From positions 1 through 61,581 of the forward strand of contig JAFGRT010000105.1 in NCBI GenBank assembly GCA_016935015.1: a stretch of 61,581 nt of DNA. The letters are read 5' to 3'. A program made the position numbers and the translations under genes. The notes under the pieces were generated by a model that searched no databases, was not told the DNA's origin, and worked only from the letters and a program-made list of their open reading frames with translations. Below are positions 1 through 61,581 of the stretch, in pieces. The DNA comes from Acidobacteriota bacterium (GTDB lineage Bacteria; Acidobacteriota; JAAYUB01). Numbering within the stretch: the first letter of the stretch is position 1; each line of letters starts with the position of its first letter.

Positions 1-95
1 CCTTTGAAACCCGGCGATTGCTTTTGGGGTGGATGGGAAGTACAATATCCGAATGACAAATTTGACCAGAAATTTTCACAAAAATGCGTCAAATA

Positions 96-123
96 TTGGC
101 CGACCGCATCATGCAAATAAATA
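96..123 (+). promoter_or_regulatory. Weak candidate promoter upstream of the C25-like gene
   Basis: TTGGCC at 96-101 and TAAATA at 118-123 are separated by 16 bp, a poor match to a sigma-70 promoter. No other gene-like signal is visible in bases 1-237. Confidence 0.2.
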
Positions 124-237
124 GCTTGCCCACCAGCGGAGTATGCTGATGGGTGATACCGGGTGTTGCTTGTCCACTATCGTTCATCTCTGATCAGACA
201 ATCGACCGAATGTCGTGCCAGGGAGGGCTGGTTGAGA

Positions 238-2709
238 ATGGGCGTTTTGTTGATGATACTGGGAACAATGTGGGCCATCCTGTGCTGGACGGGCGGGGAC
301 ATGGCATTGCACGGGGCGGAGCATTCCCCGGCGGCCGAAAACCGGTCGGAAGCCGTCCAGCGCCTGAAGTGGAAGTTCCCGCCCGATGCAGTACCTGGAT
401 CCTATGTCGATTACATCAAGGCGCATCCACTGCGTCGTGGGAGTTTCCGTAAGGTGTTTCCCCTTCCGGCCGGCAAAATGGCGGTCGCCACAACCCTGAA
501 TCAGGCCCCCAAAGTCTCCATTCTAGTGGAAGATGGGCTGTATCCTTTGATCGAAGAGAGTCTGGCCGGTTATATCAATGAGGCCCAGGCCCGGCAATAT
601 GCCGTCTATCTGGCAGTGGCCGACGGCGGTACCCCGGAGGACATCAAGTCATGGATTCGTGGTCGTTATCTGGCCGGTGCCCGCGGCATCATCCTCATCG
701 GCGATATCGCCGCCGCCTGGATGACCGTCGCCGGGGAGGAATTTCCCTGTGACTTGTTTTACATGGACCTGGATGGTTACTGGGCGGATCTAAATAACGA
801 TGGTGTTTACGACACGCATACAGCCGGCGCGGGAGATGAGGCGCCGGAATTGTATGTCGCCCGCTTGAACACTCATGCGCTGCTGTACGGCAACGAAGCG
901 GATATGCTGAACCACTATTTCAACAAGGTGAAAGCCTATCGGCGGGGGGAGCTGAGTCTGCCATGGCGTGGGCTGGAATATGTGGAAGAAGACTGGTACA
1001 ACATGGCAATCAACCTGGATCTGGTCTTCGGCCCGCGGGTCGCACGATACGACAACGGATACCTGACAACGGCGCAGGATTATCTGGCGAAGCTGGGACT
1101 GGGACAATACCTGGTCCAGGTTTGTGCCCACAGCTATTCCAGCGGGCATCACTTCAGCACGCGGCCCACCCAATCGGCGGTCTATGCCCATGTTTATGTG
1201 CACAGTCCGCAACAGCGTCAGGTCCGGATGCGGGTCGGCAGTGACGACGGTATCAAGGTATGGCTGAATGGCGAAGTGGTGATGAGTCATGATGTTTACA
1301 TGGTCTGGCCGGAAACCTGGGAACCGGACGAATATGAACAAACCATCCAGCTGCCGGCCGGCTGGAACAGCCTGCTGTGCAAGATCAGCCAGGAAAGCGG
1401 ATCGTTTCGCTTTTCCGTCGGTTTCCGTGATCTGGCCGGCGCATTGATACCCGATCTGAAATATCATCTGAACAATCCGGATATTCATCCGCCTGAGGCC
1501 GGATTTATCCGCAGCTGGCTGGTGAACGGCTTTCATCATGACAACCCAACCTGCTTCTGGTCGTATCTGACCACGAATTTCCTGGGTGTGGATGAGGCAT
1601 CCATCAATCCGGAGCCGGGAATGGTGACCGGTGGAATCACCTGGACCATTCATGACAGCGGGGCACCCTACGTGGATCTCGACGCTCTTTTTGGAAGAAC
1701 GGATTTCGGGGCCTCTCATGCGTTTGCGCGGATTTATTCACCCGTGGATGTGGCCTGCCAGCTCTGGTTGGGCTATGACGACGGCGCCCGTGTCTGGCTG
1801 AACGGGAAAGAAATCCTGTATGACAACCGCTTTGGCGGTTATACCGCCGATACCGTCAAACTGGAGGTCATGCTGAAGGGAGGTGAAAACCGGCTGCTGG
1901 TGAAAGTTTCCGAGTGGCAGGACGAGCACGGCTTCAGCGCCCGATTCTGCTATCCCGATGGCCGCCCGGTGGAAAACCTGGCCTATGACCCGGTACCGTT
2001 TCCTGTTTCCCATGTGGGCACCTGGTTGCTGAACGGGCCCTATTACAACTCCGACATATCGACGCGGTTGGAAAGAAGCTATCTGCCTGGCGAGGCCTCG
2101 TTGCGACCCAGTGAATGGGAGGAGCAATCCCGGCATGTCTGGCGCCGAGGGATCGGCAACGGATGTCCGTTCGACCTGGGACAGTTCTTTGACCACGGGG
2201 AGTACATCACTTCACTGGATATCCAGGAGCACGACCCTGCCGTCCACTTTTACAATCTCTTCGCTTGCGGTCCGGGACGCTTTACGGATCAGAATTATCT
2301 GGCCGGCGCCTATATTTTCAACACCACCTACGGACTCGTCACCATCGCCTCCAGCAAAACCGGCAGCATGTTGAATTTCGAGGATTTTTACGAACCGTTG
2401 GCTCAAGGACGTAGCTTCGGCCCTGCTTTTTTGGAATGGTTCACCCGCCAGGCGCCATATGAGGGATGGGAGCGTGACTGGTACTATGGGCTGGTTTTGT
2501 GCGGGGATCCTCTGTTGACATTGGTCAATACCGGCGATCTCGACGGCAACGGCTGCGTCGACGATATCGATCTGGGGCTGCTGATGGTTTTCTACGGTCA
2601 CGGGGCGGCGGGTGACCTCGACGGTGACGGAGATACGGATTATTCCGACTTGGGAATTCTGATGTCACGTTGGGGAAACAACTGTGAACCGCTGACACAC
2701 CGCCGCTGA
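238..2709 (+). CDS. Secreted gingipain-like (C25-type) protein with PA14-like insertions and dockerin-like C-terminus
   Basis: The ATG at 238 is chosen because it begins a signal-peptide-like hydrophobic stretch (about residues 1-22); an upstream start at 163 would place a charged extension before it. Residues 90-215 resemble the gingipain (peptidase C25) N-terminal region, with IILIGDIA and a DLFYMDLDGYW segment followed by APELYVARL. A CAHSYSSGHH segment (His298) and a LFACGPGRF segment (Cys677) sit where the family has its catalytic His and Cys, but the usual GHG is not present. Between them lie two PA14-like units with SDDGIKVWLNG (about 335-345) and YDDGARVWLNG (about 513-523). The C-terminus (766-814) has two DxDGxGxxxxxDL calcium-loop repeats as in type I dockerins. 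It is probably an exported or surface protein; protease activity is unproven. The gene stands alone, with a minus-strand gene downstream. Confidence 0.7.
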   Translation: MGVLLMILGTMWAILCWTGGDMALHGAEHSPAAENRSEAVQRLKWKFPPDAVPGSYVDYIKAHPLRRGSFRKVFPLPAGKMAVATTLNQAPKVSILVEDGLYPLIEESLAGYINEAQARQYAVYLAVADGGTPEDIKSWIRGRYLAGARGIILIGDIAAAWMTVAGEEFPCDLFYMDLDGYWADLNNDGVYDTHTAGAGDEAPELYVARLNTHALLYGNEADMLNHYFNKVKAYRRGELSLPWRGLEYVEEDWYNMAINLDLVFGPRVARYDNGYLTTAQDYLAKLGLGQYLVQVCAHSYSSGHHFSTRPTQSAVYAHVYVHSPQQRQVRMRVGSDDGIKVWLNGEVVMSHDVYMVWPETWEPDEYEQTIQLPAGWNSLLCKISQESGSFRFSVGFRDLAGALIPDLKYHLNNPDIHPPEAGFIRSWLVNGFHHDNPTCFWSYLTTNFLGVDEASINPEPGMVTGGITWTIHDSGAPYVDLDALFGRTDFGASHAFARIYSPVDVACQLWLGYDDGARVWLNGKEILYDNRFGGYTADTVKLEVMLKGGENRLLVKVSEWQDEHGFSARFCYPDGRPVENLAYDPVPFPVSHVGTWLLNGPYYNSDISTRLERSYLPGEASLRPSEWEEQSRHVWRRGIGNGCPFDLGQFFDHGEYITSLDIQEHDPAVHFYNLFACGPGRFTDQNYLAGAYIFNTTYGLVTIASSKTGSMLNFEDFYEPLAQGRSFGPAFLEWFTRQAPYEGWERDWYYGLVLCGDPLLTLVNTGDLDGNGCVDDIDLGLLMVFYGHGAAGDLDGDGDTDYSDLGILMSRWGNNCEPLTHRR

Positions 2710-2789
2710 CACACGGGACGGGAGGACTCTGTCTGGTATCCGATCTTTATAAGGGGACGTCGGATGTAATATGACCCGAACGGCGGAGG

Positions 2790-4322
2790 TCAATCTCTTC
2801 GTCGCAGCAGGCGGCGATGGGCTTTGTCGACGTAGGCCTGCTGGAACCGGTTCAGCAACAAGGTCTCCGGCATAAAGGCGAAGAACCGGTGCCGTAGGCG
2901 GAACCGGGCGATGGCATGATAGACATGATAAAACAGCATAATCAGGGGGCGTAGAAATCGGTTGCCGAAGCGCTGAAAGGCATGGGGGTCAAAAAAGCGA
3001 CTCAGGACGTTCAGGCGGTTCAGAAAACGAATTTGCCGACGATCGAGATAGGAATGACGGGCCTCCACCCAGTTGTAATCGGACCATTCCTCCAGGTTAT
3101 CGGGGAAATTGGTCAAGCCTGCCGCCAAGCACTTGTGAAACAGATCCGTGCCCGGATAAGGGGTGTAGATGCCCAGGGGGGTGGCGCTGGCGTTCGGGTT
3201 CTCTTCCAGCAGGCGGCACATGAGATCCATGGTGTCGATCATCTGCTCTTCGGTCTCGCCCGGGAAGCCGGCCATAAAGCTGTATTTGCATTTGATGCCG
3301 GTCTGGGCCAGCCGACGGTTCACCCGGAGGACCTGGGCTACAGTGATATCCTTGTGCATCAGCCGCAGGATGTCATCATTGCCGGATTCTATCCCGATCA
3401 GCAATTCGCGAAATCCGTTGTCCCCGAGCCTCTGCAACAAGGCGTCATCGGCCTGGTCGAGGTAATCCACCCGACAGCTGACCTCGAATTGCATCCGCAG
3501 GCCGCTCTTTTCCAGCAGTTCCAGCAGTTCGTGAATGCGTCTCCGATCGCCGAAAAAATAATCGTCGTAGAAAAAAATGGCCCGGATCCCGAAGTCATCA
3601 TGGAGGCGGCGAATTTCCCGGAAAGTGCGCGCCGCGGATTGGCAGCGGAATTTCCGCTGGTTAAACAGCAGGTTATAGCAGTAGCCACACCGGTAGGGGC
3701 AACCGCGGGAGGTGCAGAGCTGCAGCTGGGGCTCGCGCATCATATGACCGATGGTGATGTAATCACGCGCATTGACCAGCTCATAATTCGGTGACGGCAG
3801 GTCATCGAGATTTTCCACCGGTACGCGCGGGGCGGTCCGGCTGCTAACGTCTTCCTTTTTGAGGATGAGTCCCGGTATATCCTCGGGACTGCGGCCGGCG
3901 GCCAGACAATGGGCCAGCTCCACCACCGTATGCTCTCCTTCGCCCAAACAGATCATGTCCACCAATGGATGCTGAATGGTCGAATCGGGTACCAGCGAAG
4001 GGTGGACTCCACCCCAGACCAGGGGAATGGTGGGATCGGTGCGGCGAACGATGCCGGCGGCGAACAGTCCGCCCTTGATCTGAAATCCCGTTTTGGCGGA
4101 AATGCCGACAAAAAGCGGGCGGGAAGAGAGGTTGTTGCGCAGGTGAGTCTCAAAATCTCCCCGGACGCGCTCGTCCAGTATCAATGGCACGAAGCCGGCC
4201 TGTTCCAGCATGGTGGCCAGGGACAGGACGCCCAGGGGCAATCCGACGTTGACGCCGTATACATCCTGTCCGGTGCGCGGAAAGATAAGCAGGATTCGCT
4301 GCGAATCGGCCGGATCAATCAT
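2790..4322 (-). CDS. B12-binding-domain radical SAM protein
   Basis: The protein has 510 residues. The N-terminal half has the layout of a cobalamin-binding Rossmann domain (LLIFPRTG near residue 11, then GGVHPSLVPD at about 104-113). The radical SAM core carries Cys208, Cys212 and Cys215 in GCPYRCGYC, the CxxxCxxC [4Fe-4S] ligand set, followed by the TIM-barrel strands typical of BchE/HpnJ-type enzymes (for example LLIGIESGNDDILRLMHK). Such enzymes methylate or rearrange unactivated carbons, often in lipid or secondary metabolite pathways; the substrate here cannot be told. Its start overlaps the stop of the upstream SPASM radical SAM gene by 8 bp, so the two are probably co-transcribed and translationally coupled. 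Confidence 0.85.
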   Translation of the reverse strand: MIDPADSQRILLIFPRTGQDVYGVNVGLPLGVLSLATMLEQAGFVPLILDERVRGDFETHLRNNLSSRPLFVGISAKTGFQIKGGLFAAGIVRRTDPTIPLVWGGVHPSLVPDSTIQHPLVDMICLGEGEHTVVELAHCLAAGRSPEDIPGLILKKEDVSSRTAPRVPVENLDDLPSPNYELVNARDYITIGHMMREPQLQLCTSRGCPYRCGYCYNLLFNQRKFRCQSAARTFREIRRLHDDFGIRAIFFYDDYFFGDRRRIHELLELLEKSGLRMQFEVSCRVDYLDQADDALLQRLGDNGFRELLIGIESGNDDILRLMHKDITVAQVLRVNRRLAQTGIKCKYSFMAGFPGETEEQMIDTMDLMCRLLEENPNASATPLGIYTPYPGTDLFHKCLAAGLTNFPDNLEEWSDYNWVEARHSYLDRRQIRFLNRLNVLSRFFDPHAFQRFGNRFLRPLIMLFYHVYHAIARFRLRHRFFAFMPETLLLNRFQQAYVDKAHRRLLRRRD

Positions 4323-5349
4323 GACGATCCTCGAAAAAGGAAATCCGATGGCGCAGGGCCAGCCGCTCCACCAGGGGAATCAATTGACGCAGGCGACGAG
4401 GATCGATTAAAAAACTGCCGGTAATGGCCGCGCGGCGTGGACGCGGGGCCAGACAGGACCGGCAGAGGGGGTACTTTTCCAGTCTGCCGGCCACATGCGC
4501 GGCCCGTAACGCCTGCATTTCTTTATTGTTCCAGATGCGCTGCAGGGGATCTTCCCGAACATTGCCCAGCGGTGAGGTGTCCCACATGTAACAGCAGGGG
4601 TAGACATCGCCGGTTTCATCGATATAGGGCGGTCCCTGCCAGAGAAAATGACAGGGATTCCGGCGGGGCGGAAGAACGGCGGATTTGAACGTTTCGCCAA
4701 CCACTCCGATTTCGTCTTCCTTGATGCGGATATCATCCACGCCCCGAATATGCCACATTCGAAAAAAATCAGGCACCTGGTGACGATTGCCAGGCAGTCG
4801 AACCATTTGCAGCGTCACCCGGATGCGGGAATTCAATTCAGCTTTACGCTTCAGAAAGCTGAGAATATTCTGGCGGGTGACCGAAAAACGGGCGCCCTGG
4901 CGGTACTTTTCGTAAACCTCAGGTGTGGTGCCGTCGAAGGCAAGGATGATGTAATCCAGCCCGGAATCGAACACTTCCTCAATGGTCTCATCCCGGAGCA
5001 GCGTGGCGTTGGTTGAAAAACCGGTGCCGAGGCCAAGCCGCCGGCATTCCCGGACCATGCGGAAGAGGTCGGGGTTCAGCAGCGGCTCGCCACCGCCCAT
5101 CAGATAGACAAACTGGAAATAGGGCGCGCCCTCGTCGATGATCTTTTGGAATAGAGGATAGTCGATATCCCGGTTGGCAAATGTGGAAATGGCCCGGGGG
5201 CACATGGGACAGCTCAGGTTGCAGCGTGAGGTGGGAGAAAGGGTCGCGTACACGGGTAAGCCCGGACAAATGGTCCGCCCTCTCCGGTACGCCTGCAACA
5301 ATCGAAGGCGATGCATCAACCTTTGTTTGCCCTTGTCTGAATTTGCCAT
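4315..5349 (-). CDS. Radical SAM/SPASM domain protein
   Basis: The protein has 344 residues. Cys43, Cys47 and Cys50 in CNLSCPMC form the radical SAM CxxxCxxC motif, followed by a GGGEPLLNPDL segment (the family's GGEP motif). The C-terminal third has a SPASM-type cysteine set (NPCHF, DVYPCCYM, YPLCRSCLAP) expected to bind an auxiliary Fe-S cluster. SPASM proteins commonly modify peptides or act in sugar and cofactor chemistry. No precursor peptide is obvious next to it. It lies between an unknown 292-residue protein (33 bp upstream) and the B12 radical SAM gene (8 bp overlap), so the three likely form one operon. The substrate is unknown. Confidence 0.85.
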   Translation of the reverse strand: MANSDKGKQRLMHRLRLLQAYRRGRTICPGLPVYATLSPTSRCNLSCPMCPRAISTFANRDIDYPLFQKIIDEGAPYFQFVYLMGGGEPLLNPDLFRMVRECRRLGLGTGFSTNATLLRDETIEEVFDSGLDYIILAFDGTTPEVYEKYRQGARFSVTRQNILSFLKRKAELNSRIRVTLQMVRLPGNRHQVPDFFRMWHIRGVDDIRIKEDEIGVVGETFKSAVLPPRRNPCHFLWQGPPYIDETGDVYPCCYMWDTSPLGNVREDPLQRIWNNKEMQALRAAHVAGRLEKYPLCRSCLAPRPRRAAITGSFLIDPRRLRQLIPLVERLALRHRISFFEDRHD

Positions 5350-5382
5350 GGTGATTCTCGCAGGAAACCGGCCGGGAAACGG

Positions 5383-6261
5383 TCAATCCTCCGGTTTCCA
5401 CAGCAGCGTGATCTGATCCAGAATCAGTTCCCCCTGGGCCAGGGAAATCGTATATTCCTCGACGCTTTTCACTACCGGACGGAACTCGGCGGCAAGATTC
5501 CGGATATCGTCACGGGCTTTTGAACGCAGGCGTTCCAGGTCTTCCAGCAGTTCATGGCCGCGGGGGGGCGCCGCCGCCGTTTTGGCTGCGAAGCTGTCCG
5601 AAAGGTAGGACATTCTCGAAAAAAGATGCGTGATTTGTTCGCGGATGTACAGAAAATACGTATACAACTGATCTCTGGCGTCATCCCGGGCCGGATATTC
5701 ACCGCCGGAGACATGGTGATAACCGGACAGATATTTGTTCTTGAATTGCTCCAGCTGACGGTCGTATCGGGCCTTGATCTCCGGCAGATGCCGGTGAAAA
5801 AGCTCTTCCGATCGATCGAGGCAGCGATCTTCGAACATGTCACGCGGTTCATTGTACCGGGAGAAAAGGCCCAGTTCGAAATTGCGGAAGATGCGGATCC
5901 GATAATGGCGACAAACAAAATCGAGCAATGATTCTTCCAAAAAATGAAAAAGTTCCAGCTGCAGGGAACCGTTCCAGAGATCCAGTTTCAGCGTTTTCTG
6001 AGGCAGGGGATGAAGCCAGTCGGGCTGAACCGGGATGATATCTTCCGGCGTGCAGGTGATTTCGAAGCCCTGCGCCTCGATGGGTACCGCCAGGCAGAGC
6101 TCATCACTGTGCTTGGTCCCGGAGCGAACATCGTACTTGTCGTAGTGAAAATGGCCCATGACATAGGGCAGCACCGTGACAGTGGTTTCCTCATCCGGTA
6201 AAATTCCATAAAAATAGGATTCCAGTCTGAGGGATTTCGCCATTGCTGTTGAATCGGGCAT
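5383..6261 (-). CDS. Conserved hypothetical protein, first gene of the radical SAM operon
   Basis: I do not recognise this 292-residue protein. It has no signal peptide or membrane segment. The N-terminal half is beta-rich and contains YVMGHFHYDKYD; the C-terminal half (about residues 130-270) is strongly helical and charged, probably coiled coil, with FHRHLPEIKARYDRQLEQFK and ELLEDLERLRSKARDDIRNL. The ATG at 6261 follows GGGAGG by 11 nt; an in-frame ATG six codons later is an alternative. It precedes two radical SAM genes on the same strand by 33 bp, so it could be a partner or scaffold for them; that is inference from position only. Confidence 0.7.
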   Translation of the reverse strand: MPDSTAMAKSLRLESYFYGILPDEETTVTVLPYVMGHFHYDKYDVRSGTKHSDELCLAVPIEAQGFEITCTPEDIIPVQPDWLHPLPQKTLKLDLWNGSLQLELFHFLEESLLDFVCRHYRIRIFRNFELGLFSRYNEPRDMFEDRCLDRSEELFHRHLPEIKARYDRQLEQFKNKYLSGYHHVSGGEYPARDDARDQLYTYFLYIREQITHLFSRMSYLSDSFAAKTAAAPPRGHELLEDLERLRSKARDDIRNLAAEFRPVVKSVEEYTISLAQGELILDQITLLWKPED

Positions 6262-6304
6262 CGAAGTCTGCGCCTCCCGGAAACGACATCACTGCATTTT
6301 ACTA

Positions 6305-6326
6305 AATCAGTTGGGAATGTTAAAAT
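6305..6326 (+). promoter_or_regulatory. Candidate sigma-70 promoter for the first yfhO-like gene
   Basis: TAAAAT at 6321-6326 matches the -10 consensus at five of six positions. The hexamer 16 bp upstream is poor. It lies in the divergent gap between the radical SAM operon and the yfhO-like gene, about 30 bp before the start codon. Confidence 0.3.
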
Positions 6327-6356
6327 TTATTTTACTCGCTATCGGTTGGCAGGCGT

Positions 6357-8678
6357 ATGCTCCTATCGAAGGATGTGAAAGTTTCCGCTCGGTTGTTACT
6401 GGTCGTCGCCTGTCTGCTCGTCGGCCTGTTCTGGCCGTTCCTGGCCGAAGATGCCTCCCTCTTCTATCGGGATTTGTCTTCCTTCCATTATCCCCTGTGG
6501 GCCGCCACCGCCGGGCAGGTCGCGCTGGGCCAGTTCCCATGGTGGAGCGAGGGAATCCATTTCGGCCAGTCCATTGCCGGCAATCCCAATTACCTGCTGT
6601 TCTATCCGCTGGCCTGGCTCCGCTTCCTCATGCCTCCGCTGATGGCGCTGCATGTATTCATGATGGCCCATTTTCCGTTGGCGGCGTTGGCCTTTTACTG
6701 CCTGGCCCGCCGCTGGAAACTCTCGGCGGCCGCCGCTTTCTGGGGCAGCTTGGCCTACGCGTTCAGCGGGGTTGCCTTTTCCCTGACCTGTGTGCTGAAT
6801 CTCGTCCCTTACCTGGTGCTCATTCCGGCTGTACTGGCAGCGCTGGAGTATTGCCTCGCCATCCGGTCCTGGCGTTCCGTTTCCTTCCTGGGCCTGCTGG
6901 CGGCGGTTACCATCACTGTTTTTGAGCCTTACATGGTGTTTGGATTGTTGCTGCTGGGACTGGTCTGCCTGGCCGGACGGACTCCCCCGGCCTGGAAGAC
7001 ATTCCTGCCGGCAGTCCTGTCGCGCCTTTTGCTGGCCGGGGTCCTGGCGGCCATGTTGGCGGCGCCCATGCTCGTGGAGGGCGTCCATCTCCTGCAGAAC
7101 GCCTCACGAACAGAGGACGCCTCGACCCCCCTGTACGCGCTCCACCCGCTGCTGAGCTTCGAATTCTGGATCCCCAATCCGGCGTCATTTTCCTTCGAGA
7201 ATCGTACGGGATACCGGGGCGGTGCTCTGTACGCGGGCCGGGACCCTTATCTCATCACATGTTTTGCCGGACTGGCCACGTTGTTCCTGGCCGGTGCGGG
7301 ACTCAGCTCTATTTCCGTCAGGGTCCGCTGGCTGGCTCTGGCGACGTTTTCTGTATTTGTGATGCTTTCGTGGGGGCAATTCGTTCCGGCGGTAGGCGGT
7401 TTGATGGAGCGTGTGCCCCTGCTGGAATGGGGACGCTACCCCCAGAAGTTCGCTGTTTTTGCGGTGGCGGTGCTGGTCATGGGCGCGGCCCGGGGTCTCG
7501 ACGTACTGGGACTCGGCGCGGCTAAGGCCCGACACCTGCGGCTGACCGCCGTCGTCGCCGGGTCGGCCGTTGGTGCCATGCTGTTGTTTTATGGACTGGA
7601 TGACCGCTTTTCCGTTGCGGCCATGTTTCCGTTCTCTATTTTGGCGGCTATTCTCCTGCCGGTGATGTTCTGGCTGAATCCCACCGGAAGATACCGGCAG
7701 TGGGGGTTGACCGCCGCCGGGATCCTGCTGCTGTTGGAACTGCTGACGGCCAACCGGTTCGCTATGCCGTTCGCCCCGTCATCGCTGATGAAGGATCCCG
7801 CGCCGGTGATCCGCCTCTTGCAGGCGCGGAATCCGGCCGGTGGACCCCTGCGTGTCGCCGTGGAGCCGCATCCGGTCTCCGTGAGTGGCGGCCGGACCGA
7901 CGCCTACTGGTACATGTCTTTTTTAAAGAACGCCGGTTACCCCTATTTCGGTTTGGTCTACGGGGTGGATTATGCCTTCGACCTGCTGCTGGACCGGACC
8001 CAGGCGCGTTGGCTGGGCGTGCTTCGGGAAGAATATTTCCGGTTCCCGCTGGAGGGCCGGATCCGTGTTTTGCAACGGTGCGGAATTCCGGTGATGATCT
8101 CACCGGCCCGCTACACACATCCGGATCTTCATCTGGCCGCTGTAATTCCCCTGGGCGGAGGAGAAACGACCAGCGTCTATGAGGTGTCCGGTGTCATGCC
8201 CCGCGCCGGTTTTGCCCGGAGGTGGACCATGACGCTCGATATACCCCGACCGTCCGGCATGGCCCGGCAGTGGGCCTCCACGGAAAAAAGCCCGGTGTGT
8301 ATCCATCCGGCGTCAGATCGTGATTATGTCGACGAATCGACTGCCGCCGGACAGACTGAAGAAGGGGCAGGGGAAGTGACCGCCCTCCAGTGGACCGCCG
8401 GCCGGGTGCGGCTGCAGACGGAAACGACGGGACCGGGTATGTTGGTGCTGCGTGAAGGATATTTTCCAGGCTGGCGGGTAACTGTCGACGGGACGGAAAA
8501 GAAACTACTCCGGGCCGATTGCTTTTTCATGGCCGTGGCGCTGCCGGCGGGCCGGCATGATGTGCGATTCTGGTATGAACCCGCCGGTCATCCGGCAACC
8601 CTCGTCCTGGCCGGACTGGCGGTTCTGCTGGCGCTGGTGACACTCTTTCGGCGGCCGCGACGGGATCACCCGGCCTAA
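6357..8678 (+). CDS. YfhO-like polytopic membrane protein (copy 1)
   Basis: This is a 773-residue integral membrane protein with roughly a dozen hydrophobic segments in the first 500 residues and a soluble C-terminal domain. The first extracytoplasmic loop has DASLFYRDLSSFHYPLW followed by GNPNYLLFYP, and the C-terminal domain ends with YFPGWRVTVDG and LPAGRHDVRFWYEP. This architecture is typical of YfhO-family membrane proteins, a GT-C-like family linked in Firmicutes to glycosylation of cell-envelope polymers. It resembles the gene at 9564 along its whole length, so the two are paralogues. The acidic residue pair in the first loop would be the catalytic candidate for a polyprenyl-phosphate-sugar-dependent transferase. 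The 3' end overlaps the convergent ispD by 4 bp. Substrate unknown. Confidence 0.75.
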   Translation: MLLSKDVKVSARLLLVVACLLVGLFWPFLAEDASLFYRDLSSFHYPLWAATAGQVALGQFPWWSEGIHFGQSIAGNPNYLLFYPLAWLRFLMPPLMALHVFMMAHFPLAALAFYCLARRWKLSAAAAFWGSLAYAFSGVAFSLTCVLNLVPYLVLIPAVLAALEYCLAIRSWRSVSFLGLLAAVTITVFEPYMVFGLLLLGLVCLAGRTPPAWKTFLPAVLSRLLLAGVLAAMLAAPMLVEGVHLLQNASRTEDASTPLYALHPLLSFEFWIPNPASFSFENRTGYRGGALYAGRDPYLITCFAGLATLFLAGAGLSSISVRVRWLALATFSVFVMLSWGQFVPAVGGLMERVPLLEWGRYPQKFAVFAVAVLVMGAARGLDVLGLGAAKARHLRLTAVVAGSAVGAMLLFYGLDDRFSVAAMFPFSILAAILLPVMFWLNPTGRYRQWGLTAAGILLLLELLTANRFAMPFAPSSLMKDPAPVIRLLQARNPAGGPLRVAVEPHPVSVSGGRTDAYWYMSFLKNAGYPYFGLVYGVDYAFDLLLDRTQARWLGVLREEYFRFPLEGRIRVLQRCGIPVMISPARYTHPDLHLAAVIPLGGGETTSVYEVSGVMPRAGFARRWTMTLDIPRPSGMARQWASTEKSPVCIHPASDRDYVDESTAAGQTEEGAGEVTALQWTAGRVRLQTETTGPGMLVLREGYFPGWRVTVDGTEKKLLRADCFFMAVALPAGRHDVRFWYEPAGHPATLVLAGLAVLLALVTLFRRPRRDHPA

Positions 8679-9385
8679 GGACCACCGGCGGGAGACTGGT
8701 GGTTCAGCAGGAATTCCGCCAGTGCAAAATCCCCGGGATGCGAAATCTTAAGGTTCATGCTATCGCCGGGGATGACCTGTACCGTTACACCCAGGTGCAG
8801 CAACAGCTGGGCGTCGTCGGAAACATTGGTCAGGCCGCGTTCCAGCGCCTGGCGGTGGGCGGAAAGAATGGTCCGGAAGTCAAAGCCCTGTGGTGTCTGG
8901 ATCCGCCGCAGAGTCTCGCGTGACGGGACCTGAGCCAACCGGCCTTCTGCCAGGATGGCGATGGTATCCGTGGTTTCAATGGCACAGGTGAACGCACGGG
9001 TCTGCATCAGCGCCCTCACGCAGCGGTGGAGCAGCTGCGGCGACAGCAGGCAGCGGGCAGCGTCGTGAATCAGTACGCCGCGGGGGGGATTCGGCAACCG
9101 GGCAAAGTGTTCCAGTACATGGTGCGAGGAGGCCTGCCGGGTCAGGCCGCCGGGGACAAGGTGGATGGATTGTCCCGGCCAGTGCCTGTCCAGCAGTTCG
9201 GCCAGATGCTCATGCCAGTCGGGATGGATGGCGACGGCAAGCGTCGAGAACGCGCCGGAATTCATGAACGGCCGGAGAGTCCGGCTGATCAGCGGCTCCC
9301 CTCGCAGATCCATAAACTGTTTGGGCAAATCGGACTGCATCCGCTGCCCGGTTCCTCCGGCCAGGATCGAAGCGGCGTTGGCCAT
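8675..9385 (-). CDS. ispD: 2-C-methyl-D-erythritol 4-phosphate cytidylyltransferase
   Basis: The 236-residue protein has the usual IspD length. It catalyses CTP + MEP to CDP-ME in the non-mevalonate isoprenoid pathway in the cytoplasm. Visible motifs are the nucleotide-binding ILAGGTGQRM and PKQF (about residues 7-26), LIHDAARCLL in place of the common VHDAARP, IQTPQGF, and SDDAQLL with NLKISHPGDF near the end. The ATG follows AAAGGAGG, which supports the start. No ispF is adjacent. It lies on the strand opposite the envelope-glycan genes, between the two yfhO-like paralogues, so it is probably regulated separately. A CDP-ribitol/TarI-type enzyme is a less likely alternative. Confidence 0.88.
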   Translation of the reverse strand: MANAASILAGGTGQRMQSDLPKQFMDLRGEPLISRTLRPFMNSGAFSTLAVAIHPDWHEHLAELLDRHWPGQSIHLVPGGLTRQASSHHVLEHFARLPNPPRGVLIHDAARCLLSPQLLHRCVRALMQTRAFTCAIETTDTIAILAEGRLAQVPSRETLRRIQTPQGFDFRTILSAHRQALERGLTNVSDDAQLLLHLGVTVQVIPGDSMNLKISHPGDFALAEFLLNHQSPAGGP

Positions 9386-9426
9386 GGGCGGCGACCTCCT
9401 TTCGGCGCGGATCCGTATTGCCGATC

Positions 9427-9432
9427 ATTATA
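9427..9432 (-). promoter_or_regulatory. Putative -10 element for ispD
   Basis: On the minus strand this is a perfect TATAAT, 42 bp upstream of the ispD ATG. The -35 region 17 bp further upstream is weak (TTCGCT). Confidence 0.45.
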
Positions 9433-9505
9433 GAGGGTTTGAACCGAAAAGCGAAGCCGTACCTGTTCGCCATCACGGCGTGATCGCCGAAACAACGGAA
9501 TATAC

Positions 9506-9534
9506 TGGAATGCCATCCGCTGACTTTCTATAAT
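9506..9534 (+). promoter_or_regulatory. Candidate promoter for the second yfhO-like operon
   Basis: TATAAT at 9529-9534 is a perfect -10 box. The hexamer 17 bp upstream, TGGAAT, is a weak -35. It lies about 30 bp before the start at 9564, divergent from the ispD promoter. Confidence 0.45.
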
Positions 9535-9563
9535 GGCTCTATCCGGACTTTCTGCGGGGAGGC

Positions 9564-11963
9564 ATGGCGCCGGTCGAAAAAACGCTTGAACCACGCTGGA
9601 TCCACGAATCACCCCGTCACATCATGGTCGGTCTGCACCTGCTTCTCGTGATGGCATTGCTGTTCTATTTTCGCGACGTGCTGTTCGGGCCATACAGTCT
9701 GTTTTATCGGGATATCTTCAATTTCCACTTTCCGCTGTGGGAAACCTCGGCACGGTTGTTCCACGCGCACGGCTTCTCGTGCTGGAATCCGCTGAATCAT
9801 TTCGGTCAGAACATGACGGGGAATCCCAACTATCTCATGTTCTACCCGCCGGCCTGGCTTCGTTTTGTCATGGATCCCCTTTCGGCGCTCAACTGGTTTA
9901 TCGTGCTCCATCTGGCGGCCGGCGGGATCACCTTCTCCTGGTTGGGTCGCCGCTGGGGATTATCCCCATGGCCGGCCGGCATGGTCGGGTTGGCCTATAG
10001 TTTCTGCGGCATTTCTTTCTCCATCTGCTGTATTCTGAACCTGGTCCCCTATCTGTGGCTGGCTCCCCTTTGCCTTTTATTGCTCGAAGAGCTTTTGCAA
10101 CGTCCCCGTTTCCATGCCCTGGCCGGACTGGCGCTGGGAGCCGCCTTGCTCGTCACCGTGTTTGAACCGGTGCTGATTTTCGGCCTGGCGATCATCATGG
10201 GACTGCGCTGCCTGATTCATCTGTGGTCTCCGACCCACCGCGCGGAATGGCGCCGACTGGTCGGCCGCCTGCTTCTGGCGTTCGCCCTGGCGCTGGTGGT
10301 GGCGGCGCCCGTTCTGGCCGAGGGGTGGCGATTATTCCAGGTGTCACCTCGCACCGAGGCCGGCGACATCCAGCAGGACTTGTATGCCCAGCCGCCGGCC
10401 CTGACACTGGGCTTTTGGGTGGCCAATCCGTTCGATGTCTCCTTCTCCATGCAAGAGGGGGTTCAGGGCGAGATCACCCGTCAGGGGCAGGTACCCTACT
10501 TCTTTTGTATGTTCATCGGGTTGATCAGTCTCGTGCTGATCCCCCAGGGGCTGGGCGGGTGCTACCGCCACCGGGTCTGGCTGTGGCTGGGAGGTGGATT
10601 GTTTTTCCTGGTCCTGGCCTGGGGAGAACATTGCCCCTGGGTGTATGAGATGGCCCGACATCTGCCGTTACTGTCCTGGGCCCGCTACATGCAGAAGCTG
10701 CTATTTTTCACGTCTTTTCTATGGATCATGGCCGCCGCTTTCGGACTGGAGGAGCTGGTGAGTCGCCCGGCAACCGGACGCTGGTCACGGATTCCGGCCC
10801 TTCTGGCGGGCATGGTGGGTGTTGCGGTGATTCTGGCCTGGGCCCACTGGGGAGCTGGTAGTCGGGTGAACGGTCTCTGGCCGGTTTCGCTGCTGGCGGC
10901 GGTCGGGGCGCTGTTTCTTCTGGCGTTGCGGCGATCCGGGCGTCAGAGCCGCGGGCTGGCCCTGGTGCTGGGTCTGGTCTGGTGCGCGGAGCTGGCCATG
11001 GGTAATGTTTTCGCCGTGCCCCAGGCGCCCCGGATCCTGTTTGCCGAACGGGTGCCGATCCTGCAAGCGGTGAATTGCACGCTGACCGAAGCGGCCCTGT
11101 TTCGGGTCACGGTGGAGAAAGAGCCGACCCATTACCGCTATTTCGGGCAGTCCGACAGCATCGTCTGGAAGTACAATATGTTGCGGATGGCCGGTTATCC
11201 CTACTCCGGCTTTTCGGCCGGAATCTCCTATGCCTTCAATTTCGTGGTGGACAAGATGGAGCCACGGCACTCCATGGTGTTGCGGCAATTGTACGCCGCC
11301 GCCAGTCCGGCGGATCGCCGGCATCTCATGCAGCGATGGGGCGTGGGTTTTTTGATCACCCATGGGGAGTATATGGATCCGCAATTGGAACTGCTGGGCC
11401 GTTTCGCGACCTATTCGGATACGCCGTACCGGCTGTATCGGGTTCGGGACGGCGTCGGCCGCTACTTTTTCACCACTCGGACAGAACGGCCGGCGCTGCC
11501 GGTCACCGATCTGGCCGAAGTCTTGCTGGCCGCGGCGCCCGGCACCATCCTGCTAGCGGAGGAGAGGGCCTCCTCTGCCGACACCGGACCTGCGACCGGA
11601 TCTTCGCCGACGGCCATCCGCATGCTCCATCACGCGCCGGACATGGTTGCTCTCGAAACGCAGAACGCCTTTCCGGGATGGGTGGTGCTCCAGGACACCT
11701 TCTACCCCGGCTGGGCCGCCCGGGTGGACGGGGAAGTCCAGGAAATCTTCCGGGCTGATTTTTTCTTCCGGGCCGTGCCGGTCCCGGCGGGGCGGCACCG
11801 GGTGGAATTCGTGTATGAACCGGCGGGGGGAAAGGCACTGTGGTTTTTTTCCGGCGGGGTGGCGTTCCTTTTGGGAGCCTTTGTGGTCGCTCTGTTCCTG
11901 CGGGCGAGTTGCCGCCGGGGGTCTCTGCTTTCATCCCGGAGAAAGGGTGATCTCGGATCATGA
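9564..11963 (+). CDS. YfhO-like polytopic membrane protein (copy 2)
   Basis: This is a 799-residue paralogue of the protein encoded at 6357. Shared landmarks include SLFYRDIFNFHFPLW, GNPNYLMFYPPAWLRF, VPYLWLAPL, a GYPYSGF segment, and a C-terminal TFYPGWAARVDG plus PAGRHRVEFVYEPAGG. About twelve membrane helices lie before residue 480, then a soluble domain and a last helix. The start at 9564 has GGGGAGG only one base upstream, an unusually tight spacing, but no better in-frame start is seen before residue 21. It overlaps the next gene by 4 bp (ATGA), so it heads a three-gene operon with a GT39-like and a TPR membrane protein. A role in glycosylating an envelope lipid or polymer is inferred. 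Confidence 0.75.
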   Translation: MAPVEKTLEPRWIHESPRHIMVGLHLLLVMALLFYFRDVLFGPYSLFYRDIFNFHFPLWETSARLFHAHGFSCWNPLNHFGQNMTGNPNYLMFYPPAWLRFVMDPLSALNWFIVLHLAAGGITFSWLGRRWGLSPWPAGMVGLAYSFCGISFSICCILNLVPYLWLAPLCLLLLEELLQRPRFHALAGLALGAALLVTVFEPVLIFGLAIIMGLRCLIHLWSPTHRAEWRRLVGRLLLAFALALVVAAPVLAEGWRLFQVSPRTEAGDIQQDLYAQPPALTLGFWVANPFDVSFSMQEGVQGEITRQGQVPYFFCMFIGLISLVLIPQGLGGCYRHRVWLWLGGGLFFLVLAWGEHCPWVYEMARHLPLLSWARYMQKLLFFTSFLWIMAAAFGLEELVSRPATGRWSRIPALLAGMVGVAVILAWAHWGAGSRVNGLWPVSLLAAVGALFLLALRRSGRQSRGLALVLGLVWCAELAMGNVFAVPQAPRILFAERVPILQAVNCTLTEAALFRVTVEKEPTHYRYFGQSDSIVWKYNMLRMAGYPYSGFSAGISYAFNFVVDKMEPRHSMVLRQLYAAASPADRRHLMQRWGVGFLITHGEYMDPQLELLGRFATYSDTPYRLYRVRDGVGRYFFTTRTERPALPVTDLAEVLLAAAPGTILLAEERASSADTGPATGSSPTAIRMLHHAPDMVALETQNAFPGWVVLQDTFYPGWAARVDGEVQEIFRADFFFRAVPVPAGRHRVEFVYEPAGGKALWFFSGGVAFLLGAFVVALFLRASCRRGSLLSSRRKGDLGS

Positions 11964-13534
11964 GCGCCGCCACGCTGCCAGCCAAAAAAGGGACGGGGCA
12001 GGGGAATCTTCTGCGCTGGTTGATCCTAGGCGCCGGCGCCGCCGGGGCCGGTGTCCGTCTGGCGGCCTATCTGGCCAACCGCTCTTTCTGGTGCGACGAA
12101 TCCATGTTGGCCTTCAATGTCATGGACCGCGCCTGGAGCGGCCTGCTGGAACCGCTCAGCCTCAGCCAGGCGGCCCCTTTCGGCTTCCTCGTAGTGACCA
12201 AGGTATTCTGTTCCGTTCTGGGCTACAGTGAGGGGGCCTTCCGTTTCCTGCCTCTCATCGGAGGATTGGTTTCCTTGCCTTTGATGTACCTGTTGGGTAA
12301 AAAAGCGGCCGGCCCGTGGACCGGACTGCTGGGGCTGATCCTGCTGGGCGTAAACGGGCCGGCGGTTTTTCATGCCACTGAATTCAAACCCTATTCGACG
12401 GACCTGATGTTTACCTTGTCTGTCACCCTGGTGTTTCTGGAATGGTTCCGCCGGGAGCTGGATCACCGTTACCTTTGGATACTGGGGCCGGTGACGGCGG
12501 CGGCTGTCTGGATATCCTTTCCCAGTATTTTTGTCATCACCGGGGCCGCCGCGGCGGTCCTCCTTGTCGCGGGGCGGCGTGGACAGTGGAGAAATCTGGC
12601 GACCGGCGGGCTGGTCCTCCTCTGGACCGCGGTTCATTTCGGACTGCACTCCGGGCTAGTTCTCCCCCGGACGGTGAACAACGCGTATCTGCAGCATTAT
12701 TGGGAAGGGGCGTTCCTGCCGCTGGATTCCCTCGCCGTCTTGGCCGGCTGGCTTTGGCGGGCCGGCGGCGACCTGATGACGGAAAATCTCCTTTTTTACT
12801 GGCCGCTGATTCCAGCACTGCTGGCCGCCGTCGGCGGCTGGTGGTGTATTCGCCGCTGTCCCCTACTGGCTCTGCTGATTGGCGTTACCTGCCTGTTGAC
12901 CCTGGGGGCCTCGGCCCTGCAGCTCTATCCCTTCGGCGGTTATGGCGGCCGTACCATACATTTTGTGATCCCCCTGATCCTGCTGCTGATCGCCCGGGCC
13001 GGGACGTGGGCCGCTGAGTTCAACGGGCCATGGCTGATGAGAGCCCTTGGCGTCGGTGTCCTGCTGGCTGCCCTCTTAGGGGGGCCTTTGGCGCAGTTGC
13101 CGGCATTCATTACGGCGCCGCCGGGTTTTACTGAGGAGCTCCGTCCGGTGCTCGAGTATGTCACAGCCCAGGCTCGGCCGGGCGATACGGTCTATTTTTA
13201 TTGGAAGACCCACTTTCAGATGGCGTATTATCACCACTGGTATGATTTTCGCCATGTGCAGGTGGTCCGGGGGGTGCCGTTGCGTGATCCGGAGCGGGAC
13301 ACCGCCGCTTTCCGGAGACAACTGGACGAACTGCGCGTTTACGACCGTGTCTGGCTGATTTTCTCCAATTGGGGACGGGCTGACCATCCGGAACAGGATA
13401 TGGTGGCGGATTACCTGAACCGCCATGGACGTGTGTTAAAACGAAAGTTAGAAACCGGCGCCGCCGCTATGTTGTTTGCCTTCGAGGTGAACCCCCGAAC
13501 GCCGGACATGCCACCACGAGGAAGTCATGAATGA
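11960..13534 (+). CDS. GT39-like membrane glycosyltransferase
   Basis: The 524-residue polytopic protein starts with one helix followed by FWCDESMLAFN; an Asp-Glu pair in the first periplasmic loop is characteristic of the GT39/ArnT/PMT superfamily, which transfers sugars from polyprenyl-phosphate donors. HATEFKPYSTDLMF after the third helix also fits this family. About ten helices fill residues 15-390, and the last 130 residues form a soluble domain. The start codon overlaps the upstream yfhO-like stop and the stop overlaps the next start by 8 bp, showing translational coupling. Acceptor and donor are unknown. Confidence 0.75.
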   Translation: MSAATLPAKKGTGQGNLLRWLILGAGAAGAGVRLAAYLANRSFWCDESMLAFNVMDRAWSGLLEPLSLSQAAPFGFLVVTKVFCSVLGYSEGAFRFLPLIGGLVSLPLMYLLGKKAAGPWTGLLGLILLGVNGPAVFHATEFKPYSTDLMFTLSVTLVFLEWFRRELDHRYLWILGPVTAAAVWISFPSIFVITGAAAAVLLVAGRRGQWRNLATGGLVLLWTAVHFGLHSGLVLPRTVNNAYLQHYWEGAFLPLDSLAVLAGWLWRAGGDLMTENLLFYWPLIPALLAAVGGWWCIRRCPLLALLIGVTCLLTLGASALQLYPFGGYGGRTIHFVIPLILLLIARAGTWAAEFNGPWLMRALGVGVLLAALLGGPLAQLPAFITAPPGFTEELRPVLEYVTAQARPGDTVYFYWKTHFQMAYYHHWYDFRHVQVVRGVPLRDPERDTAAFRRQLDELRVYDRVWLIFSNWGRADHPEQDMVADYLNRHGRVLKRKLETGAAAMLFAFEVNPRTPDMPPRGSHE

Positions 13535-15677
13535 ACACCCGCGTCACTGGCGCCTGGCCGGTATCGGATTGTTCGTGATCCTGTCCTCTCTGACGGTCGT
13601 TGTTTACCGGCCGGCCCTGGATACACCGTTCCTGTATGATGATACCTATCTGATTCTGGAAAACCAGGGGATCCGGGATCCCGCCAATGTGTCGTATTTC
13701 GTTACTTACAACCGCCCGTTGGTGGCCGTCAGCTATGCCATGGATTTTGCCCTGCACGGACTCGATCCCAGGGGCTACCGGCTGCTCCAGCTCTTGCTGC
13801 ACCTGTTGAACGGCGGTTTGCTGGCATTGCTGGCGCAGCGTTTATATATCTTTTTCCACGACCCAAAGGCGTCCTCGCCGGCCTGGCTGCCGGTGATCGC
13901 CGCGCTGGGGGCGGGACTGTTCCTGTTGCACCCTGTCCATTCCCTGACTGTGATCCTGGTGTCGGCCCGTTCCGGTATGATGTGCACTTTTTTTTACCTG
14001 GCCGGGCTGCTGCTGTTTATCCGCTGGATGGAGCGGGAATTCCGGGGCCGTCTGTGGCTGGCTGTGGCCGGCCTCTATCTGGCGGCCGGCCTGTGCAAGG
14101 AAATCGCCGTCACGTTTCCGGTGATGGCCGCCCTGATGTTGTTCTACGTGCGACGAAAATCCGCAGTGGCTGGCTGGCTGCGACCCTCCCTGAAGCTTTT
14201 CGGTTTGCTGGCCCTCATCACCGGCGGCCTGGTGCTGCACGCCATAGGGTTTCAGTATGGTCCGTCCGTCGGGGAGGGTGTTCTGCCCTTCACCCGGTGG
14301 GAATACGCCCTGACCCAGGCCCAGGTCGTAGTGTCGTATCTGGTGATGATCATTGTTCCGTTTCCGGGCTGGCTGTCCATCGATCATGACATCGCGGTGA
14401 TCCGCACGCCGCTGGATCCCCTCTTTTTGGCGGCCGGGCTGACAATGCTGGCCGTATTCGTCGGCGGTTACTTCCTATGGCGGCGCCGACGGATCGGAAC
14501 TCTTTTCGGGCTCGTTTTCTTTTTCGTTGCCCTGGCACCCACGTCCAGCCTGATGCCCATCGCCGATCTGATGATGGATTACCGTCTCTATCTGCCGTCG
14601 GCCGGGTTTGTTTTGGCGGTGGTGTTCGTTCTGGGCCGGTGCAGGGAAGGGATTGATCTGTCATCCTTCAGGAGGAAGTACGGGCCTTTCGTGCTGGCCG
14701 TATGCGTCGCCGGCTATCTGACTCTGCTGGGTGTCTGGCTGCACGAGCGGGTGACGGTTTTCGAGTCGCCGGTGAGCGTCTGGGAGGATGCCGTCCAGAA
14801 GGCGCCCGGCAAGGTCCGACCGCGTTACAACCTGTCGTACGCCTACAGCCGGCAGAACCGGCTGGCTGAGGCGCAGGCGCAAATCGAGCGAGCCCTGGAA
14901 CTGGAGCCGCGCAGCACCATCCTCCACGTTGCCGCCGGCGATATTTTGCGCGAGCAGGGCCGCTACGATGCCGCCATCGCCGCCTATCGCCGCGCCCTGG
15001 ATCTGGAACCCGATGCATTGCCCGTTCTTTGCAGGGTGACGTATCTGCTGGTGCAAAAGGGGGAATTGGCCCTGGCGGCCCAAAACCTGGAGCGCATTCC
15101 CCGCCGGGGAAGCGGCAAGGAGTGCCGGCTGACAGTGGCCATCTATCTGGTGGAAACCGGGCAGCTGGAGAAGGCCCTGGTCATGTATCGGCAGGTCGTG
15201 GCCGATTATCCGGTCGAAAAAAGCGCCTGGCTGAACATGGGCAACATCCTTCTGCGCCGGGGGGGTGCTGACGAAGCCGAGACATGCTACCGGACGGCAC
15301 TGAGCATCGATCCCCTCTATGCCCGGGCGGAGCTGGCCCTGGGCCTGCTGTACCGGCAGCAGGGCCGCATGGCGGACGCCTGGCAACATCTGCAGGCGGC
15401 GAGCCATAAGAATCCCTACCTGGCCGAGGCCGATTATGAGCGGGCCAACTGGCTGGCCACCACCCGCCGCTACGAAGAAGCCGAACAGGTGTATGAGACC
15501 TATGTGCAGAAAAGGACTGACCGGGCGGAAGCATGGTACCGGCTGGCCCTGGTGCGCCAGGAAGTGGGAAAAACGGCGGCGGCAGCCGAAGCGCTGCGGC
15601 GCGCACTGGAGTTGGAGCCGGACGACCCATCCTATCTGGAATTATGGCAACGGGTGACTGTTCTGCCGGCGGAGTAA
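13527..15677 (+). CDS. TMTC-like membrane protein with C-terminal TPR repeats
   Basis: The protein has 716 residues. The N-terminal 410 residues are polytopic, with FLYDDTYLI in the first loop and CKEIAVTFPVMA further on, as in TMTC/DUF1736-type O-mannosyltransferase-like proteins. From about residue 425 to the end there are seven or so tetratricopeptide repeats, recognisable by pieces such as PRYNLSYAYSRQNRLAEAQ, LDLEPDALPVL, WLNMGNILLRRGGADEAE and WYRLALVRQEVGKTAAA. The TPR part is expected to be periplasmic and to bind protein partners or acceptors. It is the last gene of the three-gene glycan operon; a rho-independent-type hairpin follows its stop. Confidence 0.8.
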   Translation: MNEHPRHWRLAGIGLFVILSSLTVVVYRPALDTPFLYDDTYLILENQGIRDPANVSYFVTYNRPLVAVSYAMDFALHGLDPRGYRLLQLLLHLLNGGLLALLAQRLYIFFHDPKASSPAWLPVIAALGAGLFLLHPVHSLTVILVSARSGMMCTFFYLAGLLLFIRWMEREFRGRLWLAVAGLYLAAGLCKEIAVTFPVMAALMLFYVRRKSAVAGWLRPSLKLFGLLALITGGLVLHAIGFQYGPSVGEGVLPFTRWEYALTQAQVVVSYLVMIIVPFPGWLSIDHDIAVIRTPLDPLFLAAGLTMLAVFVGGYFLWRRRRIGTLFGLVFFFVALAPTSSLMPIADLMMDYRLYLPSAGFVLAVVFVLGRCREGIDLSSFRRKYGPFVLAVCVAGYLTLLGVWLHERVTVFESPVSVWEDAVQKAPGKVRPRYNLSYAYSRQNRLAEAQAQIERALELEPRSTILHVAAGDILREQGRYDAAIAAYRRALDLEPDALPVLCRVTYLLVQKGELALAAQNLERIPRRGSGKECRLTVAIYLVETGQLEKALVMYRQVVADYPVEKSAWLNMGNILLRRGGADEAETCYRTALSIDPLYARAELALGLLYRQQGRMADAWQHLQAASHKNPYLAEADYERANWLATTRRYEEAEQVYETYVQKRTDRAEAWYRLALVRQEVGKTAAAAEALRRALELEPDDPSYLELWQRVTVLPAE

Positions 15678-15682
15678 GCAAC

Positions 15683-15707
15683 ACAGGGGGCACCCGGCGC
15701 CCCCTGT
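15683..15707. terminator. Bidirectional hairpin between the TPR gene and pilin 1
   Basis: ACAGGGGGC (15683-15691) pairs perfectly with GCCCCCTGT (15699-15707) around a 7-nt loop. It lies between two convergent genes and could end both transcripts, though T-runs are short on either side. Confidence 0.6.
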
Positions 15708-15731
15708 GATTCTTCTCATGAATGGCGAGGT

Positions 15732-16136
15732 TTACTGGACGGCGTTGCCGGCATTATTCCGGATGGCACCATCGGTCATGATGTAGAACCGCCGGTTGGT
15801 GTTGTCGCCATCATCCGGGGTGGCGGTGAAGGCGAAGCCGCCGCTGCTGCCCGTGCCGGAGAAGGTGTAGCCGTCGAACGCCGCCGTTCCGGTGGAAAAG
15901 CGGTCATCGAGGTTGCCCTGGGTGTACAGGTTGGCCAGGGTGCCGTAGGCGGTGTTGGTGCTCTTGGCAATATAGGCCATCTCGGCCGAGGCAATGTTGC
16001 GCAGGGTGGCCTGGGCGGCCTTCTCTTCGGAAACCTTTTTGGATTCCAGCAGGCTGGGCACCGCGATGATGACGATGATGCCGATGATCACCACCACAAT
16101 CAACAACTCGATGAGGGAGAAACCTGATTTGTTCAT
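15732..16136 (-). CDS. pilA: Type IV major pilin, copy 1
   Basis: The 134-residue prepilin has a short leader ending in Gly5, then FSLIELLIVVVIIGIIVIIAVP, the class III signal with Glu at mature position 5. The mature domain has no visible cysteine pair. It is almost identical to the next gene upstream (pilin 2), differing at about six positions, mainly in the leader. The leader (MNKSG) would be cut by PilD prepilin peptidase, which is not in this window. AGGAGG precedes the ATG. A separate, weaker sigma-70-like promoter and an 11-bp inverted repeat lie upstream, while a terminator isolates it from pilin 2. Confidence 0.93.
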   Translation of the reverse strand: MNKSGFSLIELLIVVVIIGIIVIIAVPSLLESKKVSEEKAAQATLRNIASAEMAYIAKSTNTAYGTLANLYTQGNLDDRFSTGTAAFDGYTFSGTGSSGGFAFTATPDDGDNTNRRFYIMTDGAIRNNAGNAVQ

Positions 16137-16168
16137 AAAAGCCTCCTTGTATCAGGGTTTTACTGTAT

Positions 16169-16207
16169 ATCGTCGGATCACTCCGCAGGGCGGTCAGATC
16201 CGACGAT
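16169..16207. repeat. 11-bp perfect inverted repeat in the pilin 1 leader
   Basis: ATCGTCGGATC (16169-16179) and GATCCGACGAT (16197-16207) are perfect inverted repeats around a 17-nt centre that itself can form CCGC/GCGG. It starts about 33 bp upstream of the pilin 1 start codon, so it would be in the mRNA leader. No T-run follows, so it is more likely an operator or a leader structure than a terminator. Confidence 0.6.
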
Positions 16208-16227
16208 GTTCAGATGGCATTGTTTGG

Positions 16228-16256
16228 TTTTGACACGACAAACAGTCAGCAGTCAA
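16228..16256 (-). promoter_or_regulatory. Weak candidate sigma-70 promoter for pilin 1
   Basis: On the minus strand TTGACT (16251-16256) is followed after 17 bp by TCAAAA (16228-16233). The -35 is good, the -10 poor. No sigma-54 -24/-12 pair was found upstream of pilin 1. Confidence 0.3.
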
Positions 16257-16317
16257 CTGCCGGGTCAATCAGAAATCAGATCAGCCGCCACATGTTCGTG
16301 GTTGTCCACGAATCGAC

Positions 16318-16349
16318 AAAAAAAAAGCGGGGTAGACCCCGCCTTTTTT
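16318..16349 (-). terminator. Rho-independent terminator of pilin 2
   Basis: GCGGGG (16327-16332) pairs with CCCCGC (16337-16342) around a TAGA loop. Runs of A on one side and T on the other extend the stem and give a U-tract for the minus-strand transcript. It lies just after the pilin 2 stop. Confidence 0.85.
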
Positions 16350-16361
16350 AATGAAATAAGT

Positions 16362-16766
16362 TTACTGGACCGCGTTGCCGGCGTTGTTGCGGATGGCGCC
16401 GTCGGTCATGATGTAGAAGCGCCGGTTGGTGTTATCGCCATCATCCGGGGTGGCGGTAAAGGAAAAACCGCCGCTGCTGCCCGTACCGGAGAAGGTATAG
16501 CCGTCGAATGTCGCCGTTCCGGTGGAAAAGCGGTCATCGAGGTTGCCCTGGGTGTACATGTTGGCCAGGGTGCCATAGGCCGTGTTGATGCTTTTGGCAA
16601 TGTAGGCCATCTCGGCCGAGGCAATGTTGCGCAGGGTGGCCTGAGCGGCTTTCTCTTCGGAAACCTTCTTGGATTCCAGCAGACTTGGCACTGCGATGAT
16701 CACGATGATGCCGATGATCACGACAACGATCAGCAACTCAATCAATGAAAAACCTTTTCTGTTCAT
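16362..16766 (-). CDS. pilA: Type IV major pilin, copy 2 (sigma-54 controlled)
   Basis: The 134-residue prepilin has leader MNRKG and then the hydrophobic FSLIELLIVVVIIGIIVIIAVP helix; cleavage is expected after Gly5. The ATG at 16766 follows GGAGG by 5 nt, so the upstream in-frame ATG at 16778 is rejected. The mature sequence matches pilin 1 nearly completely (Ile/Thr, Met/Leu, Thr/Ala and Ser/Ala exchanges). It lies directly downstream of pilR with a clear sigma-54 promoter and upstream TGTC sites between them. It ends in a strong terminator. It is the likely structural subunit of twitching/adhesion pili. Confidence 0.95.
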   Translation of the reverse strand: MNRKGFSLIELLIVVVIIGIIVIIAVPSLLESKKVSEEKAAQATLRNIASAEMAYIAKSINTAYGTLANMYTQGNLDDRFSTGTATFDGYTFSGTGSSGGFSFTATPDDGDNTNRRFYIMTDGAIRNNAGNAVQ

Positions 16767-16800
16767 CCGAACCTCCATTCAAATATTCTGATATATCTAT

Positions 16801-16816
16801 AGCAAACCAAATGCCA
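16801..16816 (-). promoter_or_regulatory. Sigma-54 (RpoN) promoter of pilin 2
   Basis: On the minus strand TGGCATTTGGTTTGCT matches TGGCAC-N5-TTGCW at every invariant position, with GG and GC in the correct -24/-12 register. It lies 35-50 bp upstream of the pilin 2 ATG and next to pilR, a sigma-54 activator gene. Confidence 0.9.
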
Positions 16817-16896
16817 TTCCGGTACATTCACTGAATCCTTTTCTTTTCTCTCAGTTATCATTCGCGACAAAAATAAGTGTACCTCAAATATCAAAA

Positions 16897-16918
16897 TTTG
16901 TCACCAAAAATTGACAAA
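16897..16918. promoter_or_regulatory. Candidate PilR upstream activating site
   Basis: TTTGTCA (16897-16903) and TGACAAA (16912-16918) form a perfect inverted pair with an 8-bp spacer, about 80-100 bp upstream of the sigma-54 site. PilR of Pseudomonas binds TGTC-containing sites. A further TGTC half site is seen on the minus strand near 16865. Confidence 0.55.
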
Positions 16919-16931
16919 TCTCGGTACCCCG

Positions 16932-18299
16932 TCAGTGAATTCCCAGTTTTTGCATGCGATGGCGCAGGCTGCGGTAGCTGACGTTCAACAGCCGGGCCGC
17001 CTCGATCTGCACACCGCCACATCGGGCCAGCGCCTGACGGATGATCCGCCGTTCCATTTCCTGAAGGTATGGCTCCAGGTCCAACCCATCTTCGCCGATG
17101 GTAACCGGCGCGACTTCCGCCGAGGGACCCGGTGCTTCGGCCGGGCCGTGGCGAAGCTCCATGAAATTTTCTTCCCGGATTTTGTCGGTGGTTTCCAGGG
17201 CCACCGCCCGCTCGATGGTGTTTTCCAGTTCCCGGACATTGCCCGGCCAGGAGTAGCCGTTCAGGACGGCCATGGCCGCCGGCGTCAGGCCGCTGATGGA
17301 TTTGCCCAGGCCGGTGGTGTACTTTTTTACGAAGTGACTGACCAGTTCGGGGATATCCTCAGCCCGTTCCCGCAGCGGCGGCAGATGAATGGGAATCACC
17401 GCCAACCGGTAGTAGAGGTCTTCGCGGAACCGGTCCTCCTTGATCAGCTGGAGCAGGTTCTGATTGGTGGCGGCGATGATCCGGACATCCACTTCGATTT
17501 CTTCCACCCCGCCCAGGCGACGAATTCGCCGGCTCTGGATGGCCCGCAGCAGCTTGACCTGCATGGACGGTGACGTTTCCGCAATTTCATCCAGAAAAAG
17601 AGTGCCTTTGTGGGCAGCCTCGAACAGGCCCCGCTTGGGGGTGGTGGCGCCGGTGAACGCGCCCTTCTGATAACCGAAAAGCTCACTCTCCAACAGGGTT
17701 TCGGGGAAGGCGCCGCAGTTGATGGAAACGAACTCGTTTTCCTTGCGGGGACTGGATTCATGAATGATGCGGGCGATCAGCTCCTTACCCGTGCCGCTCT
17801 CCCCGGTCAGGAGAATGGTGCTGTTGGTGGGGGCGATGACCCCGATGGTCTTGTAAATCTTGATCATGACCGGCGATTTGCCGATGATCCGCGGCGGCTT
17901 GGGTGTGTCAGCGGCCGGGCTGATGCGTTTACCGCTCTGGCGGATCTTCTCGGCCGCCTGATGCACGATCCGTTTCAGCTCATCCACGTCGAAGGGTTTG
18001 GTGATGTAATCATATGCACCGTACTTGAGGGCGTCGATGGCGCTGTCCGACGAGGCATAGGCGGTGATGAGGATGAAGGCGCTCTCCGGCGAGCGCTGCT
18101 GCACGATTTGCAGCAAATCGAGACCGCTGCCATCTTCCATGCGCAGATCGGAGATGATTACTTCGAAAGGCTGTGTTTCCAGCAGGCTGGCGGCTTCGGT
18201 GATTCCGGCGGCGGTGGCCACCGTGAAACCATCCTCCCGGAAAACATATTCCAGCAGCTCGCGCATGGACTGTTCGTCATCAACGATTAATACTCTCAT
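16932..18299 (-). CDS. pilR: Sigma-54-dependent response regulator PilR
   Basis: The 455-residue NtrC-type activator has an N-terminal receiver domain with acidic pocket Asp7/Asp8, phospho-acceptor Asp51 in ISDLRM and Lys101 in KPF. The AAA+ domain has Walker A GESGTGKE (166-173), the sigma-54 contact loop GAFTGA (213-218) and Walker B TLFLDEIA. The C-terminal Fis-type helix-turn-helix includes EAARLLNVSYRSLRHRM. It overlaps pilS by 4 bp and is followed by pilin 2 with a sigma-54 promoter, so it is assigned as PilR rather than a nitrogen regulator. It is activated by phosphorylation from the adjacent membrane kinase. Confidence 0.95.
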   Translation of the reverse strand: MRVLIVDDEQSMRELLEYVFREDGFTVATAAGITEAASLLETQPFEVIISDLRMEDGSGLDLLQIVQQRSPESAFILITAYASSDSAIDALKYGAYDYITKPFDVDELKRIVHQAAEKIRQSGKRISPAADTPKPPRIIGKSPVMIKIYKTIGVIAPTNSTILLTGESGTGKELIARIIHESSPRKENEFVSINCGAFPETLLESELFGYQKGAFTGATTPKRGLFEAAHKGTLFLDEIAETSPSMQVKLLRAIQSRRIRRLGGVEEIEVDVRIIAATNQNLLQLIKEDRFREDLYYRLAVIPIHLPPLRERAEDIPELVSHFVKKYTTGLGKSISGLTPAAMAVLNGYSWPGNVRELENTIERAVALETTDKIREENFMELRHGPAEAPGPSAEVAPVTIGEDGLDLEPYLQEMERRIIRQALARCGGVQIEAARLLNVSYRSLRHRMQKLGIH

Positions 18300-19930
18300 G
18301 ACAGTGGCAGTCCCTCCTGATGTTTTGGCAGATAGATGCGAAACATGGTGCCGCTCTGGTCATCGCTGTCCACCTCGATGCTGCCCTGATGGTCGGCGAT
18401 GATCCGGTAGACGATGGCCAGGCCCAGCCCCAGGCCGCCTTTGAAACGGCTGTAAAAAGGCTCGAACAGGTTCTGGATTTCCTGTTTGCTCATGCCGTGA
18501 CCCTGATCCGTGAATTCCACGATGAAATGACGGATGTCATCCAGGCAACGGATACCGATGGTTCCGCCGGTGGGCATGGCTTTTTTGGCGTTGGAGGACA
18601 GGTTCCAGAAAACCTGTCTGAGCTGATCCGGATCGCCGTAGACCACCATGGACTCCACCCGGAAATCGGTGTCGATCCGGTATTTGCCCGCGGCATCGGG
18701 TTCGTTCGCCACCAGGGTCATGGTTTCGGTGATGACCTGCCGCAGGTCGACGGATTGCGGCTGAAATTTGCCGGACCCGGCAAATTCGAGAAAATTGGAT
18801 ACAATGCGGTTCAGGCGCCGTGATTCGCGCAGGACAATATCCATCAGGTGCTGGCCGCTGACGGATGGGAGCTGTTTCTGCAACACCTGGATGGAACCCA
18901 TCATCGAGGCCAGGGGATTGCGGATTTCATGGGCCAGGGCGGCCGACAGATTCCCGATGGCCACCATTTTCTTCTGGGTGTTGATTTCATCCTGCAGGCG
19001 CTTGATTTCCGTCAAATCCTGAAAAATGAAAATGTAGCCGGCCACGTCCGCACCGCGCATCAGCAAAGGGGATACGGAAAGCCCGATGTATTTTCCGGCA
19101 TTGTCGGCGGAAAATTCGATCCACTTTTCCGTACGCAGGGTGTTTTCGGCCGAACGGGTAAACCGCTTCAGCTCCTCCTGTTCGGCAAGATTGACGGTGA
19201 ACAGCGCCAGGGCATCCCGTCCGATGGCGCCTTCCTCATGGATTTCAAGTATTTCCAGTCCCATCCGGTTGATCTTGACGATCCGGAAATCAATGTCCGT
19301 GGTCAGCAACCCGCTGCGCAAGCTGGCCAGGATGTATTCGTTGTAATCCTTCAGATCCTGAATTCGGTCCGACTGCTGGGCCATCAGTTGCCGCGTGCGG
19401 CGCAGCCGCTCGGCCAGAAATCCCGTCAGCAAACCCACCAGGCTGTATCCCAGGAGATAGATTTCGATGGAGAATAGAAATGATTTCAGGGATTCCATGT
19501 CCGAAGGGGTCGTACTGAACAGAAAATAGTACACGAAATGGATGGTAACGATGCAGGCGCAGGCCAGGACCGTCACCACCAGAACACCGACCAGTTCGAG
19601 AAACAGGCTGGAATAAGTGATGATGAAGATATACAGGAGGAAAAACGGATTGCCCGTGACACCGGTGGAAAAAACGATGAAGGTGGCCAGGCTCAGGTCG
19701 AATGCCAGGTGAATGCAGACGATCAGCTTCCGGTGCGTGGCCAGCCAGCGGTTCAAAAACAATGACAGCAGACTGAACGCGAGGATGACGAGCAGCAGGT
19801 AGTGAAAAGAAAGAACCAGTTCGTACTGGTGTTTGAAAAAATTGGTCCAGTGGAGGGAAAAGATGAGAACCGAACAGAGTACGATGCGTCCCGCGATGAC
19901 GAGATTAAGGCGGTTTCGGATTTCATCCAT
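18296..19930 (-). CDS. pilS: Membrane sensor histidine kinase PilS
   Basis: The 544-residue protein has six hydrophobic segments within residues 10-175, as in PilS of Pseudomonas and Myxococcus, then a PAS domain (about 195-310), a HisKA domain with phospho-acceptor His334 in ALAHEIRNPL, and a HATPase domain with a G-box GLGLGLAIV near the C-terminus. The HEIRNPL sequence marks the NtrB-like kinases that partner sigma-54 activators. It is translationally coupled to pilR by a 4-bp overlap and follows pilC. PilS is known to sense pilin in the inner membrane in other bacteria; the same is likely here. Confidence 0.93.
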   Translation of the reverse strand: MDEIRNRLNLVIAGRIVLCSVLIFSLHWTNFFKHQYELVLSFHYLLLVILAFSLLSLFLNRWLATHRKLIVCIHLAFDLSLATFIVFSTGVTGNPFFLLYIFIITYSSLFLELVGVLVVTVLACACIVTIHFVYYFLFSTTPSDMESLKSFLFSIEIYLLGYSLVGLLTGFLAERLRRTRQLMAQQSDRIQDLKDYNEYILASLRSGLLTTDIDFRIVKINRMGLEILEIHEEGAIGRDALALFTVNLAEQEELKRFTRSAENTLRTEKWIEFSADNAGKYIGLSVSPLLMRGADVAGYIFIFQDLTEIKRLQDEINTQKKMVAIGNLSAALAHEIRNPLASMMGSIQVLQKQLPSVSGQHLMDIVLRESRRLNRIVSNFLEFAGSGKFQPQSVDLRQVITETMTLVANEPDAAGKYRIDTDFRVESMVVYGDPDQLRQVFWNLSSNAKKAMPTGGTIGIRCLDDIRHFIVEFTDQGHGMSKQEIQNLFEPFYSRFKGGLGLGLAIVYRIIADHQGSIEVDSDDQSGTMFRIYLPKHQEGLPLS

Positions 19931-19946
19931 GTTTGAACAACAGAAC

Positions 19947-19969
19947 CCCGGGCGGGTGGGCCCCCCGGG
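19947..19969 (-). other. Intercistronic hairpin between pilC and pilS
   Basis: CCCGGG at 19947-19952 and at 19964-19969 can pair around a GC-rich 11-nt centre. There is no U-tract, so partial attenuation or RNA processing is more likely than full termination. Confidence 0.35.
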
Positions 19970-19989
19970 ACGGCAAATCCGCAGAAGAA

Positions 19990-21213
19990 TCAGCCACGGC
20001 GAGCGGCGCCGGCGATTTTGTTGATCAGGGTGAAGAGGGGCAGATACATGGAAACGATGATCGTCCCGACAGTCACGCCGAGAAAAACAAGGAGCAACGG
20101 TTCCATCATGGCCATCAGATTGGCGACGGCGCGATCCACTTCGTCTTCGTAGAACATGGCGATACGATCCAGCATGTTGTCCAGTTCACCCGTCTGTTCG
20201 CCGACGCTGGTCATCTGAATAACCATGGCCGGAAACATGCCGGATTCCTCCATGGGTGTGGACATGTTCTTTCCGGCCTCCACCTCGCTCTGGACCATCT
20301 TGATGGTATCCTCGTAGATGGCGTTTCCGGCGGCCCGGGAGGTGATGTCAAGGGCCTCGATGATGGGGATACCACTGGAAATCAGGGTGCTCAACGTTTT
20401 GGTGAAGCGCGCGATGGCGATCTTTTTCAGCAGGATGCCGATGATGGGTATTTTCAGCAAGACCTTATCGATAAAATGTCGTCCCTTGGGAGTTTCATAC
20501 CACTTCTTGATGCCGTAGATGACCAGTCCGATGAGGATGATGATGACGATGGCGAAACGGCCCAGGAAATTGGATACTTCGATGACGATCCGCGTCAGCA
20601 GGGGCAGCTCGGCGCCCAGACCTTCAAACAAGGTTGCAAAGGTGGGAATGACGAGCCACAAGAGCAGAAACACGGCAATGCCGGCAACGGAAATAACCAC
20701 GGCCGGGTAGACCAGGGCCGACTTGATGGAGGCCTTCAGCTTGACGATTTTTTCCATGTAGGCGGCCAGTCGTTTCAGGATGACGTCCAGAATACCGCCG
20801 GTCTCACCCGCTTTCACCATGTTGGTGTAGAGTGCGTCAAAGGTTTTCGGATGTTTGGCCATGGCTTCCGCTAGCGAAAGGCCGCTTTCCACATCGCGCT
20901 GGACCTGGAAAAGGATCTGCTGGAATGTGGCTTTTTCCTGCTGTGAGCCCAGAATGCGCAGGCATTGCACCAATGGCAAGCCGGCGTCGATCATGACGGC
21001 AAACTGACGGGTAAAAAGGGCGATGTCCTTGTCGGAAATGCGGCGCTTGAACGTGGGCAGGGAAATTTCCTTGCCCTTCTCCTTGACGCTGATGGGGTTG
21101 ATCTGCTCACTGCGCAGCATGGAGAGCAGTGCCTGCTTGTTGCTGGCAAATCGCTCGCCGGATATCATGGTACCCGAAGCAAGGTTGCGGCCTTTGTACT
21201 CATATGTTGGCAT
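19990..21213 (-). CDS. pilC: Type IV pilus inner-membrane platform protein PilC
   Basis: The 407-residue protein matches the usual GspF/PilC length. It begins MPTYEYKGRN, a typical PilC start, and has two T2SSF domains: FTRQFAVMIDAGLPLVQCL (about residues 67-85) and the repeat FTKTLSTLISSGIPIIEAL in the second half. Three membrane segments are visible (near 170-190, 215-240 and the C-terminal LLVFLGVTVGTIIVSMYLPLF). PilC anchors the pilus motor and links it to pilin. The gene follows pilT by 27 bp and precedes pilS by 59 bp. Confidence 0.95.
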   Translation of the reverse strand: MPTYEYKGRNLASGTMISGERFASNKQALLSMLRSEQINPISVKEKGKEISLPTFKRRISDKDIALFTRQFAVMIDAGLPLVQCLRILGSQQEKATFQQILFQVQRDVESGLSLAEAMAKHPKTFDALYTNMVKAGETGGILDVILKRLAAYMEKIVKLKASIKSALVYPAVVISVAGIAVFLLLWLVIPTFATLFEGLGAELPLLTRIVIEVSNFLGRFAIVIIILIGLVIYGIKKWYETPKGRHFIDKVLLKIPIIGILLKKIAIARFTKTLSTLISSGIPIIEALDITSRAAGNAIYEDTIKMVQSEVEAGKNMSTPMEESGMFPAMVIQMTSVGEQTGELDNMLDRIAMFYEDEVDRAVANLMAMMEPLLLVFLGVTVGTIIVSMYLPLFTLINKIAGAARRG

Positions 21214-21240
21214 ATGAAGCTCCCTTCGCGGTTAAAGGAA

Positions 21241-22386
21241 TTACCTGGGGCGGCCCAGCGGCGGCTGGGGACGCGGCCGGCTGCCCAGGGGGGATGCCGC
21301 GCCGCTTGGCTGCAAAATACCGACGCCTCTTTTGATCAGATCCTGTAGTTCCAACGGATTGGGGGATTTAGACATGGCCATTTCCAGTGAAATCTGTTTG
21401 GACATGTGCAGGGTGGCCAGGGCCTGGTTGAAGGTCTGCATGCCATGCTCCTCCTGGCCGGCCTGCATGGAGGAATACAGCTGGTGCACCTTGTCCTCGC
21501 GGATCAGGTTGCGAATAGCCGGGGTGGGGATCAGCACCTCCATGGCCATGACACGACCCACCCCGCCCAATTTGGGCAGCAGGGTCTGGCAGAGCACTCC
21601 TTCCAGGACCATGGACAGTTGGGTCCGAATCTGTTGCTGCTGATGAGCCGGGAAAACATCGATGATGCGGTTCACCGTGCTGACGGCCGTATTCGTGTGG
21701 AGGGTCGCCAGCGTCAGGTGGCCCGTTTCCGCCACCCGCAGGGCGGATTCGATGGTCTCCAGATCACGCATCTCGCCGACCAGCACAATGTCAGGGTCCT
21801 GGCGCAGAATCACGCGCAGGGCGTTGGTGAAGGTGTGGGTGTCGCTCTGGATCTCCCGTTGATTCACGATGCAGTTGCGGTGGGGATGAAGAAATTCGAT
21901 GGGGTCTTCCAGGGTGACAATGTGCTCGTGCCGTTCCCGGTTGATTTTGTCGATCATGGTGGCCAGGGTGGTCGATTTGCCACTGCCGGTGGGGCCGGTT
22001 ACCAGGATCAGCCCACGCGGCTTCTCGCACAAACGGGAAACAATAGAGGGGAGGCCTAATGCTTCAAAACTTTTAATTTCGAATGGGATCAATCGAAATA
22101 CCGCCGCGATGGCACCGCGCTGGTAAAATATGTTGCCGCGGAATCGTGAGACGTCCTTGATGCCAAAAGAAAAATCAAGTTCCAGGTTCTCTTCCAGACG
22201 GTGTTTCTGTGAATCGGTCAGGACGCTGTAAGCCAGTCGTTTGGTCTCCGCTGCAGAGAGAGGCGGCATGTCGAGGGGGCGCAACCGGCCGTCAATCCGG
22301 ACCTGGGGCGGGGATCCCGTGGTGACGTGCAGGTCGGAACCGCCCAGTTCTTTTAGTTTTCGTAAAAGTTCGGGTAAAGAAACCAT
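21241..22386 (-). CDS. pilT: Pilus retraction ATPase PilT
   Basis: The 381-residue protein has Walker A GPTGSGKST at 131-139, an Asp box (HEHIVTLEDPIEFLH), Walker B DPDIVLVGEMRDLET and a His box (TGHLTLATLHTNTA). The AIRNLIRE segment near the C-terminus is the PilT signature needed for retraction. The N-terminus LLRKLKELGGSDLHVTTG is also typical. PilT depolymerises the pilus and powers twitching. It has its own promoter-like sequence upstream and lies between pilB and pilC. The last 25 residues are Pro/Arg-rich, longer than in most PilT proteins. Confidence 0.96.
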   Translation of the reverse strand: MVSLPELLRKLKELGGSDLHVTTGSPPQVRIDGRLRPLDMPPLSAAETKRLAYSVLTDSQKHRLEENLELDFSFGIKDVSRFRGNIFYQRGAIAAVFRLIPFEIKSFEALGLPSIVSRLCEKPRGLILVTGPTGSGKSTTLATMIDKINRERHEHIVTLEDPIEFLHPHRNCIVNQREIQSDTHTFTNALRVILRQDPDIVLVGEMRDLETIESALRVAETGHLTLATLHTNTAVSTVNRIIDVFPAHQQQQIRTQLSMVLEGVLCQTLLPKLGGVGRVMAMEVLIPTPAIRNLIREDKVHQLYSSMQAGQEEHGMQTFNQALATLHMSKQISLEMAMSKSPNPLELQDLIKRGVGILQPSGAASPLGSRPRPQPPLGRPR

Positions 22387-22425
22387 TGTTTCCTCAAAAC
22401 TGAACAGAATATTTTCTTCACGAGC

Positions 22426-22453
22426 ATTATAACATTTTTAATATTTACACCAA
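22426..22453 (-). promoter_or_regulatory. Candidate promoter for pilT
   Basis: On the minus strand TATAAT (22426-22431) is a perfect -10; TTGGTG (22448-22453) lies 16 bp upstream as a moderate -35. The region is AT-rich and sits 40 bp before the pilT start. Confidence 0.5.
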
Positions 22454-22497
22454 CATTATTTTCCGTGTGTTCCAAATCAGTTCCAAAAAAGTAACAA

Positions 22498-24231
22498 TTA
22501 ATCCTTGACCGTTTCCCGCAAAACCTCTTCGATGGTGGTTACACCGTCCCTGATCTTGATCAGTCCGCTTTGCCGGAGGCTGATCATGCCTTCTTCGATG
22601 GCCTTGCGCCGAAGTTCACGGGCGGAAGCACCGATGAGGATCAGTTCCTGGATTTCGTCGGAGATGGGCATGATCTCGAAAAGGCCCATTCGGCCCTTGT
22701 AGCCGGTGTTGGAACATGTGTCACAACCGGTGCCCTTGTAGATAACAAGTTCTTTGGCTTCTTCCGGCGAAAAACCGATGTCCACCAGGGTCTTCTTGGG
22801 AACCTTGTCTTCGGTTTTGCAATTTTTGCAGATGCGGCGAACCAGGCGCTGGGCGCAGATCAGCAGCAGGCTGTTGGCGACGAGGAAGGGTTCGATGCCC
22901 ATGTTCAGGAGACGATTGATGGTGGACGGGGCATCGTTGGTGTGCAGGGTGCTCAGCACCAAGTGGCCGGTCAACGCCGCTTTGATGGCGATTTCAGCTG
23001 TTTCGAAGTCACGGATCTCGCCCACCAAGATGATGTTGGGGTCCTGGCGAAGAAAGGAGCGAAGCGAGGCGGCAAAGGTCAGACCGACAGTTTCGTGAAT
23101 TTGAACCTGGTTGATGCCGAAGAGGTTAAATTCCACCGGATCCTCGGCCGTCATAATGTTGGTGTCCGGCTTGTTGAGCTGGCTGAGCGAGGAGTAGAGG
23201 GTATTCGTCTTGCCGCTGCCGGTGGGGCCGGTCACCAACACCATACCGTAGGGTTTCCGGATGACATCTTCGAACCGGGTGAGAGAGGAGGGCTCCATGC
23301 CCAGCTTGGTCAAATCCAGCATCAGATTGGCCCGGTCCAGGATACGAAGCACGATTTTTTCACCGAAGATGGTCGGCAGCGTAGAGACACGGAAATCGAT
23401 CTCCTTCTTTTTGCCCTCAACGCTGGTGGTGATCTTGATACGGCCGTCCTGCGGCAGCCGTTTTTCCGCGATGTCAAGCTTGGCCATGATCTTGACGCGG
23501 GAGGTCAGGGCGTCCTTCAACTTAAGCGGCGGAGTCATTACGTTGTAAAGGATACCGTCCACCCGGTAACGGACGCGGAATTCCTTTTCATAGGGCTCGA
23601 TATGGATGTCGGAGGAGTCCCGTTTGATGGCGTCGAGGAGAATCAGGTTGACGAGCCGGATGATGGGCGCTTCTTCGCTGGAGCGCTGGAGCTCATCCAC
23701 ATCCATTTCCTCTTCTTCCTCTTCCAGCTCCAGATCGAATTCATCTTTCCCTTTTTTCTGCTCGATGCTCAACTCATCGTAGACTTTTTTCAATTCCATG
23801 GAGTGAGGGGTGCCGTAATATTTTTCGATGGCTCGGACAATGGCTCCTTCGGAAGCGATAACCGGTTCGATGTTGAAGCCGGTCATGAACTTGATGTCAT
23901 CCATGGCGAACACGTTGGAGGGATCGGTTGTGGCGATGGTGAGAGTAGATCCGACCCGGCTGAGGGGCAGAACCTGATATTTCTGGGCGGTTTCCAGTGG
24001 GATTAGCTTCACCACATCCGGATCGACTTCGAAATAGTCCAAGTTGATGGCCGGAACGCCATACTGCCGGCTGAGTACACTGGTGATGTCATCTTCCGTG
24101 ATGAAATTCAATTCCACGAGAATGGAGCCCAGCTTGCCACCGAATTTCTTCTGGTGTTCAAGGGATTGATTCAGCTGATCGGAGGAGATCAGTTTTTCTT
24201 TTAAGAGCAGGTCACCAATTTTGGTACTCAT
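22498..24231 (-). CDS. pilB: Pilus extension ATPase PilB
   Basis: The 577-residue GspE/PilB ATPase has an N-terminal MshEN domain (residues 1-140; IGDLLLKEKLIS), an acidic linker with a run of Glu near 168-176, and the catalytic core with SSDIHIEPYE, Walker A GPTGSGKT (335-342), DPNIILVGEIRD and TGHLVLSTLHTNDA. A zinc-type cysteine set ICKNC / GCDTC follows, as in PilB but not PilT. MshEN domains bind cyclic-di-GMP in many homologues, so extension may respond to that messenger. It is the first gene of the pil cluster. Confidence 0.96.
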   Translation of the reverse strand: MSTKIGDLLLKEKLISSDQLNQSLEHQKKFGGKLGSILVELNFITEDDITSVLSRQYGVPAINLDYFEVDPDVVKLIPLETAQKYQVLPLSRVGSTLTIATTDPSNVFAMDDIKFMTGFNIEPVIASEGAIVRAIEKYYGTPHSMELKKVYDELSIEQKKGKDEFDLELEEEEEEMDVDELQRSSEEAPIIRLVNLILLDAIKRDSSDIHIEPYEKEFRVRYRVDGILYNVMTPPLKLKDALTSRVKIMAKLDIAEKRLPQDGRIKITTSVEGKKKEIDFRVSTLPTIFGEKIVLRILDRANLMLDLTKLGMEPSSLTRFEDVIRKPYGMVLVTGPTGSGKTNTLYSSLSQLNKPDTNIMTAEDPVEFNLFGINQVQIHETVGLTFAASLRSFLRQDPNIILVGEIRDFETAEIAIKAALTGHLVLSTLHTNDAPSTINRLLNMGIEPFLVANSLLLICAQRLVRRICKNCKTEDKVPKKTLVDIGFSPEEAKELVIYKGTGCDTCSNTGYKGRMGLFEIMPISDEIQELILIGASARELRRKAIEEGMISLRQSGLIKIRDGVTTIEEVLRETVKD

Positions 24232-24268
24232 ATGATTTTAAATCCATTTATAAGCGGGAATCGATAAA

Positions 24269-24297
24269 ATCGTAAGCAACTTCCCTTAAAATGTCAA
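24269..24297 (-). promoter_or_regulatory. Sigma-70-type promoter for pilB
   Basis: On the minus strand a perfect TTGACA (24292-24297) and TACGAT (24269-24274) are spaced by 17 bp, about 40 bp before the pilB ATG. Confidence 0.65.
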
Positions 24298-24480
24298 GTC
24301 CTGAATGAGATCAGGCGATTTGAACGCCAGGAATTCAGCGACTCGCGGCCCCATGTTTGCTAATCAGAAAGATTTTACCGCAATTTAGTAAAAAAAATAA
24401 CACAAAATACGAAGAATAGTCGCGATCCCCCGGTTCTGGTTAGTGAATGTTCTATCGGGCGTCACATCCGCACCGGCCTG

Positions 24481-25881
24481 TTACTTGCCGATGCAGAAAG
24501 TGGAAAAGATCCGTTCCAGGATATCATCAACCGTTGTCCGGCCGGTGAGCTCATCCAGGGCTCGAACCGCACGGCAGAGATGATACAGGATGTATTCCTC
24601 GGACACACCCTCCCCGGCCGCGTCCAGGGACAGTCGGAGTTCCACGTGGGCGTTGCGGAGACACTGTTGCTGCCGTATGTTGGTAATGAGACTGTTTTCC
24701 ATTTCCGGCCGGAAAGAAGGGGGGATCAGCCGTTCGTGGATGGCCTTGCGCAGCGCATCCAGCCCCTCACCGGTCAGGGCGGAAACGGGGATGACCTCGT
24801 GATCGGGTACCATCCGGCTGATGTCGGCAGCGGAAATCCGGGGCGGGAGATCCTGTTTGTTGAGGACCACGATCAGGTTATCCTGAGGCAGGGAGTGAAC
24901 CAGGCTGAGTTCATCCGGCAGCAGCCCGAGAGTGGCGTCCATGACATGCAGAATGATGTCCGCCTGTCCGGCCGCCGTATAGCTACGCTCGACGCCCAGT
25001 TTCTCCACCACGTCTTCCGAAGGGCGAATGCCCGCCGTATCCATGAGGATCAGCGGAATCCCGAACAACTGGGCCGGTTCGCGCAGCACGTCGCGCGTCG
25101 TGCCCGAAATCTCCGTGACGATGGCCCGGTCTTCTCCTAGCAGTCGGTTGAAAAGGCTCGATTTGCCCACGTTGGGCCGGCCGGTGATGACCAGGTTGAC
25201 ACCACGGCGCAGAAGATGACCCAGCCGGAAATTTTCCTCCAACGCCGCCAGGGACGTGGCGACGGATTCCATCTCCACCGTCAAACGGGCCGTCGGTTCC
25301 GTGTCCGGCAGATCTTCTGCGAATTCAACGGCGGTCTCGAGATGCGAGATGATGCCAATGAGTCGATCCTTCAGGGGACGGATGGTCCGGGAGACGCTCC
25401 CTTCCAATTGTTTTTCAGCGATACGGGCCTGGTAGCTGGTGCGGGAATCAATCAGATCACGAACCGCCTCAGCCTGGGACAGGTCCATTTTGCCGTTAAG
25501 GAAAGCGCGGAGGGTGAATTCCCCCGGCCAGGCCAGCCGGGCCCGATCCTGCAGCACCAGGTTCAGAATTTCCGCGGCGAGCACCGGTGAACCGTGATGG
25601 GATATCTCGCCCATGTCCTCGCCGGTGTAGGAATGCGGCGCGGCGAAGTAGGCCACCATCACCTGGTCGATGGTCTGGCCGGTGCGGGGATCCACCAGGG
25701 CGCCGAAGCACATCCGATGGCTGGTCAGGTGGTTGCGCTCACCGCGCGGCTGGAAGATACGTTGGAGAACGGCCAGGGTATCGGGGCCGCAGAGGCGGAT
25801 GATGCCGAGGGCACCCCGGCCGGGCGGGGTGCTGACGGCCGCGATGGTCTCGGTGAGCTGGCCTGGATCAAAACGGGTCAT
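24481..25881 (-). CDS. mnmE: tRNA modification GTPase MnmE
   Basis: The 466-residue protein, with MnmG, installs the cmnm5 group on U34 of certain tRNAs. The ATG at 25881 gives the usual N-terminus (MTRFDPGQLTETIAAVSTPP); an upstream ATG at 25968 lies inside yidC and is rejected. The folate-binding N-terminal domain is followed by a G domain with P-loop GRPNVGKSS (234-242), switch EISGTTRD, DTAG and NKQD, and the protein ends in the invariant CIGK whose Cys is catalytic. It lies 4 bp downstream of yidC, the conserved rpmH-rnpA-yidC-mnmE arrangement. mnmG is not in the window. Confidence 0.96.
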   Translation of the reverse strand: MTRFDPGQLTETIAAVSTPPGRGALGIIRLCGPDTLAVLQRIFQPRGERNHLTSHRMCFGALVDPRTGQTIDQVMVAYFAAPHSYTGEDMGEISHHGSPVLAAEILNLVLQDRARLAWPGEFTLRAFLNGKMDLSQAEAVRDLIDSRTSYQARIAEKQLEGSVSRTIRPLKDRLIGIISHLETAVEFAEDLPDTEPTARLTVEMESVATSLAALEENFRLGHLLRRGVNLVITGRPNVGKSSLFNRLLGEDRAIVTEISGTTRDVLREPAQLFGIPLILMDTAGIRPSEDVVEKLGVERSYTAAGQADIILHVMDATLGLLPDELSLVHSLPQDNLIVVLNKQDLPPRISAADISRMVPDHEVIPVSALTGEGLDALRKAIHERLIPPSFRPEMENSLITNIRQQQCLRNAHVELRLSLDAAGEGVSEEYILYHLCRAVRALDELTGRTTVDDILERIFSTFCIGK

Positions 25882-25885
25882 ACCG

Positions 25886-27691
25886 CTACGATTTTTTCTT
25901 GGTCGAAGGTTTGGCGGCGGCTTTCTTGCCGCGGTTGTTGACGGATTTCCGGAAGCTCGGCAGCACATGTTCCACCAGTTTCTGCAAGCCCCATGAGAAC
26001 ACGTTGCTGAAGAGGAAGTAAATGACCACGCCGCTGGAGAGATTGAGAAAGATGAACGTGAAGACGACGGGCATGAGGTACATCATCTGCTTCTGCATCT
26101 TGTTGTCCTGGCCGGGGGCCGCCGGGGTCTGCTTCATCTGGATGATCATGGTCGCGCCCATGAGAATGGGGGTCACATAATAGGGGTCTTTGGAGGAAAG
26201 ATCGTTGATCCAGAATATCCAGGGCTGGTGCCAGAATTCGATGGACAACTCGATCATGCGATAAAAGGCGATCAGAAAGGGGAACTGAATAATCAGCGGC
26301 AAACAGCCGCCCATGGGATTCACGCCGTGTTCCTTGTACAGGCCCATGACTTCTTGGTTCATCTTCTGGCGGGCTTCCGCCGACTTCTGGCCCTTGTACT
26401 TCTGTTGAATGGCCTTGATCTGCGGCTGCAGGTTCTGCATTTTCTTCATGCTTTTCATCTGCATGTAGCGCAGGGGGAAGACGACCACGGTGATGAAAAA
26501 CGTCAGGACGATGATGCTCCAGCCCCAATTGGGGATGAATGAATTCACCCAGAGCAGGGCATAATAGAGGGGTTTCACCAGAAAGGAAAACCAACCGTAA
26601 TCGATGACCTGCGTGAGTTCCAGGCCCATGGCCGACAGGATGCGGTAGGATTTGGGGCCCAGGTAAAGGGTTAGGGGTGTTTCGGGGGGCGCCGGACAGA
26701 TCAGGCTGACGATGTGCACCGTCACCGGATCGGGCATGGCCAGTTCATCCGTGGCCTCCGGTTGTTTCAGCCAGACCCGATTGACGACTTCCACCGCCGG
26801 AAAAGGGCGGTAGGGGATGGCGACGGCGGCGAAGAACTTTGTCTGGACACCGGCCCAGCGCAAGGGGCCGGTTATGGTGCGCATGCCGTCCTTTTCCTCG
26901 GCGACATCGGGCCCCATAAGAGTATCGGCGGAATTGCCCTCCAGGTACACGGCGTGTGGTGGCAGCATGTTGCCGTCGGTGGGTACCAGGTTGTGATTGG
27001 TGAGGCCCGGTCCCAGCCGCAGATAGGCGTCCATCGGAAGGTCTCCGGCCATGACCCGGCAAGAGATCTGCAATTGATAAGGTTTGCTAAGCAGAAAAGA
27101 GATGACTTTTTCAACCAGCAATCCGCTTCGCTGGTAAAGGAACTGCACCCGTCTGACCTTGCCCAAGGCGGTTTCCGTCTCATTCTCAATGATTTCATAA
27201 TGGACGGAATTGACTTCCTTCTCCATTTCGGCATCGTCGGGGATGGCCAGGGACAGAAAGGACGGGAAATCATCCGGCAGATCGTGGGGCACAAGATCCA
27301 GCGGATCCGCCGATTCTTCACTGTATTCTTTCAGAATAAAGTTTCTGAGTATTCCGCCACGATTATCCAACCGGGCGGTATACAAACGGGTGTCGATGGT
27401 GATGGTCTCGGGCGATGCCTGGGTGACCGGCGCCGATTCCAATGTCGTCTCCGCCGCGGGTTCGGTGTCAGAAACGGGCGGGGGCGGCGGGACAATGGCT
27501 GTGGGTTCGTCGGCCGGGCCGGATTCGGGTGAAACGGCCGGCGGTTGTTCCGGAGTTGACGGCGAGGTCCGTGGGGCGGCTGTTTTGGGTGACGGTTCGG
27601 TTAGCGGGGGGCTGGTCTTCTGGAACAGCAGGTTAAATCCGATTAACACTGCGATGGACAATGCAATTGCGACAAATAGTCTTTTTTCCAT
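25886..27691 (-). CDS. yidC: Membrane protein insertase YidC
   Basis: The 601-residue protein begins MEKRLFVAIALSIAVLIGFN, the N-terminal anchor of Gram-negative YidC; a longer reading frame from 27826 lacks family support. A Pro/Thr/Glu-rich linker precedes the large periplasmic P1 domain (about residues 85-350) with RNFILKEY. The insertase core contains PLYYALLWVNSFIPNWGWSI, the MKSMKKMQNLQPQIKAIQQKY coiled coil, GGCLPLIIQFPFLIAFY and YLMPVVFTFIFL. The C-terminus is rich in Lys, as in ribosome-binding YidC tails. The long P1 domain supports a diderm host. It sits between rnpA and mnmE. Confidence 0.96.
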   Translation of the reverse strand: MEKRLFVAIALSIAVLIGFNLLFQKTSPPLTEPSPKTAAPRTSPSTPEQPPAVSPESGPADEPTAIVPPPPPVSDTEPAAETTLESAPVTQASPETITIDTRLYTARLDNRGGILRNFILKEYSEESADPLDLVPHDLPDDFPSFLSLAIPDDAEMEKEVNSVHYEIIENETETALGKVRRVQFLYQRSGLLVEKVISFLLSKPYQLQISCRVMAGDLPMDAYLRLGPGLTNHNLVPTDGNMLPPHAVYLEGNSADTLMGPDVAEEKDGMRTITGPLRWAGVQTKFFAAVAIPYRPFPAVEVVNRVWLKQPEATDELAMPDPVTVHIVSLICPAPPETPLTLYLGPKSYRILSAMGLELTQVIDYGWFSFLVKPLYYALLWVNSFIPNWGWSIIVLTFFITVVVFPLRYMQMKSMKKMQNLQPQIKAIQQKYKGQKSAEARQKMNQEVMGLYKEHGVNPMGGCLPLIIQFPFLIAFYRMIELSIEFWHQPWIFWINDLSSKDPYYVTPILMGATMIIQMKQTPAAPGQDNKMQKQMMYLMPVVFTFIFLNLSSGVVIYFLFSNVFSWGLQKLVEHVLPSFRKSVNNRGKKAAAKPSTKKKS

Positions 27692-27901
27692 GACCGCTCC
27701 GATGGTATATTCCAAAAAAACAGCTACGTTTCGCGGTACGCCGTCTGATAACAAGCCACGACGAATCTTCCCGAACCGAACCCGTCCTCCCCGGTGAGCC
27801 GGTACCGGCTGTCGGGAACACTCCATCTCATCCGGACAGGGCGGGAACGTTCATCCGGTTTTCCCGTCGGACACGTTGTCACGTTTCTTCCGGTCATGAT
27901 T

Positions 27902-28288
27902 TCATGACGGGGGAATTTTCCGGATGATCTGGACCACGGCGGCCCGGTACACGTGCTCTAAGTCGCTGTACGTGGCGGAGGCAGCAATTTTGCGGGCATT
28001 GATGACGATATCGAGAAACACTGGCCCCAGTGGTCGGTTTCGCCGGAAAATTTCCCGAAAGAGTCGTTTGACACGGTTACGGGTCACAGCCGAACCGATC
28101 TTCCGGGATGCGGTGATGCCCAGACGATGACAGGAATAGGCATTCTGGCGATAATAAAGAACAAAAAAACGGGTTTCCAGTGAACGCCCGTTTTTGTATA
28201 TCTCCTGAAAGTCTGATCGACGTTGGAGACGATGCTGGACGAGAAGCCGGCAGTCATCATCCCATTCAACGGAAAGGTCAGACGGCAA
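27902..28288 (-). CDS. rnpA: Ribonuclease P protein component
   Basis: The protein has 128 residues and assists RNase P RNA in maturing tRNA 5' ends. The core has [17 protein letters not shown] near the N-terminus and the signature [21 protein letters not shown]. The start is a TTG at 28288 preceded by AAAGGAAG; no ATG or GTG is available in frame before the conserved core. The start overlaps the rpmH stop by 11 bp. About 210 bp separate it from yidC, and I found no yidD there. Confidence 0.93.
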
Positions 28289-28412
28289 GACGCTTTCTTC
28301 CTTTGGCGCGCCGACGATTCAGCACTTTGCGACCGCCCTTGGTGGCCATCCGGCTGAGAAAACCATGCGTTTTCGCTTTTTTCCGATTATTTGGTTGAAA
28401 CGTTCTCTTCAT
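28278..28412 (-). CDS. rpmH: 50S ribosomal protein L34
   Basis: The 44-residue reading frame begins [19 protein letters not shown] and continues with [20 protein letters not shown], a full-length L34. AGGAG lies 9 nt before the ATG. It is the first gene of the rpmH-rnpA-yidC-mnmE operon and overlaps rnpA by 11 bp. A strong promoter lies about 35 bp upstream. Confidence 0.98.
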
Positions 28413-28446
28413 CCTTACGTACTCCTGTCCGCTTTAGAAGTGCATA

Positions 28447-28475
28447 TATATAACGGAGAAGGTAGACAATGTCAA
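28447..28475 (-). promoter_or_regulatory. Strong sigma-70 promoter of rpmH operon
   Basis: On the minus strand a perfect TTGACA (28470-28475) and TATATA (28447-28452) are spaced by 17 bp. Confidence 0.85.
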
Positions 28476-28655
28476 GCAAGACTTGGCGAAAACGAGTTTA
28501 TTGCGCCGTATGGCGATCACCGTTTGTCGTATTTCCATGCGCCAATCTTGATCCTGAAGCGGGCATTTCAGCCGTCAGAAGGACGATGTGGCGCCTCGGT
28601 CCTCCCCGGAGCGACTGAATCGTCGTCGGGCCAAAACAATCGTCCATACAAGTTA

Positions 28656-28684
28656 TTGTAATAAATGTCTTTTTATGAGATACT
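28656..28684 (+). promoter_or_regulatory. Candidate promoter of the ppx/gppA operon
   Basis: TTGTAA (28656-28661) and GATACT (28679-28684) are spaced by 17 bp in an AT-rich stretch about 90 bp before the start codon. Confidence 0.4.
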
Positions 28685-28771
28685 AACAAAGCGGTCATGA
28701 TGAACTAACATTCAGCGGACATAGTAATCCGTTCTGAATATGTCGGCGAATTCCGGCAAAAGGATTTGAAC

Positions 28772-30436
28772 ATGGCCGTGCGATGTATCGACCTATCGGA
28801 CAGGTGCCTTGCGGATCCAGACCAGCCGGCCGAAAAGGAGTTCTGGGAGACAGGTTTACGCGTCATGAAGAAAAGGATCCACATCCGCTCGGCCAAAATC
28901 GGCTTTCCCGCCAGACTGGCGGCCATCGATATCGGTTCCAACGCCATGCGCTTCATCGCCGCTGATTTTACTTCCGCGAGAGCTTATTCCCTCCTCGAAT
29001 CGGAGCGCTACCCGGTCCGGTTGGGGCATGATGTGTACCTGTCAGGCAAACTGGCGCGGGAAACCATGCAGGCGGCCATCGAGGGCCTGCAGCATTTCAG
29101 GCGGAAAATGGAGGAGTTCCAGGTTCCCCTTTATTGGACGGTAGCCACGAGTGCCGTCAGGGAAAGCAAGAACGGCAGTGATTTTCTGGAGCGAATCCTC
29201 CATGAGGTGGGTCTGAAGGTGGAAGTCATCACCGGCTCGGAAGAGGCGCGGCTGGTCCATCTGGCTGTTCGCAGCCGCATACCGCTGGGACAGAAGCAGT
29301 GGATCCTGGCGGATCTGGGCGGCGGCAGCGTGGAGGTTTCTCTGGTGGACGGGCAAGGTGTGCGCTGGAGTGAATCCCACACCATGGGGAGTGTCCGGTT
29401 GCTGGAAGAACTGGCCGGTGCCGGTGAGGAGCCCGGCCGGTACCGACGCTTGCTGAGTGAGTATATCTCCACTTTGCGCATCCCGTCATTCACCAAATAC
29501 ACCCAGCCCGCCGGTTTCATCGCCACCGGCGGCAATATCGAATCCCTGGCCAAGCTGGCCAATGCGCCGCTGAACGGAGAGGGTGTCAATGTATTGCCGC
29601 TGAAGGATTTGCAGAAGGTGATCGAATCACTGTCCCGTCTCTCTTTCCATCAACGGGTGGATATCCTCGATCTGCGCGAGGACCGGGCCGACGTCATTCT
29701 GCCGGCGGCGCTGGTATATGAGCGCCTGGCGGTGCTGGCCGGACTTGAGGAGATTCTCGTACCCAATGTCGGCGTCAAGGAGGGGGTGCTGCTCGACCTG
29801 GCGGAGTCCCTGAGCCTGGAGGCCGGCGAGGAAGACGCCCAGGAAAAACTGATTATGGACGCGGCCGTCAATCTCGGGCGGCGCTATTTGTTCGAAGAGG
29901 ATCACGCCCGGCAGGTGGCCCGGTTGGCCCTCCTGATTTTCGATCAGCTGACGGAGCTCCACCGCCTGGGCCAGGACGAACGACGCATGCTGATGGCGGC
30001 GGCCATATTGCACGAGATCGGCGTGTACATCAGTTACCATAAGCATCACAAGCACTCCTACTACATCCTCGCCAATTCCGATCTGCCGGGTTTTTCCTCG
30101 CGGGAGATGGAGATCATCGCCAATGTCGCCCGCTATCATCGCAAGAGCGAACCCGGCAACCGCCACGCCAATTTCGCCACGCTGAAAAATGAGGATCAGG
30201 AGCGGGTGCAGAAGCTGGCGGCGCTGCTGCGTTTGGCTGACGCCATGGATCGGGAGCATTTGCAGAAGGTGCAACGCATCGAGGCCCGGATCACCGACAA
30301 ACAGGTGACTCTCCTGCTGGTGGCCAGCGGAGATCTGCTCATCGAGCGGTGGGCCCTCAAGAAAAAGTCATCCCTGTTCAACCGGACGTTTCAGCGTACC
30401 ATCGAGTTTCAGACCAAAACGGCAGGAGAAAAATAG
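28772..30436 (+). CDS. Ppx/GppA phosphatase with C-terminal HD domain
   Basis: The 554-residue protein has the ASKHA fold of exopolyphosphatase / pppGpp phosphohydrolase: LAAIDIGSNAMRFIAADF near residue 49, TVATSAVRESKNG, VITGSEEARLVHLAV, and the phosphate-binding ADLGGGSVEVSLV. The C-terminal half (about residues 330-554) is HD-like, with HEIGVYISYHKHHKHSYY and ARYHRKS, as in long Ppx enzymes. It would hydrolyse terminal phosphate from polyphosphate or pppGpp. The ATG at 28772 follows AAAGGA by 7 nt; ATG 28865 is an alternative closer to the conserved domain. It heads a run of six same-strand genes including two kinase-like proteins and a CHAD protein, which favours a polyphosphate role. Confidence 0.88.
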   Translation: MAVRCIDLSDRCLADPDQPAEKEFWETGLRVMKKRIHIRSAKIGFPARLAAIDIGSNAMRFIAADFTSARAYSLLESERYPVRLGHDVYLSGKLARETMQAAIEGLQHFRRKMEEFQVPLYWTVATSAVRESKNGSDFLERILHEVGLKVEVITGSEEARLVHLAVRSRIPLGQKQWILADLGGGSVEVSLVDGQGVRWSESHTMGSVRLLEELAGAGEEPGRYRRLLSEYISTLRIPSFTKYTQPAGFIATGGNIESLAKLANAPLNGEGVNVLPLKDLQKVIESLSRLSFHQRVDILDLREDRADVILPAALVYERLAVLAGLEEILVPNVGVKEGVLLDLAESLSLEAGEEDAQEKLIMDAAVNLGRRYLFEEDHARQVARLALLIFDQLTELHRLGQDERRMLMAAAILHEIGVYISYHKHHKHSYYILANSDLPGFSSREMEIIANVARYHRKSEPGNRHANFATLKNEDQERVQKLAALLRLADAMDREHLQKVQRIEARITDKQVTLLLVASGDLLIERWALKKKSSLFNRTFQRTIEFQTKTAGEK

Positions 30437-30437
30437 C

Positions 30438-31109
30438 ATGGATGCCATACCCGGAAAACTCATCGCCGTCGAGGGGCTGGACGGATCCGGCAAATCGACC
30501 CAGATTCATCTGCTGCACCAGTGGCTGCGCGGCCTGGGCTGCAAGGTGTTTTTCTCCGAATGGAACTCCAGCGAAATGGTCAAGGGCGCCACGCGCAAAG
30601 GCAAGAAAAAGCAGCTCCTGACTCCGACCACATTCAGCCTGATTCACGCTACGGATTTCGCCGACCGCTACGAGCGCCAGATCCTGCCCATGCTGAAAGG
30701 CGGGTATATCGTCCTGTGCGACCGCTACATGTTCACGGCCTTCGCCCGGGACGGCGTGCGGGGGTGTGATCCCGCCTGGTTGCGTGAACTGTACGGTTTC
30801 GTGCGCAAACCGGATATCACCTACTATTTCCGGTTGCCGCTGGAAACGGCCCTGGGACGGATCCTGGAAGGCCGTCCACAGTTGAAATTTTTTGAGGCGG
30901 GTATGGATATCGGTTTGTCCGCCGACATTTTCGAGAGTTTCCGCCTGTTTCAGGGCAAAGTCAAGGAACACTATGACCGGCTGGCTGATGAGTATGGATT
31001 CACTGTCGTGGATGCCACGCTGCGGATTCCCGAGCAGCAGGCGGTGGTTCGCCGAATTTTCCAGGAACGCATCGACCTGGCGCGATTCCGGCAACGGGTG
31101 CAACAATGA
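30438..31109 (+). CDS. Thymidylate-kinase-like P-loop kinase, copy A
   Basis: The 223-residue protein has Walker A GLDGSGKST at 13-21 and DRYMFTAFARD at 95-105, the DRY motif of thymidylate kinases. In place of the usual TMK LID region it has FFEAGMDIGLSADIFESF at 151-168, a block also present in the neighbouring copy B. It starts 1 bp after the ppx/gppA stop with AGGAG 8 nt upstream, and its stop overlaps copy B by 4 bp. Family knowledge says TMK-like kinases phosphorylate nucleoside monophosphates; PPK2 polyphosphate kinases share the fold. In this setting a polyphosphate- or nucleotide-linked role is inferred. Canonical tmk, usually next to holB, is less likely. Confidence 0.75.
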   Translation: MDAIPGKLIAVEGLDGSGKSTQIHLLHQWLRGLGCKVFFSEWNSSEMVKGATRKGKKKQLLTPTTFSLIHATDFADRYERQILPMLKGGYIVLCDRYMFTAFARDGVRGCDPAWLRELYGFVRKPDITYYFRLPLETALGRILEGRPQLKFFEAGMDIGLSADIFESFRLFQGKVKEHYDRLADEYGFTVVDATLRIPEQQAVVRRIFQERIDLARFRQRVQQ

Positions 31110-31807
31110 AAAAACAGTGCTACGGTAATCCTCCTCCGGGTGTCAAACTGGAAAACCTCCGCGGCGCCCTGATCGTCATTGAGGGCGCGGACTCCTCCGG
31201 CCGATCCACCCAGATCGCCGAGCTGTCTGAATGGCTGGAACAAAAAGGCTATGCCGTCGCCCGCAGCGGGCTGACCCGTTCCATTCTGGTGGGATCGGAT
31301 TTGGACAAGGCCAAGGAAGGAAACGTGTTAAGTCCGCGGACCATGTCATTGTTCTATGCCACGGATTTTTACGACCAGCTGGAAAATTCCATCATTCCCG
31401 CCCTGCGGGCCGGCTATATCGTTCTGGCGGACCGGTACATCTATACACTCATTGCCCGCGATTCCATCCGCGGCGGGAATCCGGGCTGGCTGGATTCGTT
31501 ATATTCCCAGGCACTCATGCCCAATGCCGTTTTCTTCCTGATGACCTCCACCCGCAATCTGATGGAGCGGACCCTGTCCACCCATTACCGTTTGGATTAC
31601 TGGGAGTCGGGGATGGACTTGGGCTTGTCCCGGGACTGGTATGAGAGTTTTATCCTTTACCAGCGACGGCTGCGCACGGAGTTCAAGAAACTGCAGCAGC
31701 GCTACGGTTTTGAGATGATCAATGCCAATCGTTCCGTCAGTGCCATTCAGAAGGAATTACGGGCGCGAGTGGATATCGTTCTGGAACGGGTATACCAGCG
31801 CGCATGA
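31106..31807 (+). CDS. Thymidylate-kinase-like protein, copy B, with altered Walker A
   Basis: The 233-residue protein is a diverged paralogue of copy A. Its P-loop reads GADSSGRST (27-35), so the invariant Walker A lysine is Arg33 (codon CGA). DRYIYTLIARD (109-119) and YWESGMDLGLSRDWYESF (165-182) are retained. The N-terminus is about 14 residues longer than in copy A. Loss of the P-loop lysine usually abolishes or strongly lowers ATP-dependent transfer, so it may be a regulatory subunit of copy A, or use another phosphate donor; both are inference. It overlaps copy A by ATGA, implying coupled synthesis, possibly as a heterodimer. Confidence 0.75.
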   Translation: MKKQCYGNPPPGVKLENLRGALIVIEGADSSGRSTQIAELSEWLEQKGYAVARSGLTRSILVGSDLDKAKEGNVLSPRTMSLFYATDFYDQLENSIIPALRAGYIVLADRYIYTLIARDSIRGGNPGWLDSLYSQALMPNAVFFLMTSTRNLMERTLSTHYRLDYWESGMDLGLSRDWYESFILYQRRLRTEFKKLQQRYGFEMINANRSVSAIQKELRARVDIVLERVYQRA

Positions 31808-31830
31808 GCGGAGAGAACTCCGGGTGTCCA

Positions 31831-31858
31831 ATCCCGCCTGGGCGATGGAGGGCGGGAT
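31831..31858 (+). other. Intercistronic stem-loop after kinase copy B
   Basis: ATCCCGCC (31831-31838) pairs perfectly with GGCGGGAT (31851-31858) around a 12-nt loop. No U-tract follows, so it may modulate or process the operon mRNA. Confidence 0.45.
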
Positions 31859-31888
31859 GCAGTCAATCACTTTCGGGAATCATGGATT

Positions 31889-32203
31889 ATGACCAAACCT
31901 AAAAAAGATTTATTGCCCAAACTAGTGCAGGAGCTGCATGCCGTACGGGCGGATCTGGACATCATTTTGGATCAGTACGCCATTCGGGTGAAATCAGTGA
32001 TCGCGGAATGCCTGCGTCAGCTGGAGGGCGAGGAGATCATCGGCGATAAAACACCGGCGCCTTCACCCGAGCAATTGCGCAAAGCCCTCGATCTGTGCAA
32101 GCGGACAAAGATCAAACCGAAACAGGGTCGATCCAAGGATTTGCGTCGACTCCAAAATTTGACGGACCGTCTGGCCGAGATCTTTATGGAAGAAAGTCGC
32201 TGA
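31889..32203 (+). CDS. Small basic helical protein of the polyphosphate-associated operon
   Basis: I do not recognise this 104-residue protein. It is predicted almost entirely helical, with a coiled-coil-like N-terminal half (LVQELHAVRADLDIILDQY) and a basic stretch KRTKIKPKQGRSKDLRRLQ at about 70-88. There is no signal peptide or membrane segment. It lies 81 bp after kinase copy B and 79 bp before the phosphoesterase gene, on the same strand. The basic stretch could contact polyphosphate or nucleic acid; this is inference. The ribosome-binding site is weak. Confidence 0.6.
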   Translation: MTKPKKDLLPKLVQELHAVRADLDIILDQYAIRVKSVIAECLRQLEGEEIIGDKTPAPSPEQLRKALDLCKRTKIKPKQGRSKDLRRLQNLTDRLAEIFMEESR

Positions 32204-32282
32204 AAAACGGACCGCGAGTGGATGGAATCCGTTTTTCGGTAAACCCACCGGTTGATCCGCCAGATGAGGGGTACCGGGATCG

Positions 32283-33029
32283 ATGATTATCGCATTCATG
32301 TCGGATATCCATGCCAATTTTCCGGCGCTGGTGGCGGCGCTGGAGGAAGCGGAGCGAGCGAACGCCGCCCAGGTGGTTTTTGCCGGCGACCTCGTCGGTC
32401 GTGGACCGAATCCGGTGGAGGTCTTGCGGTTGATCCGCGGCCGCGGTTATCCGGTCATTCGCGGCAACGTGGAACGCAAGCTGGTGGCGAGGGTCGATTC
32501 AGCCGACGGAAAGGATGCCGTCGCGTCCCGCAAAAAGAATCTCGGTTGGACCGCCGCGTGCCTGGGGCCGGCCGAGTGGGAATTCCTTCGCTCTCTGCCC
32601 GAGGAGCTCAGCCTGGAGATCGCCGGGCGGCGGGTGCGGGTGGTGCACGGCAGTCCCTGTTCCGATGAGGATTACATTTTTCCCAGCATCACGGCGCGCG
32701 CGCTGGCCGATAAACTGAAGGGCGATCGGCCGGATGTGCTGGTCTGCGGCCATTCCCACCTGCCGTTCACGCGCACGATCGGCGGCGTGCGGGTGATCAA
32801 CTGCGGTTCGCTGGGCAGCCCATACGACGGTGATGCCCGGGGCTCATTCTGCCTGGCGGAATTCGGCGTCAGGCATCCGGTGAAAAGCCGCATCGTGCGT
32901 TTCGAGTACCCAGTCGCACGGGTGGTGGAGGATTTGCTGGAGCGACACGTTCCGGGTACGGATCCCCGGACGTACATGCTGGGTGTGCGGGATATCCGCA
33001 GGTCCATGCAGAAGGAATTTTCCGAGTGA
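32283..33029 (+). CDS. YfcE/MJ0936-type metallophosphoesterase
   Basis: The 248-residue calcineurin-like phosphoesterase has the metal-binding set DIHAN (residues 8-12), GDLVGRGPNP, GNVE, VHGSP and GHSHLPF, followed by NCGSLGSPYDGD. The order matches the family in which a dinuclear metal site cleaves phosphodiesters or phosphomonoesters. Some relatives act on nucleotides. It lies in the middle of the Ppx/kinase/CHAD operon and overlaps the next gene's possible GTG start. Its substrate is unknown; a small phosphate ester linked to polyphosphate metabolism is plausible from context. Confidence 0.82.
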   Translation: MIIAFMSDIHANFPALVAALEEAERANAAQVVFAGDLVGRGPNPVEVLRLIRGRGYPVIRGNVERKLVARVDSADGKDAVASRKKNLGWTAACLGPAEWEFLRSLPEELSLEIAGRRVRVVHGSPCSDEDYIFPSITARALADKLKGDRPDVLVCGHSHLPFTRTIGGVRVINCGSLGSPYDGDARGSFCLAEFGVRHPVKSRIVRFEYPVARVVEDLLERHVPGTDPRTYMLGVRDIRRSMQKEFSE

Positions 33030-33043
33030 GGAAACAGCCAAGC

Positions 33044-34561
33044 ATGGAAAGCATCAACCTGACCTTCAGCCTGACCGGTTCCGTGACGATCACCCAGCTC
33101 TGCCGCGAGCTGGAAAAGCTGGGGTACGGCTCGGGTGAGCTGCAGACATATGCCCAGGCCGTCCGTTACCACGACACCCAAGACGGACGATTGTTCGGCA
33201 GGGGTTTGCGTTTGCAGCAGCCGGCCGAGGGCAACGTGTGGTATCTGCAGGATATTTCCACCGGTGATTGCCGGGAGATTGAGTTCGGTTCTGAGGCGGA
33301 GTCAGCGGAATTGCCCGCGGCCGTCAGCGAACTGGTTCGCGGTATGCGGCTGTTGCCTTGGCTGGACTTGCAGTCCAGGGAAAAGCGAACCGCGATCAGG
33401 TCGCCCGGGGAAGGGAATTTCGCACTCAGCTACCGGGATATTGTCTTTGGAGATGTCCTCCAAAGGGATCGAAAACAGAAGCTCCTGCTGCTTGGCGTAC
33501 GGGGCAGTAAATCCGCCGCCGAAGTTGCCTATTTCGGAACCATCCTTCGTGATTTGCTCGGATTTCAACTGCTGGCCGGCGATGATCTGGAAATCGGGCT
33601 GCAGGCGTTGCACCGCCCCTTGCCGGGCGCACCGGTGCCGGATAAATACCAGGTGAACCGAAGGGACACTATCCTGAAAGCCGGTTGCAAGATTATCGGC
33701 CGCCAGGGCTATATCATGTGGGCCAACACCCCGGGAACGGCCGCCGATCTGGACCCGGAATTTCTGCACGACCTGCGGGTGGCGACGCGGCGAGCCCGTT
33801 TTGCCCTGCGGCTGATGGGCCCCTTCCTGGGGGAGTCGCGCTGTGAAGATTTGCGCCGGGAACTATCCTGGGTCGCCTCATTGCTGGGGAAAGTCCGTGA
33901 TTTGGACGTCTTTTTGCACATGCTCGATCACCAGTTTCCCCAGGTGAATGCGACGGCGGCGGTCCGTGAACGCATCGAGGGCTACCTGAAAGACAAGCGG
34001 AAGGATGTGTCGGGCGCTCTTGAGACAGCGCTTGTATCGGCCCGCTATACCGAACTGTTGGAGCGCATGGAACTCATTTACCGAGAAAAGGATCGGCCGA
34101 CAGGTGACGGCGAGGCCGGTGTATCGGCTCACTCCATCGCACCGGATTTTATTGAGAAGGCACTGGCGAAAATCGAAAAGAAGCAGGCTCGCGATGCCTG
34201 GGATTTCTCCGCCGTCCAGTTGCATCGGCTGCGTATCCGTTTCAAACAGCTGCGTTACACTTGCGAGTTTTTCAGCGACTTTTACGGCCAGCGGATGCGG
34301 AAAGTCATCCAGTCGTTCGTCCGTTTCCAGGATTGCCTGGGCGTGCATCAGGATGCCCAGGTGGCCATCCACAACCTGCAGGAACTGGCGCACGGCATGG
34401 AAGTGTCCGGCCGGGCCGACGCCGATGTCCTGCTTTGCATCGGCGCCCTCGTCCAGATTCAGCGCGATCTGGCCCAGACGAAAGTACAGGAATTCACCGC
34501 CATTTGGAGCAAGTTTCCCCGTAGTGTCAAGAAGCTCCGCCACTTGCTGGTGGAAGGGTAG
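33044..34561 (+). CDS. CYTH-like/CHAD domain protein
   Basis: The protein has 505 residues from the ATG at 33044 (GAGGAA 10 nt upstream); a GTG at 33026 overlapping the upstream stop is also possible. Residues 1-195 look like a CYTH (triphosphate tunnel) domain (AVRYHDTQDGRLFGRGLRL), but the ExExK start motif is degenerate (INLTFSL). From about residue 205 the CHAD domain has FLHDLRVATRRARFALRLM and a second copy of the helical unit with LHRLRIRFKQLRYTCEFF. CHAD domains bind polyphosphate and are found on polyP granules in other bacteria. It is the last gene of the operon, 21 bp from a convergent amidohydrolase gene. Confidence 0.82.
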   Translation: MESINLTFSLTGSVTITQLCRELEKLGYGSGELQTYAQAVRYHDTQDGRLFGRGLRLQQPAEGNVWYLQDISTGDCREIEFGSEAESAELPAAVSELVRGMRLLPWLDLQSREKRTAIRSPGEGNFALSYRDIVFGDVLQRDRKQKLLLLGVRGSKSAAEVAYFGTILRDLLGFQLLAGDDLEIGLQALHRPLPGAPVPDKYQVNRRDTILKAGCKIIGRQGYIMWANTPGTAADLDPEFLHDLRVATRRARFALRLMGPFLGESRCEDLRRELSWVASLLGKVRDLDVFLHMLDHQFPQVNATAAVRERIEGYLKDKRKDVSGALETALVSARYTELLERMELIYREKDRPTGDGEAGVSAHSIAPDFIEKALAKIEKKQARDAWDFSAVQLHRLRIRFKQLRYTCEFFSDFYGQRMRKVIQSFVRFQDCLGVHQDAQVAIHNLQELAHGMEVSGRADADVLLCIGALVQIQRDLAQTKVQEFTAIWSKFPRSVKKLRHLLVEG

Positions 34562-34582
34562 GATCCGTCCATCGCACAAAGA

Positions 34583-36355
34583 TCACGGCACATTATCCGG
34601 TTGACGGCGATATACAATCTTGCCGTCTACGATGGTCATATCCACCTCCATCGTTACTATTTCCTCGGATGGTATCCGCAACAGGTTCCGGTCGCAAACG
34701 GTGATGTCGGCCAGCTTGCCGGCCTTGAGCGAACCGCGGCGGTCACCCTCGAAGGCGGCACGGGCATTGTTGATGGTGTAGGCGCGCAGGGCGTCGGCCA
34801 CGGAGATCTTCTGCTCGGGGAACCAGCCGCCAGGCGGGGTGCCCTGGATGGTGGTCCGGGTGACGGCGGCATGAATCAGGTATTTGGGGTGGACGTGGTA
34901 CTCGGCGGCACTGGTGCCGGGCCAGTCGGAGCCGAAGCTGAGCATGGCACCGCTGTCCAGCAGGGATTTGAAGGCATAGGCGCCACGGCAGCGTTCATGG
35001 CCGATCCGCTCCTCCATCCAGCGCATGTCATCGGACAGGTGGTAGGGATTGACCTCGGCGATGACGTTCAGGGCCTTGAAACGCGGGAAATCCTGGGGGC
35101 GGATGACCTGGGCGTGGATGATGCGGAAGCCTTCAAGGTCGTGACCGAGATCGCCCATGAGCCGCTCGTAGGTGTCGAGCATCAACGCCACACCCCTGGT
35201 GCCGATGGCGTGGACATTGGCCACGAAACCGGCGTCGTAGCCGATCTTGATCAACTCATACATCTTGTCCATGTTGCCGATTTTCAGCTCCGGATCGTCG
35301 CTGGTATGGCGGCGATAGTGGCCGTAATTGTCCGGCTGGTCGTCGTACGGTTCGAAGAAAAGCGCGCCGTGGGTACCCATGATGCCGTCGATATAGCCCT
35401 TCAGGGCACCGTAGCGGAGCCAGGGATTCGGTTGTTTCGTAACCGGATGGAGGCCCATGGTCAGCCCCTTGGCCTTGAGTTCGGCTCCGCGGGACAGATC
35501 CGGTCGCAACCAGACGCGGCAGGTCAGTTCGCCGCTGGCCTGCAGCTCGACGAAGCGGGCGGTCTGGTCGGGCACAGCGATATCGTGCACCTCGACGATG
35601 CCCGACTCGGCCAGCCGCCGCAGGGCGGCCCGGTTCTCATCCAGCAGCCGGGCCGGTGATTTTTCACGGATGACCGCGCGAATGCGGCCCAGTGCGGGCG
35701 ATCCGGCCTCGATCAAACCTGTGGGGCGGCCGCTTTCGTCGATCTTCATGCCGGGCAGGTGCTCGTTCTCCAGACCGGCGGCCCGCAGGGCGGCCGTATT
35801 GGCCAAAAAGAGTTCGCTGTTGAAATTGTTCAGCAGGCAGGGATGTTCAGCCGTAATGGTGTCGAAGGTATCGCGATGGGGCTCCCAGCGGCGGGTGGCG
35901 GCATTCGGGGCGCCATCCGCGCCCAACGCCCACCGCTCATAGGCGCCCCACAGTCCGCCGGTGATCCATTCGCCCGGTTCCAGAATGGCGGCGACACGCG
36001 ACATTTCGCGGCGCAGTCCCTCGTCGTCGGCAACGGTCATCAGGTTGGCGTCGTTGATGAGGGCGCCGGCCCGATTGAAATGGACGTGGGCGTCGATGAA
36101 GCCGGGCACCACGAACCGGCCGTCCAGGTCGATGACGGTGGTTTGCGGTCCGATGTAAGCCCGGGCGGCGTCGTCATCGGCCAGAACAGCGACGATGGTG
36201 TTGCCGTCGACGGCCATGGCCGTCGCCCACGGCTGGTCCGCTTCCAGGGTGTAAACTTCACCGTTGAGCAGCACCAGGTCTGCCGGTTTGGTCCGGCTGC
36301 AACTCATTAAACTGGAAATACCGGCCAGAGAGATCACAAGCCAAATGATTCGCAT
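34583..36355 (-). CDS. YtcJ-like amidohydrolase, lipoprotein
   Basis: The 590-residue protein has a lipoprotein signal (LAGISSLMSC, lipid-modified Cys19). The ATG at 36355 is chosen because it begins this signal; an upstream frame to 36613 adds an unlikely extension. The metal-dependent hydrolase fold is marked by FVVPGFIDAHVHF, the internal GTHGALFFEPY and VHAIGTRG, and LSFGSDWPG; SLKAGKLADITVCDR near the end is the family's return strand. Members of the amidohydrolase_3 group act on N-acyl or amide bonds; the substrate is unknown. It would sit in the envelope facing the periplasm. It is convergent with the CHAD gene. Confidence 0.82.
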   Translation of the reverse strand: MRIIWLVISLAGISSLMSCSRTKPADLVLLNGEVYTLEADQPWATAMAVDGNTIVAVLADDDAARAYIGPQTTVIDLDGRFVVPGFIDAHVHFNRAGALINDANLMTVADDEGLRREMSRVAAILEPGEWITGGLWGAYERWALGADGAPNAATRRWEPHRDTFDTITAEHPCLLNNFNSELFLANTAALRAAGLENEHLPGMKIDESGRPTGLIEAGSPALGRIRAVIREKSPARLLDENRAALRRLAESGIVEVHDIAVPDQTARFVELQASGELTCRVWLRPDLSRGAELKAKGLTMGLHPVTKQPNPWLRYGALKGYIDGIMGTHGALFFEPYDDQPDNYGHYRRHTSDDPELKIGNMDKMYELIKIGYDAGFVANVHAIGTRGVALMLDTYERLMGDLGHDLEGFRIIHAQVIRPQDFPRFKALNVIAEVNPYHLSDDMRWMEERIGHERCRGAYAFKSLLDSGAMLSFGSDWPGTSAAEYHVHPKYLIHAAVTRTTIQGTPPGGWFPEQKISVADALRAYTINNARAAFEGDRRGSLKAGKLADITVCDRNLLRIPSEEIVTMEVDMTIVDGKIVYRRQPDNVP

Positions 36356-36816
36356 GCTCACCACTACCTCCATCCCCGGAAGTGAACCGCTCGCCTGAGG
36401 AACCCGCCCGACCGAAAATGGTCCCAGCCACTCTGCAGGCACGATTTCTTGGCTCATCATCCATGTGATTTCTGCATCATAACGGATGCATACAAGAAGG
36501 GCAAGAGGGAAGCCGCATGGCGACTCCTCCTTCTTCAGGCAATGGGATGATGGGAGCCTCTTGATCTGGGAGGCTACCGGGCATCGTCTGACATGTACGC
36601 CGGGACAAGGCATGAGGATCCATTGATGTTCGCCAAGGGGATCGACGTCGACAACGATACGGAACGGACTTTCCCTGGCCGGGTCCGGGCCGAAAGGGGG
36701 AAAGAAGTTGACCCGTTGGTGGATACAGGCTAAGATGCCGGATATGATCGGTCATCGGTACAACGGTCGGTTCCGGAAAAGCCAGAATCATACATCAGAT
36801 CAGGAGGCCTTCTTCC
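36356..36816. other. Intergenic region upstream of the beta-barrel gene
   Basis: This 461-bp gap contains no convincing gene. The only clear signal is the sigma-70 promoter at 36708-36736. The rest shows no repeat or tRNA-like structure. Confidence 0.6.
36708..36736 (+). promoter_or_regulatory. Sigma-70 promoter for the beta-barrel gene
   Basis: TTGACC (36708-36713) and TAAGAT (36731-36736) are separated by 17 bp and lie about 80 bp before the start codon. Confidence 0.7.
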
Positions 36817-37446
36817 ATGCGTAATGCCAGGTATTTCCTTTGGCTGTCCATTCTACTGTCAATCCTTGCCGGGCAGGGACTTTTGCTGGCCGGCGATACT
36901 TCGCTCCGTGTCTACGGCCAGTTCCGGCTTGGCGTGTCCGGTGATCTGTCGGACAGCTTCGACATCGCCAGCTACGACGAGCTGTTCTCCAACGGGGCCG
37001 GTTTCGGGTTGGAACTGTCGCACCGGTTCATCGGCGGACTGGATGTGCTGATGGGTATCGGGTACGTCTCCCAGGACGGCGAAAATCTGCCCGATCTATC
37101 CCTGAATGACTGGAGCACCCTGCCGGTGTATGCCGGGCTGCGCTACCATTTCCGTGAGGCGGGCGGCGGTCTGGATCCGTACATCCGGTTTGACCTCGGG
37201 CTGGGCAAGATCTCAGACGTGGATTTTACACGGCTGGGCGACACCGGTCGCTATTGGGACTCCACCTGGAGCGCCCTGGCCGGATTCGGCATCGGGCTGG
37301 AATACCGCTTCAGCAAGCTGGGTCTGTTCTTGGAGCTGAAAGGTCAGTATCTGGGTGCGCCCGAGACCACCGAGATCACCGATCTGCAATCGGCCGACGG
37401 TTCATGGAGCATCCCTTTCAACATTGGGCTGGCCTACTATTTCTGA
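36817..37446 (+). CDS. Small outer-membrane beta-barrel protein
   Basis: The 209-residue protein has an N-terminal signal peptide (LWLSILLSILAGQGLLLAG, cleavage near residue 25). The rest alternates short amphipathic strands with aromatic residues (YGQFRLGVSG, GFGLELSHRF, LDVLMGIGYVS, VYAGLRYHF, YIRFDLGLG) and ends with GLAYYF, an aromatic C-terminal residue as expected for BAM-inserted porin-like proteins. This fits an eight-stranded OmpX/OmpA-type barrel. AGGAGG is 9 nt upstream of the ATG. It is a single-gene unit with its own promoter and a hairpin after the stop. Function unknown. Confidence 0.75.
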   Translation: MRNARYFLWLSILLSILAGQGLLLAGDTSLRVYGQFRLGVSGDLSDSFDIASYDELFSNGAGFGLELSHRFIGGLDVLMGIGYVSQDGENLPDLSLNDWSTLPVYAGLRYHFREAGGGLDPYIRFDLGLGKISDVDFTRLGDTGRYWDSTWSALAGFGIGLEYRFSKLGLFLELKGQYLGAPETTEITDLQSADGSWSIPFNIGLAYYF

Positions 37447-37476
37447 TCCGGATGCCTCTGTCCGCTTATAAATGGC

Positions 37477-37508
37477 CCCGGGCGGGGTGGGCACATCCCC
37501 GGCCCGGG
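37477..37508. terminator. Hairpin downstream of the beta-barrel gene
   Basis: CCCGGGCGGGG (37477-37487) pairs with CCCCGGCCCGGG (37497-37508) with one bulged base and a 9-nt loop. It is very stable and lies between convergent genes; no T-run. Confidence 0.55.
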
Positions 37509-37567
37509 TCACACCTGTAATCACACGAATCGATGGGAAATGGCCGGATCCGCCCGGTGGAGGCGGG

Positions 37568-38830
37568 TCACTCGTAATGCAGGCAATCAATGGGGTCGAG
37601 CTTGGCGGCCCGGGTCGCCGGCCACACACCGAACAGCAAGCCCACCATGACGGATATGGTAAATGCGCCGATGATCGCCCATAACGGGGCCGTCGCCGGC
37701 ATATCGGGAAGCAGCAGTGTAATCAGCAGGCCGATGAGCAGGGAAAGCGCGATCCCGATCACCCCGCCCATGCCCGTCAGGGTCATGGCCTCGATGAGAA
37801 ACTGGGCGGTGATGTCCCGCCGCCGGGCGCCGATGGCCTTGCGCACACCGATTTCGCGGGTGCGCTCCTTGACAGAAACCAGCATGATGTTCATGACGCC
37901 GATGCCGCCCACCAGCAATCCCACGGCGGAGATGGCGATGGTGATCATGCCGGCCCCGGCAGTGATCTGATCGAACTGACGGACGATAGACTCGGCCGTG
38001 GACATGGAAAAATCGTTTTCGTCATCGGCCTTGAGCTTGCGTTCCATGCGCAGGGTCTGTTCCACCTGATCCAGCGCCTGTTCCAGCATGCCGCTCTTGG
38101 CCCGGACGACGATCATCAACCAATCTTCCCGGGGGGACATCTTGAGTAATGTCTGGTATGGAATATAGATCGCCTGATCTTCCCCGGAATTGCCCAGGAA
38201 CGTCGAGCGGCTTTTGGCCAGGACCCCGACCACGGTGAACCGTTTGCCCGCCACCGTGATCTCCTTGCCGAGAGGATTCATGAACGGAAAAAGCGCTTCG
38301 GCCACGGCGTGTCCGATGACGCAGTTGAACAGGCGGTGATGGTCGTCGATGGTGGTCAGGAGCCTTCCTTCCGTCAGGCGGTGGTTGACCAGGAAATGGA
38401 GATTGGGGGAGATGGCCTCGATCTGTCCCTGGTAGTACTCCTCACCCATGTACTTGACGGAGCGGTTCTGAAGGTGGCGTGGAAAAACGATCTGGTAGCC
38501 GACATCCTTCACGGCGTCGCAACGGGTCTTGATGGCGCGGATATTTTCCAATTGGAGGGGATCGCGCTCCATTTCCGCCCGGGTGCGGCGGCCGATCTGG
38601 ACGCCGGTGTTCAGATGAAACGCGTAAATGTTGGTGGTGCCGAAATCCTCGATCATACCCACCAGCTGACCGCGCAGCCCCGTCAGGATGGAGGCCACCA
38701 GCACAACGGTAATGACGCCCACCATCACGCCCAACACCGTGAGAAAGGAACGGAACTTGTGAGACAGCAACGTGATGAGTGCCTGGCGGAAGTTTTCCAT
38801 CCAGACGAGGCGACGGGATTGGGACGTCAT
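37568..38830 (-). CDS. MacB/FtsX-type ABC transporter permease (second of pair)
   Basis: The 420-residue protein has the MacB permease layout: one helix near residues 20-50 (LLSHKFRSFLTVLGVMVGV), a large periplasmic domain (about 55-285), and three C-terminal helices with VGGIGVMNIMLVSVKERTREIG and RKAIGARRRDI, the coupling-helix region. It lies 12 bp downstream of a second permease of the same type. No ATPase, membrane-fusion or outer-membrane partner is nearby, so the pair must recruit an ABC subunit encoded elsewhere. Probable role: export of a lipid, peptide or macrolide-like compound, or lipoprotein handling. Confidence 0.85.
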   Translation of the reverse strand: MTSQSRRLVWMENFRQALITLLSHKFRSFLTVLGVMVGVITVVLVASILTGLRGQLVGMIEDFGTTNIYAFHLNTGVQIGRRTRAEMERDPLQLENIRAIKTRCDAVKDVGYQIVFPRHLQNRSVKYMGEEYYQGQIEAISPNLHFLVNHRLTEGRLLTTIDDHHRLFNCVIGHAVAEALFPFMNPLGKEITVAGKRFTVVGVLAKSRSTFLGNSGEDQAIYIPYQTLLKMSPREDWLMIVVRAKSGMLEQALDQVEQTLRMERKLKADDENDFSMSTAESIVRQFDQITAGAGMITIAISAVGLLVGGIGVMNIMLVSVKERTREIGVRKAIGARRRDITAQFLIEAMTLTGMGGVIGIALSLLIGLLITLLLPDMPATAPLWAIIGAFTISVMVGLLFGVWPATRAAKLDPIDCLHYE

Positions 38831-38842
38831 GATCTCTCCTCG

Positions 38843-40147
38843 CTAGTTTTCGGTCGTCAGAGCGATGATGGGATCCAGGTTGGCTGCCTTGATGGCCGGA
38901 TACATGCCGGACACGATTCCGATCACGCCCGAGACAGTCAGTGACAGAAAAATATACTCCGCGGTAATGGTCAGGGTGAATCCAATGAGGCTTGAAAGCA
39001 GAAAACACACGCTGTACGACAGGAAGACGCCGATCAGGCCACCCACAAACCCCAAAAAGGAAGCCTCGATGAGAAACTGCAGGATCAAGTCGCGCCGCTT
39101 GGCGCCGATGGCCTTGCGGATGCCGATTTCCCGGGTCCTTTCCGTCACCGAGACCAGCATGATGTTCATGATGACGATGCCTCCGACCACCAGCGCCAGG
39201 GCCGTCACCGGCATGACCACGGTGGCGATGGCACCGGTGAACTGTCCGACGGATTCATTGAGCTGTTCCGTGGACATGATGTCGAATGTATCTTCCTGCG
39301 CCGGTTTCAGATGACGCAGAATCCTCATCAGCATGCGGATTTCATCCTGGGCCGCATCCATGACACCGGCGGTCAGGGCCTTGACGCGCATGGTGATATT
39401 CAGGTTGTGGCCGAACATTTTGTGATAGGTGGTGATGGGGATATACACCTCGTCATCCAGACTCTGGCCCATGAAGGAACCGCGTCTCTCCAGAACACCC
39501 ACCACCCGGAAATATTGACTTCTGATTTTTACGTCCTTGTTGATGGGGTCCACATCCGGAAATAGTTCCTGGGCGATACCCCAGCCCAACACGCAGACCG
39601 GCCGTGACCGCTCTTCCTCGAAAGGCATGAAAAAACGCCCGGATTCCACGTCAAAATTGGAGATCTGGATGACGTTGGACGTCGATCCGCTCAGACTGGC
39701 CTCATAGAATTCTCTGTTTTGATAGTAGATGTCACTACGAGTCCCGATTTCGGCGACGACTTCAGCGGTATATTCCGTCTGGCCGGAAATGGCCTGGTAT
39801 TCTTCCAGGAGCACCTTCTTGTTGCGGCGCTGCTTTTCGCGGAACTCCTCCAAGGTCATATTGGGGCCCATGATACGAGAAACCATGAATGTGTTGCTGC
39901 CCAGCAGGTCGGTGATGTTGCTGGTCACGTATGATTCGAAGCCGTTGATGAACGCACCCACCACCATGACCGAAGCCACACCAATGATCACGCCGATGAG
40001 AGTCAGCAACGAGCGGAGCTTGTTGGCCCAGATGCTGGATATGGCCAGCTTGGACGCCTCACCGAGCACCGGCCAGCCGCTCAGGATGCGTTTGGGCTTT
40101 TCGGCGTGAATGATGGACCAATACAGTGTGGGTTCTTGTCTTGCCAT
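38843..40147 (-). CDS. MacB/FtsX-type ABC transporter permease (first of pair)
   Basis: The 434-residue protein has an N-terminal cytoplasmic extension of about 30 residues before the first helix (KLRSLLTLIGVIIGVASVMVV), a periplasmic domain, and three C-terminal helices with VVGGIVIMNIMLVSVTERTREIG and RKAIGAKRRDL. It is paralogous to the following gene, and the two probably form a heterodimeric permease. GGGGAG precedes the ATG. The gap of 173 bp upstream separates it from the divergent hydrolase gene. The ATPase subunit is missing locally. Confidence 0.85.
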   Translation of the reverse strand: MARQEPTLYWSIIHAEKPKRILSGWPVLGEASKLAISSIWANKLRSLLTLIGVIIGVASVMVVGAFINGFESYVTSNITDLLGSNTFMVSRIMGPNMTLEEFREKQRRNKKVLLEEYQAISGQTEYTAEVVAEIGTRSDIYYQNREFYEASLSGSTSNVIQISNFDVESGRFFMPFEEERSRPVCVLGWGIAQELFPDVDPINKDVKIRSQYFRVVGVLERRGSFMGQSLDDEVYIPITTYHKMFGHNLNITMRVKALTAGVMDAAQDEIRMLMRILRHLKPAQEDTFDIMSTEQLNESVGQFTGAIATVVMPVTALALVVGGIVIMNIMLVSVTERTREIGIRKAIGAKRRDLILQFLIEASFLGFVGGLIGVFLSYSVCFLLSSLIGFTLTITAEYIFLSLTVSGVIGIVSGMYPAIKAANLDPIIALTTEN

Positions 40148-40320
40148 GCATTACTCCCCATAGCTAAAAACTATTCTACGCTGCGCATGGAGGTTTTGTT
40201 CCTGAAAGCATATGAATCATCGTTCGATGGAGCCCCGGTATCAAAATTTGAGACGGGCACGTTATGTCGTCATCCAACAGAGGGGTGGACCTGTTGGTGA
40301 CTCCGCACTGATGGAGTTTT

Positions 40321-41943
40321 ATGGTGGGCCGAAATATTACAAGCAAACTCATTCTATGTTGCCTCGCGCTTTGTTGTGGGGCATCGGTTCAAGGAAACGA
40401 ATTTACCGGGAAGTGGGTTGGCAACTGTCGGCTGGGGGCGGATACCGTTTGGATGATTCTGCATGTAACCGAGACGGCCAAAGACCAATACGAAATCATC
40501 CTGAACATCCCCTCCCGGGCGGAAATGAGTCTGGAGCCGGAAGGCTTTCACCGCCTCGGCAAACGGGTGGAAATCACAGTGCCCTTTCAACGTTCGCATT
40601 TCACACTCAAAGGCCAGCTGGACAAGGGTCAGATCAGGGGCCAGGTTCGTTGGGACCTGCACACCGGAGATTTCCGGCTTTTTAAGGTACATGAAATCGA
40701 GCACTGGATCTATTTGGAGTACCAGGGGACGTATCAGACCGGCGATGAAGAGCCGATCCTGTTTTTCCGGATGAGAAACGAGTTTTTCTGCCTGCAGGAC
40801 CAGCGGATTGTCACTCTTTACCCCCTGCAGGACAATGAGTTCATCTCCGAGGAAAATCAGCGGGTTATCTTTTTTCGTGACGAAAACGGTCACGTGACCC
40901 ACGCGATCTGGCAAACCGGTTCCAACGGCTACATATCTTGTGTGAAAAAGGTTTTCTATCAGACGGATGACATGTTTGTGAGCAACGGAGACGTGGAGCT
41001 GTCGGGGACCTTGTATTATCCGCCCGGCCGGGGGCCAGTGCCGGCCGTGGTGGTGGTTCATGGTTCGGGACCCGAGGACCGCAGTCCGTATGTGATTTTC
41101 GCCGATCAACTGGTCCGGCAGGGCATCGCCGTCTTCATCTATGACAAGCGGGGCGTCGGCGCTTCCACCGGTGACCGCAAGGCGGCGTCGTTCGAGGATC
41201 TGGCCAATGATGCCCTGGCAGCGGTGCGGCATTTGAAGAAGGATCCGCGGCTCGATCCGGCCGCTATCGGTCTGTGGGGCATCAGCCAGGGAGGAATGGT
41301 GGTGGTCAACGCCGTCGCCCGCAGCCGGGAGGCGGACTTTGCCCTGCTGTTGTCCTGTCCGATGGTAACGCCGGCGGAGCAGCATCTGTATATGATGGGG
41401 AACGAACTGCAGGCGGAAGCCATTCCGGCAGAAGAGGTTTTGGCGATCAAGGAAACCTGGCGCAAATTCTTTTATGCGCTTTACCATGGGGCGGATGTGG
41501 TTGAATTGCGTCAGCACGTCCGCCAGTGGAGCCTCAACAAAAAATTGCGGATGTTTCTGCCCGTCCTGCCCGAAGAGTGGGCCCGGATTCGGCCGTGGTA
41601 CTCGCACCTGGATGTGTATCATGATCCGGTGGCCGATCTGCGGCGGAGTTGCTGCCCGGTCCTGTTCGTTTACGGGGAGAAGGACCGCGTGGTTCCGGTA
41701 TATGAAAGTGCAGCCAGGGTTCGGGCGGTGGAGCGTGTGGACTGCCCTCATGAAAAAGGGATTCTCTTCCTGCCGGCCGGTAATCACAACCTGTTCCAGG
41801 CCGAAAGTGGCGGCCGCCGGGAGTGGCCCCGCCTGCGGAAATTCGTTCCGGACCTGTTTCAGAGAATGGCCCACTGGATCCATCTCTGCCAGGGGCCGGG
41901 CGGGGACGACGATCGTGGAGCGGAGTTGATCAATACCCGCTGA
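40321..41943 (+). CDS. Secreted alpha/beta hydrolase
   Basis: The 540-residue protein has a signal peptide (LILCCLALCCGASVQG). The N-terminal 215 residues form a beta-rich domain beginning FTGKWVGNC. The alpha/beta-hydrolase domain has VVVVHGSGPEDRS (oxyanion region, about 243-255), YDKRGVGASTG, nucleophile Ser322 in GISQGG, an acid near FVYGEKDRVVP and the catalytic His in PAGNHNLF. This matches periplasmic dienelactone-hydrolase-like or Xaa-Pro-type peptidase/esterase families. Substrate unknown. It is divergent from the MacB pair and is followed 36 bp later by an EVE-domain gene on the same strand. Confidence 0.82.
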   Translation: MVGRNITSKLILCCLALCCGASVQGNEFTGKWVGNCRLGADTVWMILHVTETAKDQYEIILNIPSRAEMSLEPEGFHRLGKRVEITVPFQRSHFTLKGQLDKGQIRGQVRWDLHTGDFRLFKVHEIEHWIYLEYQGTYQTGDEEPILFFRMRNEFFCLQDQRIVTLYPLQDNEFISEENQRVIFFRDENGHVTHAIWQTGSNGYISCVKKVFYQTDDMFVSNGDVELSGTLYYPPGRGPVPAVVVVHGSGPEDRSPYVIFADQLVRQGIAVFIYDKRGVGASTGDRKAASFEDLANDALAAVRHLKKDPRLDPAAIGLWGISQGGMVVVNAVARSREADFALLLSCPMVTPAEQHLYMMGNELQAEAIPAEEVLAIKETWRKFFYALYHGADVVELRQHVRQWSLNKKLRMFLPVLPEEWARIRPWYSHLDVYHDPVADLRRSCCPVLFVYGEKDRVVPVYESAARVRAVERVDCPHEKGILFLPAGNHNLFQAESGGRREWPRLRKFVPDLFQRMAHWIHLCQGPGGDDDRGAELINTR

Positions 41944-41978
41944 ATTCGGGAACTTGCAGTATGATGGAGGTGTCATCG

Positions 41979-42440
41979 ATGCAATATTGGCTGATGAAAA
42001 CAGACCCGGACACCTTCGCCTGGGCGGATCTGAAAAAAGCACCGGGCCGGACCACCAGTTGGGAGGGGGTGCGTAATTATCAGGCCCGCAATTATATGCG
42101 CGACATGCGGTGCGGTGACCTCGTTCTGTTCTATCACAGCGCGGTGCAGCCGCAATTGATTCCCGGCATCGCTGAGATCGTACGGGAAGCCTATCCCGAT
42201 TCCTGCCAGTTCGATCCGGGCAGTCCGTATCATGATCCGCGCAGTCCCGCCAAAAAGCCGCGCTGGGATATGGTGGATATCCGGTGGGTACGAGATTATG
42301 AGCCGCCCATCACCCGGGAGGAACTGAAAGGCGTGCCCGAAATGCAAGGCATGGTCCTGTTCCAGCCGGGCAGCCGCCTGTCCGTCATGCCGGTTACGGC
42401 GGCGGAATGGCTCCGGATACAGGCACTACGCTCTGCCTGA
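41979..42440 (+). CDS. EVE domain protein
   Basis: The 153-residue protein starts at the ATG at 41979, with GGAGG 8 nt upstream; earlier in-frame ATGs at 41961 and 41964 lie in or before this site. It has the EVE fold (PUA-like): YWLMKTDPDTFAWADL, WEGVRNYQARNYMRDM, GDLVLFYHSA and PRWDMVDIRWV. EVE domains bind modified bases in nucleic acids and are common in prokaryotes as single-domain proteins. It lies in an otherwise housekeeping-like stretch with no restriction genes, so a defence role is not supported. Confidence 0.88.
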   Translation: MQYWLMKTDPDTFAWADLKKAPGRTTSWEGVRNYQARNYMRDMRCGDLVLFYHSAVQPQLIPGIAEIVREAYPDSCQFDPGSPYHDPRSPAKKPRWDMVDIRWVRDYEPPITREELKGVPEMQGMVLFQPGSRLSVMPVTAAEWLRIQALRSA

Positions 42441-42577
42441 GCGGTTGTTTGGTCATTCGCCGCCGTGCGCACGGGTGAGCGTTGGTTGGCGACTTTCCTG
42501 AAATCGTCTCCCGCTGGCCGGTGGTCTTGATCTCCAGTGGCCGTTAATTCATCCTGATCATGATATGGAGGTGCCTT

Positions 42578-43183
42578 TTGGAAAAAATCAGACCGGTGGA
42601 TTACGACATCCACGATCTTCTGCGGCGACGGTGGAGCCCCCGGGCATTTTCAGACAGGACCATCGAGCCGGCCGTGATGCGGCGGATCTTCGAGGCGGCT
42701 CGCTGGTCTGCTTCCTGTTTCAATGAGCAACCTTGGCGTTTCATCGTCGGTATCCGGGGCGCGGGGGACACCTATGACCGGATCACCGCCGCCCTGTCGC
42801 CCGGCAATCAGCGTTGGACCCACACCGCCCCGGTCCTGGTCCTGATTTGCAGCAAAAAAACGTTCACCCACAATAGCAAGCCCAATGACTGGCATGTGTA
42901 CGACGCCGGTCAGGCGGCGGCCCACCTCACGGTGCAGGCCATGAGCGAGAGCGTGTTCGTGCATCAGATGGCCGGATTCTCCGCGGACAAGGCCCGCGAG
43001 CTGTTTCAGGTGCCCGCAGATTATGAAGTCGTCACCGCTATGGCCATGGGCTATGCCGGCGACCCGGCGCAGCTGCCTGAGGAGTTGCACAAGTCCGAAC
43101 TGTCGCCCGGTTCGCGCCGCCCGTTGTCGGGGTCGGTGTTTGGCGAAGAATGGGACACGCCGCCTTCTTTCCTGGATTCCTGA
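42578..43183 (+). CDS. Nitroreductase family protein
   Basis: The 201-residue protein is read from a TTG at 42578, 6 nt after GGAGG; an ATG at 42560 would sit upstream of that site. It has LLRRRWSPRAFSDRTIE (flavin phosphate-binding RxSxR-like element), ASCFNEQPWRFIVG, and MAMGYAGDPAQLPEEL near the end, typical of FMN-dependent NAD(P)H nitroreductases. Such enzymes reduce nitro groups, quinones or act in detoxification. No pathway partner is visible next to it. Confidence 0.88.
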   Translation: MEKIRPVDYDIHDLLRRRWSPRAFSDRTIEPAVMRRIFEAARWSASCFNEQPWRFIVGIRGAGDTYDRITAALSPGNQRWTHTAPVLVLICSKKTFTHNSKPNDWHVYDAGQAAAHLTVQAMSESVFVHQMAGFSADKARELFQVPADYEVVTAMAMGYAGDPAQLPEELHKSELSPGSRRPLSGSVFGEEWDTPPSFLDS

Positions 43184-43279
43184 TCCATCGTCCATCAGCC
43201 GAACAGCCGGCTGCCACGTAATTCGGGTCAGGTGGCGACCGGTTCATCGTTGCCGGAAATGGCCTCCACGTGCTGGAAA

Positions 43280-43288
43280 TGGTACAAT
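43280..43288 (+). promoter_or_regulatory. Extended -10 promoter candidate for the GlpX-like gene
   Basis: TGGTACAAT combines a TGn extension with TACAAT and lies about 63 bp before the start at 43351. The -35 region is poor, as often with extended -10 promoters. Confidence 0.4.
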
Positions 43289-43350
43289 AGGTTGCGAACG
43301 ACGTGTCCCACCGGCCCCTGGGCGGGCGACAGACACAAGGAGGAAGATCC

Positions 43351-44313
43351 ATGGATCATCATCCCTTGCGCAACATGGGATTCGAACTGGCGCGGGTTAC
43401 CGAGTCCACGGCCCTCAGTGCCGCCCGCTGGGTCGGGCTGGGAACACGGCAGGAAGTGAATGGCGCCGCTTTCGCGACCATGTACGATGCCCTGAATATG
43501 CTGGAAATTGACGGAGTCATCGCCTACGGTGAGGAAGGCCGCCTGGGCGCGCCGCTGTCTCTGCAGACCGGTTCCCGTATCGGTAGCGGCAACGGACCGG
43601 CCATGGATGTGCTGGCAAATCCCATCGACGGCGCCGGTTACGTGGTGCAGTCTTTGCCCAACGCCGTCTCGGCACTGGCGGTGTTGCCGCGTGGATCGGT
43701 CTGGCGTCCCCGGCCGGCCGTGTACATGGAAAAAATCGTGGTGGATCAGGACGTGGCCGAGGCCCTGGTGCCCGAATGCCTGGACGCCCCGGCCGGCTGG
43801 ACCATCGCTCTGGTGGCACGCAAGAAAAAAAAGCCGGTCCGGGATGTGACGGTCTTCGTTCTGGACCGCCCACGCCATCAACATCTCGTCGAGGAGATCC
43901 GCCGCTCCGGCGCCCGACTCTTTCTCCGCCAGCAGGGTGATTTGACCGGGGCCCTGCTGGCTGTAAGTCCCCAGTGTCGCGTCGATATCCTCATGGGCAT
44001 CGGCGGCGTGGCCGAAGGATTGCTGGCGGCTTGTGCCGTGAAATCCCTGGGCGGTGGCATGCTGGGCCGGCTGGCGCCGCAGACTACGGAGGAGAGATCC
44101 GCTCTCATGGAAAGAGGCATTGATCCGGCCCGCATCCTCCAGGGCGATGAAATGATATCGGCCGAAGAGATTTATGCGGCCGTCACCGGGATCACCGACA
44201 GCCCGATCCTGGCCGGCGTGCATTTTCATGGCAAGCGGGCCCGCACGGAAACCATGATTCTGCGTCACGAAACCGGCATGCGCCGCAAGTTGGTCACCGA
44301 TTATCGCCTGTGA
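43351..44313 (+). CDS. GlpX-like (fructose-1,6-bisphosphatase class II) protein with altered active site
   Basis: The 320-residue protein aligns along its length with GlpX: FELARVTESTALSAARWVG, MEKIVV, GIGGVAEGLLAA and AAVTGITDSPILAGV. The ATG at 43351 follows AAGGAGGA. Compared with E. coli GlpX from memory, Asp33 is Asn37, Asp85 is Asn90, Glu88 is Asp93, Thr90 is Ala95, and the EIDEAP segment after Glu57 reads EGRLGAP; Glu57 and Glu213 are kept. Two metal ligands are therefore changed from Asp to Asn. It may be inactive, have another substrate, or be a regulatory paralogue. The 3' end overlaps the convergent sulP gene by 20 bp. Confidence 0.8.
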   Translation: MDHHPLRNMGFELARVTESTALSAARWVGLGTRQEVNGAAFATMYDALNMLEIDGVIAYGEEGRLGAPLSLQTGSRIGSGNGPAMDVLANPIDGAGYVVQSLPNAVSALAVLPRGSVWRPRPAVYMEKIVVDQDVAEALVPECLDAPAGWTIALVARKKKKPVRDVTVFVLDRPRHQHLVEEIRRSGARLFLRQQGDLTGALLAVSPQCRVDILMGIGGVAEGLLAACAVKSLGGGMLGRLAPQTTEERSALMERGIDPARILQGDEMISAEEIYAAVTGITDSPILAGVHFHGKRARTETMILRHETGMRRKLVTDYRL

Positions 44314-46426
44314 GCACGGCTGTCAACAGGCCTTCCGCCTTCCAGGCACGCAACCCCCCCCGCAGGATGGAAACTCTGGAAAATCCACGGTGTTGAAGAT
44401 ACGCTGCCGCCAAGTGGCTCCGTCGGCCGGTGCGGCAAACGAGGACGATGGACCGGTGTAGCAGCAGGTCGCCGCAGTTTTCGTCCAGTCCCGACAGGGA
44501 CCGGAGTTCGGCGCCGGCGATATGCTCCCGCCGGTACTCGCGAGGTTCGCGTACATCGATGATCAGGGGGCGAGGAGGCTCCGCATGCTGCAGCTCCCAC
44601 AACTCCCGGGGAGTTACCGTCGGTGTGGGCTGGACGGTCAGGTGATGAAAGGAGGGGATGGTTTTGGCGAATTCTTCCTTCGGCAGGTTCTGGCATTCCT
44701 TCCATACACGTACAGGGCATTCATAAATACAGACGGCCGGATCGATGATCCGGTAAAAAAGATGGTCCAGAGCGGCCGTGTCGCCGGCTAGAAAATGGTC
44801 CGCGCCCAGTTCTTCATAAAACCGTGTGGATTTCATGAATTCAAGGACGTGGTCACGCACATGAACCAGATAGACATCACCGCCCATTTCCCGGTAGGTA
44901 CGGCAAACACTCTCCAGCATGTGTATCCCACTAAAGTCACATTGGTTGACGGCACGCATGCGCAACAGCAGAAACCGCTGGGTGGGATGTTCGGCCTGGT
45001 ATTTGGTGATGGCCTGCTCGATGTGGTTGACCGCGCCGAAATAGAGATCGCCCAGGATGTTCATGATTCCCAGCTGAGGACAGGCCGGACGCGCTTCTTG
45101 GGGAATGAAATGGCGGAAATTCAGGTCGGAGACCACCGGATAGACACGCGGTGCGCTGGTCCGCAGGATGTAAACGGCGAAGGATAGCAGGATGCCGGTC
45201 AGCACGGCAAAATCGATTTGGAACATCACCGTGCCACCGAAGGTGACCACCATGATAAGGGCATCACCGCGAGTGCCGCGCAAGATGCGGCGCATCTCGC
45301 GAAAATCGATGACGGCAAAGGCGGTGATGATGAGGACGGCGGCCAGGGCAGTGCGGGGCAGAAGTGCTGTGTACGGTGCCAGCAACAAAGTGGCCAGTAG
45401 AACGAAGATGCCGGAGAAAATGGACGCCACGGTTGTACGCGCGCCGGCACGATAATTGATGGCCGAGCGGGAGAAAGAGGCGGCCAGGGGAAAACCGGAA
45501 AAAACACCGGCGCCGATATTGGCCAGGCCTTGGCCGACGAATTCCTGATTGCTGTCGAGATGTTGGCCGCTCTGGGCGGCGATGGATCGGGAGATGGCGC
45601 TGGTCTCCACCAGGCCGATGGCGGCGACGGCCAGTGCTCCGGTGACCAGCTGGCTCATCAGCTGCACATTCAGAACGGGCAGCCCGGCTACCGGGGGCAG
45701 TCCAAAGGGCAGGGCGCCCAGAACGCTGACTCCCTGTTGGTCCAACCGCAGCAAATAGACGGCCAGGGCGGAACCGATCATACCCATGAGCAGCGATGGC
45801 CACACCGGGCGCCATCGGCGCACCGCCGCCATCAGCACCATGGTGCCCAAGCCCAGCAGCAGGGTTGGCCAGTGGGGGGCGCCCAGGCCGTCGAAAAATG
45901 AACGAGCCGTTGTGATGATGCCATCGCCTTGGAAATCGATCCCCAGCAGGTGCCGCAACTGCTTGCCGATGATCAGTACGCCGGCACCGGCTGAAAAGCC
46001 CACGACCACCGAATGGGAGACGAAATTCACCAGCAGGCCGAGGCGGGCCAGGCCCATGAGAAGCTGGACCAGGCCGGCCATCACCGCCAGCAGCCCGGCG
46101 GCGACGATAAATTGCTGGGTGCCCGTTTGGGAGACCACGAGAAGGGTGGACAAAACCAACAGGGACATGGCGTTGGCAGGCCCCGTGTGCTGATGGTGGG
46201 AGTGCCCCCACAGGCCGGCGACCAGGGCGCCGACAATGGCGGTGTAGAGACCCATTTCGGGCGGTAGTTCGGCGATCAGGGCAAAAGCGATGCCCTGGGG
46301 GATCATCACCACGGCCACTGTCAAACCGGCCACAAGGTCCGGTTTCAGGTGGCGGCGGTCATAATCACGCGCCAGATAGAAGGGCTGCAGCAAGAGCCGT
46401 GAAACGTGCCGGGTGATGGACGGCAT
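44294..46426 (-). CDS. SulP anion transporter with STAS and rhodanese domains
   Basis: The 710-residue protein has a SulP transporter domain (about residues 25-420, around 12-14 helices; GLTVAVVMIPQGIAFALIAELPPEMGLY), a cytoplasmic STAS domain (about 445-570; FLLLRMRAVNQCDFSGIHML) and a C-terminal rhodanese domain (about 610-705; LIIDVREPREYRREHIAGAEL, catalytic Cys664 in VCRTGRRS). SulP-STAS proteins carry sulfate, bicarbonate or other anions; rhodanese moves sulfane sulfur or, in fused forms, may sense the redox or sulfur state. The rhodanese fusion points to a sulfur substrate, but this is inferred. A single-gene unit. Confidence 0.88.
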   Translation of the reverse strand: MPSITRHVSRLLLQPFYLARDYDRRHLKPDLVAGLTVAVVMIPQGIAFALIAELPPEMGLYTAIVGALVAGLWGHSHHQHTGPANAMSLLVLSTLLVVSQTGTQQFIVAAGLLAVMAGLVQLLMGLARLGLLVNFVSHSVVVGFSAGAGVLIIGKQLRHLLGIDFQGDGIITTARSFFDGLGAPHWPTLLLGLGTMVLMAAVRRWRPVWPSLLMGMIGSALAVYLLRLDQQGVSVLGALPFGLPPVAGLPVLNVQLMSQLVTGALAVAAIGLVETSAISRSIAAQSGQHLDSNQEFVGQGLANIGAGVFSGFPLAASFSRSAINYRAGARTTVASIFSGIFVLLATLLLAPYTALLPRTALAAVLIITAFAVIDFREMRRILRGTRGDALIMVVTFGGTVMFQIDFAVLTGILLSFAVYILRTSAPRVYPVVSDLNFRHFIPQEARPACPQLGIMNILGDLYFGAVNHIEQAITKYQAEHPTQRFLLLRMRAVNQCDFSGIHMLESVCRTYREMGGDVYLVHVRDHVLEFMKSTRFYEELGADHFLAGDTAALDHLFYRIIDPAVCIYECPVRVWKECQNLPKEEFAKTIPSFHHLTVQPTPTVTPRELWELQHAEPPRPLIIDVREPREYRREHIAGAELRSLSGLDENCGDLLLHRSIVLVCRTGRRSHLAAAYLQHRGFSRVSILRGGLRAWKAEGLLTAVLTGDNR

Positions 46427-46616
46427 GAACAGTGATCCTCCACAATGGGGCGAACACGGCCGCCGAAACGGCTGATCCCGGCCGAAAACGGGTGTGGCCG
46501 TCGTTCGACGCTACGTTATGGTAGCCGCACCGGCCTGAATTATGCAACAGCTAAAACGGAGCCTTAACTGCCGGACTTTACCCGCTGGCGGGTCTCTCAA
46601 TGAGCGTGGTATTCCC

Positions 46617-47054
46617 TCAGATTGATGCGGTGGCCTGCCGGATGGCCGCCACCAGGCGGTCCGGCTCATCGGTGCCGATGCGGAAACGGCGACCCGACCT
46701 CAGCTCCAGCTCGACAGCCCCGAGACCGGAGACGTTGAACATCCAGCCGTAGGGCGTGAGCCGGATACCCCAGCCGTAATACCAGGGGTTACGTACGGCG
46801 CGGGCGGAAAGGATTTCGTTCAGATGGAAACGCTTCCGGATCAGGCCGACACCGAAAAAAACCGTCAGCGCCCGGTCGCGAATGACCACCGACAGATCGT
46901 AAAACAGCAGCAGGCTGAAACCCATGATCCCGCACACGATCAATGAAACGGGATTCCCGCCGGCGGCCATGCCGGTGACACCGGCCACCACCAGCCCGAA
47001 GAGCAGCGACAGAACCGTGACCGTGCCGAACTGGGTGTGATGATACGTGGTCAT
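46617..47054 (-). CDS. Small membrane protein with PH-like C-terminal domain
   Basis: The 145-residue protein has two membrane segments (LSLLFGLVVAGVTG and LIVCGIMGFSLLLFY) and a C-terminal beta domain (residues about 65-140) with FHLNEILSARAVRN and GAVELELRSGRRFRIGTDEP, resembling the bacterial PH-like domain found in many small membrane proteins. The ATG at 47054 has GGAG 6 nt upstream; an upstream in-frame start lacks support. It is followed by sulP on the same strand after 190 bp; a functional link is not evident. Confidence 0.7.
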   Translation of the reverse strand: MTTYHHTQFGTVTVLSLLFGLVVAGVTGMAAGGNPVSLIVCGIMGFSLLLFYDLSVVIRDRALTVFFGVGLIRKRFHLNEILSARAVRNPWYYGWGIRLTPYGWMFNVSGLGAVELELRSGRRFRIGTDEPDRLVAAIRQATASI

Positions 47055-47221
47055 GAACAACTCCACGAAGGACGTCCGCTCGACACACCTGAGCCGGGCA
47101 CGGTGGGCCGATACTGAACGGGAGTGCGATGGCCCGTCCATCGCCTGCTCATTCGTTTCGCGGACGGAGGTTCGATTTCAACCGCCGGCGATGGCCTTGC
47201 TGGCATCAAGCGGTCCGGATT

Positions 47222-48796
47222 TCATGGATCCAGTTCCTGCTTGGTGATGCTGCAGATGCCGTACCGGTGAGTATAGAAGCGGGACAGACCCAATAGCAGG
47301 CCCAGCAACAGGACCAGGCCCGCCGGGATGGCGGCCAGGGGCGGCAAACCGAAAAAGCCGAACAAAAGGTACATCAGTCCGGTCACCGCCGCCGCGGTCA
47401 CGGCGTAAGGGACCTGGGTGGCGACATGGGCCATGTGGTCAGCGCCGGAAAAGATGGAGGCCAGTACCGTGGTATCGGAGATCGGCGAGCAGTGATCGCC
47501 GAAAATAGCACCGGAGAAAACTACGCCGGCCATGATCACCGACGTATATGGGTCACCCGTCAGCTGGTAGGTGAGGGGGATGGCCACCGGGGTCAGGATG
47601 GTCATGGTGCCCCAGGCCGTGCCGGTGGAGAAGGAAATGAACATCCCCGTCAGAAAGATCAGGAATGGAACGATACCGAACGGAATCCGGCCGCCGATGA
47701 CGCTGACGATGTAGTCGGCCAGTTTCATGTCACCGGTGACACCGCCCAGGGACCAGGCCAGCACCAGGATGCCGCAGGCGAGAAGCATCAACTTCATCCC
47801 GTCCAGGAAGGTCGTCATCGTCTCCTTCAGATTCATGATCCGCCGGCCGAGGGCCTCGAGCATGCCCACGGCGCACATGGCGAAGGCGCCCCACAGCAGC
47901 GCCTTGTCCGGTTCGCTCTGCCCAAGGATTTCGGTGATATCTTTACCGCCGCGGCCGGTCCACCAGAATCCGAACAAGGTTACTCCCACCAGGGCCGCCA
48001 GCGGCAGGAGGAAGGTCCCCAAGCGGGGCGTCACCGGTCGCGGTGCGCCCAGTTCGTCCTCCACGTTCATCATGGGCGTGGCGCCGTCGGCGACGATCTT
48101 GCCTTCGGTTACGGCCCGCTGTTCCGCCTTCAACATGGGACCGTAATCCCGGCCGCTGATAACGATGAGGCCGACGAACAACACGGCCAGGATGGAGTAG
48201 AGATTGTACGGGATGCTGTAGAAGTAGCCCTCGAAGGCCGAGATTCCGGTAAAACCGGCGATGCTGATGCCGGTGGCTACCATGCCGATCTGGAAGGCGA
48301 TCCAGTCGGAGATGAAGAACGTCGCCACCGGGGCGGCCGTGGAATCCAGCACATACGCCAGTTTTTCCGTGGATATACGATGCTTTTCCGTGATATTGCG
48401 GAACACGTTGCCGACGATGGCAGCGTTGACGTAATCATTGAAGAAGATCAGGATGCCCAGCAGCCAGGCGCCGATACCGGCGGCCCGCCGGCTGCGGATT
48501 TTTTGGCGGGCCCAGTTGGTCAGGGCACGACTGCCACCCAACCGCCAGATGAAGGCGATACCGGCACCCATCATCAGGTTAAACAGCAGCAGCCGGGTAT
48601 TGGTGGGATCGGCCATGCTGGCCACCATCTGCTCCAGGGCGTAAACCGTTGCGGCGAATACATTGCCGTCGTTCAGGACGATGCCTCCCGCCAGGATACC
48701 CAGGAACAGGGATACCAGCACGCGCTTGGTGATAAAACACAAGACGATGGCCGCCAGCGGCGGCAGCAGGGACCAGGCACCATAGCCGTCTTCCAT
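47222..48796 (-). CDS. NhaC-family Na+/H+ antiporter
   Basis: The 524-residue integral membrane protein has about 11-12 helices. LPPLAAIVLCFITKRVLVSLFLGILAGG opens the transport domain; FFNDYVNAAIVGNVF and FSTGTAWGTMTILTPVAIPL mark the conserved helix breaks, and FSGAIFGDHCSPISDTTVLAS is a clear NhaC-family signature. These proteins exchange Na+ for H+, or malate-lactate in one subtype. The ATG at 48796 is used; a TTG one codon earlier is possible. It is a single-gene unit. Confidence 0.9.
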   Translation of the reverse strand: MEDGYGAWSLLPPLAAIVLCFITKRVLVSLFLGILAGGIVLNDGNVFAATVYALEQMVASMADPTNTRLLLFNLMMGAGIAFIWRLGGSRALTNWARQKIRSRRAAGIGAWLLGILIFFNDYVNAAIVGNVFRNITEKHRISTEKLAYVLDSTAAPVATFFISDWIAFQIGMVATGISIAGFTGISAFEGYFYSIPYNLYSILAVLFVGLIVISGRDYGPMLKAEQRAVTEGKIVADGATPMMNVEDELGAPRPVTPRLGTFLLPLAALVGVTLFGFWWTGRGGKDITEILGQSEPDKALLWGAFAMCAVGMLEALGRRIMNLKETMTTFLDGMKLMLLACGILVLAWSLGGVTGDMKLADYIVSVIGGRIPFGIVPFLIFLTGMFISFSTGTAWGTMTILTPVAIPLTYQLTGDPYTSVIMAGVVFSGAIFGDHCSPISDTTVLASIFSGADHMAHVATQVPYAVTAAAVTGLMYLLFGFFGLPPLAAIPAGLVLLLGLLLGLSRFYTHRYGICSITKQELDP

Positions 48797-48969
48797 CAAC
48801 CGGTACGCCTCCTCTGAAGTTTCCCTTCATGGTAGCAGATGCCTGGCGGATTGTTGAGGAAAAAAGGCGAATAAACGTCCTGGCAGGGCAGTAGACATGT
48901 TGACGAACGGGATAAAAAAAGGGGAATGCTCGACTTTACTGATGACCGATCGGGACCTTCGCCAAAGGC

Positions 48970-49902
48970 TCAGCGCAGGAGATTCCGGTTCATATCGGCG
49001 AGCAGGCGCCCGATATCGTGAATCAGACCGGACATTCGGTCAAACTTCTCCAGGGCGGCGCGCAGGGCAGAGTCGGCCTGTTGCCCGCCGATGCTTTCCA
49101 GATGGGTGCGCAGCTTGGTGCCGCCGGTCTGCAGGGTTTCCGTCATCCGTTCCAGGGCCAGGCGAGGTGTGCCCGCGATGGCCAGAGGGAAGGGCTCCTG
49201 CACGGCCAGTCGGCCCGGGGTGCTGACGGTGGCGCCGGCCAGCGAGGTCAGGGGCGTCGCCAGGGCGGAGACAGGGCTCAGATCGCCCGACGAGCCAGCT
49301 CTCCCCGCGCCGGTGATGGTGTCGCCCTTGCCATCCAGGCCGTAAACATGATGTCCGGCAACATTTTGCAGCGGCGTCGTGAATTTGAAATCCGCCGCCG
49401 GGATCGGTTTGGACAGGTCCTTTCCACCGGTCTTGATATGATCCGCCCGGAAAGCCATCTGTTCGGCCTGGACGCCGGCTGGTTGCGATTTGTCCCATAG
49501 CAACTTGTAATCCGCCTGGAGTTCCTTGTAGCCGGCCATGCCCGGCTGCTCCTTGTAACCGGTTGTGCCCAGATGTTCCTTGTAATCCTTGACGCCCAGT
49601 TGTTCCTTGTAGCCGGTGGCGCCTTCGAGCTCCTTGTAACCTCTCTCAAGATCCGTCCACTTGAACCCGACGTCCGATTCAGACTTGCCGCCCCGGACAT
49701 CATGCAGCACCTCCGCCCCGATCTTGTCGGGACCCAGGTTCATATGATCGACCATCCGATCGGCAAAACGCACCAGGTCGTCGCCCAGGCCACCGAACGA
49801 CTGAAACACGTTTTTTACCTGCTGCTGGCCGAGGCCGATGGATTCGAAGGTACGGGACATCTCGCCGATCATCTGGTTGGCATTGGCGCCGATTGCGGTC
49901 AT
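48970..49902 (-). CDS. Hypothetical protein with a 9-residue tandem repeat
   Basis: I do not recognise this 310-residue protein. The ATG at 49902 has GGGAGG 6 nt upstream. There is no signal peptide or membrane segment. Residues about 89-133 are five imperfect copies of (G/D)YKExxGxx, for example GYKEQLGVK, DYKEHLGTT and GYKEQPGMA. The N-terminal part (MIGEMSRTFESIGLGQQQVKN) and the C-terminal part (LERMTETLQTGGTKLRTHLES) are helical. It may be a structural or adhesive protein, or an effector; nothing in the context decides. It is a single-gene unit, divergent from the cysteine-rich gene. Confidence 0.6.
   Translation of the reverse strand: MTAIGANANQMIGEMSRTFESIGLGQQQVKNVFQSFGGLGDDLVRFADRMVDHMNLGPDKIGAEVLHDVRGGKSESDVGFKWTDLERGYKELEGATGYKEQLGVKDYKEHLGTTGYKEQPGMAGYKELQADYKLLWDKSQPAGVQAEQMAFRADHIKTGGKDLSKPIPAADFKFTTPLQNVAGHHVYGLDGKGDTITGAGRAGSSGDLSPVSALATPLTSLAGATVSTPGRLAVQEPFPLAIAGTPRLALERMTETLQTGGTKLRTHLESIGGQQADSALRAALEKFDRMSGLIHDIGRLLADMNRNLLR
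49504..49638. repeat. 27-bp tandem repeat inside the hypothetical protein gene
   Basis: Five imperfect 27-bp units, each carrying CTTGTAA/CTTGTAG on the plus strand, code for the (G/D)YKExxGxx repeat. They are in frame, so copy-number change would not break the gene. Confidence 0.75.
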
Positions 49903-50100
49903 GATGGACCTCCCTGTCATGTGATGTTACAGTGGTTGTCGGGAAATATATTCATTTGTTGCCAGATTCTATCATGATATCCGTCCCGTGACAATCGCTG
50001 GTGGCCGGCTGCTGGCGCCGGGGAAGGGGATCCTGTATAATGGCGTTACACCTGTCCCCATAACCGCGTGACGCCCGGAGCGGCGAGCGGTGGAGGAATA

Positions 50101-51258
50101 ATGGAACCAGTATCCAGCCGCGATGACGGATTATGGCTGCGCCGGTATTTGCCGGAAATATACCGGCCGTTCCTGCCCGATTTATTCGATACCCGCCTGC
50201 CGGCGGAAACCCTGGCCACCTGCGCCGACTGCATCATGCTGACGCCCGAAGGCCAGGCGCCGGACGCTGAAGACGGGACGGTCTACTTTTCGCCGGTCAC
50301 CCGCTGCTGCACGTACGTGCCCATCATTCCCAACTACCTGGTGGGGGCCCTCCTCCTGGACCGCCGGCCGGAGAACGCACCGGGTCGTGCGGTTGTTCGG
50401 ATTCTCATCGACCAGCGTCGCGGGATTTTTCCGCAGGGCCTGTTTCCCTCGCCGCGACTCGCCCAGCTGTACGAGCGGAACGCCCCGCGCTGTTTCGGCC
50501 GGAGTGAGGCGCTGGCCTGTCCCCTGCTGGATACGGCGACGGGTCACTGCACCGTCTGGCCGTTTCGCAATGCCATCTGTGCCACCTGGTTCTGCAAGTA
50601 TGCGGCCGGCATCGAGGGCCGTCGCTTCTGGGACGCCCTCAAGCGATATCTCTGCCACGTGGAGCAGAGCCTCAGCTCCTGGGCCCTGCTGACTCTGGGC
50701 TGGCCGGCCACCGACATCCTGAGCCGGCTGGTGGAAGTCAATCCCTACTCCATGGCCACGTATAGCCTCAGTCCCGCCGAGCTGGACGACCGGCCGCCCG
50801 CCGAAGCGGAGGTACAGCATGCATGGCGGGATTGGTACGGGCGCGAGGCGGAATTCTACCGGAAGTGCGCCGGATGTGTGGCCGATGTGACCCCGGCCGA
50901 ATATCGCGCCATTACCGGGGTTTATCAGGAAATATACCTTCGCCAGATGGTCGAAGCGGCGCAGGCCGTGCTGGATCCGAGCTTGCCCGCGTATCTGCAT
51001 TTTCGCCCGGCCGGCGAGCGCGCCGGGGCCACGGACGATCTGGTCCGGTTGAACGGATTCAACGGCTGGCTGGAGATTCCCATGGCCTTGTACCGTTGCC
51101 TGCAGCAGTTCGACGGGCGACGGAGTACCGAACAGGTGCTGGCGGCCATTCGTCTGACCCATCAGATGGAAGTGGATACGGAGGTCCTAATTCGGCTCCA
51201 TCAGCGCCGGATTCTGGTGGCGGTCGAGCCGCCGGACCGGATGAATACAACACTATAA
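50101..51258 (+). CDS. Cysteine-rich conserved hypothetical protein
   Basis: I do not recognise this 385-residue protein, though its cysteine pattern recalls Fe-S or zinc cluster proteins of the YkgJ kind. Cys41, 44, 69, 70, 131, 140, 150, 160 and 165 all lie in the first half (CADC, TRCCTY, RCFGRS, CPLL, HCTVW, ICATWFC); a further CAGC is near residue 265. The segment GRSEALACPLLD through WPFRNAICATWFCKY looks like one conserved block. The ATG at 50101 follows GGAGG. No signal peptide. A metal-cluster oxidoreductase or scaffold role is plausible. The next gene is a convergent marC, so it is a single-gene unit. Confidence 0.72.
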   Translation: MEPVSSRDDGLWLRRYLPEIYRPFLPDLFDTRLPAETLATCADCIMLTPEGQAPDAEDGTVYFSPVTRCCTYVPIIPNYLVGALLLDRRPENAPGRAVVRILIDQRRGIFPQGLFPSPRLAQLYERNAPRCFGRSEALACPLLDTATGHCTVWPFRNAICATWFCKYAAGIEGRRFWDALKRYLCHVEQSLSSWALLTLGWPATDILSRLVEVNPYSMATYSLSPAELDDRPPAEAEVQHAWRDWYGREAEFYRKCAGCVADVTPAEYRAITGVYQEIYLRQMVEAAQAVLDPSLPAYLHFRPAGERAGATDDLVRLNGFNGWLEIPMALYRCLQQFDGRRSTEQVLAAIRLTHQMEVDTEVLIRLHQRRILVAVEPPDRMNTTL

Positions 51259-51373
51259 TTACGTTTAATCATCGAAGGAAAGAGATAAATATCTAAGTAA
51301 TCACATGAGATATTGGAACGAGTTTCGCGCCGGTCAGGTTGCATCGGCCGTGCCATCCACCGGATCGCCATCG

Positions 51374-51982
51374 TCAGGCGGACGGCAAAAAACCGCGGAT
51401 ACCGTTGAGCAGCATCTGCACCGAAATCATGATGAGCAGCATGCCCATGAGCCGTTCCACCGCCGCCAGACCGCGGTCGCGCAGGATCCGGTAAAAGAAG
51501 GGCGCGGCCAGCAGAATCATGGCCGTGGCCCCCCAGGCCATGAGCAGGGCACCCAGCCAGTGCAGAAACCGGCCGGGATCGGAATGGACCATCAGGATCA
51601 GGGTGGCCAGGGCCGAAGGGCCGGCAATCAGGGGAATGGCCAGGGGGACGATGAGCGGTTCCGTGCCGGAATGACTGTTGCCCATGACGCCGTGACGGGA
51701 AGGAAAGATCATGCGCAGCCCAATGATGAACAGGACGATCCCGCCGGCTATGCTCACCGATTCTTGCTGCAGGTTGAGGAAATGCAGCAGGTCCTCACCG
51801 AAAAAGAGGAAAATCAGCAGCACGAACAGGGCGATCAGCGTCTCGCGAAGGATAATGCGCCGTCGCCGTCGCGGCTCGTAATCCTTGAGAAGGGTTAGAA
51901 ACAGCGGGACATTCCCCAAGGGATCCATCACCAGGAAAAGGACCACCGCCGCCGAAAAAATCTGGGCACCCCATTCCAGCAT
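51374..51982 (-). CDS. MarC family integral membrane protein
   Basis: The 202-residue protein begins MLEWGAQIFSAAVVLFLVMDPLGNVPLF, a typical MarC/UPF0056 start, with six helices. GGIVLFIIGLRMIF and PLAIPLIAGPSALATLIL are the conserved NPxG-type and PxIAGP elements. Function is unknown in the family; antibiotic resistance was once proposed and is not established. The ATG at 51982 has GGAAGG upstream. Confidence 0.88.
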   Translation of the reverse strand: MLEWGAQIFSAAVVLFLVMDPLGNVPLFLTLLKDYEPRRRRRIILRETLIALFVLLIFLFFGEDLLHFLNLQQESVSIAGGIVLFIIGLRMIFPSRHGVMGNSHSGTEPLIVPLAIPLIAGPSALATLILMVHSDPGRFLHWLGALLMAWGATAMILLAAPFFYRILRDRGLAAVERLMGMLLIMISVQMLLNGIRGFLPSA

Positions 51983-52156
51983 GTCTGCCTTCCTTCCGGC
52001 TGATCTGTGCCAGGCACCGATCGGCCGCACCACTGCCGATTTCTGTGAAGATCCGCAAACGGAGCATCCGGGGCGGTCTCCTGTTCGGCGCGGCCGCCTA
52101 TTCTAGCGCAAGTCGCCGGGGATGGCCAGCGGAAGTTGCGAAAAATGAGGACGGAT

Positions 52157-52891
52157 TCAGTCGGCCAGGGCCAGCCGGCGCCAGCGGCGCTGCAACGCCG
52201 TGATGGCCGGCGGTATTGGCCAGACATGGCGGCGGTAGTCCACCTGGAGTTCCCGCACCGGGACGATAAGGCGCAGGGCGTTGGTGAGGAACACGCCATC
52301 AGCCTGAAGCAGACGGGCGAAGGGTACGAGGGCCACCTCAACAACCGGGTCCCCGTCTGTCAGCAGGGCGTGGCGCATGACGCCGGGCAGCACCCCGCAT
52401 GCCAGAGGCGGCGTGACCAGACGTGTCCCTTCCACGAGAACGAGATTGCCGATGCAGAATTCCCCGACCCGGCCGTGTACATCCGCCAGCAAGGCAGTGG
52501 GATATCCGGCGGCGAGGGCGGTCCGGCGGGCACGCTCCACATCGGCATTGTGTCGGGATTTGATCCGGCGCCACCGGACGTCCAGATCGGGATCGGCCGG
52601 CCGCCATAACGCAACCCAGGCTGCGGCGGGACAGATGTCCGCCGCTTCCAGGGGACGGATGGTTACCGTCACGGCCAGGCAATTGCTCTCCCTGGCATAA
52701 AAGGATGCCCGGCCGGCGGCCAGTCCGCCTTGGTATTCCGGCGGCAGATGACCAGCCGGATCGGGCGCGGTGCCAAAGCCCAGGTGGTGAGCGGTGCGGC
52801 GGTTGCGTCCGAGATGGGCTTCGTGAAGAAAAATCCTGCCATCAGGATGAATCAGAAAGGTGTCGTAAAACAGTTCATCGGCCGGATTCAT
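52157..52891 (-). CDS. pabC: Aminodeoxychorismate lyase
   Basis: The 244-residue class IV PLP-dependent enzyme releases p-aminobenzoate and pyruvate from 4-amino-4-deoxychorismate. The PLP lysine is in WRRIKSRHNADV, and GEFCIGNLVLVEG with PPLACGVLPGVMRHALL matches the cofactor-binding and substrate-binding strands of the fold. The N-terminal arm is shorter than usual. It overlaps the pabB stop by ATGA and is the last gene of a compact pabA-pabB-pabC operon. A branched-chain or D-amino acid aminotransferase of the same fold is possible in principle, but the context favours pabC. Confidence 0.88.
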   Translation of the reverse strand: MNPADELFYDTFLIHPDGRIFLHEAHLGRNRRTAHHLGFGTAPDPAGHLPPEYQGGLAAGRASFYARESNCLAVTVTIRPLEAADICPAAAWVALWRPADPDLDVRWRRIKSRHNADVERARRTALAAGYPTALLADVHGRVGEFCIGNLVLVEGTRLVTPPLACGVLPGVMRHALLTDGDPVVEVALVPFARLLQADGVFLTNALRLIVPVRELQVDYRRHVWPIPPAITALQRRWRRLALAD

Positions 52892-54327
52892 GGCGCGGGC
52901 CTCGCGGCGGCGGCCTGGCGGACGGCCAGCTGAAAGGCCTTGGCTTTATGAAAGGTTTCGGCGAACTCCGCTTCCGGATCAGAATCCATGACGATGCCGC
53001 CGCCCATGCGGAAACGGAGCTGATCGCCCCGTTTCAGGATGGTGCGGATGGCGATGTTCAACGTAAAGTCGCCGTTGAGGTGAAGGTGGCCGATGCTGCC
53101 GGTGTAAATGTCCCGGCCTTCGCCCTCCAGTTCGTGAATGATCTGCATGCAGCGGATTTTGGGCACGCCGGTGACGGAGCCGCCGGGAAACGTGGCCCGG
53201 AGGATGGCCGCCAGGTCGGCTTGCTCCTGTAGGACGCCCCGGATCAGCGAGCGGGTATGGTGCAACGTGCGGAAAGTATCCAGCCGGCGGTGCTCCACCA
53301 CGTGTACACTGCCGCCGGCACATACCCGGCCCAGGTCGTTCCGTTCCAAATCGACGATCATCGCCAGCTCGGCACCGTCCTTGGGGCTGGTAAGCAAATC
53401 CTGCTGCAGCGCCGCATCGGCGGCCGGCGTGTCACCCCGAGGCCGCGTTCCTTTAATGGGGTATGTCTCCACCACTTTGCCCCGCCGGCGCAGAAAACAC
53501 TCCGGCGAGAGGGAGATGATCTCCTGGTCGCCGGCGGTGGTCAGCCAGGCGGCGAAGGGGACGGGCTGGAGGGCGAGGAGTCGCCGGAGGATGGCCGGTC
53601 CCGGTACATTCCACTCCATCCGCAACGGGTGGGAGTAGTTCACCTGGTAGACATGGCCGCGGCGGATGTAGTCGTGAATACGGTGGATATGGCGGATGTA
53701 CTGCTCGCGGGAGATCTCCATGTGCAGCGGGGAAGGGGCCGGCATGGACCCGACAACCTGATCCATGCCGGCAAGATCCAGCCGCCGCGACAGACGCCCG
53801 GCGGCCGCCACGCGATCCCGCCGGGCGGCGGCCGGCGTGGCACCCACGCCGTTGACGAAGGCGGTGACGTCCCCTGAATCGTGATCAAGGACCAGCCAGC
53901 TGCGGTAAAAGCGGAACTCCAGGTCCGGGATGCGAGGCCGGAACGCGTGCGCCTGCGTGTAGATGTCCTCCAGGCAGCGACCGAAATCATAGGCCAGGAA
54001 GCCTACGGCGCCGCATGAATAGGGCGCCGAGGAAAGGACAGGGCGATGCGCCCGGCGCAGGGCGTCCAGAATGTCCAGGGGAAAGGGAGTGCGCATGGAA
54101 AGGTGTAGATCATTTGGCCCCGATACCTGCAGGCGGGGAGCGGTATAGGTGACCTCAAGGTAGGGGTCCAGCGCCGCTACGGAGTATTGGCCCAGGTCAT
54201 GGGCCGGATCCGACAGCAGGAGTGCCGCCAGCCCCGGACCGGTGGTGATGATGTCCAACAGGTGCTCCCAGTCCTGGGTCACCGGTAGGATGTGTGGAGA
54301 TATGTACACGTCAGGCCAGGTGGGCAT
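52888..54327 (-). CDS. pabB: Aminodeoxychorismate synthase component I
   Basis: The 479-residue chorismate-binding enzyme converts chorismate and ammonia to aminodeoxychorismate. The PIKGTRPRG motif (290-298) has Lys292, a feature of PabB that separates it from anthranilate synthase (PIAGT). Other landmarks are YQVNYSHPL, SLSPECFLR, ERNDLGRVC, GSVTGVPKIRCMQIIHELEG and GGGIVMDSDPEAEFAETFHKA. It overlaps pabA by 17 bp and pabC by 4 bp. Confidence 0.93.
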   Translation of the reverse strand: MPTWPDVYISPHILPVTQDWEHLLDIITTGPGLAALLLSDPAHDLGQYSVAALDPYLEVTYTAPRLQVSGPNDLHLSMRTPFPLDILDALRRAHRPVLSSAPYSCGAVGFLAYDFGRCLEDIYTQAHAFRPRIPDLEFRFYRSWLVLDHDSGDVTAFVNGVGATPAAARRDRVAAAGRLSRRLDLAGMDQVVGSMPAPSPLHMEISREQYIRHIHRIHDYIRRGHVYQVNYSHPLRMEWNVPGPAILRRLLALQPVPFAAWLTTAGDQEIISLSPECFLRRRGKVVETYPIKGTRPRGDTPAADAALQQDLLTSPKDGAELAMIVDLERNDLGRVCAGGSVHVVEHRRLDTFRTLHHTRSLIRGVLQEQADLAAILRATFPGGSVTGVPKIRCMQIIHELEGEGRDIYTGSIGHLHLNGDFTLNIAIRTILKRGDQLRFRMGGGIVMDSDPEAEFAETFHKAKAFQLAVRQAAAARPAP

Positions 54328-54910
54328 AATACCTCAGAAAATTCCCGAAAATGGCGGCTCCATTGGGCGTCAGGAACGATTCCGGATGAAATTGCACGCC
54401 GGCCCGTGGGAGGGACTCGTGCCGGGCGGCCATGACGATGCCCGAGTCCGTGCGGGCCAATTCCCGCCAGCCCGGCGGTACACTCCGGGTACCCAGGGAA
54501 TGGTAACGGGCCGCGGCGAAAGGCGAGGGGAATCCCCGAAACAGCGGGTCGCCCTGGTGCCGGACGAAGGAGGTCTTGCCGTGAACGATCTCGTCGAGGG
54601 TGTTGATGATGCTCCCGTCTTCGGCCAACAAACATTGCAGGCCCAGGCAAACGCCGAAAATGGGGATTTCCGGATCCAATTCCCGAATGAGGGCCGGGCA
54701 GATGCCGCTGTCCGGCGGCGCGCCCGGACCGGGCGAAAGGATCACGGCGGCGGGATCTGTGGTGTGGATGTCGGCCACGGTCACGGCGTCGTTGCGCACG
54801 ACCCGGAGCGGGCGATCCAGACCATGCAGCGCCTGGACAATGTTGTAGGTGAACGAATCGTAGTTGTCGATGAGCATTACCGGCCGATTCGCCCCTGGTC
54901 TGTCGTTCAT
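54311..54910 (-). CDS. pabA: Aminodeoxychorismate synthase glutamine amidotransferase
   Basis: The 199-residue class I glutamine amidotransferase supplies ammonia to PabB. The catalytic triad is Cys88 in GVCLGLQ, His175 and Glu177 in FHPES. LIDNYDSFTYN opens the domain, followed by SPGPGAP and HGKTS. A usual GHQ after the Cys is GLQ here. The ATG at 54910 has GGAG 5 nt upstream. In many bacteria the same subunit also serves anthranilate synthase; only PabB is seen next to it. Confidence 0.92.
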   Translation of the reverse strand: MNDRPGANRPVMLIDNYDSFTYNIVQALHGLDRPLRVVRNDAVTVADIHTTDPAAVILSPGPGAPPDSGICPALIRELDPEIPIFGVCLGLQCLLAEDGSIINTLDEIVHGKTSFVRHQGDPLFRGFPSPFAAARYHSLGTRSVPPGWRELARTDSGIVMAARHESLPRAGVQFHPESFLTPNGAAIFGNFLRYYAHLA

Positions 54911-55066
54911 CGGATCTCCGCGTCAAGGCACGAAAAATGACAACCGTTATTTCGTCCAACGCTTCCGGCAAGGTCGGTCGACATTCTACTGCATCACCGG
55001 TCCCGTGTCACGGCGAAATCAGGGTCCGGTCTCAGGCGAGACATCCCTCGGTGGGGCGCGGCAGAT

Positions 55067-55333
55067 TCAGATGAGGTGGAGCACCATATCCACCGCCGTG
55101 GCCAGCAGGATGGCCGCCACCCAGGTGCTGGATCGAGCCAGGTGGGCGTATTTCTCATTGGATGCCAGCGCTTCGTAAATCACCATCAGAAAAGGCGGTC
55201 CGGCCAGGGCCAGATAGCTCATGGGATCGGGCAGGACCCTTTTGGAGAAATAGGCCAGGCTGATGATGCTGGCTCCCGTGGCTAGAGCTACTTGGATATG
55301 GCCCGATCTGAAGAATTCCGCGATTTTCGACAT
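55067..55333 (-). CDS. Small hydrophobic membrane protein
   Basis: I do not recognise this 88-residue protein. It has three likely membrane segments (VALATGASIISLAYF, MSYLALAGPPFLMVIYEAL and WVAAILLATAVDMVLHL). It lies 156 bp upstream of pabA on the same strand, but no link is visible. Length and hydrophobicity suggest a real gene. Confidence 0.6.
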   Translation of the reverse strand: MSKIAEFFRSGHIQVALATGASIISLAYFSKRVLPDPMSYLALAGPPFLMVIYEALASNEKYAHLARSSTWVAAILLATAVDMVLHLI

Positions 55334-55601
55334 GATACACCCCGTGCATCGATGATGTGACCGTTGCGGGCTGGCGTGACGAGTGATACCGCCGCTTGAC
55401 CTGTTTGATGTTGAACTAGACGATCACACGGCTGCGCGAAAGTGCAGAAAATCCCCAACCGCGCCGTCTCATTTCCGTTGATCGAAAACGGCCACCCGCA
55501 CCGTCCTGCGGGCATTTGGTCGCATCCATCCATATCCCCGGGACATCATAAGTCTATGGAAAATATCTCTGAATGTTGTGTCTGAGCAGGAGTGACCCGT
55601 A

Positions 55602-56312
55602 ATGACAATTCTCTACATCTATCCCCATCCCGACGACGAGTCCTTCGGTCCGGCCCAGGTGATGGCCAAGCAGCGGCGGCAGGGGCACCAGGTCTGCCTG
55701 CTGACTCTGACCCGGGGTGGAGCCACCAAACAGCGGTTCAAATACGGTTATTCCGTCCAAAAGATGGGTGAGGTTCGCCTGGCCGAAATGCAGCAGGTGG
55801 CCCGGGTGCTGGACCTGACGGACCTGACGGTGCTGGACCTGCCCGACAGCGGCCTCAAGGAGATGGATCCCCGGGTCATCGAGGATGCGGTGCGCGAGCA
55901 CATCCTGCGGCTGCGGCCCCAGGTGGTGGCCACCTATGCCGTGCACGGCATCAGCGGCTTTCACGATCACCTGGTGACCCATGCCGTCGTCAAGCGGGTG
56001 TTCGTGGAGCTACGTGATGGCGAAACCCCCTGGCTGCGGCGACTGGCTCTGGTCACCATCACCGAGGAAACGGCCAGGGAGATTACCTATTTTCATCTGA
56101 GCGGATCCCGGCCGGAGGAGATCGACTGCGTGGTGGAAACTACGGCCGAAGATCTGGCCAGGCACCACCGCGCCCTCGACTGTTACGAAACCTTCGCCGA
56201 AACCATTCAGCGGGTTGGCATTCACAAGCATATCCAACCCTGGGCCGTATTCGAAATCTTTCAGGAGGATCACGATCCGCCCTTGGACGATCTGTACGCC
56301 GCTTTGCCCTGA
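55602..56312 (+). CDS. LmbE/PIG-L family deacetylase
   Basis: The 236-residue protein has the zinc-binding PHPDDES motif at 8-14, and HGISGFHDHLVTHAVV with the third metal ligand. The family removes the N-acetyl group from N-acetylglucosaminyl compounds, including bacillithiol and mycothiol precursors and GPI or lincomycin intermediates. No glycosyltransferase partner is adjacent, so the substrate is unknown. It is a single-gene unit, upstream of the TRAP transporter. Confidence 0.9.
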   Translation: MTILYIYPHPDDESFGPAQVMAKQRRQGHQVCLLTLTRGGATKQRFKYGYSVQKMGEVRLAEMQQVARVLDLTDLTVLDLPDSGLKEMDPRVIEDAVREHILRLRPQVVATYAVHGISGFHDHLVTHAVVKRVFVELRDGETPWLRRLALVTITEETAREITYFHLSGSRPEEIDCVVETTAEDLARHHRALDCYETFAETIQRVGIHKHIQPWAVFEIFQEDHDPPLDDLYAALP

Positions 56313-56464
56313 TTGCCGGGCGGTAGCCTGGCCGGCCGTCCGGGCCGATTCGGCCACCACGCGCTTCCCGCCGTCCGGTTGGTGGCCACGCCATCTTCGA
56401 TCAGAAACCTCCCTTGATCATGACATTTTCGCGCCGCTTCCGGTGTTGCCCGGTCGGAAATCCA

Positions 56465-56494
56465 TTGCATCCCGCGCTGTAAATCCGCTAAGAT
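56465..56494 (+). promoter_or_regulatory. Sigma-70 promoter for the TRAP operon
   Basis: TTGCAT (56465-56470) and TAAGAT (56489-56494) are spaced by 18 bp. An in-frame ATG at 56493 lies inside the -10 box and is therefore not the start. Confidence 0.6.
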
Positions 56495-56528
56495 GGCCAT
56501 TCGATCATTGGCGGGACAGGAGGTCGAC

Positions 56529-57497
56529 ATGGCCGCACAATCACCTAATTTCGGGATTCTCCGGCGAGGTGGCCGCCGCCGGACGGGGGCCCGCCTCCTG
56601 CTTGGCCTGTTGCTGAGCAGCAGTCTGCTTAGCCAGAGCTGCTCGGTAAAGAAATACGCCATCAGCAAACTGGGCGATGCCCTGGCGGGCAGCGGTGAAA
56701 CCTTCGCCTCGGATCCCGATCCCGAACTGATCCGTGATGCCGTCCCGTTCAGCCTGAAGCTCATCGAGAGCCTGCTGGCCGAAAGCCCCCGCCACAAGGG
56801 CTTGCTGGAAGCGGCCTGCCGGGGGTTCACCCAGTACAGCTACGCCTTCGTGCAGCAGGATGCCGACCGCATGGAAGATGAGGATTTTCAGGCGGCCCTG
56901 AAAATCCGGGATCGCGCCCGGGGGCTCTACCTGCGGGCCCGGGATTACGGGCTCCGCGCCCTGGAAGTCGACCACCGGGGTTTTGCGGCGCAGCTGAAAG
57001 AGGCACCGGAAGGGGCGCTACGGCGGATTACGAAAAGAGAGACCACCGGGCTTCTTTACTGGACCGCCGCCGCGTGGGGCGCCGCCATCAGCATCTCCAA
57101 GGATCGTCCGGACCTCATCGCCGACCAGCCCATGGTCGAAGCCATGATCGACCGGGCCCTGGCCCTGGATGAGGACTGGGGTGAGGGGGCCATCCACGGT
57201 TTCCTCATCAGTTACGAACCCAGTCGTGTGGGGGCCGCCGCCGGCGCCGAAGAGCGGGCCGAGGAGCACTTCCGGCGTGCCATGACGCTGTCAGGCGGGT
57301 TGGATGCGTCACTGCTGGTGGCCTACGCCGAAACGGTCTGCGTTGCCCGGCAGGACCGGGCGGAGTTCGAGCAACGGCTCACCCAGGCGCTGGCCATCGA
57401 CGTGGACCGAAAACCGGCGATCCGGCTGTCCAATCTCATCATGCAGCAGCGGGCGCGCTGGCTGCTGGACCGGACGGCCGAACTGTTCCTGGAGTAA
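56529..57497 (+). CDS. tatT: TRAP transporter-associated lipoprotein TatT
   Basis: The 322-residue lipoprotein starts at an ATG 5 nt after AGGAGG. A basic N-region (RRGGRRRTGAR) and hydrophobic core lead to LSQSC, lipid-modified Cys38. The rest is all-helical, matching TatT-family TPR-like lipoproteins that pair with a TRAP P-subunit (as TP0956/TP0957 in Treponema). TatT is thought to hold the binding protein and aid ligand handover. It lies 70 bp upstream of dctP; a hairpin lies in between. Confidence 0.88.
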   Translation: MAAQSPNFGILRRGGRRRTGARLLLGLLLSSSLLSQSCSVKKYAISKLGDALAGSGETFASDPDPELIRDAVPFSLKLIESLLAESPRHKGLLEAACRGFTQYSYAFVQQDADRMEDEDFQAALKIRDRARGLYLRARDYGLRALEVDHRGFAAQLKEAPEGALRRITKRETTGLLYWTAAAWGAAISISKDRPDLIADQPMVEAMIDRALALDEDWGEGAIHGFLISYEPSRVGAAAGAEERAEEHFRRAMTLSGGLDASLLVAYAETVCVARQDRAEFEQRLTQALAIDVDRKPAIRLSNLIMQQRARWLLDRTAELFLE

Positions 57498-57504
57498 CCG
57501 GGTT

Positions 57505-57521
57505 GCCCGGCTGGGCCGGGC
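57505..57521 (+). other. Intercistronic hairpin between tatT and dctP
   Basis: GCCCGGC and GCCGGGC form a perfect 7-bp stem around a TGG loop, 8 bp after the tatT stop. No U-tract follows. It may tune relative levels of the two proteins. Confidence 0.5.
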
Positions 57522-57567
57522 GGAATATCATTTAACAGATTGAGTGACGTAGAAAAGGAACGAGACC

Positions 57568-58608
57568 ATGGATTATCAGAAACCAACCCTTTACCGCACC
57601 GTGACGGGGATTCTCTTCATCGCCCTTTTTCTCACCGGTTTGACCCCGTGGGCAGCCGCCCAATCGTCGCGGGTCAAACTGGCGACCCTGGTGCCCCGCG
57701 GTACGTCCTATCACCAGGCGTTGCAGTTCATGGCCGAGAAATGGCGCCAGGCCCCCGGCGGCGGGGTGCGGGTCACCATTTATACCGACGGCACCATGGG
57801 CGGTGAGGCCGATATGGTCCGGCGCATGCGCATCGGCCAGCTACAGGCGGGCATGCTGACGGTGGTCGGTCTGTCGGAGATCGATCCGTCGGTGACAGCC
57901 CTGCAGAATATGCCCCTGATGTTCCGCTCCCTGGACGAGGTGGATTACATCCGCGAAAAGCTGCGCTCCCGGATCGAAAAGACATTTTACGACAAAGGAT
58001 TTGTCGTCCTATTCTGGGGGGACGCCGGCTGGGTGCACTTCTTTTCCAAAACCCCCGTTCTCTTTCCCGATGATCTGAAAAAACTGAAACTCTTCACCTG
58101 GGCCGGGGACAACCGCCAGCTGGAACTGATGAAATCCGCCGGCTACCAGGCCGTGCCGCTGGAGACCAACGATATCCTGCCGGGCCTGCAGACCGGCCTC
58201 ATCGAAGCCCTGCCCACCACGCCGTTCATCGCCCTGGCCAGCCAGTTCTACAGTTCGGCGCCCTATATGCTGGATCTCGAATGGGCACCGCTGGTGGGCG
58301 GCACGGTCATTACCCGCAAATTCTGGGACACCCTGGCGCCCGCCACCCAGGAGGCGCTGCGGGAGGCGGCCGCCGAAACGGGCCGGGCCATCAAGGCCCG
58401 TGGCCGCCAGGAGATGGAGGAGTCCATCGCCACCATGAAGCAGCGCGGCTTGACGGTGACCGCCGTGACGCCCGAGGCCGAGGCGACCTGGCGCACACTG
58501 GCCGAGGACGTGTACCCCAAGATTCGGGGGACCATCGTCCCGGCCGACATGTTTGACGAGGTCCGGCAACTGCTGGCCGATTATCGCCAGAAGAATCAGG
58601 CAAACTGA
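57568..58608 (+). CDS. dctP: TRAP transporter substrate-binding protein (DctP family)
   Basis: The 346-residue protein has a signal peptide ending near AAA at residue 31. It has the DctP fold: KLATLVPRGTSYHQALQFMAEKW, YTDGTMGGEADMVRRMRIGQLQAG, LQNMPLMFRSLDEVD, VVLFWGDAGWVHFFSK. Residues around 173-180 read LKLFTWAG, where carboxylate-binding DctP proteins have an Arg after LK(I/L). This suggests a non-carboxylate or unusual ligand. It is followed by the dctQM fusion after 2 bp. Confidence 0.92.
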   Translation: MDYQKPTLYRTVTGILFIALFLTGLTPWAAAQSSRVKLATLVPRGTSYHQALQFMAEKWRQAPGGGVRVTIYTDGTMGGEADMVRRMRIGQLQAGMLTVVGLSEIDPSVTALQNMPLMFRSLDEVDYIREKLRSRIEKTFYDKGFVVLFWGDAGWVHFFSKTPVLFPDDLKKLKLFTWAGDNRQLELMKSAGYQAVPLETNDILPGLQTGLIEALPTTPFIALASQFYSSAPYMLDLEWAPLVGGTVITRKFWDTLAPATQEALREAAAETGRAIKARGRQEMEESIATMKQRGLTVTAVTPEAEATWRTLAEDVYPKIRGTIVPADMFDEVRQLLADYRQKNQAN

Positions 58609-58610
58609 CC

Positions 58611-60479
58611 ATGGAAACGTCCGCCGCCGCACCTGCAGCCGGCTCCCGTTCTGCCCGCGTCATCAAGTGGGGTGAGAACATCATCCTGGCCCTGGCCCTG
58701 GCGGTCATGACCCTCCTGCCGTTGCTGGAGAGCCTGCTCCGTTTGAAGCCGGGCTGGGGCATCGCCGGCTCCACCAGCGTCGTGCAGCACCTGACGCTGC
58801 TGGTGGGCATGCTGGGCGGCGTGGTAGCCGCCCGGGAGGATCGGCTGCTGGCCCTGTCCACAGTGGAGCTGCTCCTCAAGGGGCGCTGGCGCGACCTGGC
58901 CCGCTCCTTTGCTTACGGGGTCGGCGCGGCCGTGGCCGTGTTCCTGGCCATGGGCGCCTGGGAATTCGTCCGTTCCAGCATGCCGATGGGGGATTCGCCG
59001 GCCGCCACCATCGTCTACGGTGTTCCCGAATGGCTGGTGCAGGCCATCCTGCCGGCCGGTTTCGTCGTCATCGCCCTGCGTATTCTCTGGAACACGGCGG
59101 CGCAGTGGGGGCCGCGCCTGGCCGCTCTGGGAGTGACGCTCGTGCTGGTGGGGGCTGCCGGATGGTTGTCGCTGGATCCCCAGGCCTGGTTCTGGCCGGG
59201 GCTGATCCTGCTGCTGTGCGCTACGGTGCTCGGCTCACCCATCTTCACCACCCTGGGCGGGCTGGCCCTCCTGTTCTTCTGGAGCGAGGGCGAGCCCATC
59301 GCCTCCATCGCCATCGATCACTACAGCCTGGTGACCAATCCCACCCTGCCGGCCATCCCCCTCTTCACCCTGGCCGGCTATTTCCTGGCCGAGGGCGGGG
59401 CGTCGAAACGACTGATCCGCGTATTCAACGCCCTGGCCGGCGGCGTGCGTGGCGGACCGGCCGTGGTCACCGTCCTCGTCTGCGCCTTTTTCACTTCCTT
59501 TACCGGCGCCTCGGGCGTCACCATCCTGGCCCTGGGCGGTCTACTCATGCCCATCCTGCTGGCAGCGGGTTACACGGAAAAGCGCTCCCTGGGCCTGCTC
59601 ACCAGCTCCGGCTCGCTGGGTCTCCTGTTTCCGCCCTGCCTGCCGCTGATCCTGTATGCCATCGTCTCCAAGACGCAGATTCAAGACATGTTCCTGGGCG
59701 GTGTCCTGCCGGGCGTGATTCTGGTGCTGCTGACCATGGCCTGGGGCGTGTATGCCGGCCCCCGTGTTCGCGACCGCCGGCCGCCGTTTTGCTGGCGCGA
59801 GGCCGGCGCCGCCCTCTGGGACGCCAAGTGGGAGCTGGCACTGCCGCTGGTGGTCCTGTGGGGGCTTTTCTCGGGCCAGATGACGCCCCTGGAAGCGGCC
59901 GCCCTGACGGCCTTCTATGCTTTCATCATCGAGACTTTCATCTATCGGGACATCTCCTTTTTCAGGGACGCCGCCCGCATCGCCGCCGAGTGTGGCCTGC
60001 TGGTGGGCGGGGTACTCCTGATCCTGGGGGTGGCCCTCGGTTTCACCAACTACCTGGTCATGGCCGAGGTGCCGGCCCATGCCGTGGACTGGGCCACCCA
60101 GAACATTCATTCGCCGCTCCTGTTTCTGCTGGGGCTCAACCTCTTTCTGCTGGTGGTCGGTTGTCTTATGGACATCTTCTCGGCCATCGTCGTGGTGGTC
60201 CCCCTCATCGTGCCTCTGGGTGCTGCCTTCGGCATCGATCCCATCCACCTGGGCATCATTTTTCTGGCCAACCTGGAACTGGGCTACCTGACACCGCCCG
60301 TGGGTATGAATCTCTTCCTTTCCTCCTACCGTTTCGACAAACCCCTGCCGGTGGTCTATCGATCCATCCTGCCTCTGCTGGTGGTGCAGCTCATCGGCGT
60401 GTTGCTCATCACCTATGTCCCCTGGTTCACCACCTGGCTTCCCGGTTTCTTTTCCACAGCCGGTCCGATGGTGCCGTAG
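58611..60479 (+). CDS. dctQM: TRAP transporter DctQ-DctM fusion permease
   Basis: The 622-residue protein fuses a four-helix DctQ-like small subunit (about residues 20-190) to a DctM-type large subunit (about 195-610, roughly 12 helices). DctM landmarks include NPTLPAIPLFTLAGYFLAEGG, TSFTGASGVTILALGGLLMP and LGYLTPPVGMNLFLSSYRF. It moves the ligand delivered by DctP using an ion gradient. The gene starts 2 bp after dctP, so the three TRAP genes form an operon. Confidence 0.93.
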   Translation: METSAAAPAAGSRSARVIKWGENIILALALAVMTLLPLLESLLRLKPGWGIAGSTSVVQHLTLLVGMLGGVVAAREDRLLALSTVELLLKGRWRDLARSFAYGVGAAVAVFLAMGAWEFVRSSMPMGDSPAATIVYGVPEWLVQAILPAGFVVIALRILWNTAAQWGPRLAALGVTLVLVGAAGWLSLDPQAWFWPGLILLLCATVLGSPIFTTLGGLALLFFWSEGEPIASIAIDHYSLVTNPTLPAIPLFTLAGYFLAEGGASKRLIRVFNALAGGVRGGPAVVTVLVCAFFTSFTGASGVTILALGGLLMPILLAAGYTEKRSLGLLTSSGSLGLLFPPCLPLILYAIVSKTQIQDMFLGGVLPGVILVLLTMAWGVYAGPRVRDRRPPFCWREAGAALWDAKWELALPLVVLWGLFSGQMTPLEAAALTAFYAFIIETFIYRDISFFRDAARIAAECGLLVGGVLLILGVALGFTNYLVMAEVPAHAVDWATQNIHSPLLFLLGLNLFLLVVGCLMDIFSAIVVVVPLIVPLGAAFGIDPIHLGIIFLANLELGYLTPPVGMNLFLSSYRFDKPLPVVYRSILPLLVVQLIGVLLITYVPWFTTWLPGFFSTAGPMVP

Positions 60480-60622
60480 GGGCGTTTTTCGGACCAGACA
60501 AGGATCACGCCCCGGAAACTGGTTAACGGTGCCATGTGGCCGTACGTAGCGGCTATACATGATAAGGCAAACCGTCAGGTGTTGAGTGCGAAAGCCTTTT
60601 TGAAGGTTGATGCCGCGAGATA

Positions 60623-60651
60623 TGGTAATCTCCATACCGCTGCGCTATAAT
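60623..60651 (+). promoter_or_regulatory. Candidate promoter for the last lipoprotein gene
   Basis: TATAAT (60646-60651) is a perfect -10; the hexamer 17 bp upstream, TGGTAA, is weak. A small CCGGC/GCCGG hairpin at 60681-60693 would lie in the leader. Confidence 0.45.
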
Positions 60652-60746
60652 GAGATTCAGCAGTGATTCATTATGTTTAACCGGCGTCGCCGGCTTGCTG
60701 TCTGTTCGACGTGCACGATGGTGCCGGCGCGGAAGGAGATCGGACC

Positions 60747-61277
60747 ATGAAAGCCGTATGTGCCGTGCTGGCGGGAGTCAGCTTGTGCCTTGTGCTCGGC
60801 TGCAATGCCGTTTATAGCACCAAACCGGTGGGGGAAACGGTGATCCCTGTCAAGGCAGAGGATTGGGAGGGTACCTGGTTCAACAAGGATGGCACCGTGA
60901 GACTTGCGATTCATGATGCGGAGCAGGGAATTCTGCAGCTGGCCTGGATCGAGAAGATGAAACTGGAGTCATATCAGGTCCGGCTGCTTGGGGCGGGGGA
61001 CTGGCTTTTCGCCAATATCCGCGAGACCGGCGAGACGGAGCGCTACCTGTGGGCGAGGATCGTGCGGGACGGCGAGCAGATCAACCTGTGGGTCCCTGCC
61101 GTCGAGAAGATCAGGGTGCTGGTGGAGAAGGGTCGTCTCCCCGGAACGGTGGAGGACAGCGGCACATTGATCCTCGGCGATCTTACCACCGACCATCTCC
61201 GGCTGATCACCAGTGAAGCGGAAGGGGTTCTGTTCGAATGGGACAAGCCTATCGTCCTGCTGCGCCTGACCCGGTGA
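60747..61277 (+). CDS. Small hypothetical lipoprotein
   Basis: I do not recognise this 176-residue protein. The ATG at 60747 has AAGGAG 8 nt upstream. A signal peptide leads to LVLGC, lipid-modified Cys19. The remainder is beta-rich with WEGTWFNKDGTVRLAIHD and LQLAWIEKMK, resembling a small lipocalin-like or lipoprotein fold. It is the last gene in the window and a single-gene unit. Function unknown. Confidence 0.72.
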   Translation: MKAVCAVLAGVSLCLVLGCNAVYSTKPVGETVIPVKAEDWEGTWFNKDGTVRLAIHDAEQGILQLAWIEKMKLESYQVRLLGAGDWLFANIRETGETERYLWARIVRDGEQINLWVPAVEKIRVLVEKGRLPGTVEDSGTLILGDLTTDHLRLITSEAEGVLFEWDKPIVLLRLTR

Positions 61278-61581
61278 GCAGGTACTGAACCCCGCCCCCC
61301 GCCGGCCCGTCTCATTCTGCTGGAACCGCTCCTTCGGCCGACACGCTGGCGCCACCCCTGGGCTCATCTCCGCCCCATGGGGCAACTTTTCCCACACCGT
61401 CCACTCTGGGCACCCTTTCTATTCTGGCCACCTCGTCCATTCTGGTCGACCCGCGTCATCTGGCTGCCCCGCCCGCGTTGCCCACCTTACCCATCGTGTC
61501 CACCCTGTCCACTACGTCCACTTCTTCTACTCAACCACGCTTCTCCGCCCCCGCGCCCGCCGGGCGGCCGGGCGACCCCGA
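61278..61581. other. Right-edge region without a gene
   Basis: This 304-bp stretch has no convincing open reading frame. Its main content is the degenerate 9-bp tandem array at 61391-61534. Confidence 0.6.
61391..61534. repeat. Degenerate 9-bp tandem array
   Basis: Sixteen consecutive 9-mers stay in register, most near the consensus TCCACYCTG, for example TCCACTCTG, TCCATTCTG, TCCACCCTG and TCCACTACG. On the other strand the unit reads GTGGACRRR-like. The repeat is pyrimidine-rich and has no clear coding reading. Confidence 0.7.

Follow-up and report, generated by a model that had tools for sequence, protein, structure and literature searches.

The two pilin genes considered here belong to a known kind of pair, with counterparts in other bacteria such as pilA1/pilA2 of Xylella and of Kingella. 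The two Xylella genes, which are major-pilin paralogues, lie close to each other on the chromosome; Pseudomonas aeruginosa has a single pilA gene. Silent pilin cassettes, of the pilS type, are 5′-truncated, promoterless and of variable sequence. As far as the accessible parts of the cited papers go, pilA1 of Xylella fastidiosa has a characterised sigma-54 promoter, probably acting with PilSR, and is the gene with the strongest decrease when rpoN is mutated (PMC3224663); deletion of pilA1 gives more twitching, deletion of pilA2 less, and the double deletion none (PMC9956873). The pilA1 and pilA2 genes of Kingella kingae, 50% identical, form one operon with one promoter, in which PilA1 is the major pilin while piliation does not require PilA2 (PMC12607826). 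Stigmatella aurantiaca carries tandem pilA genes, 70% similar, in its T4aP cluster, and the consulted part of that paper leaves open whether one or both are required (PMC6060248); the same source cites Pseudomonas stutzeri, with two pilA genes, 55% identical, the second of which antagonises transformation. The pilA1/pilA2 genes of Legionella are another two-pilin locus (PMC13170364). Concerning control, pilA of P. aeruginosa is under PilS-PilR and sigma-54, PilS interacts with PilA, and the pilin autoregulates (PMC6058289), while pilE of Neisseria is RpoN-controlled in commensals and RpoD-controlled in pathogens (PMC6528607).

The present locus lies in a window of 61.6 kb, the whole stretch of DNA that was analyzed, and holds two nearly identical pilin genes, hereafter copy 1 and copy 2, beside pilS and pilR (Table 1). 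Judging from the sequence, the control of this duplicated pilin has probably diverged.

The two genes and their products

Both genes are complete, each with 134 codons plus a stop, and lie downstream of the adjoining pilS and pilR; rpoN is also encoded in the genome. The listed open reading frame of copy 2 begins four codons upstream, and the ATG at 16766 was chosen for its better-placed GGAGG. Between the copies, 41 of the 405 nucleotides are different, as are 6 of the 134 residues (from copy 1 to copy 2: K3R, S4K, T60I, L70M, A86T and A102S). So, the original prediction of a near-identical pair with about six differences in 134 residues holds, with two full-length tandem genes and exactly that number.

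Table 1. Features of the pilin locus, with positions in the window.
Feature	Position	Strand	Basis or remark
Copy 1, type IV pilin gene	15732..16136	-	134 aa; without sigma-54 element
Copy 2, type IV pilin gene	16362..16766	-	134 aa; 96% identity with copy 1
Ribosome-binding site AGGAGG of copy 1	16142..16147	-	Sequence
Hairpin in copy 1 leader, 24-nt arms, 79% complementary	16163..16213	-	27–77 nt before ATG
Terminator hairpin between the copies, T runs both ways	16320..16349		Hairpin, terminator and folding analyses
Terminator-like hairpin downstream of both copy 1 and the convergent TPR gene	15682..15708		Hairpin and terminator scans
Sigma-54 promoter element of copy 2, TGGCATTTGGTTTGCT	16801..16816	-	10/11 match; also at the 3 pilR-linked pilins found in relatives
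Candidate PilR-type activator dyad TTGTC-N10-GACAA above copy 2	16898..16917		Putative function; motif chosen post hoc
Like dyad TTGTC-N8-GACAA in copy 1 leader	16302..16319		Putative function; motif chosen post hoc
pilR, NtrC-type response regulator	16932..18299	-	Response_reg, Sigma54_activat, HTH_8
pilS, histidine kinase with PilS-like transmembrane domain	18296..19930	-	6TM_PilS, HisKA, HATPase_c

The two proteins carry the hallmarks of type IV(a) pilins, namely a short class III leader with a G^F cleavage motif at its end, a Glu as fifth residue of the predicted mature protein and a hydrophobic N-terminal helix, and both matched Pfam N_methyl above its cut-off. With the predicted cleavage after Gly5, the differences at residues 3 and 4 would be lost and those at precursor positions 60, 70, 86 and 102 would alone remain in the mature pilins (4 of 129 residues), their first 54 residues being identical. 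By their predicted products, both genes encode practically one mature pilin. The AlphaFold model of copy 2 (pLDDT 90) has a helix at 8–56 and a small beta sheet, and places the four variable positions in the loop that follows the long helix, in a short helix and in two of the strands. A comparison of this model with the PDB gave no match at E 0.001 or better, the best one being P. aeruginosa PilE 4noa (E 0.09, probability 0.99).

A scan against genome contigs gave a single weak match, with 39% identity over residues 5–55. A third pilin gene, with 43% identity, is located on another contig of the same genome (C189; L003, 1501–1860). It adjoins a membrane protein that, by eye, looks like the one next to the EF-G-linked pilins in relatives, and it has no sigma-54 match, whereas those counterparts do have one. 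On the other side of the pair, convergent to it, positions 6357–15677 (+) encode three large membrane proteins plus a further one whose C-terminal part carries TPR repeats. By eye these appear glycosyltransferase-like and might glycosylate pilin; a profile search of the TPR gene gave TPR families.

Control regions of the two copies

The sigma-54 element of copy 2 includes the GG and GC and lies 34 nt 5′ of the ATG. When the window was scanned with GG and GC required, two matches of 10 letters out of 11 were obtained, one of them being this element. The class was sampled with six genomes including the source, and a clear pilR orthologue (56–64% identity) with an adjacent pilin was found in three of the five others (G002, G004 and G005). 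Each of these has a single pilin gene at that locus, with a sigma-54 element in all three cases (9, 10 and 10 of 11). In the other two (G001 and G003) the best PilR matches had at most 44% identity, and since these are draft genomes the pilR-pilin locus may simply be missing from them. Another pilin, beside an EF-G-like gene (assigned by eye) in G001, G002 and G003, has a sigma-54 element too, with 10/11 in each. The best sigma-70-like match upstream of copy 2 (9/12) was at chance level, as 58% of shuffles equalled it. Copy 2 has both the -24/-12 element and the adjacent PilSR of a PilR/sigma-54-regulated pilin gene.

Copy 1 lacks the -24/-12 element: in the 225 nt upstream of it, the best sigma-54 match with GG and GC reached 5/11 and the best of any kind 7/11. 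The best sigma-70 match (8/12 letters) was equalled by 88% of 100 shuffles. Between the copies there is a terminator hairpin with a GC-rich stem and an A/T run on either side, nine Ts being on the gene strand, where the folded stem reaches into the T run. A consensus terminator scan of 15650–17000 gave four sites, compared to 1.6 (sd 1.5) for shuffled sequence; this hairpin was among them on the + strand only. The leader of copy 1 behind the terminator is about 184 nt long and strongly folded: compared to shuffles, the intergenic region gave z -5.6, partly due to the terminator, and its last 140 nt alone z -3.5, versus z -0.6 for the region upstream of copy 2. The sigma-54 element of copy 2 lies 35–50 nt before its ATG, a distance that at copy 1 falls within the leader hairpin. 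A mobile or repeated element was considered for this hairpin and rejected, as its pattern occurs at one place of the genome and the leader has only short, weak matches elsewhere. A riboswitch at the locus was also rejected: Rfam gave eight hits, all below gathering scores, six of them on or beside the inter-copy terminator.

Concerning the original prediction, a sigma-54 promoter on copy 2 only (10/11, versus at most 5/11 for a GG and GC core at copy 1) and a terminator between the copies were both borne out, while the weak sigma-70-like candidate proposed for copy 1 did not rise above chance. It had also been suggested that the cell could make pilin with or without PilR. The differing control stands in silico, with sigma-54 at copy 2 only and the terminator; the PilR-free expression of copy 1 is so far hypothetical, as its leader has no promoter above chance and contains a dyad of the kind described below.

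Separate control of the two copies seems likely from these upstream regions. The explanation we prefer, with moderate confidence, is a duplication of the major type IV pilin gene beside pilSR in which copy 2 keeps the ancestral PilS-PilR/sigma-54 control and copy 1 is separately fed, the role of the pair being one of dosage and timing. PilS-PilR would drive copy 2 at its sigma-54 promoter, and copy 1, placed after the terminator, would have lost, or never carried, the sigma-54 core promoter. From the presence of the terminator and the absence of a core promoter we propose that copy 1 is transcribed separately from its own structured leader of about 180 nt, or else by leakage through the terminator.

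The same data bear on a simpler arrangement, in which copy 1 is fed by read-through from the sigma-54 promoter of copy 2 past a leaky terminator, both genes forming one PilR regulon with unequal output. No independent promoter of copy 1 rose above chance, the genes are only 225 nt apart, and pilA1 and pilA2 of Kingella are co-transcribed from one promoter according to the accessible part of that report (PMC12607826), which makes read-through a real alternative. However, the terminator has a GC-rich stem with nine Ts on the gene strand, and the long folded leader would be needless in such an operon. We regard read-through as possible, but lean against it.

Less probable, and in our opinion doubtful, is that copy 1 is also under PilR, through a dyad of its own and a promoter so degenerate that a consensus scan would miss it. 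TTGTC-N6..11-GACAA occurs at just two places in the window, one above each copy (shuffle mean 0.29; 5 of 100 shuffles reached two), and the copy 1 leader contains six half-sites versus a shuffle mean of 2.0 (P 0.008), denser than in the rest of the window. Similar half-sites are found in relatives above their sigma-54 element. PilR sites in P. aeruginosa, described as a NifA-like TGT-N11-AGA with nearby GTCT elements in the consulted part of PMC6058289, are similar in style to these dyads. The presence of a dyad in its leader means that copy 1 could be tied to PilR after all. On the other hand, the motif was picked post hoc and is only a lead; over the 4.75 Mb genome the dyad and its reversed control were both counted 28 times, so that the motif itself is not enriched, and the leader has no GG and GC core above 5/11.

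Divergence and origin of the copies

The differences between the copies are mostly synonymous (32 codons versus 6 amino-acid changes), with dN 0.027 and dS 0.45 by NG86, and 0.023 and 0.92 by YN00, which indicates that the proteins are conserved under constraint. By our own arithmetic, the roughly 300 non-synonymous sites should have gathered tens of replacements if copy 1 were unconstrained, and six were seen. Similarity ends at the ends of the coding regions, no homology being detectable between the upstream regions or flanks of the two copies. Four relatives (L009, L010, L011 and L013) were used to polarise the residue changes. K3 and L70, as in copy 1, are found in all four, and T60, also as in copy 1, in three (the fourth has S), while K4, as in copy 2, is found in three (the fourth has R). 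Among the four polarisable differences, then, the ancestral residue is that of copy 1 in three cases and that of copy 2 in the remaining one; positions 86 and 102 are not polarisable. The pair probably arose by a lineage-specific tandem duplication beside pilSR, import of an allele from a relative being a less favoured alternative.

Codon usage was considered as proof of copy 1 expression and dropped. Of the 32 synonymous differences, 22 have the codon commoner in ribosomal genes on the side of copy 1 (binomial p 0.05, Wilcoxon 0.08), but only 18 favour copy 1 by log-odds against background (Wilcoxon 0.53), the codon usage of ribosomal genes hardly differing from that of other genes in this genome. 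The codon adaptation index was 0.80 for copy 1 and 0.71 for copy 2, versus 0.55–0.74 for the reference, a set of 13 ribosomal and EF-G genes that were chosen by eye and each scored against the others. The index largely follows GC3 (GC3-matched z 1.8 and 2.3 for the two copies).

The original prediction had also offered copy 1 as a reservoir for recombination, that is, a silent donor to copy 2 like the pilS cassettes of Neisseria. The tandem arrangement, the 90% nucleotide identity and the arrest of similarity at the coding ends, which gene conversion could cause, would agree with it. However, copy 1 is no silent cassette in its make-up, being full-length, with a start codon, its own ribosome-binding site, the full N-terminal helix and low dN. 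The few residue changes, four of them in the mature protein, mean that almost no protein variety is stored, and the tests for conversion tracts or uneven spread gave no clear significance (p 0.18 for the longest identical run and p 0.05 for the window variance). This, together with the low dN and the greater number of ancestral residues in copy 1, makes a silent reservoir very improbable, and that part of the prediction is disfavoured. An assembly artefact joining two strain variants could be imagined in a draft of 237 contigs with 2.2% estimated contamination, but it is hardly credible, as the flanks of the copies are unrelated, the leader of copy 1 occurs in full only once in the genome, the pair is located within a contig of 61.6 kb, and pilin genes in tandem are frequent in the phylum.

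Tandem pilin arrays and comparison with known systems

A search of 396 genomes of the phylum gave 80 with a pilin match at 1e-12; at most ten candidates per genome were scored, so the arrays found are a lower bound. The sample comprised 21 other groups of neighbouring matches within about 1.7 kb, picked by eye, plus the single-gene loci of three relatives. The array analysis covered 20 of these groups and the present window; L076 (G375) was left out for its garbled gene calls, and a pilin-like open reading frame 570 nt upstream was excluded in L096. Leading genes were defined as lying at least 600 nt from the previous one, and a sigma-54 match as at least 9/11 within 180 nt upstream.

A sigma-54 element was found at 10 of 23 leading genes, but at only one of the 25 later ones (Fisher p 0.0015); shuffling would give about 0.3 per set. 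The difference persisted without the present window (9/22 versus 1/24, p 0.0036) and when only later genes with at least 100 nt upstream were considered (1/20, p 0.0098). The ten leading genes with the element represent six families by label, although one family (f21) supplies many arrays, so that the genomes in these statistics are not independent. The present locus, with two pilin genes in a row and sigma-54 at the leading one, is such an array. A terminator-like hairpin precedes 15 of 25 later genes (a raw count, without chance control). Those later genes that follow after a very short gap (e.g., 43 nt in L096) are probably co-transcribed. The complete layout of a sigma-54 gene, a terminator and a gene without sigma-54 was otherwise found only in L084 and L093, with near layouts in L077, where the element lies 269 nt upstream, and in L082, where only the third gene is preceded by a terminator. 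Close pairs occur elsewhere (L092, 98%; L085, 93%; L083, 90%; L096, 86%), with a sigma-54 match only at the leading gene of L096 (9/11).

Two other observations concern these arrays. The pairs in L092 (G104), L085 (G242) and L083 (G196) have mutually similar upstream regions, unlike the present pair. In L082 and L084, strong leader folds (z -3.6 and -3.8) follow a terminator before the third pilin gene, as at copy 1. A structured leader as a general mark of later copies was unsupported (mean z -1.09 for 18 later versus -0.70 for 26 first genes, p 0.50). A search of the literature, made largely without the phylum name, gave no paper on tandem pilins in the phylum.

As leading genes with sigma-54 recur in the arrays of several families, pilin duplication may commonly lead to this arrangement. 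A broader generalization, which we regard as rather unlikely, would be that duplications in this phylum repeatedly keep sigma-54/PilR on the leading copy and leave later copies, often after a terminator, without it, the present pair being a two-input supply in which PilS-PilR is quenched by the later copy, here copy 1, through the identical transmembrane helix. Under the preferred explanation of a duplication with separately fed copies, a common pilin pool would be supplied by a gene that answers to demand and by another that has a different input. If PilS senses membrane pilin as in P. aeruginosa, the product of copy 1 should also damp copy 2, given that the first 54 mature residues are identical. 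The pair is a clean natural case in which the promoters have diverged and the proteins hardly at all. It would allow one to test directly if selection acts on pilin dosage or timing alone, and if PilS senses pilin whichever gene made it.

Compared to the described systems, as far as the consulted parts of the respective papers tell, the present pair is like pilA1/pilA2 of X. fastidiosa in consisting of pilin paralogues, with a sigma-54 promoter described for pilA1 there and predicted for copy 2 here (PMC3224663, PMC9956873). The predicted control of copy 2 resembles the PilS-PilR/sigma-54 control of P. aeruginosa, with two pilin genes here. The Kingella pair is 50% identical and co-transcribed, whereas the present one is 96% identical with a terminator between the genes. 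The tandem duplication of S. aurantiaca lies inside a pil cluster, as here, with 70% similarity, and P. stutzeri also has two related pilins per genome, only 55% identical. Finally, the sigma-54/sigma-70 split of Neisseria pilE runs between species, while the divergence described here would run between two copies in one genome.

Follow-up and report, generated by a model that had tools for sequence, protein, structure and literature searches.

The stretch of DNA that we analyzed (the window: 61,581 nucleotides from an Acidobacteriota bacterium) encodes a protein related along its whole length to GlpX, the class II fructose-bisphosphatase (FBPase), with substitutions at several positions of the active site. 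The locus raises the question of whether such a protein is a working metabolic enzyme, a phosphatase with a changed substrate, a decaying passenger, or a protein maintained in some other role.

A GlpX-like protein with a conserved fold

The gene and its upstream signal are as follows.

43351..44313, forward strand: GlpX-like protein (class II FBPase fold), intact ORF of 320 aa, apparently catalytically degenerate (profile matches, alignments, and AF2 model)
43337..43343 (approximate), forward strand: Shine-Dalgarno-like AAGGAGG 5' of the ATG at 43351 (read from the upstream sequence ...ACAAGGAGGAAGATCCATG)

The protein matches the Pfam profile FBPase_glpX (PF03320) with 316 bits against a cut-off of 27, spanning profile positions 1 to 305 of 307, and its AF2 model (pLDDT 92) aligns with M. 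tuberculosis GlpX at a TM of 0.92; full-length profile and structure together thus place it in this fold family. The first-pass annotation, made from the sequence alone, had described the rest of the fold as well kept, in agreement with these results, and the residue losses discussed below stand in alignments with other GlpX proteins. The top PDB match of the model (6ayv; TM 0.92) is, by chance, the T84A mutant of the M. tuberculosis enzyme. The weak, low-confidence part of the model is the active-site loop (residues ~61 to 70). Against the NCBIfam equivalog model for glpX (TIGR00330), the protein scores 217.7 bits, below the cut-off of 259.3 for functional equivalogs.

Elsewhere in the window, we observed two near-identical tandem type IV pilin-like genes (15732 to 16778, reverse strand) beside pilus assembly and sensor/regulator-like genes, as well as consecutive ORFs of 223 and 233 aa (30438 to 31807, forward strand), both with thymidylate-kinase-like P-loop motifs near the start.

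Degeneration of the active site

Residues were numbered after E. coli GlpX in alignments with the E. coli and M. tuberculosis enzymes and with Chloroflexota and other GlpX proteins. Across the 41 canonical GlpX proteins of our reference set, D33, E57, E59, D61, D85, T90, and E213 are invariant. The relevant positions of the window copy are given below.

43459..43461, forward strand: AAT (Asn37), D33N, loss of a metal-2 ligand and partner of Thr90 (alignment; role of Asp33 from PMC5892879)
43531..43560, forward strand: loop EEGRLGAPLS replacing EGE(I/K)DEAPM, with Glu57 kept and Glu59 and Asp61 lost (alignment; low confidence in the model)
43618..43620, forward strand: AAT (Asn90), D85N, loss of the main metal ligand, seen only in this copy among 32 clade members (alignment)
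43633..43635, forward strand: GCC (Ala95), T90A, loss of the catalytic Thr, equivalent to M. tuberculosis T84A (alignment; PMC5892879)
43867..43875, forward strand: Arg-Pro-Arg (R173-P-R175), sugar 6-phosphate pocket retained (alignment; pocket assignment from PMC10289334)

The alignments confirm D33N, D85N, and T90A, which the first-pass annotation had named relative to E. coli GlpX; K29R and a Gln in place of D186 of the IxDGD motif are also present. E88D (codon at 43627), which it had counted among the lost ligands, is a genuine substitution but a neutral one, because GlpX of M. tuberculosis and of many Chloroflexota normally has Asp at this position. Its statement that the EIDEAP loop is gone is correct as to the loss of E59 (now Gly) and D61 and incorrect as to a deletion, GEGEIDEAP of canonical GlpX being substituted by GEEGRLGAPLS. 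Metal ligands have been lost at D33 and D85, whereas D88 and two glutamates of the metal site, E57 and E213, remain. The sugar-phosphate contacts Y119, R164/R166, and D188 are all retained.

In M. tuberculosis GlpX, the T84A mutant (T90A in E. coli numbering) is inactive, and the D33-T90 interaction has been described as required (PMC5892879); likewise, E. coli GlpX D61A is essentially inactive (PMC10289334). The window protein is naturally altered at D33, D61, and T90 and, in addition, at the main metal ligand, Asp85. By extension from these other enzymes, the substitutions support an intact fold that probably houses a dead or near-dead active site, and the predicted pseudoenzyme status is well supported. 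The first-pass annotation had left the choice between a pseudo-enzyme and an enzyme with another substrate; the former is the better option, as D33, D61, and T90 are all lost. We rejected an assembly or sequencing error as the source of the substitutions, since several independent codons are altered and most of the positions are shared with relatives.

A clade of degenerate GlpX proteins

The nearest relatives of the window protein are Chloroflexota proteins with ~50 to 55% identity and proteins from two genomes of its own phylum (G063 and G529). In a tree built without the active-site columns, the window protein, that of G063, and 20 Chloroflexota proteins (22 rows) form one group with 100/100 support. 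The clade is otherwise mainly from Chloroflexota, and its titled genomes are metagenome assemblies. Clade-specific residues are fixed, above all around VPEC(M/L)DAPxxWTLAL, and the window protein carries the clade-specific motif VPECLDAPAGWT. Within 32 clade members, position 29 is never Lys, position 90 is Thr in 17, Arg in 13, and Ala in 2, and position 33 is Asp in 20, His in 9, Asn in 2, and Gly in 1; E59 and D61 are nearly all gone, and Y119, R166, E57, D85, and D188 are nearly fixed. In 30 of the 32, position 58 has become acidic, and this residue could partly replace E59/D61. D85N, G96S, and F280A are confined to the window copy, the most degraded of the clade. Values of dN/dS (Nei-Gojobori) between close clade members range from 0.07 to 0.22, pointing to maintenance under purifying selection; these figures are rough because synonymous sites are near saturation in the pairs compared, and they cover close clade pairs, the window lineage having no close homolog for such pairing.

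Since about half of the clade members retain Thr90, and most of them Asp85 and Asp/Glu88, some might still be slow phosphatases. Indeed, the clade as a whole could be conceived of as active phosphatases that use a single metal site on a changed substrate, in a pathway with the SulP-rhodanese protein described below. The substrate might then be linked to sulfur, as PAP is, or be a different sugar phosphate. GlpX and the PAP phosphatases belong to one phosphatase superfamily, catalysis with one metal has been suggested for F. tularensis GlpX, and the partner is a sulfate permease family member that carries a rhodanese domain. Although most Chloroflexota members retain E57, D85, D/E88, and E213, we consider this interpretation unlikely: conserved new chemistry would predict a stable active site, whereas the active-site residues drift within the clade, Thr90 being Arg or Ala in 15 of the 32 members beside the loss of K29 and the near-complete loss of E59 and D61, E213 being Gln in a subclade, and the window copy also lacking D85. 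Furthermore, the contacts that are kept are those for a furanose 6-phosphate.

His33 and Gln213 occur together in one subclade (L034, L041, L044, L047, L050, L052, and L115), whose genomes, where tested, have a class I FBPase in place of canonical GlpX. Outside the SulP-linked clade, a further divergent GlpX from the window's phylum (L006 in G016) has T90P, Y119H, D186G, and D188F, possibly an independent loss of GlpX function.

Other FBPases in the same genomes

We examined 20 Chloroflexota genomes that encode a clade member, and 19 of them have a normal FBPase in addition: canonical GlpX in 12 and, among the 8 without it, a class I FBPase in 7. Neither was found in the assembly of the eighth (G105). 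A second canonical fbp or glpX gene, which the first-pass annotation had suggested looking for, was not found in the window genome; this 97%-complete assembly yielded no other PF03320 protein and no class I, III, or V FBPase. As the sole recognizable FBPase of its genome, the window copy might be taken for the working enzyme of the organism, a reading that we regard as highly improbable given that it lacks residues at which one substitution suffices to inactivate the enzyme (PMC5892879 and PMC10289334). Moreover, searches of three genomes of the same family (G001 to G003) found no GlpX or class I, III, or V FBPase, which suggests that the lineage manages without them. The window genome also has a PFK (L100; G000:C110:5321-6310) with the PPi-type motifs GGDD and PKTMDND. 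PPi-dependent PFK is reversible, and an enzyme with these motifs could carry the gluconeogenic flux in this organism.

Linkage to a SulP-STAS-rhodanese transporter

Clustering of the neighbors around the GlpX-like loci recovered a single recurrent gene, which codes for a SulP-STAS-rhodanese protein. The window copy has the following features.

44294..46426, reverse strand: SulP transporter, 710 aa, with Sulfate_transp (45242-46348), STAS (44807-45073), and rhodanese (44333-44614) domains (domain matches)
44678..44731, reverse strand: linker CIYECPVRVWKECQNLPK joining the STAS and rhodanese domains, a hallmark of the SulP subfamily paired with GlpX-like proteins
44417..44437, reverse strand: rhodanese active loop CRTGRRS

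This domain composition assigns the neighbor to the SulP/SLC26 transporters, its closest solved relatives being prestin and plant sulfate transporters. The structure model of the monomer is mediocre (pLDDT 74.5, <50 in the linker) and was left out of our conclusions. The two window ORFs are convergent, with a 20-bp overlap (44294-44313), and are hence not part of one transcript. A misassembly of the pair is unlikely, as both ORFs are intact and their coding ends overlap.

The transporter gene adjoins the GlpX-like gene in 31 of 31 testable loci (all 18 Chloroflexota loci with enough flank, G063, G529, ten further Chloroflexota genomes, and the window). Outside the window, it is the immediate upstream neighbor in the same orientation, with spacings mostly between a 4-bp overlap and gaps of tens of base pairs and with several 4-bp start-stop overlaps. 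In the SulP proteins examined, STAS and rhodanese are joined by the linker CIYECxxRxFxECQNLPK or a close variant of it, and so they are in the neighbor in the window (CIYEC..ECQNLPK). Among 151 Chloroflexota genomes, 11 contain this SulP tail and the same 11 contain the degenerate GlpX, always adjacent; the chance of such a match is 1/C(151,11), or ~6e-17, with shared ancestry ignored. A twelfth genome (G220), without the SulP, encodes a sister GlpX (L116) in which K29, D33, D61, and T90 are kept. Both genes occur in the same 2 genomes among 99 relatives of the window. In 396 genomes of its phylum, the SulP tail is present in 6, of which 3 have the GlpX-like neighbor; the others (G453, G547, and G571) have a more distant SulP and no GlpX-like neighbor in the stretches read. 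The divergence of the SulP proteins is correlated with that of the GlpX-like proteins (Spearman 0.59; 0 of 5,000 permutations).

In two phyla, the GlpX-like genes are thus tied almost without exception to a single SulP subfamily. Because shared ancestry and cotransfer inflate the figures, we read the linkage, co-occurrence, and correlation as the marks of a stable unit rather than of independent origins. Catalytic decay tracks the pairing with this subfamily, given that L116, without the SulP, is near-canonical and that the SulP proteins with a LEKH-type linker (see below) have no partner.

The three-cysteine linker is almost invariant in the SulP subfamily (window, L033 to L058, L102, and L141). 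At one locus (G274:C1:1738872-1741887), a single GlpX-like gene is preceded by a closely spaced pair of SulP-STAS-rhodanese genes. Two other candidate neighbors were discarded: the nitroreductase upstream in the window is not seen at other loci, where only the SulP recurs, and an amidohydrolase shared with L048/L049 is not adjacent in the window and was taken as a coincidence.

The pair occurs in just 3 of the 396 sampled genomes of the phylum, and the window copy stands on a long branch, is inverted relative to the SulP gene, and has suffered the extra losses D85N, G96S, and F280A at clade-conserved positions. It might consequently be seen as a passenger that came in with the SulP gene and is now decaying without function in this organism. 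This is quite improbable in our estimate: against it stand the intact ORF, the strong ribosome-binding site, the high-confidence fold, the retained phosphate pocket and clade motif, and an adjacency to the SulP gene that was kept despite the inversion.

A predicted regulatory partner of the transporter

The fold and the sugar-phosphate-binding residues have been kept, and the nucleophile, general-base, and second-metal side of the active site has been lost. The location beside one anion transporter in two phyla and the loss of catalytic residues suggest that the GlpX-like protein is probably a regulatory partner of SulP and not a metabolic enzyme. Specifically, we favor, with moderate confidence, a GlpX-derived clade that has given up phosphatase chemistry and whose role is tied to the SulP-STAS-rhodanese anion transporter, on which it would act as a regulatory subunit. 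Such a cytoplasmic subunit would bind, but not hydrolyze, a phosphorylated sugar (FBP- or F6P-like) and would dock on the STAS/CIYEC-linker/rhodanese tail; once docked, it might adjust anion uptake to the carbon or sulfur status. A metabolic protein bound to STAS has precedent, as the STAS domains of other SulP/SLC26 transporters bind acyl carrier protein (ACP) and cysteine synthase (PMC5703999 and references therein). More speculatively, GlpX may have been recruited as a noncatalytic sugar-phosphate sensor of SulP-STAS-rhodanese. The two proteins would then form a system in which the uptake of inorganic anions is coupled to central carbon status, with sulfur or redox input through the Cys-rich linker and the rhodanese, and this system would have spread from Chloroflexota to another phylum; we put this forward as a tentative possibility, on balance doubtful.

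The clade-wide losses, the SulP-STAS-rhodanese partner, and the lack of a second GlpX in the window genome go beyond what the first-pass annotation had contained. We found no paper on the GlpX-like/SulP pair in a literature search of partial coverage, which is hence weak evidence of novelty. Owing to the strong fold match, databases tend to label the clade fructose-bisphosphatase, a label that would mislead metabolic models, since a real FBPase is present in 19 of the 20 Chloroflexota genomes that encode a clade protein. Should the pairing with SulP prove functional, the clade would clearly exemplify the conversion of a gluconeogenic enzyme into a transporter partner, for which the near-canonical sister L116 and the partner-free SulP subfamily offer ready-made controls.

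Comparison with known systems

The window protein resembles the class II FBPase GlpX of E. coli, M. tuberculosis, and F. tularensis in its full-length fold (TM ~0.9; 31 to 38% identity) and in having Y119, R164/R166, D188, E57, and E213; it differs in lacking K29, D33, E59, D61, D85, and T90, in falling below the TIGR00330 cut-off, and in its linkage to SulP. The engineered, inactive T84A mutant of M. tuberculosis GlpX (PDB code 6ayv) still binds F6P, and the same Thr-to-Ala change is natural in the window protein, which has several further losses.

On the transporter side, DauA-ACP and the plant sulfate transporter-cysteine synthase pair likewise combine a STAS-bearing SulP with a soluble protein of metabolic type, here a candidate partner. 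In contrast to these, the candidate in the window is a predicted pseudoenzyme of the GlpX type that is genetically linked to its transporter, and the transporter has a Cys-rich linker and a rhodanese domain. The sister SulP-STAS-rhodanese subfamily (L142, L143, and L144, from G453, G547, and G571, respectively) has the same architecture and 44 to 46% tail identity, but its linker, CIYECEHRVFAECQ[AP]LEKH, ends in LEKH rather than NLPK and there is no GlpX-like gene nearby. Finally, SuhB, with the IMPase fold, is a structural part of an rRNA antitermination complex. It parallels the proposed partner as a phosphatase-superfamily fold in a noncatalytic role, and one of its structures (6tqn) is a weak fold match to the window model; it belongs to a different family, however, and keeps its active site.
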